Shown: positions 1-48,518 of the stretch, piece after piece
How the letters are laid out: the number at the start of each line of letters is the position of its first letter
How positions within the stretch are numbered: position 1 is the first letter of the stretch
NCBI GenBank assembly: GCA_017470505.1
Contig: JAFUYO010000044.1
Span: forward strand, 1 to 48,518
Source: Butyrivibrio sp.
GTDB lineage: Bacteria; Bacillota; Clostridia; Lachnospirales; Lachnospiraceae
DNA length: 48,518 nucleotides
Reading direction: 5' to 3'
Position numbers and translations under genes: made by a program
Notes under the pieces: generated by a model
What the model saw: the letters and a program-made list of their open reading frames with translations, nothing else
Databases searched by the model: none
Told to the model about the DNA's origin: nothing

Positions 1-100
1 CGCTGCACGCTTGGCGTCTGATTGTCTCACTTCGTCCTGAAGCCTCTTGATCAGGTATTCTCCGTCCACGCTTGTGGGACTGATCTTCGGGATCAAGTTC

Positions 101-217
101 ATGATTCAGGCCAAGACCCAGGACAAGGAAGAATATGAACGCAAGAAGGCAAAGGATGAGCTTGATTACAAGGAGACAGAGCTCCGTTACAAGAAGCTTC
201 TTGAAGATAACCGATAA
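101..217 (+). pseudogene. Fragment of a small membrane-anchored, charged-tail protein
   Basis: The frame is closed by a stop at 38-40 and then reads a short hydrophobic stretch (LVGLIFGIKFMIQ) followed by a highly charged helix ending LLEDNR before the stop at 215-217. The first ATG is at 101. It looks like the C-terminal end of a small phage- or plasmid-type membrane protein, but I do not recognise a family. A minus-strand frame starting at 102 (MNLIPKISPTSVDG...) runs off the window start and also looks protein-like, so a breakpoint between two unrelated fragments may lie near position 80-100. Treat it as a remnant. Confidence 0.3.
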
Positions 218-259
218 GATCCGGGGAGGCGGCAGGCATGTTCTGCCGCTTCTCTTTTC

Positions 260-532
260 ATGGAAAGGACAATGATGATGAAAGAAATGTCAATCGACTT
301 AGAGACTTACAGCGACGTGAACATCACCAAGTGCGGTGCTTACAAGTACGCTGAGTCTGATGAATTTGAGATACTGCTCTTCGGTGTCTCGGTAGATGGT
401 GGACCCGTCAAGGTATACGACCTTGCCTGCGGCGATACTATCCCAAAAGAGATCCTTGCAGCATTATCTGATGAGAATGTAACCAAGTGGGCTTTCAATG
501 CTTCCTTTGAGCGCATCTGTCTCTCCAAATAA
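260..532 (+). pseudogene. N-terminal remnant of a prophage family A DNA polymerase
   Basis: The opening residues (MSIDLETYSDV, later KWAFNASFERICLS) match the 3'-5' exonuclease start of DNA polymerase I-type enzymes of Firmicutes phages and integrative elements. The acidic pair D-x-E of exonuclease motif I is present in SIDLETYS. Such polymerases are roughly 600-700 residues long; this frame stops after 90, immediately after FERICLSK, so all of the polymerase domain is missing. The most likely original start is within the ATG cluster at 272-280, behind a GGAAAGGA site. The 3' breakpoint abuts an hsdM fragment on the opposite strand. It is non-functional as a polymerase and marks a former prophage or mobile element. 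Confidence 0.7.
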
Positions 533-533
533 T

Positions 534-697
534 TCCTGGCATCGATAAATAGCACTTTGTCTTTAAGGTCTTCTGCCTTTCCCTTGTCGAAGTACCGGCA
601 TACAATACTGCTGAGAAGTCAGCTTAGATCCCTGGCGTAATAGATCTGCAGCTTCCCAAAGGTCTGCCTCCAATTTTTTAATGCTCTTATTGTCCAT
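534..697 (-). pseudogene. hsdM: Remnant of type I restriction-modification methyltransferase HsdM with an internal deletion
   Basis: Reading the minus strand from an ATG at 697, behind a strong GGAGGAAAG site (701-709), gives MDNKSIKKLEADLWEAADLL and then KLTSQQYCMPVL, the classic HsdM N-terminus. After CMPVL the frame changes. The next frame reads FDKGKAEDLKDKVLFIDARN, which belongs to the catalytic C-terminal half of HsdM, hundreds of residues further on. The gene has therefore lost its middle, including the SAM-binding motifs, and the rest of its 3' end. It sits just downstream of the ietAS operon, consistent with a decayed defence island. Identification is from the two conserved segments only. 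Confidence 0.72.
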
Positions 698-797
698 TAT
701 CTTTCCTCCAACTGTTTGCCTCGTCGGATCTTACACTCCTTCATTTTCATTCTATTCTTTATGCTGTCCCAAAATACGGACTTATTCAGTTAGGATA

Positions 798-3050
798 TCA
801 ATCAAAATGTATCTCTTCCTGACTAGACGCATAAATATCCAATTGATTTTGAACATCTATCCTATTTACAATCCAGCCGCGCAGTGTACATGCTTTAATA
901 AAATCATCTATCCGATTAATACCGTTAACTTCTTTCAACGTGACAACGACACCGAAATTTAACGGAACCCTCATTTGTGTACTGAGTCTTTCCTTTGATG
1001 TTACAGAAAGCCCCCACAAACGATCATCGTATGATTTCACAGGTTTGTTGCTATTCTTAACTATTCGAGAGATAAACTTTGTATTGTCCCATTTGCGGAA
1101 TTCTTTTCGTGACTGTCTCTCATCCATTCTGCTATCCGCATCATCCTGGACATTATCGTTGATATCGCTGATTTTTCCTTTATCATCCACAATTCTTCCG
1201 AATTTTAAAGATAACTCCCTGCCTGTATAATCAACGCCTTGTGTTCTTGAGCATTCCGGGAAATAGCATAATGTTGCTCTGGCAACATAAGGATACTTAT
1301 TATCATCATCCTTCGGCACTGGAATTGCATAGTTAGCAGTGCGGTATGAATCCGAAGTGCCATAAACAACAAATCGAATTTCGTCGCTTTCTGTTTCCAC
1401 AATTCTCCGAATATCCACAGGAACCACGCCATATCCCAGAACAGACTTGCTTTTTGTAGCCATTATTTTGTAATCCCATGCCGCCGCCGAATCAATTATT
1501 AATGCCTTAGCGACCTCCTTCGGCATTCCCATTACATCTATCAGGTAACACATTTTCCTACTAATCCAAGGGGCGGCAAATGATGTGCCATATACCCCTT
1601 CAGTTCCATAGGATGTATATGCGGTAATTCTGTCATCGTAATCCCCGCCATAATAAGAAACATCCGGCTTATTATAGAATGAAAGAATATTTCCCTTTCT
1701 GGAATAGCTTGCCGGTTGTCCGTCTCTCCTGACAGAGTTTACTACAAGTGAATTCAGCGAGTCCGCAGGCGAACCCACTCTTAAGATTCCCTCCCTAGTT
1801 TCACGATTGTCATTTGTTCCAGAAACTACAAAGATCACATTTTTTTTTGCTTGTATTTCATCTAAAGCCGCAGCGTCGAATGATACAAAGTTTCTTGACA
1901 CCTCATCATCTGTTCCTAACGAAAGATTCCATACGTGGATATCAGGATTTTCATTCACGATGTCCTTGATTTTTTTCACCAATCGTATCGTTGATATTCT
2001 GCTGGAGCAAACTCCAAAATGGCGAGCTCTAAATCTTCCGCATCCATCATCAAGCCATGGGTTCATTCTGGGACCGTCAACAATAATTGAAGTAACCTCG
2101 GTTCCATGATCTCTAAGAGCTAAATCGTTCTGATATTTTTCCATATCACTTATATAATCGTTATTGTCAACCCAGCTGCCAAAATAAACACTTTCGTCAA
2201 AGAAAGTATCAATAACTCCTATCACAGGCTCATTTTGGGGCTTGGGGATATCATACTCATCTCTCTTTTTCGGAGATATATCTTCTAAAGTAATTGATGA
2301 TAAATCTGCCGAAATCATAGAAATCATGTATGGTATCTTGTCATTTATGATTTCAAACAAATCTCTTGTGACAGAAATAGTATCGTCTCCATACGCTGTG
2401 TAAGGTAATTGAGCATCATCTACCCTTAGCTTTTCAAGCAAAAGCGATAAAGAAAGCTCAGACTTATAAAACGTGATCAAAAATGTATCTCTGTCAGGGA
2501 CTTCAGTAACACGTGGAACGTCGAACTTTTCCACAACCGAGCAGTCAATAATCAAGTCCCGAAGTTTTCCCTTTGCAAGCGAAAATCCTTCATAATCAAT
2601 ATTGCTGTTAGGTTCAGCAAAGTTCATAGGCGTAGCCTTCCCACCTAATCTTTTTTGCAGAAATTCCTTAGCCACCTGTAATTCTTCTATTGTTTTATTG
2701 ATTGTTTTTTCATCAACATAATGCGTAATAATATGGTTTTCTTCTCCCTCGGGCGCATCCGAAAACCTTGCGCCAACTACAGTATCATTAGTCGATTGTC
2801 GACTTGGTTTCAACAATTCTCTTACACGATTGGATTTCGCAATAATATCGTTATACCAAACATCAATCATCATTTTGTCGGTAATGCGCGGATTATCTTT
2901 ATAAAACCTAAGAACAGCGCGTAAACTATCAATCAGCTCATCTATCTTCTCCGTTGAAGTTTCTGCTTTTGCACGCAGGTTTCTCGCACCGGGCTTTTGA
3001 TTATTCTTTTCCCCTGTAAATCTGAGTTTTACTTGAAGTAACGGATTCAT
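798..3050 (-). CDS. ietS: IetS-like subtilisin family (S8) serine protease of an IetAS defence system
   Basis: A 750-residue protein whose middle third is a subtilase domain. The catalytic Asp is D281 (VIGVIDTFF), the His is H315 (LRDHGTEVTS), the oxyanion Asn is N413 (VSGTND), and the nucleophile Ser is S490 (YGTSFAAP). About 270 residues precede the protease and about 200 follow it; neither flank is recognised. No signal peptide or membrane segment is seen, so it should act in the cytosol. The start codon lies one base past the ietA stop, and its AAAGGAG site is inside the end of ietA, so translation is coupled. A cytosolic S8 protease paired with an AAA ATPase is the composition of IetAS, first described as blocking entry of exogenous plasmids and later listed among anti-phage systems. 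The target is unknown; presumably the ATPase delivers or unfolds a trigger or substrate protein. Confidence 0.8.
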   Translation of the reverse strand: MNPLLQVKLRFTGEKNNQKPGARNLRAKAETSTEKIDELIDSLRAVLRFYKDNPRITDKMMIDVWYNDIIAKSNRVRELLKPSRQSTNDTVVGARFSDAPEGEENHIITHYVDEKTINKTIEELQVAKEFLQKRLGGKATPMNFAEPNSNIDYEGFSLAKGKLRDLIIDCSVVEKFDVPRVTEVPDRDTFLITFYKSELSLSLLLEKLRVDDAQLPYTAYGDDTISVTRDLFEIINDKIPYMISMISADLSSITLEDISPKKRDEYDIPKPQNEPVIGVIDTFFDESVYFGSWVDNNDYISDMEKYQNDLALRDHGTEVTSIIVDGPRMNPWLDDGCGRFRARHFGVCSSRISTIRLVKKIKDIVNENPDIHVWNLSLGTDDEVSRNFVSFDAAALDEIQAKKNVIFVVSGTNDNRETREGILRVGSPADSLNSLVVNSVRRDGQPASYSRKGNILSFYNKPDVSYYGGDYDDRITAYTSYGTEGVYGTSFAAPWISRKMCYLIDVMGMPKEVAKALIIDSAAAWDYKIMATKSKSVLGYGVVPVDIRRIVETESDEIRFVVYGTSDSYRTANYAIPVPKDDDNKYPYVARATLCYFPECSRTQGVDYTGRELSLKFGRIVDDKGKISDINDNVQDDADSRMDERQSRKEFRKWDNTKFISRIVKNSNKPVKSYDDRLWGLSVTSKERLSTQMRVPLNFGVVVTLKEVNGINRIDDFIKACTLRGWIVNRIDVQNQLDIYASSQEEIHFD

Positions 3051-3051
3051 C

Positions 3052-4086
3052 TTAGTTCTCCTTTAATTTCCGTGACACACTGCTCTTTGGAATACGAGAC
3101 AATATCTCAATTTCTCTTGTTGTATAACCCTCATCACTAAGTCTTTGTATATCTATTTCTTTGTTATCGTTTAATGCAAAATATATTTTTCTCAGATAAT
3201 CGTACTCATTAGCCTCACTTGAAAATGCCACCGACGTTTTAATAATTTGCTTCAAATCTCCCGGGTAAGGAATCGTTTTCAGATTATTAAGGATTTTATT
3301 AAAAAGTCGCATATCCTGTCTTGAATTAGCATTCTTCTTTAATGTTGAAGACAGAAGTGAATCAGCTATTTCTATCAGGTCTTCATTTGAGTATCTATCA
3401 AACGATACCGTGGCATCAAACCTTCGTACTATAGCTTTATCAAAGCTAGTAAACAAATTTGTAGTAGCTATTATGATAATGTTTTCGTTTAACCTGTCTA
3501 ATTCTTTTATAAATGTAGATGTGACTCTCCCCATCTCTCTTAGGTCATTGGCATTAACTCTATCCAGTACCAATGCATCAATCTCATCCATCAATACAAT
3601 TATCTTCCCGAACGCAAGATGGTTTATCTCGTCAAACAGAACCGATACATTCTTGGCGGTTTCTCCAAGCCGACTGTCTATGAGCTGTTCAAAATCAACC
3701 CTCAAAAGGTCTCTTCCCAAAATACGTGCTATTTGATATGCGGATTCTGTCTTACCGGTTCCCGGAGCTCCATAAAATAAGAATTTACTCAAATCTGCCT
3801 TTTCGCTGATAGCTCTGGTTATTCCTAATATATCCTCTTCAATAATCTCTGGTAATAGCAACGGAGTATTGGTATATTCAACCTTTGTCAAATAGTGAAG
3901 ATTTTTATATGAACTCTGCGGGACATAATAATTTGCACTAGACACTAATTCCATAAGATATGTTGCCATAGCAGAATCACCGCTCTGATCAAACTCTCTT
4001 GCTATCTCAGCAACCTCAGAAATAAAAGCCTCCTCATTCTTTTCAACATGATATCTAACCAAATTCATAATACTTTGCTTTTTCAT
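3052..4086 (-). CDS. ietA: IetA-like AAA+ ATPase of an IetAS defence system
   Basis: A 344-residue AAA+ protein: Walker A GAPGTGKT at 106-113, Walker B IIVLMDEID at 162-170, sensor 1 IIATTN near 205-210, and an arginine-finger pair RRFD at 221-224. The N-terminal 90 residues are helical and unassigned. The last 35 residues (GYTTREIEILSRIPKSSVSR) have the look of a helix-turn-helix, which could bind DNA or the protease partner; this is inference. It is the first gene of a two-gene operon with ietS, behind a consensus promoter with paired operator-like repeats. The start ATG follows GAAAGGAATAAAACA. The family role is ATP-driven recognition or remodelling coupled to the S8 protease to exclude foreign DNA. 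Confidence 0.8.
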   Translation of the reverse strand: MKKQSIMNLVRYHVEKNEEAFISEVAEIAREFDQSGDSAMATYLMELVSSANYYVPQSSYKNLHYLTKVEYTNTPLLLPEIIEEDILGITRAISEKADLSKFLFYGAPGTGKTESAYQIARILGRDLLRVDFEQLIDSRLGETAKNVSVLFDEINHLAFGKIIVLMDEIDALVLDRVNANDLREMGRVTSTFIKELDRLNENIIIIATTNLFTSFDKAIVRRFDATVSFDRYSNEDLIEIADSLLSSTLKKNANSRQDMRLFNKILNNLKTIPYPGDLKQIIKTSVAFSSEANEYDYLRKIYFALNDNKEIDIQRLSDEGYTTREIEILSRIPKSSVSRKLKEN

Positions 4087-4410
4087 TGTTTTATTCCTTT
4101 CAGACGGATGCTCTTATACTTCAGTATCATTATATTGTTCTTTGGGACAAATGTCAATTCTTTTGGGACAAAACTTTGGCACCTTATTGTTCTATCCGAC
4201 ATTTTACACCGACATTTTCATCCTATAGAATTGTCGTAAATAACAAACCCACCCAAGATTGTCAAGTCATACACCGTAACATGTATCTTCTTGACACTCC
4301 CGAGTGGGTTTGTATTTTTGTAATCAATGCTGCTTAAGGATAAGCAGCCGCCATATTCAGTTTTCATCATATCGTGGCAATTTCAAATGTTGTAAATCAG
4401 TTGTAAATAG
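4087..4410. other. 324-base gene-free stretch with short repeats and two hairpins
   Basis: Apart from the ietA promoter, this stretch contains a 10-base direct repeat CCGACATTTT at 4196-4205 and 4209-4218. It also has a long imperfect inverted repeat (about 24-base arms, roughly 4244-4313, ACAAACCCAC... pairing with ...GTGGGTTTGT) and a perfect small hairpin GCTGCTTA-AGGA-TAAGCAGC at 4329-4348. The long inverted repeat could be a terminator-like structure or a tiny non-autonomous transposable element; no coding potential is convincing. Confidence 0.45.
4129..4171 (-). promoter_or_regulatory. ietA promoter with two direct-repeat operator-like sites
   Basis: On the minus strand TTGACA (4157-4152) is followed after exactly 17 bases by TATAAT (4134-4129), a consensus sigma-A promoter 40-70 bases ahead of ietA. 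The same 10-mer, TTGTCCCAAA, occurs twice in direct orientation, at 4171-4162 and 4150-4141, spaced 21 bases apart (two helical turns). One copy lies upstream of the -35 box and one lies between -35 and -10. The shared core TGTCCCAAAA also occurs at 763-772, beyond the 3' end of ietS. This arrangement suggests binding by a repressor or by one of the system's own proteins; the binder is not identified. Confidence 0.7.
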
Positions 4411-4656
4411 TTGCTGTTCTCGCTGAAAGCATCGGAATTATCAAGGTTTCAGACTTCGGTAGCAACTCACTTCAATTACCACCCGAACTATATTTCTTCT
4501 CTTTTACATAGGGAGACCGGGAGAAAATTCACCGAAATACTGTTAGAAAAAAGAATGGAAAGAGCCGTGCTTCTTATGAAGCATACGACCCTCTCCATTG
4601 AGGAAATATCTTCAATGCTCGGCTATAGCAACCACAGCAATTTCTATATCCGAAAA
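4411..4656 (+). pseudogene. Fragment of an AraC-family transcription regulator (DNA-binding domain)
   Basis: The frame reads HFNYHPNYISSLLHRETGRK, then EKRMERAVLLMKHTTLSIEE, then ISSMLGYSNHSNFY, which is most of the double helix-turn-helix domain of AraC-type regulators. The N-terminal ligand or sensor domain is absent, and the domain breaks off at SNFY, before the usual F-K-x-x-x-G-x-S-P ending. From there the sequence becomes an rsgA fragment on the opposite strand. It is truncated at both ends and has no plausible ribosome site, so it is a pseudogene. Confidence 0.7.
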
Positions 4657-4796
4657 GGTATCATCAATACCTTCAGCGGTATTTGCCATGCCTATTTCGC
4701 GCATTCCGGGAGTGTCAATAAAGCAGATTGTATTTCCGGGTACCAGGTACTGCCTTAGTTCCTCAAGGCCGATGCCATGTAACCCCGCATGAATAC
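4650..4796 (-). pseudogene. rsgA: Fragment of ribosome-associated GTPase RsgA with an internal deletion
   Basis: The minus strand reads HGIGLEELRQYLVPGNTICF and then directly IDTPGMREIGMANTAEGIDD and TFSDIE. The first part resembles the segment just before the P-loop of circularly permuted RsgA/YloQ GTPases. The second is the switch II region, IDTPGMRE. The P-loop (GxSGVGKS) that should lie between them is missing, so this copy carries an internal deletion of about 50 residues and cannot bind GTP. It overlaps the broken end of the AraC fragment. Confidence 0.6.
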
Positions 4797-4877
4797 TGCG
4801 ATTGAGTGCGCCACTCTATTAAAAGTACTCTGAGCCCAGTATTTATGCGCTGCTCCAACAGCAGTTTTTTAGACTTC

Positions 4878-4919
4878 AAAAAAGCCTTATGGCAAGCAGC
4901 TTTCAGCTCGTCATAAGGC
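4878..4919 (-). terminator. Intrinsic terminator downstream of the Nif11-like gene
   Basis: On the minus strand a perfect 8-base stem, GCCTTATG with CATAAGGC (4919-4912 and 4891-4884), is followed at once by six T residues (4883-4878). It lies 13 bases past the stop codon of the gene at 4932-5219. Confidence 0.75.
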
Positions 4920-4931
4920 ACTTCTTTGAAC

Positions 4932-5219
4932 CTACAGGTCTTTAAGCCTCATCATGAATATGGAATACTCATCATTCTGATAATCCAGATCTGGGGAATT
5001 CTCACCGCCTCCATTAGTACTGCGTTTGATCTCTGCATAGAATTCCTCTCCCTGATTTATTATGTCCATCACAGACATGGGAAAGCCATTTTCCGTAGCA
5101 ATCATACAAAAATCCGCAACGGGATTGTCTGACTGCCTGGTCTTTAGCAGTTTTTCTTTAAGATCAGCATCATGTTTTGCCATATCAAGAAGTCCATCAA
5201 GCATCTCAGTTATCATCAT
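4932..5219 (-). CDS. Small Nif11-like protein of unknown function
   Basis: A protein of about 95 residues beginning MMITEMLDGLLDMAKHDADL. The start is chosen from a GGAGGG site seven bases upstream; the open frame extends 13 codons further upstream through sequence that contains that ribosome site. Residues 8-55 (DADLKEKLL... NPVADFCMIATENGF) follow the pattern of Nif11-type leader domains: a helix with D-x-x-L-x-x-K, then a helix with A-x-E-x-G-F. There is no double-glycine cleavage site, and the tail (NGGGENSPDLDYQNDEYS) is acidic. No modification enzyme is nearby, so a RiPP role is not supported. It may be a free-standing regulatory or stress protein. It has its own terminator and probably its own promoter. 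Confidence 0.55.
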   Translation of the reverse strand: MMITEMLDGLLDMAKHDADLKEKLLKTRQSDNPVADFCMIATENGFPMSVMDIINQGEEFYAEIKRSTNGGGENSPDLDYQNDEYSIFMMRLKDL

Positions 5220-5234
5220 GTCCATTCCCTCCAT

Positions 5235-5276
5235 TAAAAAAGCAAAGAACACCCACATGTGTAAGCGCCTTTGCTT
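5235..5276 (-). terminator. Terminator hairpin after the MarR gene, directly ahead of the Nif11-like gene
   Basis: On the minus strand AAGCAAAG (5276-5269) pairs with CTTTGCTT (5247-5240), with an inner ACAC/GTGT stem, followed by a run of T residues. It ends the marR transcript, and it also stands immediately before the GGAGGG site of the next gene, so it could act as an attenuator for that gene if transcription reads through. Confidence 0.6.
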
Positions 5277-5343
5277 GTTTTACTTATAATAGCACATTAT
5301 CAGATGGCCTGCCGAATAACTTTGTATGTTTTGTTCCACTTTT

Positions 5344-5883
5344 TCATTCAGATAGTAGCTTGTCCATGATGTCTGACAGTGTCTGCTTTTCCTCTTCCGT
5401 TAACTTTGAAAAGATCCCGGAAAAGAACTCTTTCCTTTCATCCTCTACTTCAAGTGCCCTTGCCTGTCCTTTCTCTGTAAGAAATAAAAGTGTTGCCCTC
5501 TTGTCAGAAAGATCTACTTTCCTTTCAATATAGCCATCATCCTCGAGCTTATTGATAAGTTCAGATACAGAAGACTGACCGATCCCTGCCTTTTCTATCA
5601 GTTCCTTCTGCCTTATTCCATCTGGCTTTTCATTGATCAGGACCAGCATGTGCTCTCTTGAAAGAGGCGGTCTTTTAAAGCAATGTGGTTCAGGCCCCTC
5701 AAAAGGTGGTCTGCCCGGGTGGCCATCATCAAATGGCGGCATGGGTGGCCTTCCAAAGAATGGTCTGCCATGCCCTTCTCCATGATGCATCCCATGGCCT
5801 TCTCCTCTCATCCCCGGGCGGTTCTTTCTTGTGAACATCAGTATCTTTTTCATGAGTTCCATGTCATTTACTCTATCTGTCAT
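5344..5883 (-). CDS. MarR-family regulator with a Gly/His/Pro-rich N-terminal insert
   Basis: A 179-residue protein. Residues 75-150 form a winged helix-turn-helix of MarR type: IRQKELIEKAGIGQSSVSEL is the helix-turn-helix, and the wing contains the signature D-x-S-D-K-R (KVDLSDKRATLLFLTEKG). Residues 22-68 are a low-complexity stretch rich in Gly, His, Met, Pro and Phe (GHGMHHGEGHGRPFFGRPPM), an extension seen in some Lachnospiraceae MarR proteins usually near ABC exporters; metal or ligand sensing by it is only a guess. The promoter carries three copies of a near-palindrome, so autorepression is likely. No exporter partner remains in this window: the divergent neighbour is a broken ATPase. 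Confidence 0.85.
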   Translation of the reverse strand: MTDRVNDMELMKKILMFTRKNRPGMRGEGHGMHHGEGHGRPFFGRPPMPPFDDGHPGRPPFEGPEPHCFKRPPLSREHMLVLINEKPDGIRQKELIEKAGIGQSSVSELINKLEDDGYIERKVDLSDKRATLLFLTEKGQARALEVEDERKEFFSGIFSKLTEEEKQTLSDIMDKLLSE

Positions 5884-5908
5884 CAGTCATATCCTCCATT
5901 CTTTTTAT

Positions 5909-5972
5909 ATCGGTTCCGATGTAATTATAATATATCAGTGCCGATGCATTGTCAATATACAACGGTGCCGAT
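5909..5972 (-). promoter_or_regulatory. marR promoter with three ATCGGTGCCGAT-type operators
   Basis: Three 12-base sites match the palindrome ATCGGNNCCGAT: 5909-5920 (perfect), 5934-5945 (one mismatch in the left arm) and 5961-5972 (one mismatch). On the minus strand TTGACA at 5955-5950 and TATTAT at 5932-5927, 17 bases apart, form a promoter. One operator therefore lies upstream of -35, one in the spacer and one just after the start region, consistent with tight autorepression by the MarR protein. Confidence 0.75.
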
Positions 5973-6020
5973 ATATATTAAAAGTTAATAAACTCTTCAT
6001 CACTGATTACTTAGTTTTCC

Positions 6021-7070
6021 AAAAAAGATCCTGCAATGTTTTTGCAGATTCATGAACCGCCTGTAATGATCGATGAAGTGCAGTATGCACCGGAGCTCTT
6101 TTCATATATCAAGATCGCAATAGACAAAGGTGCTGCCCCGGGGTCATTCTGGCTTACAAGCTCACAAGCCTTCAAGCTCATGGACCTGGCACAGGAGTCA
6201 TTGGCCGGAAGAGTTGCAATACTCCGGCTCCCTCCCCTTTCGCAGCACGAAACATATGGAAAAGATGAGTCCAGTCCATTTTCTGTTGATCTTAACGAAC
6301 TTAAGAAACGGAAAAAGACACATGCGCCTGCTTCATTGGATGAAATCTATGAACGCATCTGGATGGGAGGAATGCCCGGTCTTATCAGTGGAAAATTTAC
6401 TGACAGAGATGTTTACTACAGCAGTTACATCCAGACATACATCGAAAGGGACGTAAGCGACCTGATCCAAGGAGTAGATAAGCTTTTATTCCAAGACTTT
6501 ATAAGGTCTGCTGCATCAAGGATAGGCGAAGTACTTAATGTACACGCCATAGCCGGAGATGTCGGAATAAACGATGATACCGCCAAACGGTGGCTCCAGG
6601 TTCTTGAAAAATCTGAGATCATCACACTGCTTCGGCCTTACAGTAACAATCTGCTCCATAGAACAATCAAGACACCGAAGCTGTATTTCTTTGATACCGG
6701 CCTTGTGGCTTACCTGACAAAATATTCAACCCCAGATATTCTTGCAAACGGCGCTCTAGCTGGGCATATCCTTGAAAACTACGTTGTCATGGAGATCGTC
6801 AAATCCTATAAAAACGCTGCTAAAGATTGCCTGTTCTGGTATTACCGGGATAAAGACAATAAGGAAGTCGATATGATCCTTGAAAGTGATGGAATGCTCC
6901 ATCCAATAGAGGCCAAAAGATCGGTCAACCCTGGAACTGAGCTGATAGGCGCTTTCTCAGTACTAGACAAAGCAACAACACCAAGAGGCTGCGGCGCGAT
7001 AATATGCATGCGACCTGAACTTTCAGCTGTAGACATTAATAACCTGATAGTTCCCGTGTGGTATATATAA
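6021..7070 (+). pseudogene. N-terminally truncated DUF4143 AAA ATPase
   Basis: The frame opens after a stop at 6012-6014 and reads DPAMFLQIHEPPVMIDEVQY, which is mid-protein in the ATP-binding/DUF4143 family (usually about 400-430 residues). Walker B (VMIDEVQ) is present, followed by LTSSQAFKLM, the characteristic ESLAGRVAILRLPPLSQ, a DUF4143 region (YIQTYIERDV, GDVGINDDTAKRWLQ) and the nuclease-like C-terminal segment WYYRDKDNKEVDMILESDG. The first 70-90 residues with Walker A are absent, and no ribosome site precedes the ATG at 6036. It is probably dead. The breakpoint lies just downstream of the marR operators. Confidence 0.75.
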
Positions 7071-7081
7071 AAGAAGCAAGA

Positions 7082-7117
7082 GCGGCCAAAATCTGATTCA
7101 ATCTGATTTTAGCCGTT
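7082..7117 (+). terminator. Hairpin after the DUF4143 remnant
   Basis: An imperfect stem, GCGGCCAAAATC with GATTTTAGCCG around a short loop, lies 12 bases after the stop and is followed by a weak TTCTT tract. It is probably the terminator of the original gene. Confidence 0.5.
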
Positions 7118-7171
7118 CTTCAGTCCCACCAGTAACATCCAAAGTATTTATCCACATGATTTCCGGAGAGA

Positions 7172-7852
7172 CTAACCTCGAATCTCTTTAAGCGTTGCAT
7201 ATCCATAGCTTGCTGCAGCTTCCCTTGAATACTCTATAGGAACCACTTCGTCCCTGTCGCCATGAATTAGAAGTACCGGTTTTCCAAAGCCTCTCTGAAG
7301 CTCTTTGACATCTATATCCTTTGCTACATTGTCATATTCAGGCGATATTTCCTGCCCAAACACATGCGTAGTTCCAGTTTTTAGCCTTTCTCTGGCATCA
7401 TCAGGTATTACAAATGCCGGATACCACAGGATAAGGCCTTTTATATCACTCTTTCTTCTTACGCCGACAATGGCAGATACAAATCCTCCCTGGCTTTCAC
7501 CCTGAAGATATATGGCCTCGCTATTGATATATGGAAGGCCAATCACTGTATCAAGCACTGCATCTAGATCCGCAGCTTCTGTCTCTACGGTCATGCTCTT
7601 CATATCTCCGTCGCTTGTAGAAGCCGCTCCTCCTCCGCAGAAGTCAAAAAACACGCATACAATCCCACTTTGAGCAAAACCATCCCCGTGATGGATAAGG
7701 TCTGCATAACATGAGCCAAAACCGTGTGAAAATATTACAGCCGGGAACTTCTCATCTCCTTCATCAGGCCTAAAAATCACACCCCTTACAAGCTGTCCAT
7801 TTTCCTTACTTCCATGCAGTCCCTGAATGTCGTACTTCTTAATTAGATACAC
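7172..7852 (-). CDS. Alpha/beta hydrolase (esterase-like), probably clipped at the C-terminus
   Basis: A 226-residue alpha/beta hydrolase: oxyanion region FSHGFGS near 41-47, nucleophile elbow G-E-S-Q-G (YLQGESQGGF, Ser about 119), and acid residue in LLIHGDRDEVVP (about 195-206). Members of this family end with a G-x-G-H motif carrying the catalytic His; this frame stops at TLKEIRG, exactly where that motif should follow, so the His is missing. No other frame immediately downstream restores a convincing G-x-G-H. The start is a GTG at 7852 with an in-frame stop directly ahead. The gene is monocistronic. It may be a recent pseudogene. The substrate is unknown. Confidence 0.7.
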   Translation of the reverse strand: MYLIKKYDIQGLHGSKENGQLVRGVIFRPDEGDEKFPAVIFSHGFGSCYADLIHHGDGFAQSGIVCVFFDFCGGGAASTSDGDMKSMTVETEAADLDAVLDTVIGLPYINSEAIYLQGESQGGFVSAIVGVRRKSDIKGLILWYPAFVIPDDARERLKTGTTHVFGQEISPEYDNVAKDIDVKELQRGFGKPVLLIHGDRDEVVPIEYSREAAASYGYATLKEIRG

Positions 7853-7912
7853 TTAAAGCTTTCATCCTATATATTGGCTAAACCATGTGTGAACATGATG
7901 ATCTGCAGACAT

Positions 7913-8587
7913 CTACTCCTTGGCAACAGGATATTTTCTGCTGTCATTTTCTTCCTTCTCTATTCTAAGGATATCCTGCCGGGCTTCTTCATCGATTTCC
8001 CGGCCTGCAAAAAACTTATTACGGTCTGCCTCAGTTATTTTTCGTATCACGCGGCACGGATTTCCGGCAGCCACCGTCCATGCAGGAATATCTTTCGTCA
8101 CGACAGATCCGGCTCCGATCACGGAATTATCACCTATGCTAACTCCCGGACATATCACGACATTGCCGCCAATCCACACGTTGTTTCCTATGGTAACGTC
8201 TATACCATATTCATACTGCGTGTTTCTGGTGGCCGGATGAACCGGATGTCCTGCCGTATAGATTGCCACGTTCGGGGCAATCTGAACATTATCTCCGATC
8301 CTGATCTTGCCCACGTCAAGCATCGTACAGTTATAGTTCGCAAAAAAGTTCTTTCCAACTTCTATATGAGTGCCATAGTCACAATAGAACGGCGGATTGA
8401 TAAAGGCTTCGCCGTCTGACTTTCCAAGAAGCTCCTTTACAATTCTTTTGATAGATTCAAAATCAGACCGGTCTACGGTATTCAGTTCCTGCGTAAGCCT
8501 TCTTGTGATCTTCTGTTCCTCAAACACTTCGTCATCTGAAATATAGACCAGCTCCCTGTCTCTTCTTTCAATGTTACTCATTTTCAT
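7913..8587 (-). CDS. maa: Sugar O-acetyltransferase, maltose acetyltransferase (Maa/LacA) type
   Basis: A protein of about 224 residues with the N-terminal Maa cap (ELVYISDDEVFEEQ, LTQELNTVDRSD) and a left-handed beta-helix of hexapeptide repeats. It has the family signature FYCDYGTHIEVGKNFFANYN, the catalytic His in IYTAGHPVHPATR, and repeats through IGNNVWIGGNVVICPGVSIG to GAGSVVTKDIPAWTVAAGNP. It transfers acetyl from acetyl-CoA to a sugar hydroxyl in the cytosol. The start ATG at 8587 is chosen behind AAGGAG; an upstream extension of 15 codons lacks a ribosome site. It lies 59 bases after the SGNH esterase gene on the same strand, so the two may be co-transcribed and might together add and remove acetyl groups on glycans (inference). 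Confidence 0.88.
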   Translation of the reverse strand: MKMSNIERRDRELVYISDDEVFEEQKITRRLTQELNTVDRSDFESIKRIVKELLGKSDGEAFINPPFYCDYGTHIEVGKNFFANYNCTMLDVGKIRIGDNVQIAPNVAIYTAGHPVHPATRNTQYEYGIDVTIGNNVWIGGNVVICPGVSIGDNSVIGAGSVVTKDIPAWTVAAGNPCRVIRKITEADRNKFFAGREIDEEARQDILRIEKEENDSRKYPVAKE

Positions 8588-8646
8588 CGAATCTGTACTC
8601 CTTCCGGTAATACTCTTTATCATGATCATCAATCTTTCGGATTGGC

Positions 8647-10137
8647 TTAGGACTGCCCGGATGATTCTTCTTCGCCTCCTTCGGAGCCATTCTCCGTGTC
8701 ATCCTCGCTTTCCTTCTTTTCTTCTTCCTTTTCAGATTCCTCTTCCTCGTTTTCGGAATCTTCTTCCTTCTTTTCTTCCTCTTCCGTTGTCTTGTTTTCT
8801 TCCTCTTCTTCGGCTTTCTTTTTCTCTTCCTCTTCAGCTTTCTTCTTCTCTTCTTCTTCGGCCTTCTTCTTTTCTTCCTCTTCTTCCGCTTTTTTCTTCT
8901 CTTCTTCAGCATTCTTCTTTTCTTTCTCTTCTTCGGCTTTCTTTTTCTCTTCCTCTTCGGCTTTCTTCTTTTCTTCCTCTTCTTCCGCCTTCTTCTTCTC
9001 TTCTTCCTCCTGCTTTTTGAGCTGTTCCTCTTCCGTTTCCTTGCTGCTTGAAGTGTCGGTATCTGCAGAAGTCTGATTTTCCGTATCTCCAATCATCATG
9101 TCCATGAGATTCTGGAGCTTACCTTCATCGATTCCCGAGTCATTATCCATCGTAACCTTGATCTTGTTCGGATTAGGCTTAATATACTTGACTACGTATT
9201 CGCCTTCATCAGATATTCCGGGCACAGGATGCTCTACTATGTACCTGAATATCGCCTCGCACCCCTTTACGGAATAATGAAGTCCGTCGCCTCCGTTATA
9301 CTCTGACTTAACCTGCCCGTCAGAGCCTTTGAGAAGTTCTGCTATATCGAGATAAAAAATATGCTTCTCCTTTGCAGTCTCCAGCAAAAACGCATTGTAT
9401 TTATCTATCCATGCGTTCCGGACATTCTCTTTGTAGATTCCGTTATCATCGACGGGACCGATCGCCACGAGTACAACATTGGAATTAGGTGCCATGTCGA
9501 TGACACTGTCTATAAGCGTAACAAATGTATTCTTATAATGCTCCTCGCTCGAATCATTGACCCCGTTTACTCCCAGCAGAATATAGATGACCGGAGCCTG
9601 ATGAGATGCCAGATATGATTTTAAAGTATATTCTTTGCCGGCATTATTCATAAATGTATTGGATGCAAATGCCGGGTGCGATATTCCGATCTGAGCCAGA
9701 GCGGCATCGTCGTTGAAGAACCCGTAGTTGACCATCGCAACCGTTCTGGAATCACCGAGAAAGACGCATCTGTTAAGATATCCATCCCTGGTGCCTTCTT
9801 TTTCCGAAAGAACGGTTGTATCCGAAGTTGATTCCGTCTTCATACCTTCAGTCGCTGTCTCGACAACGGGCATATCCCCATCACCTGCAGCTGCATTCTG
9901 AGTTTCACCGCCAGACACCACTTCCTCTCTCAAACCATCGCTGTCCTTAAAAAAAGGCCCCAAGGAGCTATTCATGTATCCGCTTTTGACCGCAAAGAAC
10001 AAAATAACCCCGATTGTAACCGCGAAAATGGCAATAGAGCTGATGATCAGCTCCCTTTTTCCAAGGCTCCACGTCATATTTGCAAAGAAGTTACTCGCTG
10101 CTCTTCTCTTATGTTTCCCGGATCTTCTCTTTCTCAT
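8647..10137 (-). CDS. Membrane-anchored SGNH/GDSL hydrolase with a Glu/Lys/Ala repeat tail
   Basis: A 496-residue protein: a basic cytosolic start (MRKRRSGKHKRR), one membrane helix at about 30-50, a Ser/Thr/Glu-rich stalk to about 118, then an SGNH hydrolase domain. Block I is CVFLGDSRTV (Ser130), the block III Asn is in LLGVNGVND, and the block V Asp/His pair is in GGDGLHYSVKG. The last 140 residues are a low-complexity tract of E-E-E-K-K-K-A units (about eight) passing into a Glu/Ser-rich end. The enzyme should face outside and act on acyl or acetyl esters of a surface polymer. The charged tail could form a long single helix or bind the cell wall or cations. It sits upstream of the sugar acetyltransferase gene. 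The start follows AGAGGACCAGG. Confidence 0.85.
   Translation of the reverse strand: MRKRRSGKHKRRAASNFFANMTWSLGKRELIISSIAIFAVTIGVILFFAVKSGYMNSSLGPFFKDSDGLREEVVSGGETQNAAAGDGDMPVVETATEGMKTESTSDTTVLSEKEGTRDGYLNRCVFLGDSRTVAMVNYGFFNDDAALAQIGISHPAFASNTFMNNAGKEYTLKSYLASHQAPVIYILLGVNGVNDSSEEHYKNTFVTLIDSVIDMAPNSNVVLVAIGPVDDNGIYKENVRNAWIDKYNAFLLETAKEKHIFYLDIAELLKGSDGQVKSEYNGGDGLHYSVKGCEAIFRYIVEHPVPGISDEGEYVVKYIKPNPNKIKVTMDNDSGIDEGKLQNLMDMMIGDTENQTSADTDTSSSKETEEEQLKKQEEEEKKKAEEEEEKKKAEEEEKKKAEEEKEKKNAEEEKKKAEEEEEKKKAEEEEKKKAEEEEKKKAEEEEENKTTEEEEKKEEDSENEEEESEKEEEKKESEDDTENGSEGGEEESSGQS
8725..9020 (-). repeat. Degenerate tandem repeat coding E/K/A units
   Basis: A purine/pyrimidine-skewed tract (GAA/GAG/AAG/AAA/GCC codons read from the minus strand), with period 24-33 bases, encodes the EEEEKKKAEE units of the SGNH hydrolase tail. 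Such tracts expand and contract by slippage, and because they lack stops in several frames they create spurious long open frames on both strands. Confidence 0.8.
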
Positions 10138-10208
10138 CCTGGTCCTCTTCTCCCTAAATTGGAATCATTATTTGCGAAACCCGCTATATTTATCTTATCA
10201 TAAAATAT

Positions 10209-10227
10209 GAATGCCGCACGCGGCATT
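10209..10227 (-). terminator. Possible terminator after the P-type ATPase gene
   Basis: A perfect 8-base stem AATGCCGC/GCGGCATT with a 2-base loop, followed on the minus strand by CATATTTTAT. The gene-free interval 10138-10391 contains only this and the promoter region of the SGNH hydrolase gene; I see no other gene there. Confidence 0.4.
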
Positions 10228-10391
10228 ATTGAGCCGGGCGCGGCAAACCAATCAATCTCTGACATATATTATTTTTTGGCTGATTCTAAAGACTCGAGGA
10301 GATGATACCAGTGCTGAAGCGTATTCTCCAGAAAAAATAGTGATAGAAATAGAAACCCAAAAGGATTTGGAGCTTACCCGATAGAGCTTTC

Positions 10392-12473
10392 TCACTCCTT
10401 TTCGTCAAGCAGATCCGTCATGCTCTTCATGCTCAGGGCGATAGTAGAAGCATTGTGCAAAAAAGCCGTCACCGTCGGCGTGAATATTCCGAGCATTCCC
10501 ATGACTATCAAAAAGGAATTGAATGTGATGATAGTCCTGTAATTAAAGGCTATCCTGTCCTGAAGAGCACAGCTGAGGTGTCTCAGCGTCAGAAGAGCTC
10601 CGAGATCCTCGGACGCAATTGTGATATCAGCTATCTCTCTTGCAATTGACGCCCCTGTGCTGACGGCTATCCCTGCATCCGCTTCTGAGAGTGCCGGGGA
10701 ATCATTTATCCCGTCACCTATCATTATAACCTTTCTTCCGGCTTCATGCTCTTTTTTTATAAAAGAAGCCTTGTCCTCGGGCAAAACCTCAGAGAAGTAC
10801 CGGGTAACTCCGCACTTTGCGGCAACAGCCTTTGCGGTCCTGTCGCTGTCCCCGGTCATCATCACTACCTTTGAAAAACCGGCAGCTTTGAGCCTTTCTA
10901 TAACGTCTGCCGCCTCAGGCCTTAAGGGATCCTCTATGAGAATTACAGCGACAAGCTCACCTCCGATTGCCATATAAAGATGCGAGAACTCGGCGGGAAG
11001 AGAGTCAAACTTATCCTTCTCGCCCTCTGGGATAGTGCAGCCTTCATCCTCAAAGACAAAGTGGTAGCTTCCGATGCACACCTTCCTGCCTTCAATTGTG
11101 CTCGCTATTCCATGAGCCACGATGTAAGCTGCCTTTGAGTGTTTCTCTTCATGTAACAGCCCTCTCTCATCTGCTGCCTTCACCACAGCGTTTGCCATTG
11201 AGTGAGGGTAATGCTCCTCGAGGCAGGCTGCAAGCCTGAGAGCCTCATCACTGTTGTAACCGCCAAAGCATACAACGTCCTTAACCTTGGGCGAAGCATA
11301 GGTCAGGGTCCCCGTCTTGTCAAAGACTATCGTCTCAGCTTCGGAGACCGCCTCCATGAACTTGCCGCCCTTAACGGAAATATTGTGATCTCCCGCCTCT
11401 CTCATCGCTGAGAGAACTGCGATAGGCATCGAGAGCTTAAGCGCGCAGCAGAAGTCGACCATCAGTATCGATGTCGCCTTTGTAGCATTTCGCGTAATGA
11501 GATATGTAAGGAGCGTTGCACCAAACGTGTACGGCACAAGTCTGTCCGCAAGGTGCGACGCCCTGTCCTCAGATTCTGACTTTAATTTCTCTGACTCCTC
11601 GATCATGGCGACGATGCGGTCATAGCGCCCGCTTCCCTGGGACCTGGTGACGCTTATGACAAGCTCGCCCTCCTCCACCACGGTACCTGCATATACAAGG
11701 CTGTCTACGCCTTTGCGCACAGGCTCTGATTCTCCTGTCATCGAAGACTGGTTGACAGACGCTTCCCCTTCTGTAACAATTCCGTCCAGAGGTATCATGC
11801 TGCCTGTCCTTATTATTATCTCATCCTTCTCTTTTACGTCAGAGACATTTACCAGAATTTCCTCTTTGCTGCTCCGCATCCATACCTTGTCGATGCCTAG
11901 AGCCATAGCCCTCGCCAGATCGTCGACTGACTTTTTGTGAGTCCACTCATCCATCAGATCCCCCACTTCAAGGAGGAACATGACAGAACCTGCGGTATCA
12001 AAGTCCTTTCTGATAATGGAGACCAGAATGCTTGCGGCATCCAGAACCGATACCTCAAGCTTCCCCCTAAGGATTGAGCGAAGTCCCCTCACCACATAGG
12101 GGATAGCCTTTATGGCCGTGATAAAATCCCTAACAGCCACCGGGAAAAAGAGCCGTCTTATACCCCAGCTCAGGACATGGAAGCACATCCTGTCCTCATA
12201 CCCGATCCTGAGCTCTCTCCCAGTATGCTCTGGAACGACTGCCGGGGAGGTTGCGTAGTCAAAACCTGAAAGTGCACTTATTACGCTCTCCCTCTTATCC
12301 TGTTCAAAAAAGATGATGGCGTCCGCTGTCCTCTCATTGACAGTCACCTTCTTAACTCCCGGAACGTCTCCGAGAAAATACTCAAGCTTATCCGCCTCGG
12401 CAGGTGTCATGTGACACTGATGCATATGTATTCGCATGCGTCCTCCGGACTCATGCAGGATCCTGCACCTCAT
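10392..12473 (-). CDS. P1B-type heavy-metal translocating ATPase with a non-canonical FCC metal site
   Basis: A 693-residue P-type ATPase: actuator loop TGES (246-249), phosphorylation site DKTGT (D385), HP-type motif HYPHS, and hinge GDGINDSPALSEADAG. The N-terminal 90 residues resemble a metal-binding domain, but with a His/Met/Cys cluster (RIHMHQCHMT) instead of CxxC. In the metal-coordinating membrane helix the usual C-P-C is replaced by F-C-C (VDFCCALKLSMP, residues 341-343), so the exported ion is probably not a classic Cu+ or Zn2+ case; Mn, Fe or Ni are possible. The start two bases after the DUF6110 stop fits the family; a second ATG at 12437 has a stronger GGAGGA site. It forms an operon with DUF6110. 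Confidence 0.88.
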   Translation of the reverse strand: MRCRILHESGGRMRIHMHQCHMTPAEADKLEYFLGDVPGVKKVTVNERTADAIIFFEQDKRESVISALSGFDYATSPAVVPEHTGRELRIGYEDRMCFHVLSWGIRRLFFPVAVRDFITAIKAIPYVVRGLRSILRGKLEVSVLDAASILVSIIRKDFDTAGSVMFLLEVGDLMDEWTHKKSVDDLARAMALGIDKVWMRSSKEEILVNVSDVKEKDEIIIRTGSMIPLDGIVTEGEASVNQSSMTGESEPVRKGVDSLVYAGTVVEEGELVISVTRSQGSGRYDRIVAMIEESEKLKSESEDRASHLADRLVPYTFGATLLTYLITRNATKATSILMVDFCCALKLSMPIAVLSAMREAGDHNISVKGGKFMEAVSEAETIVFDKTGTLTYASPKVKDVVCFGGYNSDEALRLAACLEEHYPHSMANAVVKAADERGLLHEEKHSKAAYIVAHGIASTIEGRKVCIGSYHFVFEDEGCTIPEGEKDKFDSLPAEFSHLYMAIGGELVAVILIEDPLRPEAADVIERLKAAGFSKVVMMTGDSDRTAKAVAAKCGVTRYFSEVLPEDKASFIKKEHEAGRKVIMIGDGINDSPALSEADAGIAVSTGASIAREIADITIASEDLGALLTLRHLSCALQDRIAFNYRTIITFNSFLIVMGMLGIFTPTVTAFLHNASTIALSMKSMTDLLDEKE

Positions 12474-12475
12474 GC

Positions 12476-12757
12476 TCAGCCTTCCGCTTCTGCAAGGATT
12501 GCCCTCGCATCAGCTATTTCCTGCTCTCTCTCTTCCTTGTAGCGCTGCTCATTGATCTGTTTTGCGTCTTCACTTATATCCTCGCAGTTCTCCTTTATCA
12601 GGGTGTAGGTCTTCATCACAGAATCCTTGCAGCGGTAAACTGCTGCCGTGATGTGTGTATAACATTTTTTTGCATCCTTACTTCCAAGAATACTAACTCC
12701 TGCAGTGCCTAGGACAAACCCGCAGGCAACCTTTCCAACTGTACTCCAGACTGACAT
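12476..12757 (-). CDS. DUF6110 family small membrane protein
   Basis: A 93-residue protein: a short hydrophobic Gly/Ala-rich helix at 7-25 (GKVACGFVLGTAGVSILG), then K-D-A-K-K-C, then a charged coiled-coil helix to the end. This is the pattern of DUF6110 proteins, which in Firmicutes commonly precede a P1B-type ATPase gene. It lies two bases upstream of the ATPase gene with an AAGGAGG ribosome site. It probably serves as an accessory or metal-chaperone-like partner at the membrane; the biochemical role is not established. Confidence 0.8.
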   Translation of the reverse strand: MSVWSTVGKVACGFVLGTAGVSILGSKDAKKCYTHITAAVYRCKDSVMKTYTLIKENCEDISEDAKQINEQRYKEEREQEIADARAILAEAEG

Positions 12758-12865
12758 AAATAAAACCTCCTTACAATTAAAAATGATTTAACTCACCTTC
12801 AATTATAAGGAGGAATTGTATGTTAAGCCCACGCTAACATCTGAGAAAATTTATCAAAACCAATA

Positions 12866-13690
12866 TCAGAACTCGGCCTCGTAGATATGCACCGTCTGCG
12901 CACCGGGGAAGAGATGCCTTGCAAGCTTCTCTGACTCATCTCCCATCGCCTCGAAGGTAAGAGATGTCCCCGGGAAAAGAGTTTCCAGCTTGGAGACCGT
13001 GGTGACTAAAAGTTCAAGAAGTCCCTTTGGGTTCTTGCTGTACAAAAACGAAAGCTCAAGATTTCCGTCTGCGAGTTTCCTGAAGAAGATGAAATCCATG
13101 AGGTTATTTTTCAGATACGCGCACTGGCACAGCTCCTGGACGCACTCCTTCTTCCATTCATCATAGTCTGACACCGAGAAAGAGTTCTGGTTTGATAGCA
13201 TACCGAGTATCTCCTTCTGATCCTGCTCTGTCTCATCAAAGAAGGGTTGTATGATGAGGTCTTCCGTCCTCATGGAATGGAGTACTTCGGATGATTTGAT
13301 ATCTGAAGCCTTGATATAGTATCTCTCGTGAGAATATGAGGTCATCATGTTAGTGCATGACAAAAAGAACGCATGCATCTGCTGATCTTCCTCGGTAAAC
13401 TCGTACCTGGCAGTCACAGGCAGCCTCTCGCCGCTTAGCATAACAGCCCTGAGAACCTCATCGACAAGGCTCAGACCTATCCCCTGCCTGCGAACATCCG
13501 GCAGAACATATATCCAGTCTATCTCGTAGGCATAATTGATAGCCACATAGGAGATTGCCCCGAGCACCCTTCCGTCATCATCAACGGCAGCTACCGCAAC
13601 CCTGTTATCCTTAAGTGCTATCACATCAGGAATGACATCAGCAAAATACTCTCTGTTTTCTTCAACAACAACAACGTAATCTATATTCAT
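12866..13690 (-). CDS. GNAT N-acetyltransferase with a second, degenerate GNAT-like half
   Basis: A 274-residue protein. The first half (30-110) is a GNAT fold with the acetyl-CoA loop in motif A (YVLPDVRRQGIGLSLVDEVL, Q/R-x-x-G-x-G/A). The second half (about 140-274) ends LELLVTTVSKLETLFPGTSL and lacks a clear pyrophosphate loop, so it looks like a decayed duplicate or a substrate-recognition domain. The substrate is unknown. It is 40 bases downstream of birA on the same strand, with an AAGGAGCAGAG ribosome site, so it is probably translated from the birA mRNA. Confidence 0.8.
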   Translation of the reverse strand: MNIDYVVVVEENREYFADVIPDVIALKDNRVAVAAVDDDGRVLGAISYVAINYAYEIDWIYVLPDVRRQGIGLSLVDEVLRAVMLSGERLPVTARYEFTEEDQQMHAFFLSCTNMMTSYSHERYYIKASDIKSSEVLHSMRTEDLIIQPFFDETEQDQKEILGMLSNQNSFSVSDYDEWKKECVQELCQCAYLKNNLMDFIFFRKLADGNLELSFLYSKNPKGLLELLVTTVSKLETLFPGTSLTFEAMGDESEKLARHLFPGAQTVHIYEAEF

Positions 13691-13730
13691 CTCTGCTCCT
13701 TAGTAGAAAATATTATATCATATCTGCCGC

Positions 13731-14705
13731 TCATTTTATAACAATACTGTGTTCCCTGTAGGACAGTTTTTGCATCATTCCATCGCTGCCACGCACAATA
13801 AGATGACATTCATCATCTATATCGGTTGCTCTTGCTTCAAAACACTCAGACTTATCCCTGCCCTTTGTGACGCGTATCTCCTTGCCTATGTACAAAAGCT
13901 TCGACCTGTAGAGGTCAATAACTTCCTTTTTTGAGGGAAGAGTCCCCGGAAGTATCCTCTTTATGATCTCGGCACAGAGGTTGTTCCTGCTTATCTTTTC
14001 ATCTGTAAAGTCACTCAGTCTCCCGATGTGCTCTCTGTATTCTTCCGGGAAAAGAGCCATGTCCGTGTCAATGTTTATCCCTATCCCGGCAACAATATAG
14101 CTGATCTGACCGGTCTCGTATTCCGCCCCCGACTCAGTCAGGATGCCGCATACCTTCTTGTCTTCAATATAAATGTCGTTGACCCACTTAATTCCCGGGG
14201 CAGGGGCCGTAAACAGGGAAACAGCATCACAGACCGCACCTCCTATGAAGGCAGTGACAAGCTCCGGCTGTTCAAAAGATATTTCATCGGGCCTTAAAAT
14301 GAGACTCATATACAATCCGCCGGGCGGTGATATAAAATCTCTCCCGAATCTTCCGCGCCCCATCGTCTGCTCCCCGGCTATTACGACGGTCCCGTGCCCG
14401 GCGCCGTCTATCGCCATCTCAAGGGCTGTCCTGTTTGTGGAAGCAAGGGAGTCGTAAATATGTATCTGAGGCTCAAAGTCCAAAAAGGATGAGATCCCCT
14501 GGACTGATAAGATGTCGCTTTTTGGTGAGAGCCTGTAGCCTCTGTTTTTGACGGCATCTATCTCATATCCCTTAGAGCGAAGATCCGTTATCGCCTTCCA
14601 GACGGCATTTCTGGAATAGCCCAGAGTATCCGCCATATCCTGTCCTGAGATATACCTGTCCTTATTCTGTTCAAGAAATCCAAGCACAATGTCCTTAGAG
14701 CTCAA
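13731..14705 (-). CDS. birA: Bifunctional biotin operon repressor / biotin-protein ligase BirA
   Basis: A 324-residue class II biotin ligase. Residues 1-65 are a winged helix-turn-helix (DMADTLGYSRNAVWKAITDL, then NRGYRLS). The ligase domain has the biotinyl-AMP loop GRGRFGRDF, then PPGGLYMSLIL, KWVNDIY with the catalytic Lys region, and a C-terminal SH3-like domain. It attaches biotin to carboxylase carrier proteins and, when charged, represses biotin genes. The start is TTG at 14705, because the helix-turn-helix needs this N-terminus and no ATG fits. A 14-codon leader frame overlaps it. It is divergent from bioY with a BirA box between them. Confidence 0.93.
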   Translation of the reverse strand: MSSKDIVLGFLEQNKDRYISGQDMADTLGYSRNAVWKAITDLRSKGYEIDAVKNRGYRLSPKSDILSVQGISSFLDFEPQIHIYDSLASTNRTALEMAIDGAGHGTVVIAGEQTMGRGRFGRDFISPPGGLYMSLILRPDEISFEQPELVTAFIGGAVCDAVSLFTAPAPGIKWVNDIYIEDKKVCGILTESGAEYETGQISYIVAGIGINIDTDMALFPEEYREHIGRLSDFTDEKISRNNLCAEIIKRILPGTLPSKKEVIDLYRSKLLYIGKEIRVTKGRDKSECFEARATDIDDECHLIVRGSDGMMQKLSYREHSIVIK

Positions 14706-14746
14706 TTCTCACACCTTAATCTGTTACCTGCTCTGTAAGTCTTCAT
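14702..14746 (-). CDS. Putative 14-residue leader peptide overlapping the birA start
   Basis: An ATG at 14746 has an ideal AAGGAG site eight bases upstream (far better than birA's own). It encodes MKTYRAGNRLRCEN and ends with a TGA that overlaps the TTG start of birA (TTGA). This is the classic arrangement for translational coupling, in which ribosomes finishing the leader re-initiate on the weak TTG. Expression is unproven. Confidence 0.45.
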   Translation of the reverse strand: MKTYRAGNRLRCEN

Positions 14747-14766
14747 TTTTAACACTCCTTCTTTTT

Positions 14767-14799
14767 ATTTTAACATAGCTGTACATAGCAGGCTAACAA
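14767..14799. promoter_or_regulatory. BirA operator between birA and bioY
   Basis: Left half-site ATTTTAACA (14767-14775, 6/9 to TTGTTAACC), a 15-base spacer, then right half-site GGCTAACAA (14791-14799, 8/9 to GGTTAACAA). The spacing fits the known 14-16 base gap of Firmicutes BirA boxes. On the minus strand it overlaps a likely birA promoter (TTGTTA, 16 bases, TATGTT), so birA would be autorepressed in high biotin. Confidence 0.65.
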
Positions 14800-14837
14800 T
14801 TATGAAGTGAAATAGTCACCTTTTATTTTGGTTTTGG

Positions 14838-14866
14838 TTGACAATCTTGGGCTGCGGCTATATACT
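14838..14866 (+). promoter_or_regulatory. bioY promoter
   Basis: A consensus TTGACA (14838-14843), 17 bases, and TATACT (14861-14866), about 40 bases ahead of the bioY start. Confidence 0.75.
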
Positions 14867-14906
14867 AATACCCGGACAGTCAAATTCAAATATGAAAGGA
14901 TCAATA

Positions 14907-15461
14907 ATGTCAGACGCAGCAACAAAAACTACTAACCATATTTCTACCAAAAGGCTTGTGATATGCGCTCTGTTTGCGGCGCTCCTTGGTATAAGCGCCT
15001 ATATCAGCATTCCTCTCCCCCTCCCGGGCGCACCTCACATCACCATGTTAAATTTTGTGGTGCTTGTGATTGCGCTTCTCTTTCCGGTGAGCGAGTCCTT
15101 CGCCATAGTTATGGTGTGGCTCCTCCTCGGCATCGTAGGGATCCCGGTATTCATAGGAGGAAAGGGCGGCTTTGGTTATCTTGTTCAGCCCTGGGGCGGG
15201 TACACCTGGGCTTTCCCTATCACAGCCCTTCTTCTCCCTCTCATAAGGGGGAAGCGCTACAACAGACTGCGCTATACGATCAGCGCCATGATCGGCGTGA
15301 TTGTAATAGATCTTGTGGGAATGATCTATCTTATGGCAACTTCGGGATATGACATTAAAACAGGCTTTGTGATCGGCTTTTTACCTTTCCTTCCTCTTGA
15401 TATCGTAAAAGCCGTTGTCGCGGCGCAGATTATTCCCGCATTCAAAAAGGTCATGGAGTAA
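14907..15461 (+). CDS. bioY: Biotin transporter BioY (ECF transporter S component)
   Basis: A 184-residue integral membrane protein of the BioY family with about six helices. It opens with TKRLVICALFAALLGISAYI and contains the family signature LQPWGGY region (GGKGGFGYLVQPWGGYTWAF) and FLPLDIVKAVVAA near the end. It captures biotin and works with a shared ECF energizing module encoded elsewhere. The start at 14907 is chosen because AAAGGA precedes it and the promoter -10 at 14861-14866 lies downstream of the first in-frame ATG (14838). It is divergent from birA and under the same BirA box region. The transcript ends at a terminator whose loop contains the stop codon. Confidence 0.93.
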   Translation: MSDAATKTTNHISTKRLVICALFAALLGISAYISIPLPLPGAPHITMLNFVVLVIALLFPVSESFAIVMVWLLLGIVGIPVFIGGKGGFGYLVQPWGGYTWAFPITALLLPLIRGKRYNRLRYTISAMIGVIVIDLVGMIYLMATSGYDIKTGFVIGFLPFLPLDIVKAVVAAQIIPAFKKVME

Positions 15462-15477
15462 TCCATGACCCTTTTTT
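15449..15477. terminator. Bidirectional terminator holding the bioY stop codon in its loop
   Basis: Perfect 9-base stem GGTCATGGA / TCCATGACC with the GTAA loop that includes the bioY TAA, followed on the plus strand by C and six T residues. On the minus strand the stem is followed by TTTTTGAA, so it also stops transcription of the small peptide gene at 15494-15715. Confidence 0.88.
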
Positions 15478-15493
15478 CATATTGCGTATTTTA

Positions 15494-15715
15494 TTAGCAG
15501 AATGTTCCCTTACTCAGCACATCGCCCGACATGAGATCACTCTTTTTCTTGTTGTCTGACTTGTAAATGAGATTTGTTGCAGTGGTTGTCTGATTCTTCA
15601 TAACAGTTGATGAAGCCTTTTGCGCCTCTCCTCTCTGAACAAGGTCTCCGGACATCTCGAGTCCTCCGCTTACAGCTTTAAGCTCCTCTTCGCTTAGATT
15701 TCTGATATCGCTCAT
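15494..15715 (-). CDS. Small secreted-peptide precursor with a double-glycine leader (candidate bacteriocin or signal)
   Basis: A 73-residue precursor. Residues 1-18 (MSDIRNLSEEELKAVSGG) are a textbook double-glycine leader: acidic amphipathic helix, L-x-x-x-E-L-x-x-V, then GG. The core of 55 residues starts LEMSGDLVQRG, is rich in Thr/Ser/Lys in the middle (NQTTTATNLIY), and closes with LMSGDVLSKGTFC, a near-repeat of its own beginning with a single C-terminal Cys. A strong AGGAGG site precedes the ATG, and a TATAAT lies at 15747-15742. There is no peptidase-ABC exporter, immunity gene or modification enzyme in the window. It is 97 bases downstream of the signalling operon on the same strand, with no terminator between. 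It could be a class II bacteriocin or a pheromone. Confidence 0.65.
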   Translation of the reverse strand: MSDIRNLSEEELKAVSGGLEMSGDLVQRGEAQKASSTVMKNQTTTATNLIYKSDNKKKSDLMSGDVLSKGTFC

Positions 15716-15812
15716 ATTATAACCTCCTGATTTATTGTAGAATTATAGTTTTTTTCTTTACACTAATTTATACGAAGATAAATCATTTCCGGCAAAAACT
15801 CAGGCAAAAAAG

Positions 15813-17768
15813 TCAGTTCTCATATATGTAATCGAGGGTCTCGGCGTGCCAGAACTTGTTCTGCAGCTCATTCTTGCTGACCATTTTTGACAGATAGTTG
15901 CCGACAATGTTATCAGCCGGAATGTTTCTGACTCTCTCAAAGAGCTCCCTCGAATCAACTCCTGATAAAATAACCACCTTGCCGAGCTGGTGTACCATCG
16001 CGGTCCTGTTGCGAAGTATGATATCGCTCTGCTCATTGTCCGAGAGCGCATAGTGCTTTTTTACGTTAATTGTCACGCCGTCAAACTTGGCGATGACGCT
16101 GTGGTTGAGTCCCAGAAATCCCGAGTCATTGTTCACAAGAACAAATCTTATTCCCATTTTGCTGAACTCATCTATGATGTACAAAAGAAATTCCTGCGCG
16201 TGGACTGCTATTGTGTCACTGACATCAAAGACCAGGATCGAGGGGTCTATATCGTAGGCGTTTACATACTCTCTTACCCTGTTCACTAGTTCCTGTGTCA
16301 GAACCTGCAGTGACATTATGTGAATCACTATTCCGCTGGAATTAATATCGCTGTGCTCAACTCCCGTATTGACAAATCTGCATACGGCGTCGATCATCCT
16401 GTACTCCAGCTCCATTACAAAACCTGTGTCCTCGGAAACAGACATAAACTCGGAAAAGCTGATCTCGCCGAGTTCCATGTCATTCAAAGTAAGAAGCGCC
16501 TCGGCAGAGTGTATCTTAAGTGTATTCTTATCATATACGGGCTGATACATTACCTTGAAGGACTCTCCCTCGAGTCCTCTCACGATAGCCTTCTCCACAT
16601 CGACCCTTCTTAAGAGGAAGTTGAGATCTCCGCCCTTTAAGACTGTCTTTCCGGACTCCTCAAGGTCACTTGCAGAAAACAGAAGGATATCATTGGGATT
16701 GGTGAGCTGCTCGGGGCAGGACGCACAGAGAATCTTGGGATTTACCCTGGTTGTGCCGTTCTCAACGCGAAAGTCTTCCCCGAACCTGTTCGCTATCTTA
16801 TCAAGAAGCTCATCCGCTTTTTTGGCAGAAATGTCAGGACACAGCAGATAAAAATTGCCTCCCGTCGTCCGGTATACATCGTAATTCTCATGGAGCCCCG
16901 AAAGGAAATTTGCCACCTGCTCCATTATCATGTCGTAGCTCCTGTAGCCGACAACCCTGCGGTAGACTTCAGCATTTATCAGCCTCACGCAGATGATGAA
17001 GAAATGTCTTTTCATCTCAAAGCAGGACCTTAAATCGTGAAGAAGGGCGCTCCTGTTATAGGCGTGGGTCTTGTAATCAATCCTGTAGTCATCGCGCTCT
17101 ATCATGATCATGATCCCCATAAGTCCGAGGGACTCGGCGAACAGCTCGCAGATTATCTGCGGGTTAAAGAGCTGGATTGCCATTCCGGTGAAGGAGAGAC
17201 CAAAGAAATACAGCATGGCGAATTTCTGCAGGTTGTTCATACTCCTCCAGTATCTCGCGAGCAGATATATGCTGTAGAGAACGTAGATGATACTGACAAC
17301 ATAGGCTACATATATTCCCACTCCCCTGCGATATACAAGGTTTTTGTCAACGGAAAAAATAAAATTCGTAAATGGATTTGTAAAAACTCCAAGCTCGAGG
17401 ATCCAGAACGGCAGAAATATCACCAAAAGCTTTCTCGCAGTCAGATTGTGATGCATGTCGCACACCACAACGATGTAAAGAACAAAAAGTGCAATAAATG
17501 CTATGTGGGTCAGATAATACAAAAGCTGGAAAAAGTAAGTCAGAAGCAGTCTTAATATGTACGGAAGTTGACTTGTGCCAAATATATAGACAAAGATTCC
17601 GGTAAAGCAGTCGATCAGCGTCAGAACAAGGAGCGTAAGGAAAAGACGGCTGCGGAGCTTCTTTTTGTTGAATCTGCGCATTACCGCCGTATAAAATATG
17701 CAGGTCATGCATATCAGCGCTGCCGCTATCCTGAATGTAAATCCCTCGATAGGGTTCGACTGGTCCAT
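15813..17768 (-). CDS. 7TM protein with degenerate GGDEF and EAL domains
   Basis: A 651-residue protein: about seven membrane helices in residues 10-220, then a GGDEF-like domain (NRSALLHDLRS, active loop TTGGNFYLL instead of GGDEF) and an EAL-like domain. EAL survives as AEALLTL, but the metal-binding Asn, the D-D-F-G-T-G loop (VNNDSGFLGL) and the general-base Lys/Glu motifs (KFDGVTINV, SGVDSRE) are altered. Both catalytic domains therefore look inactive and may bind nucleotides or partners. It is the last gene of a four-gene operon, three bases after the receiver protein. Its membrane and GGDEF-EAL parts are homologous to those of the hybrid kinase two genes upstream, indicating duplication. 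Confidence 0.85.
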   Translation of the reverse strand: MDQSNPIEGFTFRIAAALICMTCIFYTAVMRRFNKKKLRSRLFLTLLVLTLIDCFTGIFVYIFGTSQLPYILRLLLTYFFQLLYYLTHIAFIALFVLYIVVVCDMHHNLTARKLLVIFLPFWILELGVFTNPFTNFIFSVDKNLVYRRGVGIYVAYVVSIIYVLYSIYLLARYWRSMNNLQKFAMLYFFGLSFTGMAIQLFNPQIICELFAESLGLMGIMIMIERDDYRIDYKTHAYNRSALLHDLRSCFEMKRHFFIICVRLINAEVYRRVVGYRSYDMIMEQVANFLSGLHENYDVYRTTGGNFYLLCPDISAKKADELLDKIANRFGEDFRVENGTTRVNPKILCASCPEQLTNPNDILLFSASDLEESGKTVLKGGDLNFLLRRVDVEKAIVRGLEGESFKVMYQPVYDKNTLKIHSAEALLTLNDMELGEISFSEFMSVSEDTGFVMELEYRMIDAVCRFVNTGVEHSDINSSGIVIHIMSLQVLTQELVNRVREYVNAYDIDPSILVFDVSDTIAVHAQEFLLYIIDEFSKMGIRFVLVNNDSGFLGLNHSVIAKFDGVTINVKKHYALSDNEQSDIILRNRTAMVHQLGKVVILSGVDSRELFERVRNIPADNIVGNYLSKMVSKNELQNKFWHAETLDYIYEN

Positions 17769-17771
17769 CCG

Positions 17772-18530
17772 TTACTTCCTCGATTTAAAGAACGCTTCAA
17801 GTGTTGAGAGAAGCTTGTCCCTTGATATGGTCTTCAAAAGATAATCTGCCGGTTTGAGCGAGATCACCTCCGTGACAGACTTCCTGTCATTCTTGCCCGT
17901 CAGAAACATCACGGGAGTTGAGTTTGAGAAGGACTCGCTCTTTAGCATCTCCATGACCTTCGGGCCGTCAAGCACCGGCATGTCATAGTCAAGGAGAATC
18001 AGGTCCGCCCTGTTTGTGGCAAGCCAGGCAATCGCCTGGGTGCCGGAGTTTGCCATTCCCACTCTGTAGGTGTCCTTGAGCCACTCCCTTATCATCTGAA
18101 GATACGTCAGGTCGTCGTCTACTACCAGAATGCACTTTCTTCTCTGAAGCTCGAACTCTTCCGCCGTGGCGATCATGACCTTTGACAGGAGATCTGCCAT
18201 GTCCAGAGGCCTTGTCACCTCAAAGGCCACAAACTCCCTTGGTATATACCTGTGAACAAGGTCAAAGGCATTTTTTTCACCGATGACCATTATTATCATA
18301 TTCTCTTCGACGCAGAGATCCTTGAAGTACACCATCGCATCGCGATGTTCCTCGAGCTCGTTGTCTGTGTAGAGTATGATGAGGTTTGCTTCGTGTTTTT
18401 TGGTGGACAGATCCGCTATCGAGTAGGTGGAATCCTCCACAATGAAATTTGCCCCGACAAGTGAATTCTTTATTGCATTGACAAGAAAAGTCTCGTCATT
18501 TCTTACCAGCAATATCTTTTTGTCAAACAT
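17772..18530 (-). CDS. Double-receiver response regulator (pseudo-REC + REC)
   Basis: A 252-residue protein with two CheY-like domains and no output domain. Residues 1-125 are a receiver-like fold in which the acidic pocket is incomplete (ILLVRNDETF, LIILYTDNE). Residues 130-252 are an intact receiver: acidic pair VVDDD, phospho-acceptor D181 in LILLDYDMPVLDG, Thr in FLTGKND, Lys in SLKPADYLLK. It probably takes phosphate from the histidine phosphotransfer domain of the kinase encoded three bases upstream and relays by protein contact. There are three bases to the following GGDEF*/EAL* gene, so translation is coupled. Confidence 0.88.
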   Translation of the reverse strand: MFDKKILLVRNDETFLVNAIKNSLVGANFIVEDSTYSIADLSTKKHEANLIILYTDNELEEHRDAMVYFKDLCVEENMIIMVIGEKNAFDLVHRYIPREFVAFEVTRPLDMADLLSKVMIATAEEFELQRRKCILVVDDDLTYLQMIREWLKDTYRVGMANSGTQAIAWLATNRADLILLDYDMPVLDGPKVMEMLKSESFSNSTPVMFLTGKNDRKSVTEVISLKPADYLLKTISRDKLLSTLEAFFKSRK

Positions 18531-18533
18531 AGT

Positions 18534-21500
18534 TTACTCCTGTATTCTCGAAAGCCCTTCTTTTGCAAGATTTCTGACATCATCCCAGTTTAGCTTGTAC
18601 GCCTGCGCAGAAATCCTCTTTATTATATCCCGGTGCTCCCCGAGATCGTATTTGCCCAGCGAATCCAGAATAAAGCTGAGCGTATCGTAGTCGAGCATTG
18701 TGCTCACTTCTATAATGCTGTTATAGGCATCCTCAAGCTGCGGGATGCTGATGCTCTCTTTGGGTTTTTCTGCTTCTCCTGACTCTGAATATTTGTCATT
18801 GATCTCAGGAATCCTTGAAAGAGAGTACCTGACAATCGAGAAAAGATTCATCAGCTCATTCTGGTAGTCTTTTATCGTGTCGATGTCATTTTCGTTGCCG
18901 GCCTTCTCAAGCCGCTCTGCCATCTTTGACAGTTCAACCGCACCTATGGTCCGGCTCGTGCTCTTTAAAGAGTGAACATAGCTCGTGTAATCCCTGATGT
19001 TTCTCTCATCAAAAGAAGTGCTTATATTGTTCTCGATCATATCCGCGGATTCGTAGTAAACCTTTAATATGCTCAGATAGCTCTCAGCATTTCCGCAGTT
19101 TTTAAGTCCCACCGAAACATCGATCTTCTCAAGCTTATTCATCCACTCAGGATATTCCTCAGCCTGAACAGGCTCTTTTGCCTTATCTTCTTCGCTCTTG
19201 GAAAGAATGACCTTTTCATCCGGAAGATACCTAATCAGCATCTTCTCGAGGTCATCGCTCTCGATAGGCTTGGAGAGATAGTCGTCGAACCCATCCTTCA
19301 AAAAGCTCTCCCTTGCACCCGATATGGCATTTGCCGTGAGGACTATGATCGGAGTGTTCCTGTTTTGGCTGTTCTCGTCAGCCTTGATCCTGCCAAGCGT
19401 CTCTATTCCGTCCATCTCAGGCATGCGGTAGTCGAGGAAGATAATGTCGTATTTCTTCTGGCGCTGCTTTGCAAGACACTCCATTCCGCTCCTTGCGGAT
19501 TCTATCTTTAACAGAGTAGGCTTTAGGAGCTCTCTTATTACCACGTGGTTCATCGGCGTGTCGTCAACAACAAGCACCTGCGCCTCCGGAGCAGTGAATT
19601 TCTCCTTGTATTTTTTCCTCTCCCTGATCGACTCGGCAAGTCTCGTCTTGAAATCACCTATCGGAGTGTCGTCTACGATCTTCTGGGGAAGCGTCACCGT
19701 AAATGTCGAACCCTCGCCGTACTTGCTGTCAACAACAATGCTTCCGCCCATGAGCTCCAAGAGGGAGCTTGTGATTGCAAGTCCCAGACCGCTCCCCTCG
19801 ACAGTCTTGTTCTTGTCGATGTCGAGCCTCTTGAACTTCTCAAAGAGCTTCTCCTTGTCCTCGTCCTTTATCCCGACGCCGGTGTCGATTATATCCATCT
19901 TGAGGGTTATGGAGTCGTCGATGTCCCTTATTCCGTTGACCCTCAATGTGACTGAACCGTTCTGGGTGTACTTGACGGCATTGTTCAGGATATTCACAAG
20001 GATCTGCCTGATCCTCATCTCGTCTCCCAAAAGAGTGTCAGGAAGAGAGTCATCTATCTGGAAAATGAGGTCGAGCACCTTCTGCTCAGCCTTGATGTGT
20101 ACCATGTTGTAGACGTCGTTAAGAACGGAGCTGATATCATAGTTCGCCTCGTTTATCTCCATGCTTCCGGCCTCGATCTTGGAGAAATCGAGGATATCGT
20201 TTATGAGTGACAAAAGAGTTCTCCCCGCTCCCTCAATGTTCTGGGCATACTCAAGGATGTTCTCATCCTTGCACTCCCTCAGTATAACCTCATTCATACC
20301 CAGGACCGCATTGATGGGAGTTCTGATCTCGTGCGACATATTGGCAAGGAAATTACTCTTTGCGTCGTTGGCAGCCTTGGCTCTTCTCTCCTCCATTCTC
20401 GCAAGCTCTGTTGCGCGCAGGATCGCTATGAACTCATTCTTGCTGACAGCCTCTGAGAAATATCTTCCCATGAGGTAATTGCTCTTTATAGAAGATGTGA
20501 TATCAAGACTCTCCTGTGAATCCACATTGTCGATGACGATCTTTTTGCCCATCTGGTTCATCATCTTCAATCGGTTTTCCAGGATGATCCTATTCTGGAC
20601 CTGGCTCCCTGCGTTTACAAGGAGTGAGGCGTCCATCTTTACGCCCTCGAAAATAAGGGATGAAGCCGACTGCATGTTAAAAAAGCCGGTGCCGTACTCA
20701 TCCATAAAAAATCTGACGCCGTCGCTGTCAAGCTCCTTCATCACGTTGCTTAAAACATTCTGGTCGGTGGAGGCAGCTGACTCGGTGATATCGAATACGA
20801 CCTGGGAAGCCCTCACGCCGTACCTGGACAAGAGCTCCCTGATCCTGCTGATGAAATCCGATTTGATGACCTGAACAGAGGAAAGACCGATCTCTATAAA
20901 CTCAAGTCCCATCTCCTCGACAATACCGCCGCCCATGAAGTAGAACGCCTCTTCTATCGTGAACCATCCGAGCTTCTCGATCATACCCGTCTGCTCAGCA
21001 ATAGGCAGAAACTCAGAGGGCTCTATCTCCCCTAGCTGGTAGTCGTTGAAGCGGAGCGTCGCCTGGGCGCCGCAGATTGCCAGATCCTCCCTGGTGTAGA
21101 CGGGCTCGTAGTAAACCTTGAAGTTGTCGTTCTCAATTCCTCTCTTTACGGCCTTCTCAACCTCGCCCCTGCGGAGCAGGAAGTTGAGGTCGTCTGAGCA
21201 CATAACTCTCTCAGAGGGTATGTCAATAGAGGAGTCAGATAAGAGAAACAGCTGGTCTATGTCGGTAAACTGTTCCGGTGACATCGCCTTCAAAACATAG
21301 GCATTTAAGAACACTCTGGTATCTTTTGCAGCCCACTCCTTAGAAAACCTGTCAAAGATTCTCTGAGCTACGCCCATGGCTTCATCGGGTGTTATGTCCG
21401 CGCACACGACCATAAATGAGTTGGATGAAACCCTGTACACGTCATGTCTTGAGTTAATGCCACCGATGAAATCAACTATGCCTGAGAGTATGAGCTCAAA

Positions 21501-22325
21501 GGTCTCATATCCCGTTATCTTGCGGTAAACATCTGCATTTATGAGCCTTACGCAGATAGTAAAGAAATGCCTGCGGTACTTGAAGTAACTCGCCACGTCC
21601 TTGGAGAAGGTATTTCTGTTGTAGGCCCCCGTGGCGAGGTCGAGCCTGTCGTCATCGTTCTCCAAAACTATCATGATGCCCATGAAGCCGATCGCCTCGC
21701 ACATGAGCTCTGTCTTTATCTCAATAAAGAACATCTGGATGAGAGTTCCTACTATTACTATTACAAAGAAATAGACCAATGCTATTCTCTTTAAACCGTT
21801 TAAGGTATTCCAGTACAAAAACAGCGCGACAGCGGCAAAGAGAATGTAGAAGGCCGCCTCAATGTAGGCGATATAAACGCCGAAATTCCTGTGAAGAACA
21901 AGCTGCTCATCGTAGTAAAAAACAAAATGTGTGAATGGATTGGTGATGACCAGAAACTCAAGAATATAAAAGGGAAGCACTATGAAAACCTGGGCTTTTC
22001 TGGGAAATCTGTAGGAAACATTGCAGACTAGGATAACATACAGCGCAAAGAATGGCGCAATGGCATAATGCGTCAGATAATACAGTATCTGAAGCACATT
22101 AAACAGAATGAACTTACTCCCATGAGTAAGTCCACTATTAATAATCAGTTCTGCACTCATGACCGTGATTGAATTGACAATCACGATCACGATATTTGCA
22201 ATGAAGAGAACATTCTTTAAGTGCAGCTTCCTGCGCATCACCAGTGTATAGAACAGACATGTAACAGCGATGACTGCTGCCGCCAGATTAAAGGTAATGC
22301 TCCCGAGGTTGTTGACTATCGACAT
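18534..22325 (-). CDS. Giant hybrid sensor kinase: 7TM - GGDEF* - EAL* - HisKA - HATPase - REC - HPt
   Basis: A 1263-residue protein. Seven membrane helices (10-220); a degenerate GGDEF domain (about 230-370, loop VSSNSFMVV); a degenerate EAL domain (about 385-635, QAT in place of EAL, MDEYGTGFFN in the D-D-F-G-T-G position). Then come HisKA with H665 (NMSHEIRTP), HATPase with DTGVGI and GSGLGLA (about 770-880), REC with D965 (IIFLDYRMPEMDG), and HPt with H1118 (VHSLKSTSRTIGA). A further 75-residue helical tail has no assignment. The architecture implies a phosphorelay gated by membrane and nucleotide-type input. It is 25 bases after the EAL-HDOD gene. The start follows TGAGGATGATCT. Confidence 0.9.
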   Translation of the reverse strand: MSIVNNLGSITFNLAAAVIAVTCLFYTLVMRRKLHLKNVLFIANIVIVIVNSITVMSAELIINSGLTHGSKFILFNVLQILYYLTHYAIAPFFALYVILVCNVSYRFPRKAQVFIVLPFYILEFLVITNPFTHFVFYYDEQLVLHRNFGVYIAYIEAAFYILFAAVALFLYWNTLNGLKRIALVYFFVIVIVGTLIQMFFIEIKTELMCEAIGFMGIMIVLENDDDRLDLATGAYNRNTFSKDVASYFKYRRHFFTICVRLINADVYRKITGYETFELILSGIVDFIGGINSRHDVYRVSSNSFMVVCADITPDEAMGVAQRIFDRFSKEWAAKDTRVFLNAYVLKAMSPEQFTDIDQLFLLSDSSIDIPSERVMCSDDLNFLLRRGEVEKAVKRGIENDNFKVYYEPVYTREDLAICGAQATLRFNDYQLGEIEPSEFLPIAEQTGMIEKLGWFTIEEAFYFMGGGIVEEMGLEFIEIGLSSVQVIKSDFISRIRELLSRYGVRASQVVFDITESAASTDQNVLSNVMKELDSDGVRFFMDEYGTGFFNMQSASSLIFEGVKMDASLLVNAGSQVQNRIILENRLKMMNQMGKKIVIDNVDSQESLDITSSIKSNYLMGRYFSEAVSKNEFIAILRATELARMEERRAKAANDAKSNFLANMSHEIRTPINAVLGMNEVILRECKDENILEYAQNIEGAGRTLLSLINDILDFSKIEAGSMEINEANYDISSVLNDVYNMVHIKAEQKVLDLIFQIDDSLPDTLLGDEMRIRQILVNILNNAVKYTQNGSVTLRVNGIRDIDDSITLKMDIIDTGVGIKDEDKEKLFEKFKRLDIDKNKTVEGSGLGLAITSSLLELMGGSIVVDSKYGEGSTFTVTLPQKIVDDTPIGDFKTRLAESIRERKKYKEKFTAPEAQVLVVDDTPMNHVVIRELLKPTLLKIESARSGMECLAKQRQKKYDIIFLDYRMPEMDGIETLGRIKADENSQNRNTPIIVLTANAISGARESFLKDGFDDYLSKPIESDDLEKMLIRYLPDEKVILSKSEEDKAKEPVQAEEYPEWMNKLEKIDVSVGLKNCGNAESYLSILKVYYESADMIENNISTSFDERNIRDYTSYVHSLKSTSRTIGAVELSKMAERLEKAGNENDIDTIKDYQNELMNLFSIVRYSLSRIPEINDKYSESGEAEKPKESISIPQLEDAYNSIIEVSTMLDYDTLSFILDSLGKYDLGEHRDIIKRISAQAYKLNWDDVRNLAKEGLSRIQE

Positions 22326-22350
22326 AGATCATCCTCAAAGCATGGCCATC

Positions 22351-23574
22351 TTATGCGGGGATAAGATCACGATACCATCTAAGCGCGCCAAGATATGCTG
22401 AATAAACTTCATCCATGTCTATGCCTTCGAGCACCAGTATCCTCGAAACCTCCGTCCAGTCAGCATCTTCATAGCGTTTTATAAACTGAAGCACTTTGGC
22501 AAATTCGCCTTTATTTTCAAGAAGAGCCTCCTTGATATTCTTGGAAACCTGAACCATCTTGAGAGCCTCTTCCATAGTCTTGTCGAGCATCACGTCAAGT
22601 GCGGAGAACAGTCCCATGATGAACAGCTCAGGAGCCTGCATTGCAAGCTCAAAGTTCCTGGCAAGGTTCTCAGCAAATTTAGCCCTTATCATAACGAGCC
22701 TTATGATCTCACTCGGCTTGTCAGCGCAGAGCTCCTTGGTGACAGCGGTGTTGATCCACCTCTTGAGTTCCTTCTGTCCAAGCATTGCTGCTGCGTGCCT
22801 GATTGATGTGATCTCTGAGTTGAGCGCCATCCTGTTGACAATCTCCAAAAGTGAGATAACAAGAGCCGGGTCCTTGCCGATAACATCGGCTGCATCGGTA
22901 AGATCGTAGTCGGGTGCATTAACCACATTCAGAAGCTCTATGTAGTTGACCTTCAGAGGGCTGACATCCGTCTCGGACTTCATGACAGGCATTCTGAAGA
23001 AGCTCCCCTCGTAGAGATCGTACCCGCCGTCCTTCCTGAGCATATCGTACTGCTCCTGAGTGTCAACATTGACAGCGCAGAGCCTGATATTCGGATACTG
23101 GCTCTTGAAATAGATCTTGGCCTTGGAAATGTCGATCTTGGAATGGTCGAGAAGAATATAGTCACAGCGGGAAAGTATCTCCTTGTACTCCTCAAACTTT
23201 GCTATCGCAAGCTTCCTGATCGCAAGCTTGTAGCCCTGTTCCCTGAGCTCTTTGACTCTTCTGACATAGTTCTCATCAGCCAGAATAGTGTTGTCCATCA
23301 GAAGAACAACCTTGTCAGCAGGAACCGTACACTGGAGCGATATCTCCGCAAATATCGAAAACTGATTGACCGGTACAAATACTTCCTTGCCACCGGAGAG
23401 TGTCGAGACGCCCATGCTGCTCACGACCTCAAGCTCATGCACTGTTCCTGCACCGTCAAACCGTGCACCTGCCATAAGCTCAGGATTAAGGAAATGGTTC
23501 TCCTTGCGCGCAAATACGGAATACGCACACACAGACATTTCAGCATCAAAAAGAGGTATCAATGTAGCAAGCAT
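22351..23574 (-). CDS. EAL-HDOD protein (YuxH family)
   Basis: A 407-residue protein with a degenerate, truncated EAL-like domain (10-195; no EAL, no D-D-F-G motif) and an HDOD domain (about 200-400) with NYIELLNVVNAPDYDL, IGKDPALVISLLEIVN and RHAAAMLGQKELKRW. YuxH-type EAL-HDOD proteins are non-enzymatic signalling scaffolds. It is the first gene of the signalling operon, with a good AAAGGAG site and a promoter just upstream. It probably links the phosphorelay to a downstream partner such as motility or cell-surface regulation (inference). Confidence 0.85.
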   Translation of the reverse strand: MLATLIPLFDAEMSVCAYSVFARKENHFLNPELMAGARFDGAGTVHELEVVSSMGVSTLSGGKEVFVPVNQFSIFAEISLQCTVPADKVVLLMDNTILADENYVRRVKELREQGYKLAIRKLAIAKFEEYKEILSRCDYILLDHSKIDISKAKIYFKSQYPNIRLCAVNVDTQEQYDMLRKDGGYDLYEGSFFRMPVMKSETDVSPLKVNYIELLNVVNAPDYDLTDAADVIGKDPALVISLLEIVNRMALNSEITSIRHAAAMLGQKELKRWINTAVTKELCADKPSEIIRLVMIRAKFAENLARNFELAMQAPELFIMGLFSALDVMLDKTMEEALKMVQVSKNIKEALLENKGEFAKVLQFIKRYEDADWTEVSRILVLEGIDMDEVYSAYLGALRWYRDLIPA

Positions 23575-23617
23575 AAACGTTCTCCTTTCTTACGTGAAAA
23601 GACAAAATCTTAACTAT

Positions 23618-23646
23618 ATTGTACCTCTTTATAGCGATTTAACCAA
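23618..23646 (-). promoter_or_regulatory. Promoter of the signalling operon
   Basis: Minus strand: TTGGTT (23646-23641), 17 bases, TACAAT (23623-23618), about 45 bases ahead of the EAL-HDOD start. Confidence 0.55.
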
Positions 23647-23698
23647 TGATTTTTTTTATGAAATTACGCAAATATACAGTCAGGCGTTTCCATCAGAT

Positions 23699-24607
23699 TT
23701 ACACAGTCTTATCTATGATGTACTTGGGGCGTCCCTTTACTTCGTCGTAGATCTTGGAGATGTAGAAGCCGATGATTCCAAGTCCTATCATGATGAAGGA
23801 GCCCGTGAAGCACTGAAGGATTATGACTGTCGTAAATCCTGCCTGGGCCGTTCCCTGGAAGAATCTGACTATCGCCTCAATGCTTGTTGCAAGTCCCACG
23901 ATGAAGACTATGATCCCGAGGATAGTCACGATCTGCATCGGTGCGGATGTAAAGGATGTGATGTTGGTGAGTGCGTACTTTATAAGGGACCTTGTGCTCC
24001 ACTTGCTCGTTCCGACCTCTCTCTCCCTCACATCGTACTCAACCTGTGTGGACTTAAATCCTATCCAGGATGAGAGAGCCCTGAAGAAGGCGTTCTTTTC
24101 ATTCATGTTAAGAAGTACGTTGACAGCCTTTCGGTCGAGGAGCTTGAAGTCCGATGCCCTCGACATGTCAAAGCCCATGGAGTTACTCATGATATTGTAG
24201 AAACTCTCGGCTGCAAACTTGTGAAGTCCGCTCTCCTTGCCTCTGGATGCCTTGACTCCCTCGACGATATCGTAGCCCTGCTCCCAGAGCCTGTACATCT
24301 CTACAATCTTTTCCGGAGGATGCTGAAGGTCGCAGTCAATTACAACGCAGCAGTCTCCCTTCGCCTCCGAGAGTCCCGCAAAGATTGCAGACTCTTTTCC
24401 AAAGTTTCTGGAAAAACTGACTCCCCTGACCCTTGTATTGGACGCTGCCGCCTCGGAAATTCTCTCCCAGGTTCTGTCTTTGGATCCGTCATTAATAAAA
24501 AGAAGTTCATGTTCAATGTCTGCACCAACGAGTATCCCGTCGATGACCGAGACGGTCTTGGGGATTATCTCCTCCTCATTGTATGCAGGTATAATTACAG
24601 AAAGCAC
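23699..24607 (-). CDS. Family 2 glycosyltransferase with two C-terminal membrane helices (polyprenyl-phosphate type)
   Basis: A 302-residue GT2 enzyme of the GtrB/DPM1-like class: SVIIPAYNEEEIIPKTV at the start, nucleotide-binding FINDGSKDRTW, FSRNFGKESAIFAG, metal-binding Asp in VIDCDLQHPPE, and REREVGTSKWS in the acceptor loop. Two membrane helices follow at about 232-255 and 268-292. Such enzymes move a hexose from a sugar nucleotide to undecaprenyl phosphate on the cytosolic face for later transfer to wall polymers. The start is GTG at 24607 behind AAAGGAG. It is divergent from glgC and apparently monocistronic. Confidence 0.88.
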   Translation of the reverse strand: MLSVIIPAYNEEEIIPKTVSVIDGILVGADIEHELLFINDGSKDRTWERISEAAASNTRVRGVSFSRNFGKESAIFAGLSEAKGDCCVVIDCDLQHPPEKIVEMYRLWEQGYDIVEGVKASRGKESGLHKFAAESFYNIMSNSMGFDMSRASDFKLLDRKAVNVLLNMNEKNAFFRALSSWIGFKSTQVEYDVREREVGTSKWSTRSLIKYALTNITSFTSAPMQIVTILGIIVFIVGLATSIEAIVRFFQGTAQAGFTTVIILQCFTGSFIMIGLGIIGFYISKIYDEVKGRPKYIIDKTV

Positions 24608-24703
24608 AATTCTATGCTCCTTTCATGCTTGATAAAAGTTCCGTCACATTATATCATAGAATATAGGGTATTTCTACAAACAACATGATAGGGGGACCAT
24701 CGT

Positions 24704-25846
24704 ATGGCTCAGAATGAAATGTTAGCAATGATTCTGGCTGGCGGTCGTGGTAGCAGACTTAAAGATCTGACCACTAAGGTTGCCAAGCCCGCAGTTTACT
24801 TTGGCGGAAAATACCGTATTATCGATTTTCCTCTCAGTAACTGTGCAAACAGTGGCATCGACGTTGTCGGTGTTCTCACACAGTATGAGTCCGTGCTCCT
24901 GAACAGCTACGTAGCACAGGACGGTCGCTGGGGTCTCGACTCCAAGGACAGCGGCGTATATGTACTGACTCCCCGCGAGAAGGCTGATGAAGGCCTTGAT
25001 GTCTATCGCGGAACTGCAGATGCGATTTCTCAGAATATCGATTTCATCGATAACTATGATCCGGAGTACCTTCTCATTCTTTCCGGAGATCACATTTACA
25101 AAATGAACTATGCAAATATGCTCGATTTCCACAAGGAGAACAATGCGGATGCAACTATCGCAGTCCGTCCCGTTCCCATGAAGGAAGCCAGCCGTTTCGG
25201 TATCATGAACACAGATGGAAACGGCCGCATCGTGGAATTCGAGGAAAAGCCTGCCAAGCCCAAGAGCAATCTCGCTTCAATGGGTATCTACATCTTCAGT
25301 TGGAAGCTTCTTCGCAAAATGCTCATAGAGGACATGAAGAATCCCGACTCAGATCACGATTTCGGCAAGGACATCATCCCCAGGATGATCGAAGACAACA
25401 GGGGGCTGTTTGCCTACGAGTTCAAGGGCTACTGGAAGGATGTCGGAACGATCGACTCCCTCTGGGAATCAAACATGGATCTTTTGGATCCCAAGAACCC
25501 GCTTAACCTCGGCGACCCCACATGGCTCATATATACAGAGGACGTATCCACTCTTCCTCAGTACATCGGCAAAGAAGCCAAGATCAAAAACGCTTATATC
25601 ACACAGGGTGTCCGCGTTGAAGGACAGGTTACCAATTCTGTTCTGTTCACCGGCGCCGTTGTTGGTCCGAACGCAAAGGTCACCGACTCGGTACTCATGC
25701 CCGGAGTTGTCGTTGAGGAGGGCGCCACAGTCACAAGAGCACTTGTGGCAGAGAACGTCCGCATCGGCAAGAAGGTCAAGATCGGAGATAAAAACAGCGA
25801 GAATATTGAACTCGTAGCCAAAAATGTGAAAGGAGGTACAAAATAA
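24704..25846 (+). CDS. glgC: Glucose-1-phosphate adenylyltransferase catalytic subunit GlgC
   Basis: A 380-residue ADP-glucose pyrophosphorylase. It has the nucleotide loop [13 protein letters not shown], the substrate region [16 protein letters not shown], the YRGTADAI motif, GDHIYKMNY with the catalytic Asp, and a C-terminal left-handed beta-helix ([34 protein letters not shown]). It makes ADP-glucose from glucose-1-phosphate and ATP, the committed step of glycogen synthesis. Its stop overlaps the ATG of glgD (TAATG), typical of the Firmicutes GlgC/GlgD heteromer. The start follows GGGGGA. Confidence 0.96.
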
Positions 25847-26964
25847 TGGCAGCTAGCGCTTTTGGAATCGTATCCTCCGCAGATAACACAATTCATGTTG
25901 AGGGACTCCACGACTATCGTCCCATAGGAGCTTTCTCCTTCCTCGGAAGATTCAGGGTAATTGATTTCCCTATTTCCAACATGAGCAACTCGAACATCAA
26001 CAGGATCCAGGTTTATGTTCGTTCACGTCCCAGATCCATCGCAGAGCATGTAGGATCCGGCAGACACTACAACATCAACTCAAAGCGCGGTAAGATCCAG
26101 CTCCTGTTCTCAGAGAACTCCTCTTCCCGCTCAATCTACAACAACGATATCAGCGCCTATGCAGACAACCTGGATATCATCCAGCGCATGCATCAGGATT
26201 ATGTGATCATTGCTCCCAGCTACATGGTTTACAAGCAGGACTACAGACAGCTCCTCGATGAGCATATCTCTTCGGGCGCAGACATCACCTGTCTCTACCA
26301 CAAGGTAGACAACGCGAGGGAGTACTTCAGAAACTGCCACACCATCAATGTCAACAGGCAAAAGGGTGTTCAGTCGATTGACAAGAACCTCGGGACAGCC
26401 AACAACAAGAACATTCTCATGGATACCTACTGTATGAAGAGAGATACCTTTGTTGAGCTGGTCAAGGATGCAAGCTGGATGTCTTCAATGTACACACTCG
26501 CTGACATCGTGAACATCATGTGCAAGCAGATGGATGTCAGGGCTTATCAGCACAAGGGTTATTTTGCAACCCTGACAAGCCTTGAGGATTACTACCACGC
26601 ATCCATGGAGCTTCTGGACTACGATACAGCCTCTGACCTGTTCAAGGCTGAGTGGCCGATCTACACCAGGACCACAGACTCCTGCCCTACCCAGTACTAC
26701 GACACAGCCAAGGTTACAGACTCATTTGTTTCTAACGGCTGCAAGATTGAGGGAACAATCGAGAATTCAGTTATCGGACGTTCCGTTGTAGTCAGGAAGG
26801 GAGCAGTTATCAAGAACTCGATCATCATGGCTTACGCACAGATCGAAGAGGGTGTACATATCGAGAACGCCATCGTAGATAAATGGGCACACATCATACA
26901 CGCCAAGAATATCGTGGGCGAGCCTGATGCTCCGCAGTACATAAAGAGAAACGATACACTTTAA
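25846..26964 (+). CDS. glgD: Glucose-1-phosphate adenylyltransferase regulatory subunit GlgD
   Basis: A 372-residue paralogue of GlgC lacking the GGRGSRL loop (it begins AASAFGIVSSADNTIHVEGL) but retaining RPIGAF-type features (DYRPIGAFSFLGRFRVIDFP) and a C-terminal beta-helix (IEGTIENSVIGRSVVVRKGA). In Firmicutes GlgD pairs with GlgC and raises its activity. It is translationally coupled to glgC, with an AAAGGAGG site inside the end of glgC. A strong bidirectional terminator follows. Confidence 0.95.
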   Translation: MAASAFGIVSSADNTIHVEGLHDYRPIGAFSFLGRFRVIDFPISNMSNSNINRIQVYVRSRPRSIAEHVGSGRHYNINSKRGKIQLLFSENSSSRSIYNNDISAYADNLDIIQRMHQDYVIIAPSYMVYKQDYRQLLDEHISSGADITCLYHKVDNAREYFRNCHTINVNRQKGVQSIDKNLGTANNKNILMDTYCMKRDTFVELVKDASWMSSMYTLADIVNIMCKQMDVRAYQHKGYFATLTSLEDYYHASMELLDYDTASDLFKAEWPIYTRTTDSCPTQYYDTAKVTDSFVSNGCKIEGTIENSVIGRSVVVRKGAVIKNSIIMAYAQIEEGVHIENAIVDKWAHIIHAKNIVGEPDAPQYIKRNDTL

Positions 26965-26981
26965 AACAGTGATCAATTTAA

Positions 26982-27014
26982 AAAAGGACCAGTCCCAACG
27001 GGACTGGTCCTTTT
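26982..27014. terminator. Bidirectional terminator between convergent glgD and the chemoreceptor gene
   Basis: A perfect 11-base stem GGACCAGTCCC / GGGACTGGTCC (26986-26996, 27000-27010) with an AAC loop and A/T runs on both sides. Confidence 0.92.
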
Positions 27015-27023
27015 ATATTCTGT

Positions 27024-29093
27024 TTATTTAAGCTTGAACTTGCCGACAATCTCTTCGAGGGTTCCGGCGATGGCTTCCTGCTTGCTGGACATGTCGTTTA
27101 CGTTGCTGACAACGTCTGCGGCTGCCATTACGGAATCGTTCACTCTGCTGGAGAGATCTGCAGTATCCTGTGTGGACTCTGCGATGTTCTGGATGGCCTT
27201 GGATACCTCTTCCATCGATGCCCTGATGTTCTCAACCATCTGAGCGATATTCTCGGAAGATCCTCCGAAGGAATCAGCGTCATCACCGTACTGCTTGGCG
27301 ACATTTACAAACTTGTCATAGTCAGGTGTAACAGTTTCCTTGATAAATGCAAGGAGCTCTCCGGATGAACTTGACAGTGTACCGAATGCCTCCTGTACGC
27401 CGTCGATCGTATCCCTTATCTGCTCAACCGCCTCTGACGTGCTGCTGGCGAGCTTGTTGATCTCAGAAGCGACAACTGCAAATCCCTTACCTGCATCTCC
27501 CGCTCTTGCTGCCTCGATCGAAGCATTGAGTGAAAGGAGGTTGATCTGGTCTGCGATCTCAGCGATCGTGTCAGCAAGTGTACCGATCTGATCAACAACC
27601 TTGGCCTTCTCGTTGGCTTCAATAAGGTCTGCCTCTCTCTGGTCTGCAATGCTGATAGCGTAGTCATAAGCCTGCTTGGACTGCTTCTCAATCTCTCTTG
27701 CCCTGCCCTTGATATCTGCTGCATCTGCACTGGTCTTCTCTGTCTCGGCGGCCAGCTGATGAACGGATGCGTTAACTTCCTCAACGGATGCGTTAACCTC
27801 CTCAGTTGCAGCACCGGATGACATCATAGCGTCATTAACGCCTGAGATATTGCCCTGAATGCTGTTAAACTGATCGGACAGTTCATTTGCCATGCTGGCA
27901 AGTCCTGTCGATGTCTCAGATACCTGAACAGATCCGTCCGAAATCTTGCTGATAACATCCCTGTTGTTCTCAAACATGTCATTGAGTGACTCTGACATCT
28001 GTCCGAGCTCATCTCCGCTCTTTGCAACGATCTTGTCAACGGTGAAGTCACCGCTTGCAAGTGATCCGGCAAATGCCTTGACGTTGTTGATGGATTTGGC
28101 GATGCTCATAACGAATACATAGATGATAGCGGCACCAACGATCAGTGAAATCACACACAGAAGAATAAGCTGCTTGATGAGTGCGTTCACTGTCTCATCC
28201 ATCTCTGTTGTGCTCATCCTGATCATCGCCTTCCAGTTTACATCCGGGATGGTCGTATAGAGGAGCATTATCGTGTCACCTCCCTCTGTGAAATATGTCT
28301 CGCTCACAGATGTGGAATTGCTGCCAATTACTGCAGAGGCTGCCGATGCAAGTGAAGCATTGTCATCAGCTGTCATCTTGACTGCATTCTGTACCTTGGC
28401 ATTATCCTGTGTATAGATGTAAGTACCGTCTGAAGTTGTGAGCATTGCAGTTCCGGTCTTGCCGATCTGAACTGAACTTACCATGTCCTGAATATCGGTC
28501 AGCTCCATATCAACTGTCACGCAGCCGACGAATGTGCCGTTGTCAATTATGGGAGCAGAGCAGCTCGCCATGATCTTGCCCGATGTGGGATCATAGTAAG
28601 GGTCTGTTATCTTGGCCTGTCCCTGAGAGAGAGACTTGGCATTGAGGTAATACTCTTCATTGAAGTAGTCGTAATCGGCATTGGAATAATCCCACGTCTC
28701 TACGATGGAACTTCCGTCCCTGTACCAGTAAGGTCCGATATACATCTCTTTTTGATCGAAGGCATAGGGCTCAAACCAGATGCCTGCGCCGAGAACCGAA
28801 TCATTCTCCTTGATGATGGCTGAGAGCGTACCTCTGTAGTTATCCATGGTCACAAACTTGTAAGAAGTTGAGATCATCTCTGTGATATTCACACAGGTAT
28901 TCTTAATAACATCGAGCTTACCCTCAACCGCGTTTACATTGGCGGTAACGGACTGCTCCATCTGTCCCTGGGTAGCTGATCTTATCGCTGTCCTGCTCTG
29001 ATTGGCTGCAATGTAAGTCAAAAGGATCATTGCAATCGCCATTACCGGCAGGATACACAACAGCATCTTAGCGCGAAGGCTCATCTTCTTCAT
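27024..29093 (-). CDS. Methyl-accepting chemotaxis protein with dCache sensor
   Basis: A 689-residue chemoreceptor. A first membrane helix at about 10-28, an extracellular double-Cache domain (about 35-305, with [16 protein letters not shown] and [17 protein letters not shown]) and a second helix (about 312-332). Then a HAMP segment and a long coiled-coil signalling domain whose hairpin tip is [20 protein letters not shown]. dCache receptors often bind amino acids or other small metabolites; the ligand is not predictable here. It ends at the shared terminator with glgD and is divergent from a second MCP-type gene, with no che genes in the window. Confidence 0.93.
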
Positions 29094-29281
29094 CTGGTTT
29101 ACATCTCCATCTTTTAATTTTTAGTAAACTTGTATAATTGTGTGAATTATCCGACACACTTTATATTCTACTATAAATACAGTCGGAATGTTCTTAAAAA
29201 AGTATAAAAATAGATGAATATATAATAAATGTGATAAGATTATCTTAATATAAAAAACAAACAAAATGAGGGTTCGTTCTT

Positions 29282-31060
29282 ATGAATGCTGAACAATATA
29301 AAAGGACCAACAATACATACTATTTTCTGGGGCTTTCCGTCATCGCATCGGGACTGGTCTTACTTCTTGTATCTCCCAATATACTGCCCATGTCCAAACT
29401 GATCTCAGGTCTGTGCGCAGTCCTTAGCTGCGCCATCTCTTCCTTTGGCAATTTCAGCTTTTCCACAGGAAAAAGGGGAGCTTTTTATGTGTCAGGAGCA
29501 GGCACGATTTATTCAGTGATCCTGTTTCTTTTGACGGGGAACAGTTTTTATATTGCCCTCTCGCTCCCTCTCATCATCTTTGGCATTATTTATGTCAATT
29601 TAAAGCTCTGCCGTTTTGAGGCCGTTATACTGTTTTCAGGATTTGTACTCTCACTTGTCTTCTCTTTTATCTCCGGCTCCTCGATCGACATTTCACATTT
29701 ATTTCCGTTTGTTCTGATACTGCTCGCAGCCGTATCATCGATCACTTCCACCAGGCTCTGCAGCGCAATCAGGGAGGAGAACAGATATGGAGAGCCCGAA
29801 ATAAGACTGCCTTCATCAGGCGATGAAGTACTCGACCTTGACATCATGATGGACGATGACGACGAAATAGGATCGGGCGAGACAGATGAAAAAGAAGAAT
29901 ACGGATACGATGATAACGAAAAAAGGGACGATGCAGACGATGATGAGCTGTCCGATGACGACAGGATGCCCTCGACTATCTACATACCGCAGTCTGAGCC
30001 CGGTGAAGAAAAACCAAAGATCCTTCCGTTTGCAGCTCCATCAGGCTCCCGTCCGGAAAGCAGTATTCAAGATGAGCCTGTTCCGGATCCCGTCCCTTCA
30101 GAGATAGAGAAGCTCTCCGTAGATATGGTAGGCCTCATCGAAAAGTCTCACGAGCAGTTCTACGTCTTAAACGGCAAGCTCCTTGAGCTCGTACTCAGGA
30201 TAAACAGAATGACCACGGCCGACGACAGGGATGCCGCCTTCAGTGACGCAGAAAAAGAAGGCTCACCATCTAATCTTGAGAGCATATCCGAAGAGACAGA
30301 AAAAGTATCAGAGAGCGCCAAAAAGCTTCTTGATGCATCAAGGCAGAGCATAAAGGCCAACAGCGCATCATCCGAAGTGCACAGTAAGCTCACTGAGATA
30401 AACACCCTCTTTAAAGAAAACAACAGTCTCAGCAAAGACAGTGCTACAGCCCTCTCAGGCAAGATAGAAACAATATCGCAGTATCTTTCTGCGCTCACGG
30501 AAGTCGGAAAAGAGGCAGAGCTCATTTCTCTAAACGCAAGCATTGAGTCAGCAAGAGCAGGTGAAGCAGGCAGGGGATTTGCTTCTGTAGCAGGACAAGT
30601 CAGGGATTTCGGCGCGCGCGCAGGAGAGGTGTCATCACAAATACAGGAGGCAATCTCATCTCTTTCACTTAATATAGACTCTCTCTCTCTAAGCGCCGAT
30701 ACCGACGAGAAGCTGATTGAGAGGCAAAAGGGAGAGCTCGATAGCGCGATCACTATCACTTCGTCGATAGAGAACAGTCTCCGGGGATTGTCCGAAGGGT
30801 TTGAGGGCATTGATGCATCCGTTGCCAATATCAGGTCCTCCCTTCTTCTTGCAAAGAATGACATGGAAAGCCTTGGCTCTGAAATCAAAGAGCAGTACGA
30901 GAAGGACTTTGCCTTCTTCAAGGAGGACTACGGCGCAAAGACATCCGAAGCACTTCAGGCAACAAGAGAGATGTCAAAAGAGCTTGAAGCCTATAAGGCA
31001 TTATTGTCAGACATATCAGAGCTTGCCCAAAAGCTGAAAGAACTCCATGACAATCACTAA
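29282..31060 (+). CDS. Six-helix membrane protein with acidic linker and MCP signalling domain
   Basis: A 592-residue protein with six membrane helices in residues 12-158 and no extracellular ligand domain. A strongly acidic disordered linker follows (about 175-235, with DIMMDDDDEIGSGETDEKEE). A coiled-coil MCP signalling domain comes last, whose tip is ISLNASIESARAGEAGRGFA, with VAGQVRDF continuing the pattern. There is no HAMP domain. It resembles membrane-embedded transducers that sense membrane state, energy or a transmembrane ligand. The start follows GAGGG. It is divergent from the dCache chemoreceptor. Confidence 0.85.
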   Translation: MNAEQYKRTNNTYYFLGLSVIASGLVLLLVSPNILPMSKLISGLCAVLSCAISSFGNFSFSTGKRGAFYVSGAGTIYSVILFLLTGNSFYIALSLPLIIFGIIYVNLKLCRFEAVILFSGFVLSLVFSFISGSSIDISHLFPFVLILLAAVSSITSTRLCSAIREENRYGEPEIRLPSSGDEVLDLDIMMDDDDEIGSGETDEKEEYGYDDNEKRDDADDDELSDDDRMPSTIYIPQSEPGEEKPKILPFAAPSGSRPESSIQDEPVPDPVPSEIEKLSVDMVGLIEKSHEQFYVLNGKLLELVLRINRMTTADDRDAAFSDAEKEGSPSNLESISEETEKVSESAKKLLDASRQSIKANSASSEVHSKLTEINTLFKENNSLSKDSATALSGKIETISQYLSALTEVGKEAELISLNASIESARAGEAGRGFASVAGQVRDFGARAGEVSSQIQEAISSLSLNIDSLSLSADTDEKLIERQKGELDSAITITSSIENSLRGLSEGFEGIDASVANIRSSLLLAKNDMESLGSEIKEQYEKDFAFFKEDYGAKTSEALQATREMSKELEAYKALLSDISELAQKLKELHDNH

Positions 31061-31073
31061 ATTTTGTCACTTT

Positions 31074-31095
31074 TTAGAAAATTTTTCTAAAATTA
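31074..31095 (+). terminator. Possible terminator of the six-helix MCP gene
   Basis: An A/T-only inverted repeat (TTTAGAAAA with TTTTCTAAA) 14 bases past the stop, followed by A/T-rich sequence. It is weak as a stem. Confidence 0.35.
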
Positions 31096-31202
31096 TACAC
31101 AAAAGTGTTATCTTTTTTAAATAATATCCGTTATAATATTTAGTAGCAGTTATTTACTGCGATTGAATTTTACAACAATTTGAGAAAGGAGGAAGGGAGT
31201 GT

Positions 31203-31376
31203 ATGACAGCAACCTATGATGCAAAGATGGAAGTAATGGACTGCATTCTGCGGAACTGTGAAGATGAGTACTATCCTGATCCGGAGAGAGTTGCCCACAT
31301 GACAGGCTTACCATTGGGGATTGTTTTTGATCTGCTCATTGAACTGAAGAACCAGGGACGCCTTGGCAAACACTGA
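31203..31376 (+). CDS. 57-residue winged-helix-like protein
   Basis: An ATG at 31203 follows a very strong AAAGGAGGAAGGGAGTGT site. The product reads MTATYDAKMEVMDCILRNCE then DEYYPDPERVAHMTGLPLGI and VFDLLIELKNQGRLGKH. The spacing of helices (EVMDCILRN, PERVAHMTGLP, GIVFDLLIELKNQGRL) suggests a stand-alone helix-turn-helix or winged-helix mini-protein, like the small regulators common in Firmicutes. A TATAAT lies at about 31133. It is followed by a seven-codon frame and a strong terminator. Function unknown. Confidence 0.65.
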   Translation: MTATYDAKMEVMDCILRNCEDEYYPDPERVAHMTGLPLGIVFDLLIELKNQGRLGKH

Positions 31377-31402
31377 AGACACATGCATGAAACGGAGGTT
31401 TT

Positions 31403-31426
31403 ATGGAAGACGTGCAGCAGTATTAA
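31403..31426 (+). other. Seven-codon open frame (MEDVQQY) with a strong ribosome site
   Basis: ATG at 31403 preceded by CGGAGG, stop at 31424-31426, two bases before the terminator stem. It could be an accidental frame or a remnant start of a lost gene. Confidence 0.25.
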
Positions 31427-31427
31427 A

Positions 31428-31461
31428 GGTCCTATGCATCGATTTGCATAGGACCCTTTTT
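31428..31461 (+). terminator. Strong intrinsic terminator
   Basis: Stem GGTCCTATGCA / TGCATAGGACC (31428-31438, 31445-31455) with a 6-base loop, then C and a run of T residues. Confidence 0.9.
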
Positions 31462-31469
31462 ATCCACTC

Positions 31470-31721
31470 TTAAAGCATCTCGACAGGCTCATGTGTAAAG
31501 TCAGCCTTGCCATCTTCATAGAGGTTCCTCACAAAGTCGATTGCTCTCTGTCCGGACTCCTCTATCGGCACATTCTGACTGTATATATACTCCAGCTTGT
31601 CGCCGTTTACCGTCAGGAAATTGATCTGCGTTCCTATGATCACGCCGTCTCCGACGTCCATAGGCTTAACCTCTGCAGAAACCACCTCTCTAAGTACACC
31701 CTCATTAAAAAGAACACGCAT
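31470..31721 (-). CDS. Hypothetical 83-residue protein
   Basis: A small acidic, beta-rich soluble protein (MRVLFNEGVLREVVSAEVKP, VGDGVIIGTQINFLTVNGDK) with an AGGAGGG ribosome site. No membrane segment and no motif I recognise. It has a start region divergent from the lipoprotein gene and shares the intervening promoter space. Base use resembles its neighbours. Confidence 0.65.
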   Translation of the reverse strand: MRVLFNEGVLREVVSAEVKPMDVGDGVIIGTQINFLTVNGDKLEYIYSQNVPIEESGQRAIDFVRNLYEDGKADFTHEPVEML

Positions 31722-31862
31722 CTCGTACCCTCCTGTATTTTATAGACTTGTAATTAATATTCTAACACTTAATAATTGTTATTGCGATAGTCTTTGGAGA
31801 ATCCATGCAGTTGTGCTATACTAATACGTGCAATTCCAGTATGGAAAGAATTTGAGGATAAT

Positions 31863-32657
31863 ATGAATATATTAAAAAAGACAGCCATAATCGGCTTAAC
31901 AATACTTTTATCTTTTGCATCCCTCACAGGATGCGGCGTTATGGACAAGAGCGCAGCCAGGGAAGCTGCAGTGAATTTTATGGAAGCTGTTAAGACCGGG
32001 GATACGGACGGGGTTAACACCTACTCATCAGGAGAAGTTGCATCCGGCTCATTCGTCCGTCTCTTTGATGCGGATTATCTGAAGGAACAGCTCACAAGCG
32101 GGCTGGGTGATTCGGCACTTAATGACGAGACGCTCGAAAAGCTCGATGAGTTCTACTCCCTCTACTCCACCATGATGGAGGATTACAAGATCACGGATGT
32201 GTCGATGAACAGCGACGGGACTGCCACAGCCTACATCACCATGAAGAACAGCTTTCCTTTTGACGTGATTACCAGTGAGAAGGCCCAGGAGAAATTTGCA
32301 GCTGCAACCGAGAGCTACAACAATAGCAGCGCAGATGAGCTTTTGACCATAAGCCAGGAGGAGGGAGCTGAAGCCGCAACTGACAAAGCCCGCAACGACC
32401 TGACCATGCTCGCCATCGACACATACGAAGAGCTCATCAGGGATTCCGAGCCCGTGACCTATATGCTGGCCCTCACCCTCTCCAAGAACGAGGAGACATC
32501 CCTATGGTATGTCACGGCTGTCCAGAGCTATGACAGCTCGGTTGCAGGGACAGGAGCACCCGCCACAGACACCGACACCTCTGCGACAGATGCCTCTACA
32601 TCTGAGACACAGGTTCCTTCAGAAGATTCATCAGCAGCAGACACATCAGGGAACTGA
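31863..32657 (+). CDS. Small secreted lipoprotein of unknown function
   Basis: A 264-residue protein. Residues 1-24 are a lipoprotein signal peptide ending in the lipobox LTGC (MNILKKTAIIGLTILLSFAS); the Cys is the anchor. The mature part (MDKSAAREAAVNFMEAVKTG) resembles DUF4878-type or NTF2-like lipoproteins with an alpha-beta fold, and the tail is a Thr/Ser/Ala-rich disordered stretch (TGAPATDTDTSATDASTSET). The start at 31863 is chosen for GAGG just upstream and correct signal peptide position. An extended -10 box (TGCTATACT) lies about 50 bases ahead. Role unknown; the surface location is the firm part. Confidence 0.75.
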   Translation: MNILKKTAIIGLTILLSFASLTGCGVMDKSAAREAAVNFMEAVKTGDTDGVNTYSSGEVASGSFVRLFDADYLKEQLTSGLGDSALNDETLEKLDEFYSLYSTMMEDYKITDVSMNSDGTATAYITMKNSFPFDVITSEKAQEKFAAATESYNNSSADELLTISQEEGAEAATDKARNDLTMLAIDTYEELIRDSEPVTYMLALTLSKNEETSLWYVTAVQSYDSSVAGTGAPATDTDTSATDASTSETQVPSEDSSAADTSGN

Positions 32658-32692
32658 CCCGATGATAAATCATTGCCGGCAACGGTACAAAG

Positions 32693-32794
32693 ATGATTTA
32701 CTGCCGTAAGTGCAAGAATCAGACCAAGCACAAAATGATGCACACGGGTGATATAAACAAGTGGGTCTGCACAAAGTGCGGTACCAAAAGCTAA
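32693..32794 (+). CDS. 33-residue zinc-ribbon mini-protein
   Basis: The frame reads MIYCRKCKNQTKHKMMHTGD and INKWVCTKCGTKS, with two C-x-x-C pairs spaced as in a zinc ribbon. The coding pattern is good, but the ribosome site (AACGG) is weak. It lies 35 bases after the lipoprotein stop and just before a strong terminator, so it may be the second gene of that transcript. Function unknown. Confidence 0.5.
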   Translation: MIYCRKCKNQTKHKMMHTGDINKWVCTKCGTKS

Positions 32795-32812
32795 AGCACT
32801 ATCATTACTTTT

Positions 32813-32843
32813 AAAAAGGGGCTGTCATAGACAGCCCCTTTTT
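32813..32843. terminator. Bidirectional terminator
   Basis: Stem GGGGCTGTC / GACAGCCCC with an ATA loop, flanked by AAAAA and TTTTT; it separates the lipoprotein transcript from the opp operon. Confidence 0.92.
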
Positions 32844-32852
32844 ACTACGTAT

Positions 32853-33836
32853 TTATTCTTCATCGTAGAGGTGGCAGCACACAACGTGTCCATTACCCAT
32901 ATCCTTAGGAGTCGGGACAGTCATCTTGCACTTTTCCATGCACTTTGAACACCTTGTGTGGAACTTGCATCCCGAAGGCGGATTTGCAGGTGATGGTATG
33001 TCTCCTGTCAGGAGTATCCTCTCCTTTTTGATATCGGGATCCGGCATCGGAATTGCAGAGAACAGTGCCTGGGTGTAGGGGTGCAGTGGCTTATCAAATA
33101 TGTCCTCCGTCCTTCCTGTCTCGACGAGGTTTCCCAAATACATTACTCCTATGGTGTCTGATATATGCTCGACGACGGAGAGGTCATGCGATATGAAAAG
33201 ATATGTCAGCCCCCTGTCCTTCTGAAGCTCTTTTAAGAGGTTGATGATCTGCGCCTGGATTGAAACGTCGAGTGCCGAAACAGGCTCATCGCACACAACA
33301 AAGGAGGGCTTTAGTGCCAGTGCCCTTGCGATACAGATTCTCTGTCTCTGACCGCCCGAGAACTCGTGGGGATATCTGTCCTTGTGATAGGGCTGAAGCC
33401 CGCACTCCTTCATGATCCTCGTGATGTAATCGTCGTATTCACTGCCCGGAACCAACTTGTGCTCTCTTACTGCCTCGCCGATTATCTCTCCGATAGGGAG
33501 CCTTGGCGAGAGCGATGAGTAAGGGTCCTGGAATATTATCTGCATCTTTGTGCGAAGCTCCCGCAGCTGTCTTTTATCGAGAGTGCTGATGTCCCTGCCG
33601 TCAAAGATTATGTTTCCTTCTGTCTTTTCAATGAGACGCAGGATTGTTCTTCCCGTGGTCGATTTTCCGCATCCCGACTCTCCCACAAGCCCCATCGTGG
33701 TTCCTCGTTTTATGGAAAAAGAAACGTCGTCTACGGCCTTTACCTGGCCCGTAACTCCTCCAAAGAAGCCTCCCTTTATCGGAAAGTATTTTTTTAAGTT
33801 TCTGACTTCAAGTATATTGTCAACGGAACTTATCAT
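32853..33836 (-). CDS. oppF: Oligopeptide ABC transporter ATP-binding protein OppF
   Basis: A 327-residue ABC ATPase: Walker A GESGCGKSTT (about 54-63), Q-loop IIFQDPYSSL, signature FSGGQRQRI, Walker B FVVCDEPVSALD, switch His in ISHDLSVV. It ends with the C-terminal oligopeptide extension carrying clustered Cys (CKFHTRCSKCMEKC) that in OppD/F proteins can bind an iron-sulphur cluster. Last gene of the opp operon, overlapping oppD by ATGA. Confidence 0.93.
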   Translation of the reverse strand: MISSVDNILEVRNLKKYFPIKGGFFGGVTGQVKAVDDVSFSIKRGTTMGLVGESGCGKSTTGRTILRLIEKTEGNIIFDGRDISTLDKRQLRELRTKMQIIFQDPYSSLSPRLPIGEIIGEAVREHKLVPGSEYDDYITRIMKECGLQPYHKDRYPHEFSGGQRQRICIARALALKPSFVVCDEPVSALDVSIQAQIINLLKELQKDRGLTYLFISHDLSVVEHISDTIGVMYLGNLVETGRTEDIFDKPLHPYTQALFSAIPMPDPDIKKERILLTGDIPSPANPPSGCKFHTRCSKCMEKCKMTVPTPKDMGNGHVVCCHLYDEE

Positions 33837-34972
33837 TTATCTGCCCCTCCTTCCTGACACCTGTAGCAGCTCACCTCATGCGTGGGTGAGATCTTATAAA
33901 CCGGAGGATAGGCCCCACTGCAGCCATTTACGCACATCTCGCATCTGTCCTTGAAATAGCAGTAGTTTGGCATGTCTATGGGGTTAGGGACATTTCCGGG
34001 GATGCTGTAGAGTTTGTCCACATGCTTTCCGACAACAGGCTTCGAATTCATGAGGCCTATAGTGTAGGGGTGCCTCGGGTCCTTGAATATCTCACGGGCC
34101 GTGCCTTTTTCGACAACCCTTCCCGCATACATTACAACAACGTAGTCAGCCATCTCTGCGACAACTCCGAGGTCGTGAGTGATGAGCATTATTGAGCTCC
34201 CGACCTTGCCCTTTAGGTCGCGGAGGAGATCCAATATCTGCGCCTGAATGGTAACATCAAGAGCAGTCGTCGGCTCATCTGCGATGATGAGCTTCGGGTC
34301 GCAGGCGAGTGCCATCGCTATCATGACACGCTGTCTCATGCCGCCCGAGAGCTCGTGAGGGTACATTTTGTACACGCCCTCCCTGTTGGCTATTCCGACG
34401 AGCTGCAGCATCTCAAGTGTACGGCTTTTTACATCCGCATCGCTCATTGAAGGGTTGTGGAGCTTTATAACCTCATCGACCTGGTCGCCTATCCTGAATA
34501 CGGGATTAAGGCTCGTCATCGGCTCCTGGAATATCATTCCCATGGAATTGCCGCGCAGCTTCTGCATATATGAGGCGGGGGCGTTCACCACGTTTACAGC
34601 TTCTTTTCCCGTGTTAAAACGTATCTCACCCTCAACAGTCTGACCTGACGGGCGCTGCACGAGCTGCATGAGGGAGAGGCTTGTCACGCTCTTTCCGCAG
34701 CCGGACTCTCCCACTATTCCCACGGTCTTTCCGTTTGGCACCTCAAAGGAGACGCCGTCAACCGCCTTGACCGTTCCTATGTCAGTGAAAAAGTAGGTGT
34801 GAACATTGTCGAACTCAACGCAGTTGTCCGGATTCTTCATCTGAGTGATGTACTCGCTCTCAGGTATGTGTTTTCTGTTTCTCTTTTTCTCAATCTCCGA
34901 GGTTATCCTGCGGTTCTCTTTAGAGATCCTGCGTGAGTCCCTTACGGAGATGTAATTTGAATTCTTTGACAT
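33833..34972 (-). CDS. oppD: Oligopeptide ABC transporter ATP-binding protein OppD
   Basis: A 379-residue ABC ATPase: Walker A GESGCGKSVT, signature LSGGMRQRV, Walker B LIIADEPTTALD, switch His in LITHDLGVV, and a Cys-rich end (CYFKDRCEMCVNGC). It has an unusual basic N-terminal extension of about 60 residues (NYISVRDSRRISKENRRITS) before the ATPase domain. The start ATG is at 34972 behind AAGGAG (close spacing); the frame continues upstream into oppC but those codons belong to oppC. It works with OppF to power uptake. Confidence 0.92.
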   Translation of the reverse strand: MSKNSNYISVRDSRRISKENRRITSEIEKKRNRKHIPESEYITQMKNPDNCVEFDNVHTYFFTDIGTVKAVDGVSFEVPNGKTVGIVGESGCGKSVTSLSLMQLVQRPSGQTVEGEIRFNTGKEAVNVVNAPASYMQKLRGNSMGMIFQEPMTSLNPVFRIGDQVDEVIKLHNPSMSDADVKSRTLEMLQLVGIANREGVYKMYPHELSGGMRQRVMIAMALACDPKLIIADEPTTALDVTIQAQILDLLRDLKGKVGSSIMLITHDLGVVAEMADYVVVMYAGRVVEKGTAREIFKDPRHPYTIGLMNSKPVVGKHVDKLYSIPGNVPNPIDMPNYCYFKDRCEMCVNGCSGAYPPVYKISPTHEVSCYRCQEGGADK

Positions 34973-34992
34973 TTCATTTCTCCTTGCCGGAA

Positions 34993-36654
34993 TTACCTTT
35001 TCATCTTTGGATCGAATGCGTCTCTGAGTCCGTCGCCGATAAAGTTGAAGGCGAGAACCGTAAGCAGTATGAACAGTCCTGCGGGAAGCCATACGAACAG
35101 GTACCTGCTCATAACGTAGGAATCGTTAACCGCGTTGATGATGCTGCCCCACGATGCTGCGGGATACTTGATACCAAGTCCCAGGAACGAGAGTGTAGCC
35201 TCTGCGAGGATTACATCGCCAAGTCCCATGCTGGCGAAAACGATCAGCTGTGGAACAACGTTTGGAATGAGGTGCTTGAAGATACGCCTGTAGGTGCTGA
35301 TGCCCGTTGCCTCTGCGGCCACCATGAACTCCAGCTCGCGAAGTGAGAGTATCTGTCCGCGCACTATTCTGGCAATTCCCACCCATCCTATGACAGCCAT
35401 GATGATGCACAGCATGTATATACGGACAGTCGGCTCAGCCTGATAGTAGTCCATGATCGATCCGAGTATCAGGTATAGGGGCATTGTGGGGATACAGTAC
35501 ACGACATCGACAACACGCATCAGTATGTTGTCTACCCAGCCTCCAAAAAAGCCTGCAACACCGCCGATGATCATGCCGATGAACACCTCGATGAAGATAA
35601 CGACAAAGCCGATGAGAAGTGATATCCTTCCGCCGTACATAAGCCTTGCCAGAAGGTCCATTCCATTGGCGTCGGTGCCTACCCAGTGCTCCTTTGAGGG
35701 GTACGCATAGCTGTCGATGACTCTTGTCACCTGATATTTTCTGAAGGTGTACTGCCCGTTCTTGTTCTCAATTATGTACTCAACTTCTGTCCCGTCCGCG
35801 TCTGGGAAGGTGAAGCTCTTCTTTCCCTCCTCAACAGCAGTCAGTGCCGCGTCCTTGTAGGCAGGGCTCAGGTACACGCCCGAAACAGCCGGGTTAAAGT
35901 TTACGTCTGAGACAAGGGCGTACTCACTTCCGTCCTTTGAGATGACGTCACCATCCACCGTGTAAGTCACGCCGTCTTCTTCAAAGCTCTTTTCACCGTT
36001 CGCTATTGCGACGAGAGAGCCGCGATAGAACTCGTATGAGAAGTTGCCTCCCTGTTCATAGGAAGTAAAAGATTTCATCGCCGCAACGCCCATCTCTGTT
36101 GCGATGTAGACATCGGGCTCAGGCTCAGAACTCTCCTGAAAGAGATAGGTTACATCTCCTTCTGTAAAAAAGTTCTCTCCCGCCGCCACTGCCGCATCAT
36201 AGGCAGCGTTCTTTCGAAGGAGCTTTTTGGTCTCTTCAAGTGAAAAGATAAGGTAGGTATTCTCCCCGACATTTCCAAGTCCAAGGAGCAATCCGTCCCT
36301 CGATGTAAAGACGAATTTGCCTGTAGAAGAAGCTATAAGCGTCTTGGAGTAAATATCCGAGGGGAGCTTTACTCCGTCCTTTGTCTGTATCTGGTACTGG
36401 TCTATTTTGGTCGCACCCGCGTAGTCCTTTAATATCTCCTCGGTCGTGTAGAACACCTGACTCTGAGAGTAAGGTATCAGAAGCCCTCCGACAAAGGAGA
36501 AGAAAAACATGAACGCTATGATAACTATCCCTGCAATAGCCAGCTTGTTTCTGATAAAGCGCTTGAATACCATCATGCCCGGAGAAAGAACTTTCACTCT
36601 GGCAGCGTCATCCAGATGCATTTCTTCATTTTGCGTGTTGTTGTTTTCCATCAT
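34993..36654 (-). CDS. oppC: Oligopeptide ABC transporter permease OppC with a large outer insertion
   Basis: A 553-residue permease. The first helix is at about 38-60; the normal permease core starts near residue 320 (WVGTDANGMDLLARLMYGGR), with the EAA loop AAEATGISTYRRIFKHLIP and the ending FNFIGDGLRDAFDP. A usual OppC is about 300 residues; here some 240 extra residues sit between helix 1 and the core, predicted outside the cell. The insert holds three similar units around GENFFTEGDVTYLF, GEKSFEEDGVTYTV and GKKSFTFPDADGTEVEY. It may contact the large OppA. Ribosome site AAGGAGAAGGA. Confidence 0.9.
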   Translation of the reverse strand: MMENNNTQNEEMHLDDAARVKVLSPGMMVFKRFIRNKLAIAGIVIIAFMFFFSFVGGLLIPYSQSQVFYTTEEILKDYAGATKIDQYQIQTKDGVKLPSDIYSKTLIASSTGKFVFTSRDGLLLGLGNVGENTYLIFSLEETKKLLRKNAAYDAAVAAGENFFTEGDVTYLFQESSEPEPDVYIATEMGVAAMKSFTSYEQGGNFSYEFYRGSLVAIANGEKSFEEDGVTYTVDGDVISKDGSEYALVSDVNFNPAVSGVYLSPAYKDAALTAVEEGKKSFTFPDADGTEVEYIIENKNGQYTFRKYQVTRVIDSYAYPSKEHWVGTDANGMDLLARLMYGGRISLLIGFVVIFIEVFIGMIIGGVAGFFGGWVDNILMRVVDVVYCIPTMPLYLILGSIMDYYQAEPTVRIYMLCIIMAVIGWVGIARIVRGQILSLRELEFMVAAEATGISTYRRIFKHLIPNVVPQLIVFASMGLGDVILAEATLSFLGLGIKYPAASWGSIINAVNDSYVMSRYLFVWLPAGLFILLTVLAFNFIGDGLRDAFDPKMKR

Positions 36655-36668
36655 TCCTTCTCCTTTCC

Positions 36669-37655
36669 TTAATTTACTCTGACTCTAGGATCAACAAGAG
36701 CATAGGTGATATCCGCGATCAGGTTTCCAAGCAGAATAAGAACTGCCATAAATACCATGTAGAACATTACAAAGGGAATGTCGCCCTGTGTGACACACTG
36801 ATAGAAGGTGTACCCGATACCCGGTATCTGAAAGAGCGTCTCGGTTATCATGGCTCCTCCGAAGAGTCCCGGAAGAGACCCTCCAAGAAGTGTCACGATG
36901 GGTATCAGAGTGTTTCTGAAAGCGTGGTGGTTTACTACCCTGTTCTCGGGAAGGCCCTTTGCGCGCGCAGTCCTGATGTAGTCAGAACTTAGTACCTCCA
37001 GCATGTTTGCACGCGTGTAACGCATGAGCGAACCGATGCTGACAACTACGAGTGTTATTGTGGGAAGTATCATGTGCTTTATGATATCTAAAACCTTTCC
37101 TCCCTGAGAGTAGGTCTCATGCATACGGCTCACTATGCCGTACAGATCAACCCATCCCAGCTCAATGGAAAAGACATATTTCAAAATCGTGGCAAAGAAA
37201 AAGCTCGGAAGTGATATACCGATAAGTGCGATAACCGTAATTGCGTAATCTGCGAGGGAATACTGCTTTCTGGCTGCAAGTATGCCCGCAGGAATAGCGA
37301 TTATTACCTCAATGATAAAAGATGCAAGCCCCAGTGCAAAGGAGTACCAGATGACATTTGAAAACTTCCGGATAACCGGCTGATTGAAGTACCATGAATC
37401 ACCAAAATCGAGTCTTATGGCTTTTGAGGCCCATTTAAAATATCCTGTGATGATTCCGGTATCAAGGCCGTACTGTGCATTCAGCTGGTCGACCCACTCC
37501 TGATATGATTTGGATCCTGGCCTTGTGGCGAGCGCCATAGCCTGTGATTCCACATAAGATGTCGGCATCAGACGCATGATCGTATATATGATCAGCGAGA
37601 CAAAAAACAAAAGAACAACTGAAATAAGCAGTCTTTTAATTATAAATTTCTTCAT
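36669..37655 (-). CDS. oppB: Oligopeptide ABC transporter permease OppB
   Basis: A 328-residue inner-membrane permease with six helices. The N-terminal helix (IIKRLLISVVLLFFVSLIIY) and MRLMPTS are typical of OppB/DppB; the EAA loop is DYIRTARAKGLPENRVVNHH; the end FQIPGIGYTFYQCVTQGDIP matches the family. It follows oppA after a strong intercistronic hairpin, with an AAGGAGCAG ribosome site. Confidence 0.93.
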   Translation of the reverse strand: MKKFIIKRLLISVVLLFFVSLIIYTIMRLMPTSYVESQAMALATRPGSKSYQEWVDQLNAQYGLDTGIITGYFKWASKAIRLDFGDSWYFNQPVIRKFSNVIWYSFALGLASFIIEVIIAIPAGILAARKQYSLADYAITVIALIGISLPSFFFATILKYVFSIELGWVDLYGIVSRMHETYSQGGKVLDIIKHMILPTITLVVVSIGSLMRYTRANMLEVLSSDYIRTARAKGLPENRVVNHHAFRNTLIPIVTLLGGSLPGLFGGAMITETLFQIPGIGYTFYQCVTQGDIPFVMFYMVFMAVLILLGNLIADITYALVDPRVRVN

Positions 37656-37705
37656 TGTGCTGCTCCTTATCCTGCGTAAAAGAAAAAAACATCACGGCGC
37701 ATGAA

Positions 37706-37734
37706 GTCGCAGTGCACCATAGGTGCGCTGCGAC
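37706..37734 (-). promoter_or_regulatory. Intercistronic hairpin between oppA and oppB
   Basis: A 13-base stem with one mismatch (arms 37706-37718 and 37722-37734, GTCGCAG... pairing with ...CTGCGAC) and a 3-base loop. On the minus strand the poly-T run lies about 17 bases further on, so it is not a classic terminator. Such hairpins often protect the abundant binding-protein mRNA or partly stop transcription, giving more OppA than permease. Confidence 0.65.
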
Positions 37735-37752
37735 CCTGTGCCAAAGTCATTC

Positions 37753-40140
37753 TTAATTCATGGCGATATTCTGGATCTCATCCATGAATGTGTAGTAGGT
37801 TGTCTGGTCTTTTGTGATTGAATCCACATTAATTCGCTTTGAGCTGTAGATTGTGCAGTCCTGTCTCTGATATACAGGGATCTCACATGCAAAGTCTACG
37901 ACATAGTCAAGAGCCTCCTTGTAGAGTGCCTTGCGGACTGCCTGGTCTGTCACTGTCTTGGCCTCGATCACAAGCTCATCGAGCTCTTTTGAGTAGATCC
38001 TGTAATGTCCTGCAGAGCCTCCCTCTGAGTGATAGATCTGGAACATATCGGGATCAAGTGTTGTCTGCCATGCTGCGCAGAACATGTCAATTGTGCCTGC
38101 CTCAATAGCTGACCAGAGGATCGATGTATCTGAGAGGTCATTGATAGTAAGGTCAAAGCCAATGGTCTTAAGTGCCTCGGATGCTGCCGTGAGGATACCG
38201 AACGAAGGGTGATCTCCCGATCCGCCGCCTCCTATCATTACCTCATACCCCATCCTGGCGCCTGTCGGAGCAGCTGTGAGCTTTCCGTCTTTTACAGTGT
38301 AGCCTGCTGCCTCGAAGTAACCAAGAGCTGCATTAAGTGCTGCAGCGTACTTCTCATCCTCAGTCATTGAGTCTGTGTATATGTCTTTTCCGTTTACATC
38401 AACAGAGAAAGCCACCTTGTAGTCAGGGTCTGAAGCCTGTGGAGCTGCCCATGATGTGTTTGAAATAGGATAGTTGATAACCGATGCTGCCTCACCGTAG
38501 TAAGAGTCGATCACAACATCACGATAAACTGCGATAACTGTAGCAATTGCCTTTCTCAGGTTCTTGGAAGCTTCAGAGCCGTTGTCACCGCCCACTGATA
38601 CGTTTTCTGAGTTCATTCCGATATAGCCGTATCCTCTGTAGTCTGTGAGGACTGTTGTGAGAACATCTCCTGTCAGCTCGCCGTTTGAGTTCTCACCTGA
38701 GATCTGCTCAAGAACAGACTTGGAAGCTGATGGATCTGAGATATCAACCGTTCCCTGAACAACGCCTGACTCCTTGTCGGAGCTTGATGTAACCTTGAGC
38801 TGGATGTTCTTTGTAACAGGTGCGCCTTTATAGTAGTTCTCATTTGCTGACATGTAGACGATCTTGTTCTCAAACTTGTCAAACCTGTAAGGGCCTGCTC
38901 CCATGGGAGTTGTTGTCTTTGCACGAACTGATGAAAGATCACCCTTCTCAAATCCGAACCTGTTGTTGTCGTAGTCATACTTGCTCTCATCGCCGTAATA
39001 GTGAAGAGGCTGAACACGGATGGCAAGCTGGTATATGGCTGTCGCATCGATCTCAGAAAGTGTGATCCTGACTGAGTAGTCGCTTGTCTTCTTTATACCC
39101 TCTATGTGATCTGCTGAGGAGCCTGTCTCAATGGCAACCTTGTAGTCATCAGAGAGAAAATCCGTGATGGAGTAGTCAGCCTTTTCAGTGTCAGAGAGAG
39201 ACACTATATCACCGTTGTAGCTCTCCATGAGCTCTGCCCAGTAATCGGCAGCTGTAGGAGCCTTGCCTCCTGCAACATCATATGTCGTGCCTGTGGCAGA
39301 TGTTGTTATGGTTCCGTCGCCGTTGTCCCTGGCAAATCCCCAGTTGACCATTCCGTTTGCAACAGGGTCTTTTGCAACTGCTTCCGTCTCGGCAGCATAA
39401 CCCTTTGCCGCGCAGTAATCTGCGATCGACTGAGCAAACTTCTCTCCCGCTGCGGGAAGGTCAACCTCAAAGAACTGCTTTTGCTGTTCCTCGGTGAAGT
39501 TTGTGAAATCAGTGTTCTTCTCTCCTGCTTTTACAAGAAGGTTGAAGAGTGTATCGGACCCTTTTCTGTAATCTTCCATTCCCACGATTGGAAGGGCATA
39601 TGTAGAAGCAGCGCCGTCATAAGACGGGTCGCAGTATACATAATAGGAAAAGATAACATCGTCAGCTGTAAGCTCTTCTCCGTCTGAGAACTTTACGCCC
39701 TCGCGGAGAGTGAAGTCATAGTCAACTGTTCCGTCTGAGTTCTCAGTCACAACGCAGTTTGAAATTCCGGTGTAGGTGTAATCCGTTCCGTTGTAGTTTC
39801 TGGTTTCACCATCGATGCCGTTGTAGACGAGCTCTCCCGCCCTGTCGTTGCCAATAAGTGCAACCGATGTCAGATCTGCAACATTCCGATCCGGTACGCT
39901 CGCAGCAAAAAATTCGCTGAATTTCTCAGAGAAATCATCTATTGCGAGAACAAGCGGCGCATCGCTTCCGGCACTTATTGTCGCAGAGCTGTCAGAAGAT
40001 GTCTTAGCTGAGCCGTTATCTGTCGTCTGTGTGTCTGCCCCGGCATTCTCCGAAGGCGCATTTGATGCACCGCAGGCCGTTATGCCAAGTACCATTGCAC
40101 CTGCAAGGAGAACAGACAACACCTGTTTCCTGTTTTTCAT
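37753..40140 (-). CDS. oppA: Oligopeptide-binding lipoprotein OppA (enlarged)
   Basis: A 795-residue solute-binding lipoprotein: signal peptide MKNRKQVLSVLLAGAMVLGI with lipobox ITAC, a Thr/Ser-rich linker, then a family 5 solute-binding fold (VTENSDGTVDYDFTLREGVK, FSDGEELTADDVIFSYYVY, MGAGPYRFDKFENK, and the late MFCAAWQTTLDPD). Family members are usually 520-600 residues; about 200 extra residues lie in the first half. The start at 40140 is chosen behind AAGGAGG; the upstream nine codons contain that site. It captures peptides outside the cell for OppBCDF. Confidence 0.93.
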   Translation of the reverse strand: MKNRKQVLSVLLAGAMVLGITACGASNAPSENAGADTQTTDNGSAKTSSDSSATISAGSDAPLVLAIDDFSEKFSEFFAASVPDRNVADLTSVALIGNDRAGELVYNGIDGETRNYNGTDYTYTGISNCVVTENSDGTVDYDFTLREGVKFSDGEELTADDVIFSYYVYCDPSYDGAASTYALPIVGMEDYRKGSDTLFNLLVKAGEKNTDFTNFTEEQQKQFFEVDLPAAGEKFAQSIADYCAAKGYAAETEAVAKDPVANGMVNWGFARDNGDGTITTSATGTTYDVAGGKAPTAADYWAELMESYNGDIVSLSDTEKADYSITDFLSDDYKVAIETGSSADHIEGIKKTSDYSVRITLSEIDATAIYQLAIRVQPLHYYGDESKYDYDNNRFGFEKGDLSSVRAKTTTPMGAGPYRFDKFENKIVYMSANENYYKGAPVTKNIQLKVTSSSDKESGVVQGTVDISDPSASKSVLEQISGENSNGELTGDVLTTVLTDYRGYGYIGMNSENVSVGGDNGSEASKNLRKAIATVIAVYRDVVIDSYYGEAASVINYPISNTSWAAPQASDPDYKVAFSVDVNGKDIYTDSMTEDEKYAAALNAALGYFEAAGYTVKDGKLTAAPTGARMGYEVMIGGGGSGDHPSFGILTAASEALKTIGFDLTINDLSDTSILWSAIEAGTIDMFCAAWQTTLDPDMFQIYHSEGGSAGHYRIYSKELDELVIEAKTVTDQAVRKALYKEALDYVVDFACEIPVYQRQDCTIYSSKRINVDSITKDQTTYYTFMDEIQNIAMN

Positions 40141-40211
40141 AATATAAACCTCCTTAATGTGACACATAAATATATATTTACATGCGAAAAAGCCTCCGCA
40201 AATAAATCATC

Positions 40212-41885
40212 TCAGAGAGTCTTCGCCCTCATCTCGTCAGCGAGAGTTTTGATAGTTCCATCCCTGAAGGGACTCTTAAGGCCTGCCTCGTCAAGTTCAT
40301 TCTCATAAAAATCCTTAACAGAGAGCTTGCAGAGCTTTAGATAGTGCTCCCAGGCATCTTTGAAGTCCTTGTCCATCCAGACCTTGAACTGCATGGCCAC
40401 AACACTTGCAAGAACATAATCTATATAGTAGAAGGGATTCCAGAAAATATGTCCCTGCCTCTGCCAGTAGCCGCCCTCTGAAAAGAAGGGATCACCGTCG
40501 AAGTCAAGCCATGGCCTGTAGGTCTTTTCAAGCTCTTTCCATACCTCTTTTCGATCAGCCGGGGTCATATCGGGCTTGTCGTAGATTATATGCTGGAACT
40601 CATCGACCATGCATCCGTAGGGGATGAAGGTCACAGAATCCTGAAGGTGCATCTTGAGGTAGTCTCCCGCCCTGTCGCCAAAGAACTTGTCCATCCAGCC
40701 ATAGGTGAAATACTCCATTGACATTGAGTGGATCTCGGCTGTCTCCATAGTGAGGTCATTGTGCTCCATGATCTCATCATCTCTTGTGACATAACCCTGG
40801 AAGGCATGACCGCACTCGTGGGTGATGACATCCACATCAGAGCTCGTCCCGTTGAAATTGGCAAAGATGAACGGAGACTTGTACTTGGGCAGATAGTCCA
40901 TATATCCGCCCGCCTTCTTGGTCTTACGGCCCAGGACATCAAAGAGTTCATTCTCTATCATGAAATCAAAGAACTCTGCGGTCTCAGGCGAGAGCTCTTT
41001 GTACATCTGAAGACCTGCCTGCATGATCTGTTCGGGCGTTCCTACAGGCCTGGGATTTCCCTCTTTAAAGAACATGTCGTTGTCGTAGTATTTGAGAGCA
41101 TCAACACCGATCTGCTCCTGTCTCTTTTTCTGAAGCTCAGAGACAAAAGGAACAAAGGACTCCTTTACCTGCCTTCTGAAGTTCTCAACTTCCTTCCTCC
41201 TGTAGGCATTCCTGTTCATCCTGTTGTAGCCGAGCTCCACGTAATTTTCGAACCCGAGCTTTCTCGCCTGCTCGGTCCTGTTCTTTACAAGCTTGTCAAA
41301 GATCTCGTCTATCTCGTCCGTGACAGATGAAAAATACTCAGAGAGAGCCTTCCACGCCCTCTTACGCACATCTCTGTCACTGTCCGTCAGGTACTTCCTC
41401 AGAAGCGAAATATTAAGTTCTTCTCCGTTGAAGGGAATCCTGGCAGATGCAATGATCTTGTCATATCTGCTGATAAGAGCGTTCTCCTCCTGCATCAGCG
41501 GAAGGATCAGATCGCTTATGGAATTGTTCTGAAGCTCTATATTCTTGAAAGCCACCCTGCTGATCTTCTCCTCGAGGTATGACCTGTAGGGTGACTCATA
41601 AAGAACCTTGTTGTAATCGTTGACATATTTTGAGATAAGAGGAGTGATCTCATCTATGTGATCGTTCTCAGCCAGGTAGTACTCCTCTGTGGTATCGATA
41701 TTGTGCCTGAACACACCGAGCTTTAAGTTGGTGTAGACATCAGACATGTACTCATAGTACTTCCTGTGGATATCAAACTGCTCCTCGCCGCTTTTTGCGC
41801 TGCGGCTCTCACTGATCAGTTTGTCAAAAAAATCTCTGACCTCTTCAATCTCTACCCTCCTGTAGGGCATCTCTGAACATTTCAT
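40212..41885 (-). CDS. pepF: M3 family oligoendopeptidase (PepF type)
   Basis: A 557-residue zinc peptidase: HExxH at THECGHAFQG (H356, E357, H360), a third ligand in the segment METAEIHSMS about 25 residues later, and the C-terminal substrate Tyr/Gly region WQRQGHIFWNPFYYIDY. It has no signal peptide, so it is cytosolic; it cuts oligopeptides of roughly 7-17 residues. It is the first gene of the opp operon, 71 bases ahead of oppA, and so would process imported peptides. The start at 41885 has AGAGG upstream; the longer frame would place the -10 region inside the gene. Confidence 0.93.
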   Translation of the reverse strand: MKCSEMPYRRVEIEEVRDFFDKLISESRSAKSGEEQFDIHRKYYEYMSDVYTNLKLGVFRHNIDTTEEYYLAENDHIDEITPLISKYVNDYNKVLYESPYRSYLEEKISRVAFKNIELQNNSISDLILPLMQEENALISRYDKIIASARIPFNGEELNISLLRKYLTDSDRDVRKRAWKALSEYFSSVTDEIDEIFDKLVKNRTEQARKLGFENYVELGYNRMNRNAYRRKEVENFRRQVKESFVPFVSELQKKRQEQIGVDALKYYDNDMFFKEGNPRPVGTPEQIMQAGLQMYKELSPETAEFFDFMIENELFDVLGRKTKKAGGYMDYLPKYKSPFIFANFNGTSSDVDVITHECGHAFQGYVTRDDEIMEHNDLTMETAEIHSMSMEYFTYGWMDKFFGDRAGDYLKMHLQDSVTFIPYGCMVDEFQHIIYDKPDMTPADRKEVWKELEKTYRPWLDFDGDPFFSEGGYWQRQGHIFWNPFYYIDYVLASVVAMQFKVWMDKDFKDAWEHYLKLCKLSVKDFYENELDEAGLKSPFRDGTIKTLADEMRAKTL

Positions 41886-42010
41886 AAAAAAACCTCTTAT
41901 AGAATATAATTTTTTGTAAAAAACACCCAATAATTATACTCTATAGGAGGCTTTATATCAATGCTGCGCATTAAAGCGGTAAATCAGAAACTGCGTTACT
42001 GCGCTGTTTT

Positions 42011-42577
42011 TCAGCTCTTTATGAAGTTTAGGAGCATCTGCTTCCCGCAGGGAGTCATGATGGATTCAGGGTGAAACTGCACACCGTATATCGGAAACTG
42101 TCTGTGCCCGACAGCCATCACCTCGCCGTCATCCGAAAGCGCAGTGACCCTGAGGCACTCAGGTATGGTTTCTTTTTGGGCTGCAAGCGAATGGTATCTT
42201 GCAACTTCTATTCTCTCATCGAGACCTCTGAACAAAAGGCAGTTTCTGTCCACCGAAACCGGAGACTTTTTCCCGTGCATGAGCTCTTTGGCATAGGTAA
42301 CTGTAGCTCCGAAAGCCATGCAGATTGCCTGATGCCCCAGGCACACTCCAAGGGTCGGTATCTCTCTCCCGAGAACCTTTGCCGCATCGACGATGATGCC
42401 GGCATCTTCAGGCCGCCCCGGTCCGGGTGAAATAATTATCCTCTCCGGGTGAAGATCTCTGATCTCATCTATTGTCATCTCATCGTTTCTGATGACTCTG
42501 ATATCAGGCTCGATCTCACCGATCAGCTGATAGAGATTGTATGAGAAACTGTCGTAGTTATCTATTAAAAGTATCAC
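42011..42577 (-). CDS. trpG: Anthranilate synthase component II, glutamine amidotransferase TrpG
   Basis: A 188-residue class I amidotransferase: ILLIDNYDSFSYNLYQ at the start, oxyanion loop IISPGPGRPEDAG, nucleophile C79 in LGVCLGHQAI, and the His/Glu pair in VQFHPESI. It supplies ammonia to TrpE; the same family also serves PabA, but the adjacent trpE favours anthranilate synthesis. The start is GTG at 42577 behind AAGGAGG. It follows trpE after 56 bases. Confidence 0.9.
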   Translation of the reverse strand: MILLIDNYDSFSYNLYQLIGEIEPDIRVIRNDEMTIDEIRDLHPERIIISPGPGRPEDAGIIVDAAKVLGREIPTLGVCLGHQAICMAFGATVTYAKELMHGKKSPVSVDRNCLLFRGLDERIEVARYHSLAAQKETIPECLRVTALSDDGEVMAVGHRQFPIYGVQFHPESIMTPCGKQMLLNFIKS

Positions 42578-42633
42578 AAATACGCCTCCTTTTTTCGGCA
42601 TGCACCTGTCCGGCACCGGTCATATCATCATTT

Positions 42634-44148
42634 TCACATTTCATCCCAGGAAGCCGACAGCTCCAGAGCACTGAGGGAGGCCTTTGCCTTATTGAGGCAC
42701 TCCTCGTACTCTTTTTCGGGGTCAGAGTCGGCGACAATTCCGGCTCCGCTCCTGACAAAAACAGTGTCGTTCTTTTTGTAGATAAGACGTATCGCGATAC
42801 AGGTGTCCATGTTACCTGTAAAATCTATGTATCCGATGGCACCTCCGTATATACCTCTCTTGGCCCCCTCGAGTTCTCCGATGAGCTGACAGGCTCTTAT
42901 CTTGGGAGCTCCGGAGAGCGTCCCCGCAGGCATCACTGCGTTTATTGCATCGAGGGCGTCAAACTCATCTCTTATCTCTCCCCTCACAGTTGATCCTATA
43001 TGCATAACATGTGAGTAGCGCTCTATTGAGTGGAGTTTTTCAACTTCGACTGAGCCGAATCTGCTAATCTTTCCGAGGTCGTTTCGCCCAAGGTCCACGA
43101 GCATATTGTGCTCCGCAAGCTCTTTTTCATCGGACAGGAGTTCCTTTTCGAGGGCCAGGTCCTCCTCTGTATCCCGCCCCCTTCTCCTGGTGCCTGCCAA
43201 CGGGAAGGTGTGGAGTATGCCGTTTTCCAGCTTTACAAGTGTCTCAGGCGAAGCTCCTGCGACCTCAACATCTGTCCCCGAGAAATAGAACATATAGGGC
43301 GAGGGATTGATCGTGCGCAGTACCCTGTAGGCCCCTAAAAGGCTCCCTCTGTAAGGGGCAGAGAGTCTGTTGGATAAGACTATCTGGAATATATCTCCCT
43401 CCCTGATATGGCTCTTGGCCTTTTCAACCATGCTGCAGTACTGCTGCCTGTCAAACAAGGGTTTAACTTCGCCTGTCAGAGTTCCTCTCTCCTCCGTTGC
43501 AGGCTCTCCGCTTCTGATAAGCTCAGCCATTTTCCCAAGCTCCTTGCAGGCCAGGTCATAGCTCTTTTCAATGTCGTCTGTCCTTGCGTTGGCGATCAGC
43601 ACGATCTTCTGGCGCAGGTTGTCAAAGGCGATCACCCTGTCAAAGAGCATGAGGTCCATATCCCTGAAGGCATCGGTATCCGGTGTGTCTACTCCGACTG
43701 ACCTCTCCACATAGCCAAAATAATCAAAGGAAAAGTAGCCGACAAATCCGCCCGTGAAAGTGGGAAGATAGTCAAACCTTTTGCTCCTGTATCGGCGGAG
43801 TATGCTCCTTAGAACTTCCCAGGGCTTGTCGGTTCTCTTTGCAGATAAAAAAGAATGAATGCCATCCGTTTCCTCTGCCCTCTCAGATGGCACAGTCACC
43901 TCTGTGACTCCGCTCTTGCTTGTCACAAGCAGCAGCGGGTCGTAGCCCATAAACGTGTATCTCCCCCAATATTCATTGGCCTTGGCCGACTCCAGCATAT
44001 AGCAGTGGATGGAAGCTTTTTTCATCCTCTTCATCAGCTCTATCGGTGTTATCATATCCGACAGAAGCTCACAGCTGACAGGGATAACGTCGGCCTCTTT
44101 CTCTGCTGCTATAGCCTTTGCCTCTTCTATGGTGATGGAAACATTCAT
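42634..44148 (-). CDS. trpE: Anthranilate synthase component I TrpE
   Basis: A 504-residue chorismate-using enzyme. The N-terminal part has the tryptophan-feedback segment (YMLESAKANEYWGRYTFMGY). The catalytic part has IVLSNRLSAPY, NPSPYMFYFSG, PETLVKLENG, FPLAGTRRRG, ELAEHNMLVDLGRNDLGKIS, AVMPAGTLSGAPKIRACQLI and the closing VRSGAGIVADSDPEKEYEEC. It converts chorismate and glutamine (via TrpG) to anthranilate. The LES-type feedback motif favours trpE over pabB. The start at 44148 has GGAGG upstream. The remaining trp genes are not in the window. Confidence 0.92.
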   Translation of the reverse strand: MNVSITIEEAKAIAAEKEADVIPVSCELLSDMITPIELMKRMKKASIHCYMLESAKANEYWGRYTFMGYDPLLLVTSKSGVTEVTVPSERAEETDGIHSFLSAKRTDKPWEVLRSILRRYRSKRFDYLPTFTGGFVGYFSFDYFGYVERSVGVDTPDTDAFRDMDLMLFDRVIAFDNLRQKIVLIANARTDDIEKSYDLACKELGKMAELIRSGEPATEERGTLTGEVKPLFDRQQYCSMVEKAKSHIREGDIFQIVLSNRLSAPYRGSLLGAYRVLRTINPSPYMFYFSGTDVEVAGASPETLVKLENGILHTFPLAGTRRRGRDTEEDLALEKELLSDEKELAEHNMLVDLGRNDLGKISRFGSVEVEKLHSIERYSHVMHIGSTVRGEIRDEFDALDAINAVMPAGTLSGAPKIRACQLIGELEGAKRGIYGGAIGYIDFTGNMDTCIAIRLIYKKNDTVFVRSGAGIVADSDPEKEYEECLNKAKASLSALELSASWDEM

Positions 44149-44180
44149 ATCATTCCTCCAAATAAAATGCATTTCCATCA

Positions 44181-44253
44181 TTATAACGCATAATTATGCA
44201 ATATTATAGGCCTGTTTGCAGCCTTCTTGAATCTTTGATTCAATATCGCTGCA
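44181..44253 (-). promoter_or_regulatory. trpE upstream region with palindromes and two TATAAT boxes
   Basis: Minus strand TATAAT occurs at 44209-44204 (with TTCAAG 17 bases upstream, 44231-44226 region) and at 44186-44181. A perfect 12-base palindrome GCATAATTATGC lies between them (44189-44200), and TTGAATC-AAA-GATTCAA stands further up (about 44228-44244). These could be operator sites. I see no Trp-rich leader peptide and no T-box, so the control mode is open. Confidence 0.4.
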
Positions 44254-44269
44254 GACTTTTTATCCTGCC

Positions 44270-45169
44270 TTAGGGCTCCGAAGTCTGTCCACGCAGAAAC
44301 GCGCAGCTGACAATTGAGTAGACCAGATACGTGATCAATACTCCAAAACAGACATCCGACAGATAATGATTTGTCATATGGATCCGGTTATAACCGTAGA
44401 TAATGACAAACACACACGACAGCGCAAATGCCATCATGTTTTTTTGACTGCTTCTCTTTTTCATGACATCTGTCAGCATTGGCAGAGCAAACATCATGCT
44501 CGCAATGGTCATATTGCCGCTCGGCCAGCTCCTTAAATTATCATCGCTCCCTGCCAGATTGGGAACCATCTGCCACCAGTTGCGAAATTCTGCCCTCGGA
44601 TCATCGAGGGTGATCAGATACTTGTACCTCGGGCGGGAAGCGACCTGTTTGAGCCAAAGGTTTATATTGTCCGCGGCAATGCCCGCAATCAGAATGGATG
44701 CGCCGACAGCAATCAGCTTATCGGGATTACTCTCATCAACCAATCGAATCACAACAAAAGGAACCCAGCTGTACAGAACCGCCCAAAAAAGCCAGCAGAC
44801 AACAGACAATACAGCAGGTGACTCGCCGGCTGTGTATCCAAACAGTGCACGAACAGCCTTTCCGTTATAACTGTTGGAATAATATACCGCCATGAACCAG
44901 CCAAGTATCAGAAGAGTCCAAGCCAGGAAGCGATATCTCTCGCCCTTTTTCCTTAGTCCTGAGTACAGGCAGGCTCCTGCTGCCGGATACAGGCAATAGG
45001 AGAAGTAAGAACCGTAGGTGGCAAAGAATGCGCCCAGCTCCGTTTTATTAGCCAGGGCGACATTTATTTCAAAATCCCTGAAAGAGCCGATGACAATTCC
45101 CAAAACACATGTAGCTATGACTGCCCAAAAGCAGCCAATTGGCATAGACATTACTGTTTTTTTGTTCAT
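44270..45169 (-). CDS. PAP2-family membrane protein
   Basis: A 299-residue protein with about seven membrane helices. The phosphatase motifs are LKQVASRPRYKYL (K-x6-RP), SWPSGNM (PSGH position, but Asn instead of His) and YNRIHMTNHYLSDVC (SR-x5-H-x3-D position, with Asn-Arg). The family dephosphorylates lipid phosphates such as undecaprenyl pyrophosphate. The PSGN change removes a conserved acid/base His, so activity may be altered. Ribosome site GGAGG. It is monocistronic, upstream of trpE on the same strand with a gap of 121 bases. Confidence 0.82.
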   Translation of the reverse strand: MNKKTVMSMPIGCFWAVIATCVLGIVIGSFRDFEINVALANKTELGAFFATYGSYFSYCLYPAAGACLYSGLRKKGERYRFLAWTLLILGWFMAVYYSNSYNGKAVRALFGYTAGESPAVLSVVCWLFWAVLYSWVPFVVIRLVDESNPDKLIAVGASILIAGIAADNINLWLKQVASRPRYKYLITLDDPRAEFRNWWQMVPNLAGSDDNLRSWPSGNMTIASMMFALPMLTDVMKKRSSQKNMMAFALSCVFVIIYGYNRIHMTNHYLSDVCFGVLITYLVYSIVSCAFLRGQTSEP

Positions 45170-45309
45170 GATATAATCCTCCGTCTACAGACTATGAAAT
45201 CTTTTTGTATATTATATCAGATTTAGGTACGGAAATATGCATCAAACTCAGTATTTATGGGCGTTTGACGATGTTTTTTCTTCTGTTCAGCATACCCTGT
45301 TTACGCCCT

Positions 45310-45378
45310 TTAAGGCAGTCTGTAGTTTGGGGTATCGCCGCCAATCTCAACGGTGAAACCCCGGATCCGTCCAGCCAT
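45310..45378 (-). pseudogene. N-terminal stub of a phage tail tape-measure protein
   Basis: A strong GCAGGAGGGACATAG site precedes ATG at 45378, and the frame reads MAGRIRGFTVEIGGDT before diverging (PNYRLP) and stopping. The opening M-A-x-R-I-x-G-x-T-V-E-I-G-G-D-T is the typical start of tape-measure proteins in Firmicutes phages, which are 800 residues or more. Only 16 family residues are left, so it is a scar of a lost prophage. Confidence 0.5.
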
Positions 45379-45459
45379 CTATGTCCCTCCTGCAGGAAGT
45401 TCCTCTTCCTTACATATCCCAGTCAAAGAAAGAGTGATCTTTTAACCCCCTCTCAGAGA

Positions 45460-45507
45460 AAAAAGCAAAAAATAAGACCCAGAAGATTTAACTCTTCTGA
45501 GCCTTAT
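45460..45507 (-). terminator. Terminator of the Panacea-type antitoxin gene
   Basis: Minus strand: ATAAG-x3-CAGAAGA pairs with TCTTCTG-x3-CTTAT (arms 45499-45493/45486-45480 and the outer 45507-45503/45476-45472), followed by TTTTTGC and another T run. It lies about 40 bases past the stop at 45544. Confidence 0.75.
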
Positions 45508-45543
45508 GCTCTGATTTTATAAACCGGATTCAATTATTATGGA

Positions 45544-46453
45544 TCATGATGCTTTATCAAGCATGTCATGGATATATGTCCGAAGACCGTCCTCCGTGTC
45601 TATGCCGTATTTCTGGTTTATAAGGATATAATACTTCATGATCCGTTCTTTCGGCAGAAGCTCACTGGAAGGAATGCTGTCTCCATATCCTTTTCTCGCT
45701 TCCATCCACGGATCCTCATTATGTGTGATCCTCTCCAGTACCTTTCCGCCATACATCCCAAACGTATTCACAACAAGGTCAATCACACGTTTCTCGTCAT
45801 CCGTCAGGGCATCCTCTGTCCCTTCCAGAAGCGCGAACCGCGCATCATCGATCGGATTATATTTGAAATCCCGGAACAGCTCATATACCTCCGGATAGAC
45901 CGGACCGTGTACCCAAGCCCTGCAATCCTCTTCAAAGATTGGTCTTCCATATAATGCGGAATATACTCCCTGTATAAAGTAAAGCAGCTTCTGAAGCATG
46001 AGAGGCGTTACCTCCTCCAGCTTTTCAAAGATATATGCGATCACCCGGAGCATCTTATCTGATACGGAAAACAGGCTTTCTATGCTTTCTGCCGCAGTAA
46101 AAGCTTTCCTGTATGCCGCATCCGTCAGCTTCTCTCTGTTCTCCATGAGCTTCTGCTTCATGTATGCTGGAGATGAAAGTGCTGCTTTCATGACATCTGA
46201 ATACTCTTTGGAAGGCACCTGTCCTTCCAGGTATCTCGGAATCGTTACCTCTCCGAACCCAAGCGCCAGGGACAACGGAGCCTTTCCGATCTTATAGATC
46301 TTCATCAGCCTTTCGATATCATCAATCGATACAAGCCCCTCTGCCGCCCTGTACTGCTCATCGATTTCCTGAACATTCTTATCAATAAGTCCCGGAATGC
46401 TCATTTCCTCTCCGCACTGTGCACAGACAGCCACAGTAATTGCAAAGGTATAT
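45544..46453 (-). pseudogene. Panacea/SocA-domain antitoxin with MqsA-like front, cut by an insertion sequence
   Basis: The open part (296 codons from a GTG at 46434) begins mid-domain: AVCAQCGEEMSIPGLIDKNV is the second half of an MqsA/YgiT-type zinc finger (only one of the C-x-x-C pairs left). A helix-turn-helix follows (IDDIERLMKIYKIGKAPLSL, FGEVTIPRYLEG). The C-terminal DUF4065/Panacea domain has TPLMLQKLLYFIQGVYSALY, FEEDCRAWVHGPVYPEVYEL and ITHNEDPWMEARKGY. In-frame codons continue upstream (YTFAITVAVC) to 46453, where the insertion sequence starts. Panacea antitoxins neutralise diverse toxins; no toxin gene is visible next to it. The remaining product lacks part of its metal site. Confidence 0.78.
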
Positions 46454-46483
46454 TAAAACTTTCCCAAATTTTGGAACTATATA
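46454..46483 (+). repeat. Left terminal inverted repeat of the insertion sequence
   Basis: Thirty bases starting TAAAACTTTCCC and ending GGAACTATATA; it differs from the other end only at the two central positions. Confidence 0.9.
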
Positions 46484-46486
46484 GCA

Positions 46487-46504
46487 GGCTGAGATGCCTC
46501 AGCC
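46487..46504 (-). terminator. Hairpin spanning the transposase stop codon
   Basis: Perfect 7-base stem GGCTGAG / CTCAGCC with an ATGC loop; the transposase TGA lies inside it. It may limit transcription out of or into the element; no clear T run follows. Confidence 0.5.
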
Positions 46505-48265
46505 CACTATAGAATCTTTTCGAGGCCTCCCCCTTAGCCGTTTGGGTTTATTTGCCAGCTCGGATTGATCAGGATTTTTTCGTGGTCTTCCTCTTGGACG
46601 CTTGGGTTTGTCGGAAGCTGCGCTTGTGTCTGGATTCTTTCTGGGACGTCCACGTGGTCGCTTAGGTTTAACTGTAACCTCGTCTTGTTCTGGATTTTTC
46701 CGTGGTCTTCCTCTTGGTCGTTTAGGATTGTTGACCTGATCATTTTCTGTCGACGACTGATTTTTAGGCCGCCCTCTCTTGGCCGGAGTTTTAACAGGTT
46801 CTTCTCCCGTAGCGAGGCCAAGAGATAAGAGGATTTCGTTATTCTTCTTTATCGGAGAAAACCAGTTCTCATCCGATATTTTGGGTGATGGCTCGACTGG
46901 GCAGTCTTTCGCACGCCATATTTGCGAAAGATCTTTCAGCATATCGCCGTAAGTGGTTTTGTTTAAGATGCCCGCTTTTTTTGCCTTGGTAACCATGCGG
47001 CATGTAAGTACGGTTGACACAAAGTTGATAAATTCAGAGCCGATTACAGAATAGTTGCCCTGCACATTTGTCTCTGTCAGTTCTTCGTCGCTTTTATAAT
47101 GCTTGAACATAAGCTCTATCTGCCATCTGCTGTCATAACAGAGATACGCGGTATCAACAGTAAGGTCTACATCAGACTCAAAGACGATTACGCCAAAAGT
47201 ATCTTCTTTCCTGTTGTATTTTTTGCTGTCAAATTTGCCTTTTCGTTGAGCGTTAAATATAAAGTTATATCCCTCGCGGGCAGAAGCCTTGAGATCCTTG
47301 AATGCGTATAGGTACTTTCCATCGGGAAGCTGAACCTTCTTTGCGACTACAGGTTTGTCAATGTCCATTACAATCTCGTCAGGTTGGAGCAGATTGTATT
47401 TCTCGATACGTTTGTCATCCCTTTTTATGGGAGTGAGATAATGTAATTCGGGACGGCTCTTCAGTTCGGCTGCAATTGCATCAGGTGGGAACCCTTTATC
47501 ATTTACAATGATGCCTTTTTGAATGTTATTGGATTTTATAAATTCGGGGTACGCCCCAGCATCAATGCAGTTGCCGGGAAAGACCTTGGAACATACCGGC
47601 TCCATTTCCTCTATATCATAACAGTACAAAATGGAAATATCAGGCACGCCTTTCATCTTAAATTTGTAAGACATATCGGAAAGCGTATTTACAGTGCTTG
47701 TATTCTGCTTTAGTGTTCCATCTATCGCAAGGTGATGCTCCGCACAGACTCTGTCAAGCCGCTTTGAATAAAAATCCTGCTGCTTTTTCTCGTCCATTCC
47801 AAGCTTTTTAAGAAATGTGCTGACGGAGTTTTTTGATAGTGCCGCACCAGGATAATAAATACTAACATAGGATGCCTGGTAAGCAGAGGCGAGCCGACTG
47901 CACTTAATGCCATGATCGCACACTCGCAGCGAAGCCATCGCCATTATCGTACATGCATCACTGGCGGGATAGACATCAAGAAGGTCTGCATACAGGTCAG
48001 CAGAAACGCTTTTTACAAACGCGGCATTTCCATAACACAGTTGCGTGGGACCATCTTCCGCAATAGCGGACTTGATTGGAACAAACTTGAAATCAATTAT
48101 ATGACCAATAATCCTGCCGTTCCGAGGTTGGGGATTGCCGCCTGAAATATATACCGTTCCTTTACGCTCCCTCACGGCATAACGCAAAACAGAATTGCTG
48201 CCGGTATCAACTACCACCGTATTCTTTGGACGTTGTACTGACCTAACATTATCAGGAACACTCAT
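46499..48265 (-). CDS. DDE transposase with a tandem AT-hook tail
   Basis: A 588-residue transposase with an RNase H-like core: D182 (HHLAIDGTLKQ), D256 (GIIVNDKGFP) and E384 in SRWQIELMFKHYK (the Y-x-x-R-W-x-I-E-x-x-F-x-x-x-K pattern of IS4-type enzymes). The last 95 residues hold one degenerate (AKRGRPKN) and four good AT-hooks in a 20-residue repeat, PKRPRGRPRKNP plus a variable acidic spacer. AT-hooks grip the minor groove of A/T-rich DNA, which the element's right 250 bases supply. The start follows AAGGTGTCAT. The central helical region is intact, so the enzyme is probably active. Confidence 0.88.
   Translation of the reverse strand: MSVPDNVRSVQRPKNTVVVDTGSNSVLRYAVRERKGTVYISGGNPQPRNGRIIGHIIDFKFVPIKSAIAEDGPTQLCYGNAAFVKSVSADLYADLLDVYPASDACTIMAMASLRVCDHGIKCSRLASAYQASYVSIYYPGAALSKNSVSTFLKKLGMDEKKQQDFYSKRLDRVCAEHHLAIDGTLKQNTSTVNTLSDMSYKFKMKGVPDISILYCYDIEEMEPVCSKVFPGNCIDAGAYPEFIKSNNIQKGIIVNDKGFPPDAIAAELKSRPELHYLTPIKRDDKRIEKYNLLQPDEIVMDIDKPVVAKKVQLPDGKYLYAFKDLKASAREGYNFIFNAQRKGKFDSKKYNRKEDTFGVIVFESDVDLTVDTAYLCYDSRWQIELMFKHYKSDEELTETNVQGNYSVIGSEFINFVSTVLTCRMVTKAKKAGILNKTTYGDMLKDLSQIWRAKDCPVEPSPKISDENWFSPIKKNNEILLSLGLATGEEPVKTPAKRGRPKNQSSTENDQVNNPKRPRGRPRKNPEQDEVTVKPKRPRGRPRKNPDTSAASDKPKRPRGRPRKNPDQSELANKPKRLRGRPRKDSIVG
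46515..46755 (-). repeat. 60-bp tandem repeat encoding AT-hooks
   Basis: Four consecutive copies of a 60-base unit (20 codons), the last one partial, encode PKRPRGRPRKNP with the final copy PKRLRGRPRKDS. Spacers between the hooks diverge (EQDEVTVK, DTSAASDK, DQSELANK), so the hook is the selected part. Confidence 0.85.
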
Positions 48266-48488
48266 ATGACACCTTCATTCAAAAAAAATATAAAATCAAA
48301 ATAAATGTTTATAAAATATAGTTCAATTATATACTATTTTGAACTATAGTTCAATATTTATTTGAATAAAAATGTATTTTTTACTATTTTTTTTGCTGCT
48401 AAATATGGTATAAAACGCAGCAAATCATACAAAATGCAGTAATTATCCGACCGTGATTAGCGATAAACTGCAAAAATACAGGCCTTTT
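48266..48488. promoter_or_regulatory. A/T-rich subterminal region of the insertion sequence with repeated GAACTATA sites
   Basis: Upstream of the transposase start lies an A/T-rich stretch with TATAGTTCAA at 48317-48326 and again at 48345-48354. The second copy is half of a perfect 16-base palindrome, TTGAACTATAGTTCAA (48339-48354). The same GAACTATA core is part of both terminal repeats. A stem TTTGCTGC / GCAGCAAA sits at 48392-48399 and 48417-48424. These are probable transposase-binding and promoter-control sites. Confidence 0.55.
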
Positions 48489-48518
48489 TATATAGTTCCA
48501 AATATTGGGAAAGTTTTA
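48489..48518 (-). repeat. Right terminal inverted repeat of the insertion sequence
   Basis: Inverted copy of the left repeat (28 of 30 bases), ending at the last base of the window. Confidence 0.9.

Follow-up and report, generated by a model that had tools for sequence, protein, structure and literature searches.

A protease–ATPase gene pair in a recently transferred block

The window analysed here, 48,518 nucleotides long, is an entire contig (JAFUYO010000044.1) of Butyrivibrio sp., and its left end is therefore the end of the assembly. The host is a gut bacterium. On the minus strand we found an ietA-like gene (3052–4086) for a 344-residue AAA ATPase, the candidate antitoxin, followed by an ietS-like gene (798–3050) for a 750-residue subtilase, the candidate toxin. 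Both frames are open, with a 1-base gap at position 3051. An ietA-like gene accompanies ietS on the same strand in 118 of 122 homologous loci, near-identical copies counted, and the distance between the two ORFs ranges from a 44 bp overlap to a 9 bp gap in 114 of these 118; the ORF calls of the other four are shortened (ATG-only). The first-pass annotation had identified the pair as IetAS and proposed a profile search. In this search, the PADLOC models IetS (E 1.3e-58) and IetA (E 4.8e-39) were the top matches, judged without PADLOC's own cut-offs, and Pfam Peptidase_S8 matched IetS (E 3.1e-30). On the other hand, the curated cut-offs of the NCBIfam equivalogs for anti-phage IteA and IteS were missed by far (108.4 bits against a required 510, and 147.2 bits against 900), and the pair was not assigned to these equivalogs. 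It is a member of a separate branch, chiefly of Bacillota, with more distant members in the Mollicutes; the best 80 of 441 relatives were kept for comparison.

The pair was recently transferred horizontally. A block at 802–4461 is shared with Butyrivibrio sp. SIG348 at 96% DNA identity, with unrelated flanks, and represents a horizontally moving unit. Fragments of hsdM and phage genes had been noted next to the pair, and both were recovered. The hsdM remnant, a start fragment (590–697, minus strand), matches at 81% over 36 residues an hsdM gene in locus L045 with HsdM_N and N6_Mtase domains; named via L045 alone, it had no match in plasmids, Pfam or the rest of the genome. A remnant of a phage DNA polymerase gene lies at 260–532 on the plus strand (PHROG 17, E 5.9e-17), and a fragment of an AraC-type regulator gene (4411–4755, plus strand; Pfam HTH_18, E 3.7e-12) marks the upstream edge. 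A scrap at 4615–4815, which we take to be RsgA-like, had no Pfam match, and no second copy was found. With such hsdM, phage polymerase and araC fragments at its edges, the pair might itself be a decayed remnant of a decaying region. This is extremely improbable: both frames are intact, the catalytic residues and the promoter are perfect, and another Butyrivibrio keeps the block at that same 96%.

The nearest neighbours in 86 branch loci, inspected also with a view to a consistent defence-island setting, comprise 149 ORFs, of which 130 were scanned and 19 (the longest ones and near-duplicates) were dropped. No family occurs in more than four of the 130, and methylases, integrases and TIR stand beside metabolism genes in this set, which was viewed without a baseline. 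A constant third gene was thus rejected, as was a housekeeping operon, the context that the earlier reading had wanted checked in homologues.

Domains of the protease and the ATPase

The S8 catalytic domain of IetS spans residues 274–540 (1431–2231, minus strand; Pfam). As first described, it contains D281 (in VIGVIDTFF), H315 (in RDHGTEV), N413 (in SGTND) and S490 (in GTSFAAP), all four invariant across an alignment of 63 IetS proteins. The cytosolic location given in the earlier description also fits, since IetS and IetA contain no strongly hydrophobic stretch (Kyte–Doolittle maxima of 1.12 and 1.44 in 19-residue windows). Both flanks of the catalytic domain had been called unassigned, and Pfam indeed has no match in the N-terminal part or in the C-terminal region. 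The C-terminal one (about residues 553–705; 936–1394, minus strand), however, is a beta region that resembles the subtilases KP-43 and SubHal. The N-terminal one (residues 1–272; 2235–3050, minus strand) is an alpha/beta region in the structure model. Among the long structural matches, 3afg_B extends into it from residue 96, and from this single weak lead the region is perhaps propeptide-like; propeptide as a firm label was rejected because the alignment is too weak. KP-43, SubHal and Pro-N-Tk-SP are secreted enzymes, whereas IetS has no hydrophobic leader and carries a 270-residue N-terminal part.

The AAA domain of IetA (residues 103–230; 3397–3780, minus strand) is of the classic type (FtsH, PAN, Rpt, Trip13-like). 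Its Walker A (GAPGTGKT) and Walker B (MDEID) motifs are intact, as first reported. The sensor reads ATTN and the arginine pair RRFD, and the key residues are invariant among 61 IetA proteins. The matches listed in our structure search are taken up by this domain. The first reading had missed the other end of the protein: IetA is predicted to terminate in a helix-turn-helix (residues 313–343; 3058–3150, minus strand), which is conserved across homologues. In the AlphaFold model, the helices span residues 313–318, 323–330 and 334–343, with a block pLDDT of 89–94 for residues 311–340, and the recognition helix is almost constant within the branch. Pfam gave nothing for this 46-residue end, and the 25 families listed, of 107 matched in the 61 IetAs, include no HTH family at the C-terminus; HTH_38, the single weak Pfam match in IetA, lies at residues 114–126, inside the ATPase. 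Judged by eye, an HTH-like end is also present in distant IetAs, which are 27–36% identical over the aligned part.

Alternatively, IetA could act not as an inhibitor but as the driving half of an ATP-dependent protease, unfolding invader proteins and passing them to IetS, like proteasomal ATPases or FtsH; the helix-turn-helix would then do no more than regulate the pair or locate invader DNA. We consider this unlikely. Subtilases, to our knowledge, work alone, and neither a docking motif nor a chamber is in evidence for the pair. In the literature passages on tested relatives, moreover, the protease on its own is toxic, and its partner ATPase gives protection.

The promoter and its paired TGTCCC sites

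The operon has its own promoter on the minus strand (4157–4129), TTGACA-17-TATAAT, with a −35 hexamer at 4152–4157 and a −10 hexamer at 4129–4134 separated by 17 bp. It matches the consensus at 12 of 12 positions, in agreement with the one-base-spaced operon and consensus promoter of the first-pass annotation. Only this one of the 20 promoter-like matches within 600–4700 is 12/12; shuffled sequence yielded 13.7 such matches on average. Overlooked at first were two TGTCCC sites that overlap this promoter. They belong to two copies of a candidate operator, TTTGTCCCAAA, both on the minus strand: the distal copy (4162–4172) lies directly upstream of the −35, and the proximal copy (4141–4151) lies within the −35/−10 spacer, 21 bp from the distal one.

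Upstream DNA was usable in 93 of the 98 branch loci. Both TGTCCC sites are exact in 71 of the 93, separated by 20 bp (37 loci) or 21 bp (34 loci), and 88 have the pair if a single mismatch is allowed in one of the copies. As controls, the other strand and ietA coding DNA each gave 0, and 20 rounds of shuffling gave 0 and 0.05. After thinning by upstream DNA, the exact pair is present in 53 of 72 loci and the pair with at most one mismatch in 68 of 72, although loci thinned in this way stay related to one another. All ten loci tested later have the exact pair, nine of them new and one (L149) duplicating the upstream DNA of L102; this round also met 11 loci with a distant IetA but without upstream DNA, and seven without an IetA match. 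The candidate operator, which overlaps the promoter, is thus kept together with the operon in most of the 93 branch loci and in the ten later ones. According to record titles, the pair, exact or with one mismatch, occurs in Lachnospiraceae, lactobacilli, Streptococcus, Listeria and Treponema. The −35 carries three to four mismatches in 14 of the 93 loci. In the 14 diverged loci with enough flank, a value above 1.1 bits is found only in columns that lie in or touch the TGTCCC sites; other columns rich in A/T, including the −10 region, reach about 1 bit, indicating that the promoter hexamers contribute little to the conserved footprint.

In 40 genomes, 16 of the 20 strict operator matches are ietA promoters. 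As it allows no mismatch, the strict pattern recovers just 16 of the 24 genomes with ietAS. The other four matches are not above the 12 of a reversed-pattern control and lend no support to a wider regulon. These searches also bear on the idea that a host repressor, rather than IetA, binds the TGTCCC pair. As the same sites recur across the groups named above, seldom occur at other places in these 40 genomes and have the gene pair as their sole constant partner, we hold this to be highly improbable.

The helix-turn-helix might also be mainly a sensor or an activator, so that IetA binds invader DNA or activates the promoter instead of repressing it. AAA proteins with a C-terminal helix-turn-helix do include activators, for example NtrC. 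Positive activation has been proposed for sgiAT in PMC5006074. However, the −35/−10 spacer is 17 bp in 55 of the 78 loci with both hexamers recognisable, and such a promoter needs no activator. In addition, the proximal TGTCCC lies inside this spacer, a position at which a bound protein should obstruct the polymerase. A role mainly as sensor or activator is thus distinctly unlikely, and repression by IetA is the reading we prefer.

Diverged pairs relate the helix to the sites. Two Macrococcus plasmid pairs, in which the recognition helix is altered, and the M. hyorhinis pair, in which it is lost, have no TGTCCC within 300 bp upstream, and a search of these three revealed no other operator in its place. 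A Carnobacterium plasmid pair, also diverged, keeps the recognition helix and both sites with one mismatch. The comparison, from three diverged pairs only, supports a helix–operator link. Upstream of proteobacterial ietA, nine of the 12 loci, representing five sequence types, carry the pattern [CT]GTA[TG]C-N15-CGTTAC, which L188, L146 and L148 lack. This is a hint of an operator, from a pattern picked post hoc and without a chance control. These members also hint at a hexamer that varies at two-turn spacing.

Proposed function and related systems

Gao 2020 is said to be the anti-phage paper. Many defence surveys list IetAS-type pairs, and plasmid exclusion had first been named as the function. 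The literature passages on relatives do not support this and describe stability, incompatibility and toxin–antitoxin action instead. Overall, the first observation was confirmed and its interpretation was supported in part. According to these passages, sgiAT and the M. mycoides subsp. capri pair consist of a protease toxin neutralised by an ATPase antitoxin, and syn3A does not survive knockout of the ATPase, whereas it tolerates knockout of the pair or of the protease alone. By analogy, the protease is probably the toxin and the ATPase the antitoxin in the present pair.

We propose, with a probability of roughly two in three, that the pair is a mobile, autorepressed toxin–antitoxin module in which the AAA antitoxin IetA is also the repressor. 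IetS, a cytosolic subtilase, would damage the cell once free, and IetA, a classic AAA ATPase, would keep it inactive. We infer that the C-terminal helix-turn-helix of IetA binds the two TGTCCC sites over the promoter, which would lie on the same DNA face two helical turns apart, that the operon is repressed when IetA is bound, and that loss or inactivation of IetA (through element loss, phage attack or stress) would free the protease and lift the repression. In PMC5006074, sgiAT expressed from its own promoter caused no post-segregational killing, which the authors explained by a requirement for positive activation. Autorepression likewise predicts the absence of such killing, so the result agrees with our proposal. 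We found no description of an AAA antitoxin doubling as a repressor in the literature passages on IetAS-type pairs, and no title on the subject among the matches listed for the operator letters.

In a bolder version, which we regard as doubtful, IetA would be one ATP-driven switch, its AAA ring clamping the protease while several helix-turn-helix arms grip the tandem operator. If IetA changed its nucleotide state, or were pulled off by the DNA or a protein of an invader, protease and promoter would be released together, making the antitoxin the sensor; the two-turn spacing would be constant family-wide, with the hexamer varying with the recognition helix. DnaA and NtrC also combine an AAA domain with a C-terminal helix-turn-helix.

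The literature passages say little on the control of IetAS-type pairs. An operator conserved over several bacterial orders, as judged from record titles, and a predicted DNA-binding end of the antitoxin make the silencing and release of the protease a tractable question. Annotators could use the 26–27-bp operator signature for this branch. Caution is advisable with the PADLOC label IetAS, as it spans a branch whose tested relatives, according to the same passages, are toxin–antitoxin systems.

Among known systems, the mycoplasma pair (A132/T133; _0132/_0133 of JCVI-syn2.0/syn3A) has a like gene order, with proteins of 353 and 757 residues against 344 and 750 here; others have shown that these proteins work as an antitoxin and a toxin. 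M. hyorhinis, which stands in for the M. mycoides and syn3A sequences in our comparison, aligns over almost the full length (IetS 38%, IetA 46%) but, unlike the present pair, lacks an intact helix-turn-helix end. IetAS of pTiC58 and sgiAT of SGI1, compared through other proteobacterial members, are alike in domains and gene order. The IetAs of those members also have an HTH-like C-terminus, with a different recognition helix; the aligned IetS proteins are 22–28% identical to the one described here, and no TGTCCC pair was seen in the proteobacterial upstream DNA inspected. Type II toxin–antitoxin operons likewise place the antitoxin gene upstream in a single operon, and antitoxin binding at its own promoter is what we predict here. 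Typical type II operators are inverted repeats, whereas the sites described here are direct repeats two turns apart, and the candidate antitoxin is a full AAA ATPase.

The ietAS pair and its family

We found two intact open reading frames on the minus strand of the window: an ietA-like gene (3052-4086), encoding a 344-residue ATPase of the classic AAA type (Pfam AAA, E 1.9e-26), and, after a gap of one base, an ietS-like gene (798-3050), whose 750-residue product is a subtilase (Pfam Peptidase_S8, E 3.1e-30). D281, H315, N413 and S490 of IetS are all present and invariant across 63 aligned homologues, as are the Walker residues of IetA across 61. The promoter matches TTGACA-17-TATAAT at 12 of 12 positions. 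Thus, the intact protease and ATPase operon and its own consensus promoter, both claimed in the first-pass annotation, are confirmed. One ietAS copy was found in this genome (84% complete), in which the window makes up one entire contig.

The claimed IetAS identity stands in part. PADLOC models match IetS (E 1.3e-58) and IetA (E 4.8e-39), but the NCBIfam anti-phage equivalogs are reached with just 147/900 bits for IetS and 108/510 bits for IetA, and we therefore did not file the pair under them. PHROGs families matching both proteins (338 and 228 bits) carry no assigned function. The window pair is an additional member of an already known kind of gene pair. It belongs to a branch, mostly Bacillota by record title, with a patchy spread: counting the window's own genome each time, a match exists in 5 of 61 close genomes (four full length at at least 40%) and in 21 of 398 genomes of the phylum (nine of them in the branch). 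Among the best 80 of 441 relatives in genome contigs, the closest named ones are Butyrivibrio MAGs. Plasmids carry relatives at 41-42%, others lie on contigs classed as viral, and alignment with the M. hyorhinis pair covers almost the full length of both proteins (IetS 38%, IetA 46%).

Butyrivibrio sp. SIG348 shares positions 802-4461 at 96% identity and Butyrivibrio sp. RGIG2449 shares 802-4174 at 90%, with unrelated flanks in both. The scraps of hsdM and of a phage gene (a DNA polymerase) on which a defence island had been proposed are present at the cassette edges, together with a scrap of an AraC regulator, but they do not prove an island, and the genes adjoining homologous pairs are mixed. 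By sequence comparison, the setting fits a small mobile cassette inserting into variable regions. In one homologous locus (L045), a complete hsdM gene lies within about 70 bases after ietS, an order of which the window retains just a scrap. A long imperfect inverted repeat upstream of the promoter (4243-4313; ACAAACCCAC...GTGGGTTTGT), common to another Butyrivibrio locus (L076), may be a terminator that insulates the cassette, or else the end of an element.

Several other genes were observed. A fragment at 4615-4815 (minus strand), which we take to resemble the small-subunit GTPase RsgA, matched nothing in Pfam, and the genome yielded no further copy of it. The DUF4143/AAA_14 protein at 6036-7070 (plus strand) looks N-terminally truncated, because its AAA_14 match starts mid-profile. 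The protein at 8647-10137 (minus strand) combines a single hydrophobic segment in its N-terminal part with a long low-complexity tail rich in Glu and Lys. Elsewhere, the M. hyorhinis pair has methyltransferase genes as neighbours, one of which carries a type III restriction-modification annotation; two TIR-domain genes flank a distant AAA/S8 pair on an E. faecium plasmid; and a Shedu nuclease gene on the opposite strand adjoins an iteAS pair on an Acidovorax plasmid.

A predicted tandem operator and the IetA C-terminus

The window promoter contains two exact copies of TTTGTCCCAAA with a step of 21 bp, one just upstream of the -35 (4162-4172) and the other inside the -35/-10 spacer (4141-4151). 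We scanned the DNA upstream of ietA in 98 branch loci, of which 93 were usable (L042, L043, L049, L063 and L116 were dropped), permitting a TGTCCC spacing of 19 to 23. Both copies are exact in 71 of the 93 loci, 88 have at most one mismatch, confined to one copy, and all 93 have at most two summed over the pair. Exact pairs occur only at a spacing of 20 (37 loci) or 21 (34 loci). For the same 93 loci, the pair was found neither on the reverse strand nor within ietA, and letter shuffles gave means of 0 and 0.05. After thinning, so that no two retained upstream stretches were 80% alike across 60 bases, 53 of 72 loci were exact and 68 had at most one mismatch. In 14 diverged loci (IetS identity below 60%) with enough flanking DNA, information exceeds 1.1 bits solely in columns that lie within the two sites or directly adjoin them. 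All 10 loci later examined outside the discovery set have exact pairs; nine are new, one (L149) duplicating the upstream sequence of a known locus (L102). More TGTCGG-like repeats, perhaps weak extra sites, lie upstream of the pair in three Butyrivibrio copies (4191-4221 in the window; also L076 and L034).

In 40 whole genomes, 24 with the gene pair and 16 without, a strict operator pattern gave 20 matches. Sixteen are ietA promoters, leaving four elsewhere versus 12 for the reversed pattern. A looser pattern in the window's own genome found the window site and two G+C-richer ones, against 11 for the reversed control. Since matches elsewhere are few and below these controls, the predicted operator looks dedicated to the ietAS operon.

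The C-terminal end of IetA ('GYTTREIEILSRIPKSSVSRKLKEN') is modelled by AlphaFold as three helices (313-318, 323-330 and 334-343; block pLDDT 89-94 over residues 311-340), in the layout of a helix-turn-helix (HTH). Helices two and three are almost constant within the branch. Pfam recognises no HTH in the terminal 46 residues or, among the 25 of 107 families listed, at the C-terminus of 61 IetAs, so the prediction rests on model and conservation. The third helix differs in two Macrococcus plasmid pairs (ISISTLSRE) and is lost from M. hyorhinis IetA; these three lack TGTCCC within 300 bp upstream, and their best site pairs are no better than shuffles. A Carnobacterium plasmid pair, with an IetS as diverged as that of Macrococcus, retains the helix and, at the cost of a single mismatch, both sites. 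In proteobacterial IetAs the C-terminus is a different HTH-like sequence, and a candidate different tandem site, also with a 21-bp step, occurs in 9 of 12 proteobacterial loci (five sequence types; counted with no chance control).

Proposed regulation and comparison with related pairs

The pair is most likely a toxin-antitoxin module whose AAA antitoxin doubles as repressor of its own promoter. The -35/-10 spacer is 17 bp in 55 of the 78 loci with both hexamers recognisable, and 14 of the 93 loci have a poor -35. A promoter with a 17-bp spacer would need no activator, and a protein bound within that spacer would block it. The two sites are direct repeats with a step of two helical turns, an arrangement that would be a better match for a ring or oligomer contacting DNA through several HTH arms than for a single dimer of the kind that sits on a palindrome. 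The literature on related pairs, in the portions available and with the founding paper outside its scope, yielded no mention of the operator or the HTH end; we therefore make no claim of priority.

In the available text of the respective papers, the protease is the toxin and the ATPase the antitoxin for SGI1 sgiAT, a relative of pTiC58 IetAS, in E. coli (PMC5006074), and the two proteins of the M. mycoides subsp. capri pair have these roles when assayed in mycoplasma and in E. coli (PMC8562856). In syn3A, removal of the ATPase alone is described as lethal, and removal of the pair or of the protease as not lethal (PMC6755753). A survey of P. aeruginosa isolates reports a statistical association of IetAS with phage resistance and describes the mechanism as unknown (PMC11878078). 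On the sgiAT, M. mycoides subsp. capri and syn3A results, toxin-antitoxin is the description of such pairs backed by tests, and defence a possible use of it. Under its own promoter, sgiAT gave no post-segregational killing, from which its authors, in the text available, infer a need for activation (PMC5006074); repression of the promoter by the antitoxin itself would account for this absence.
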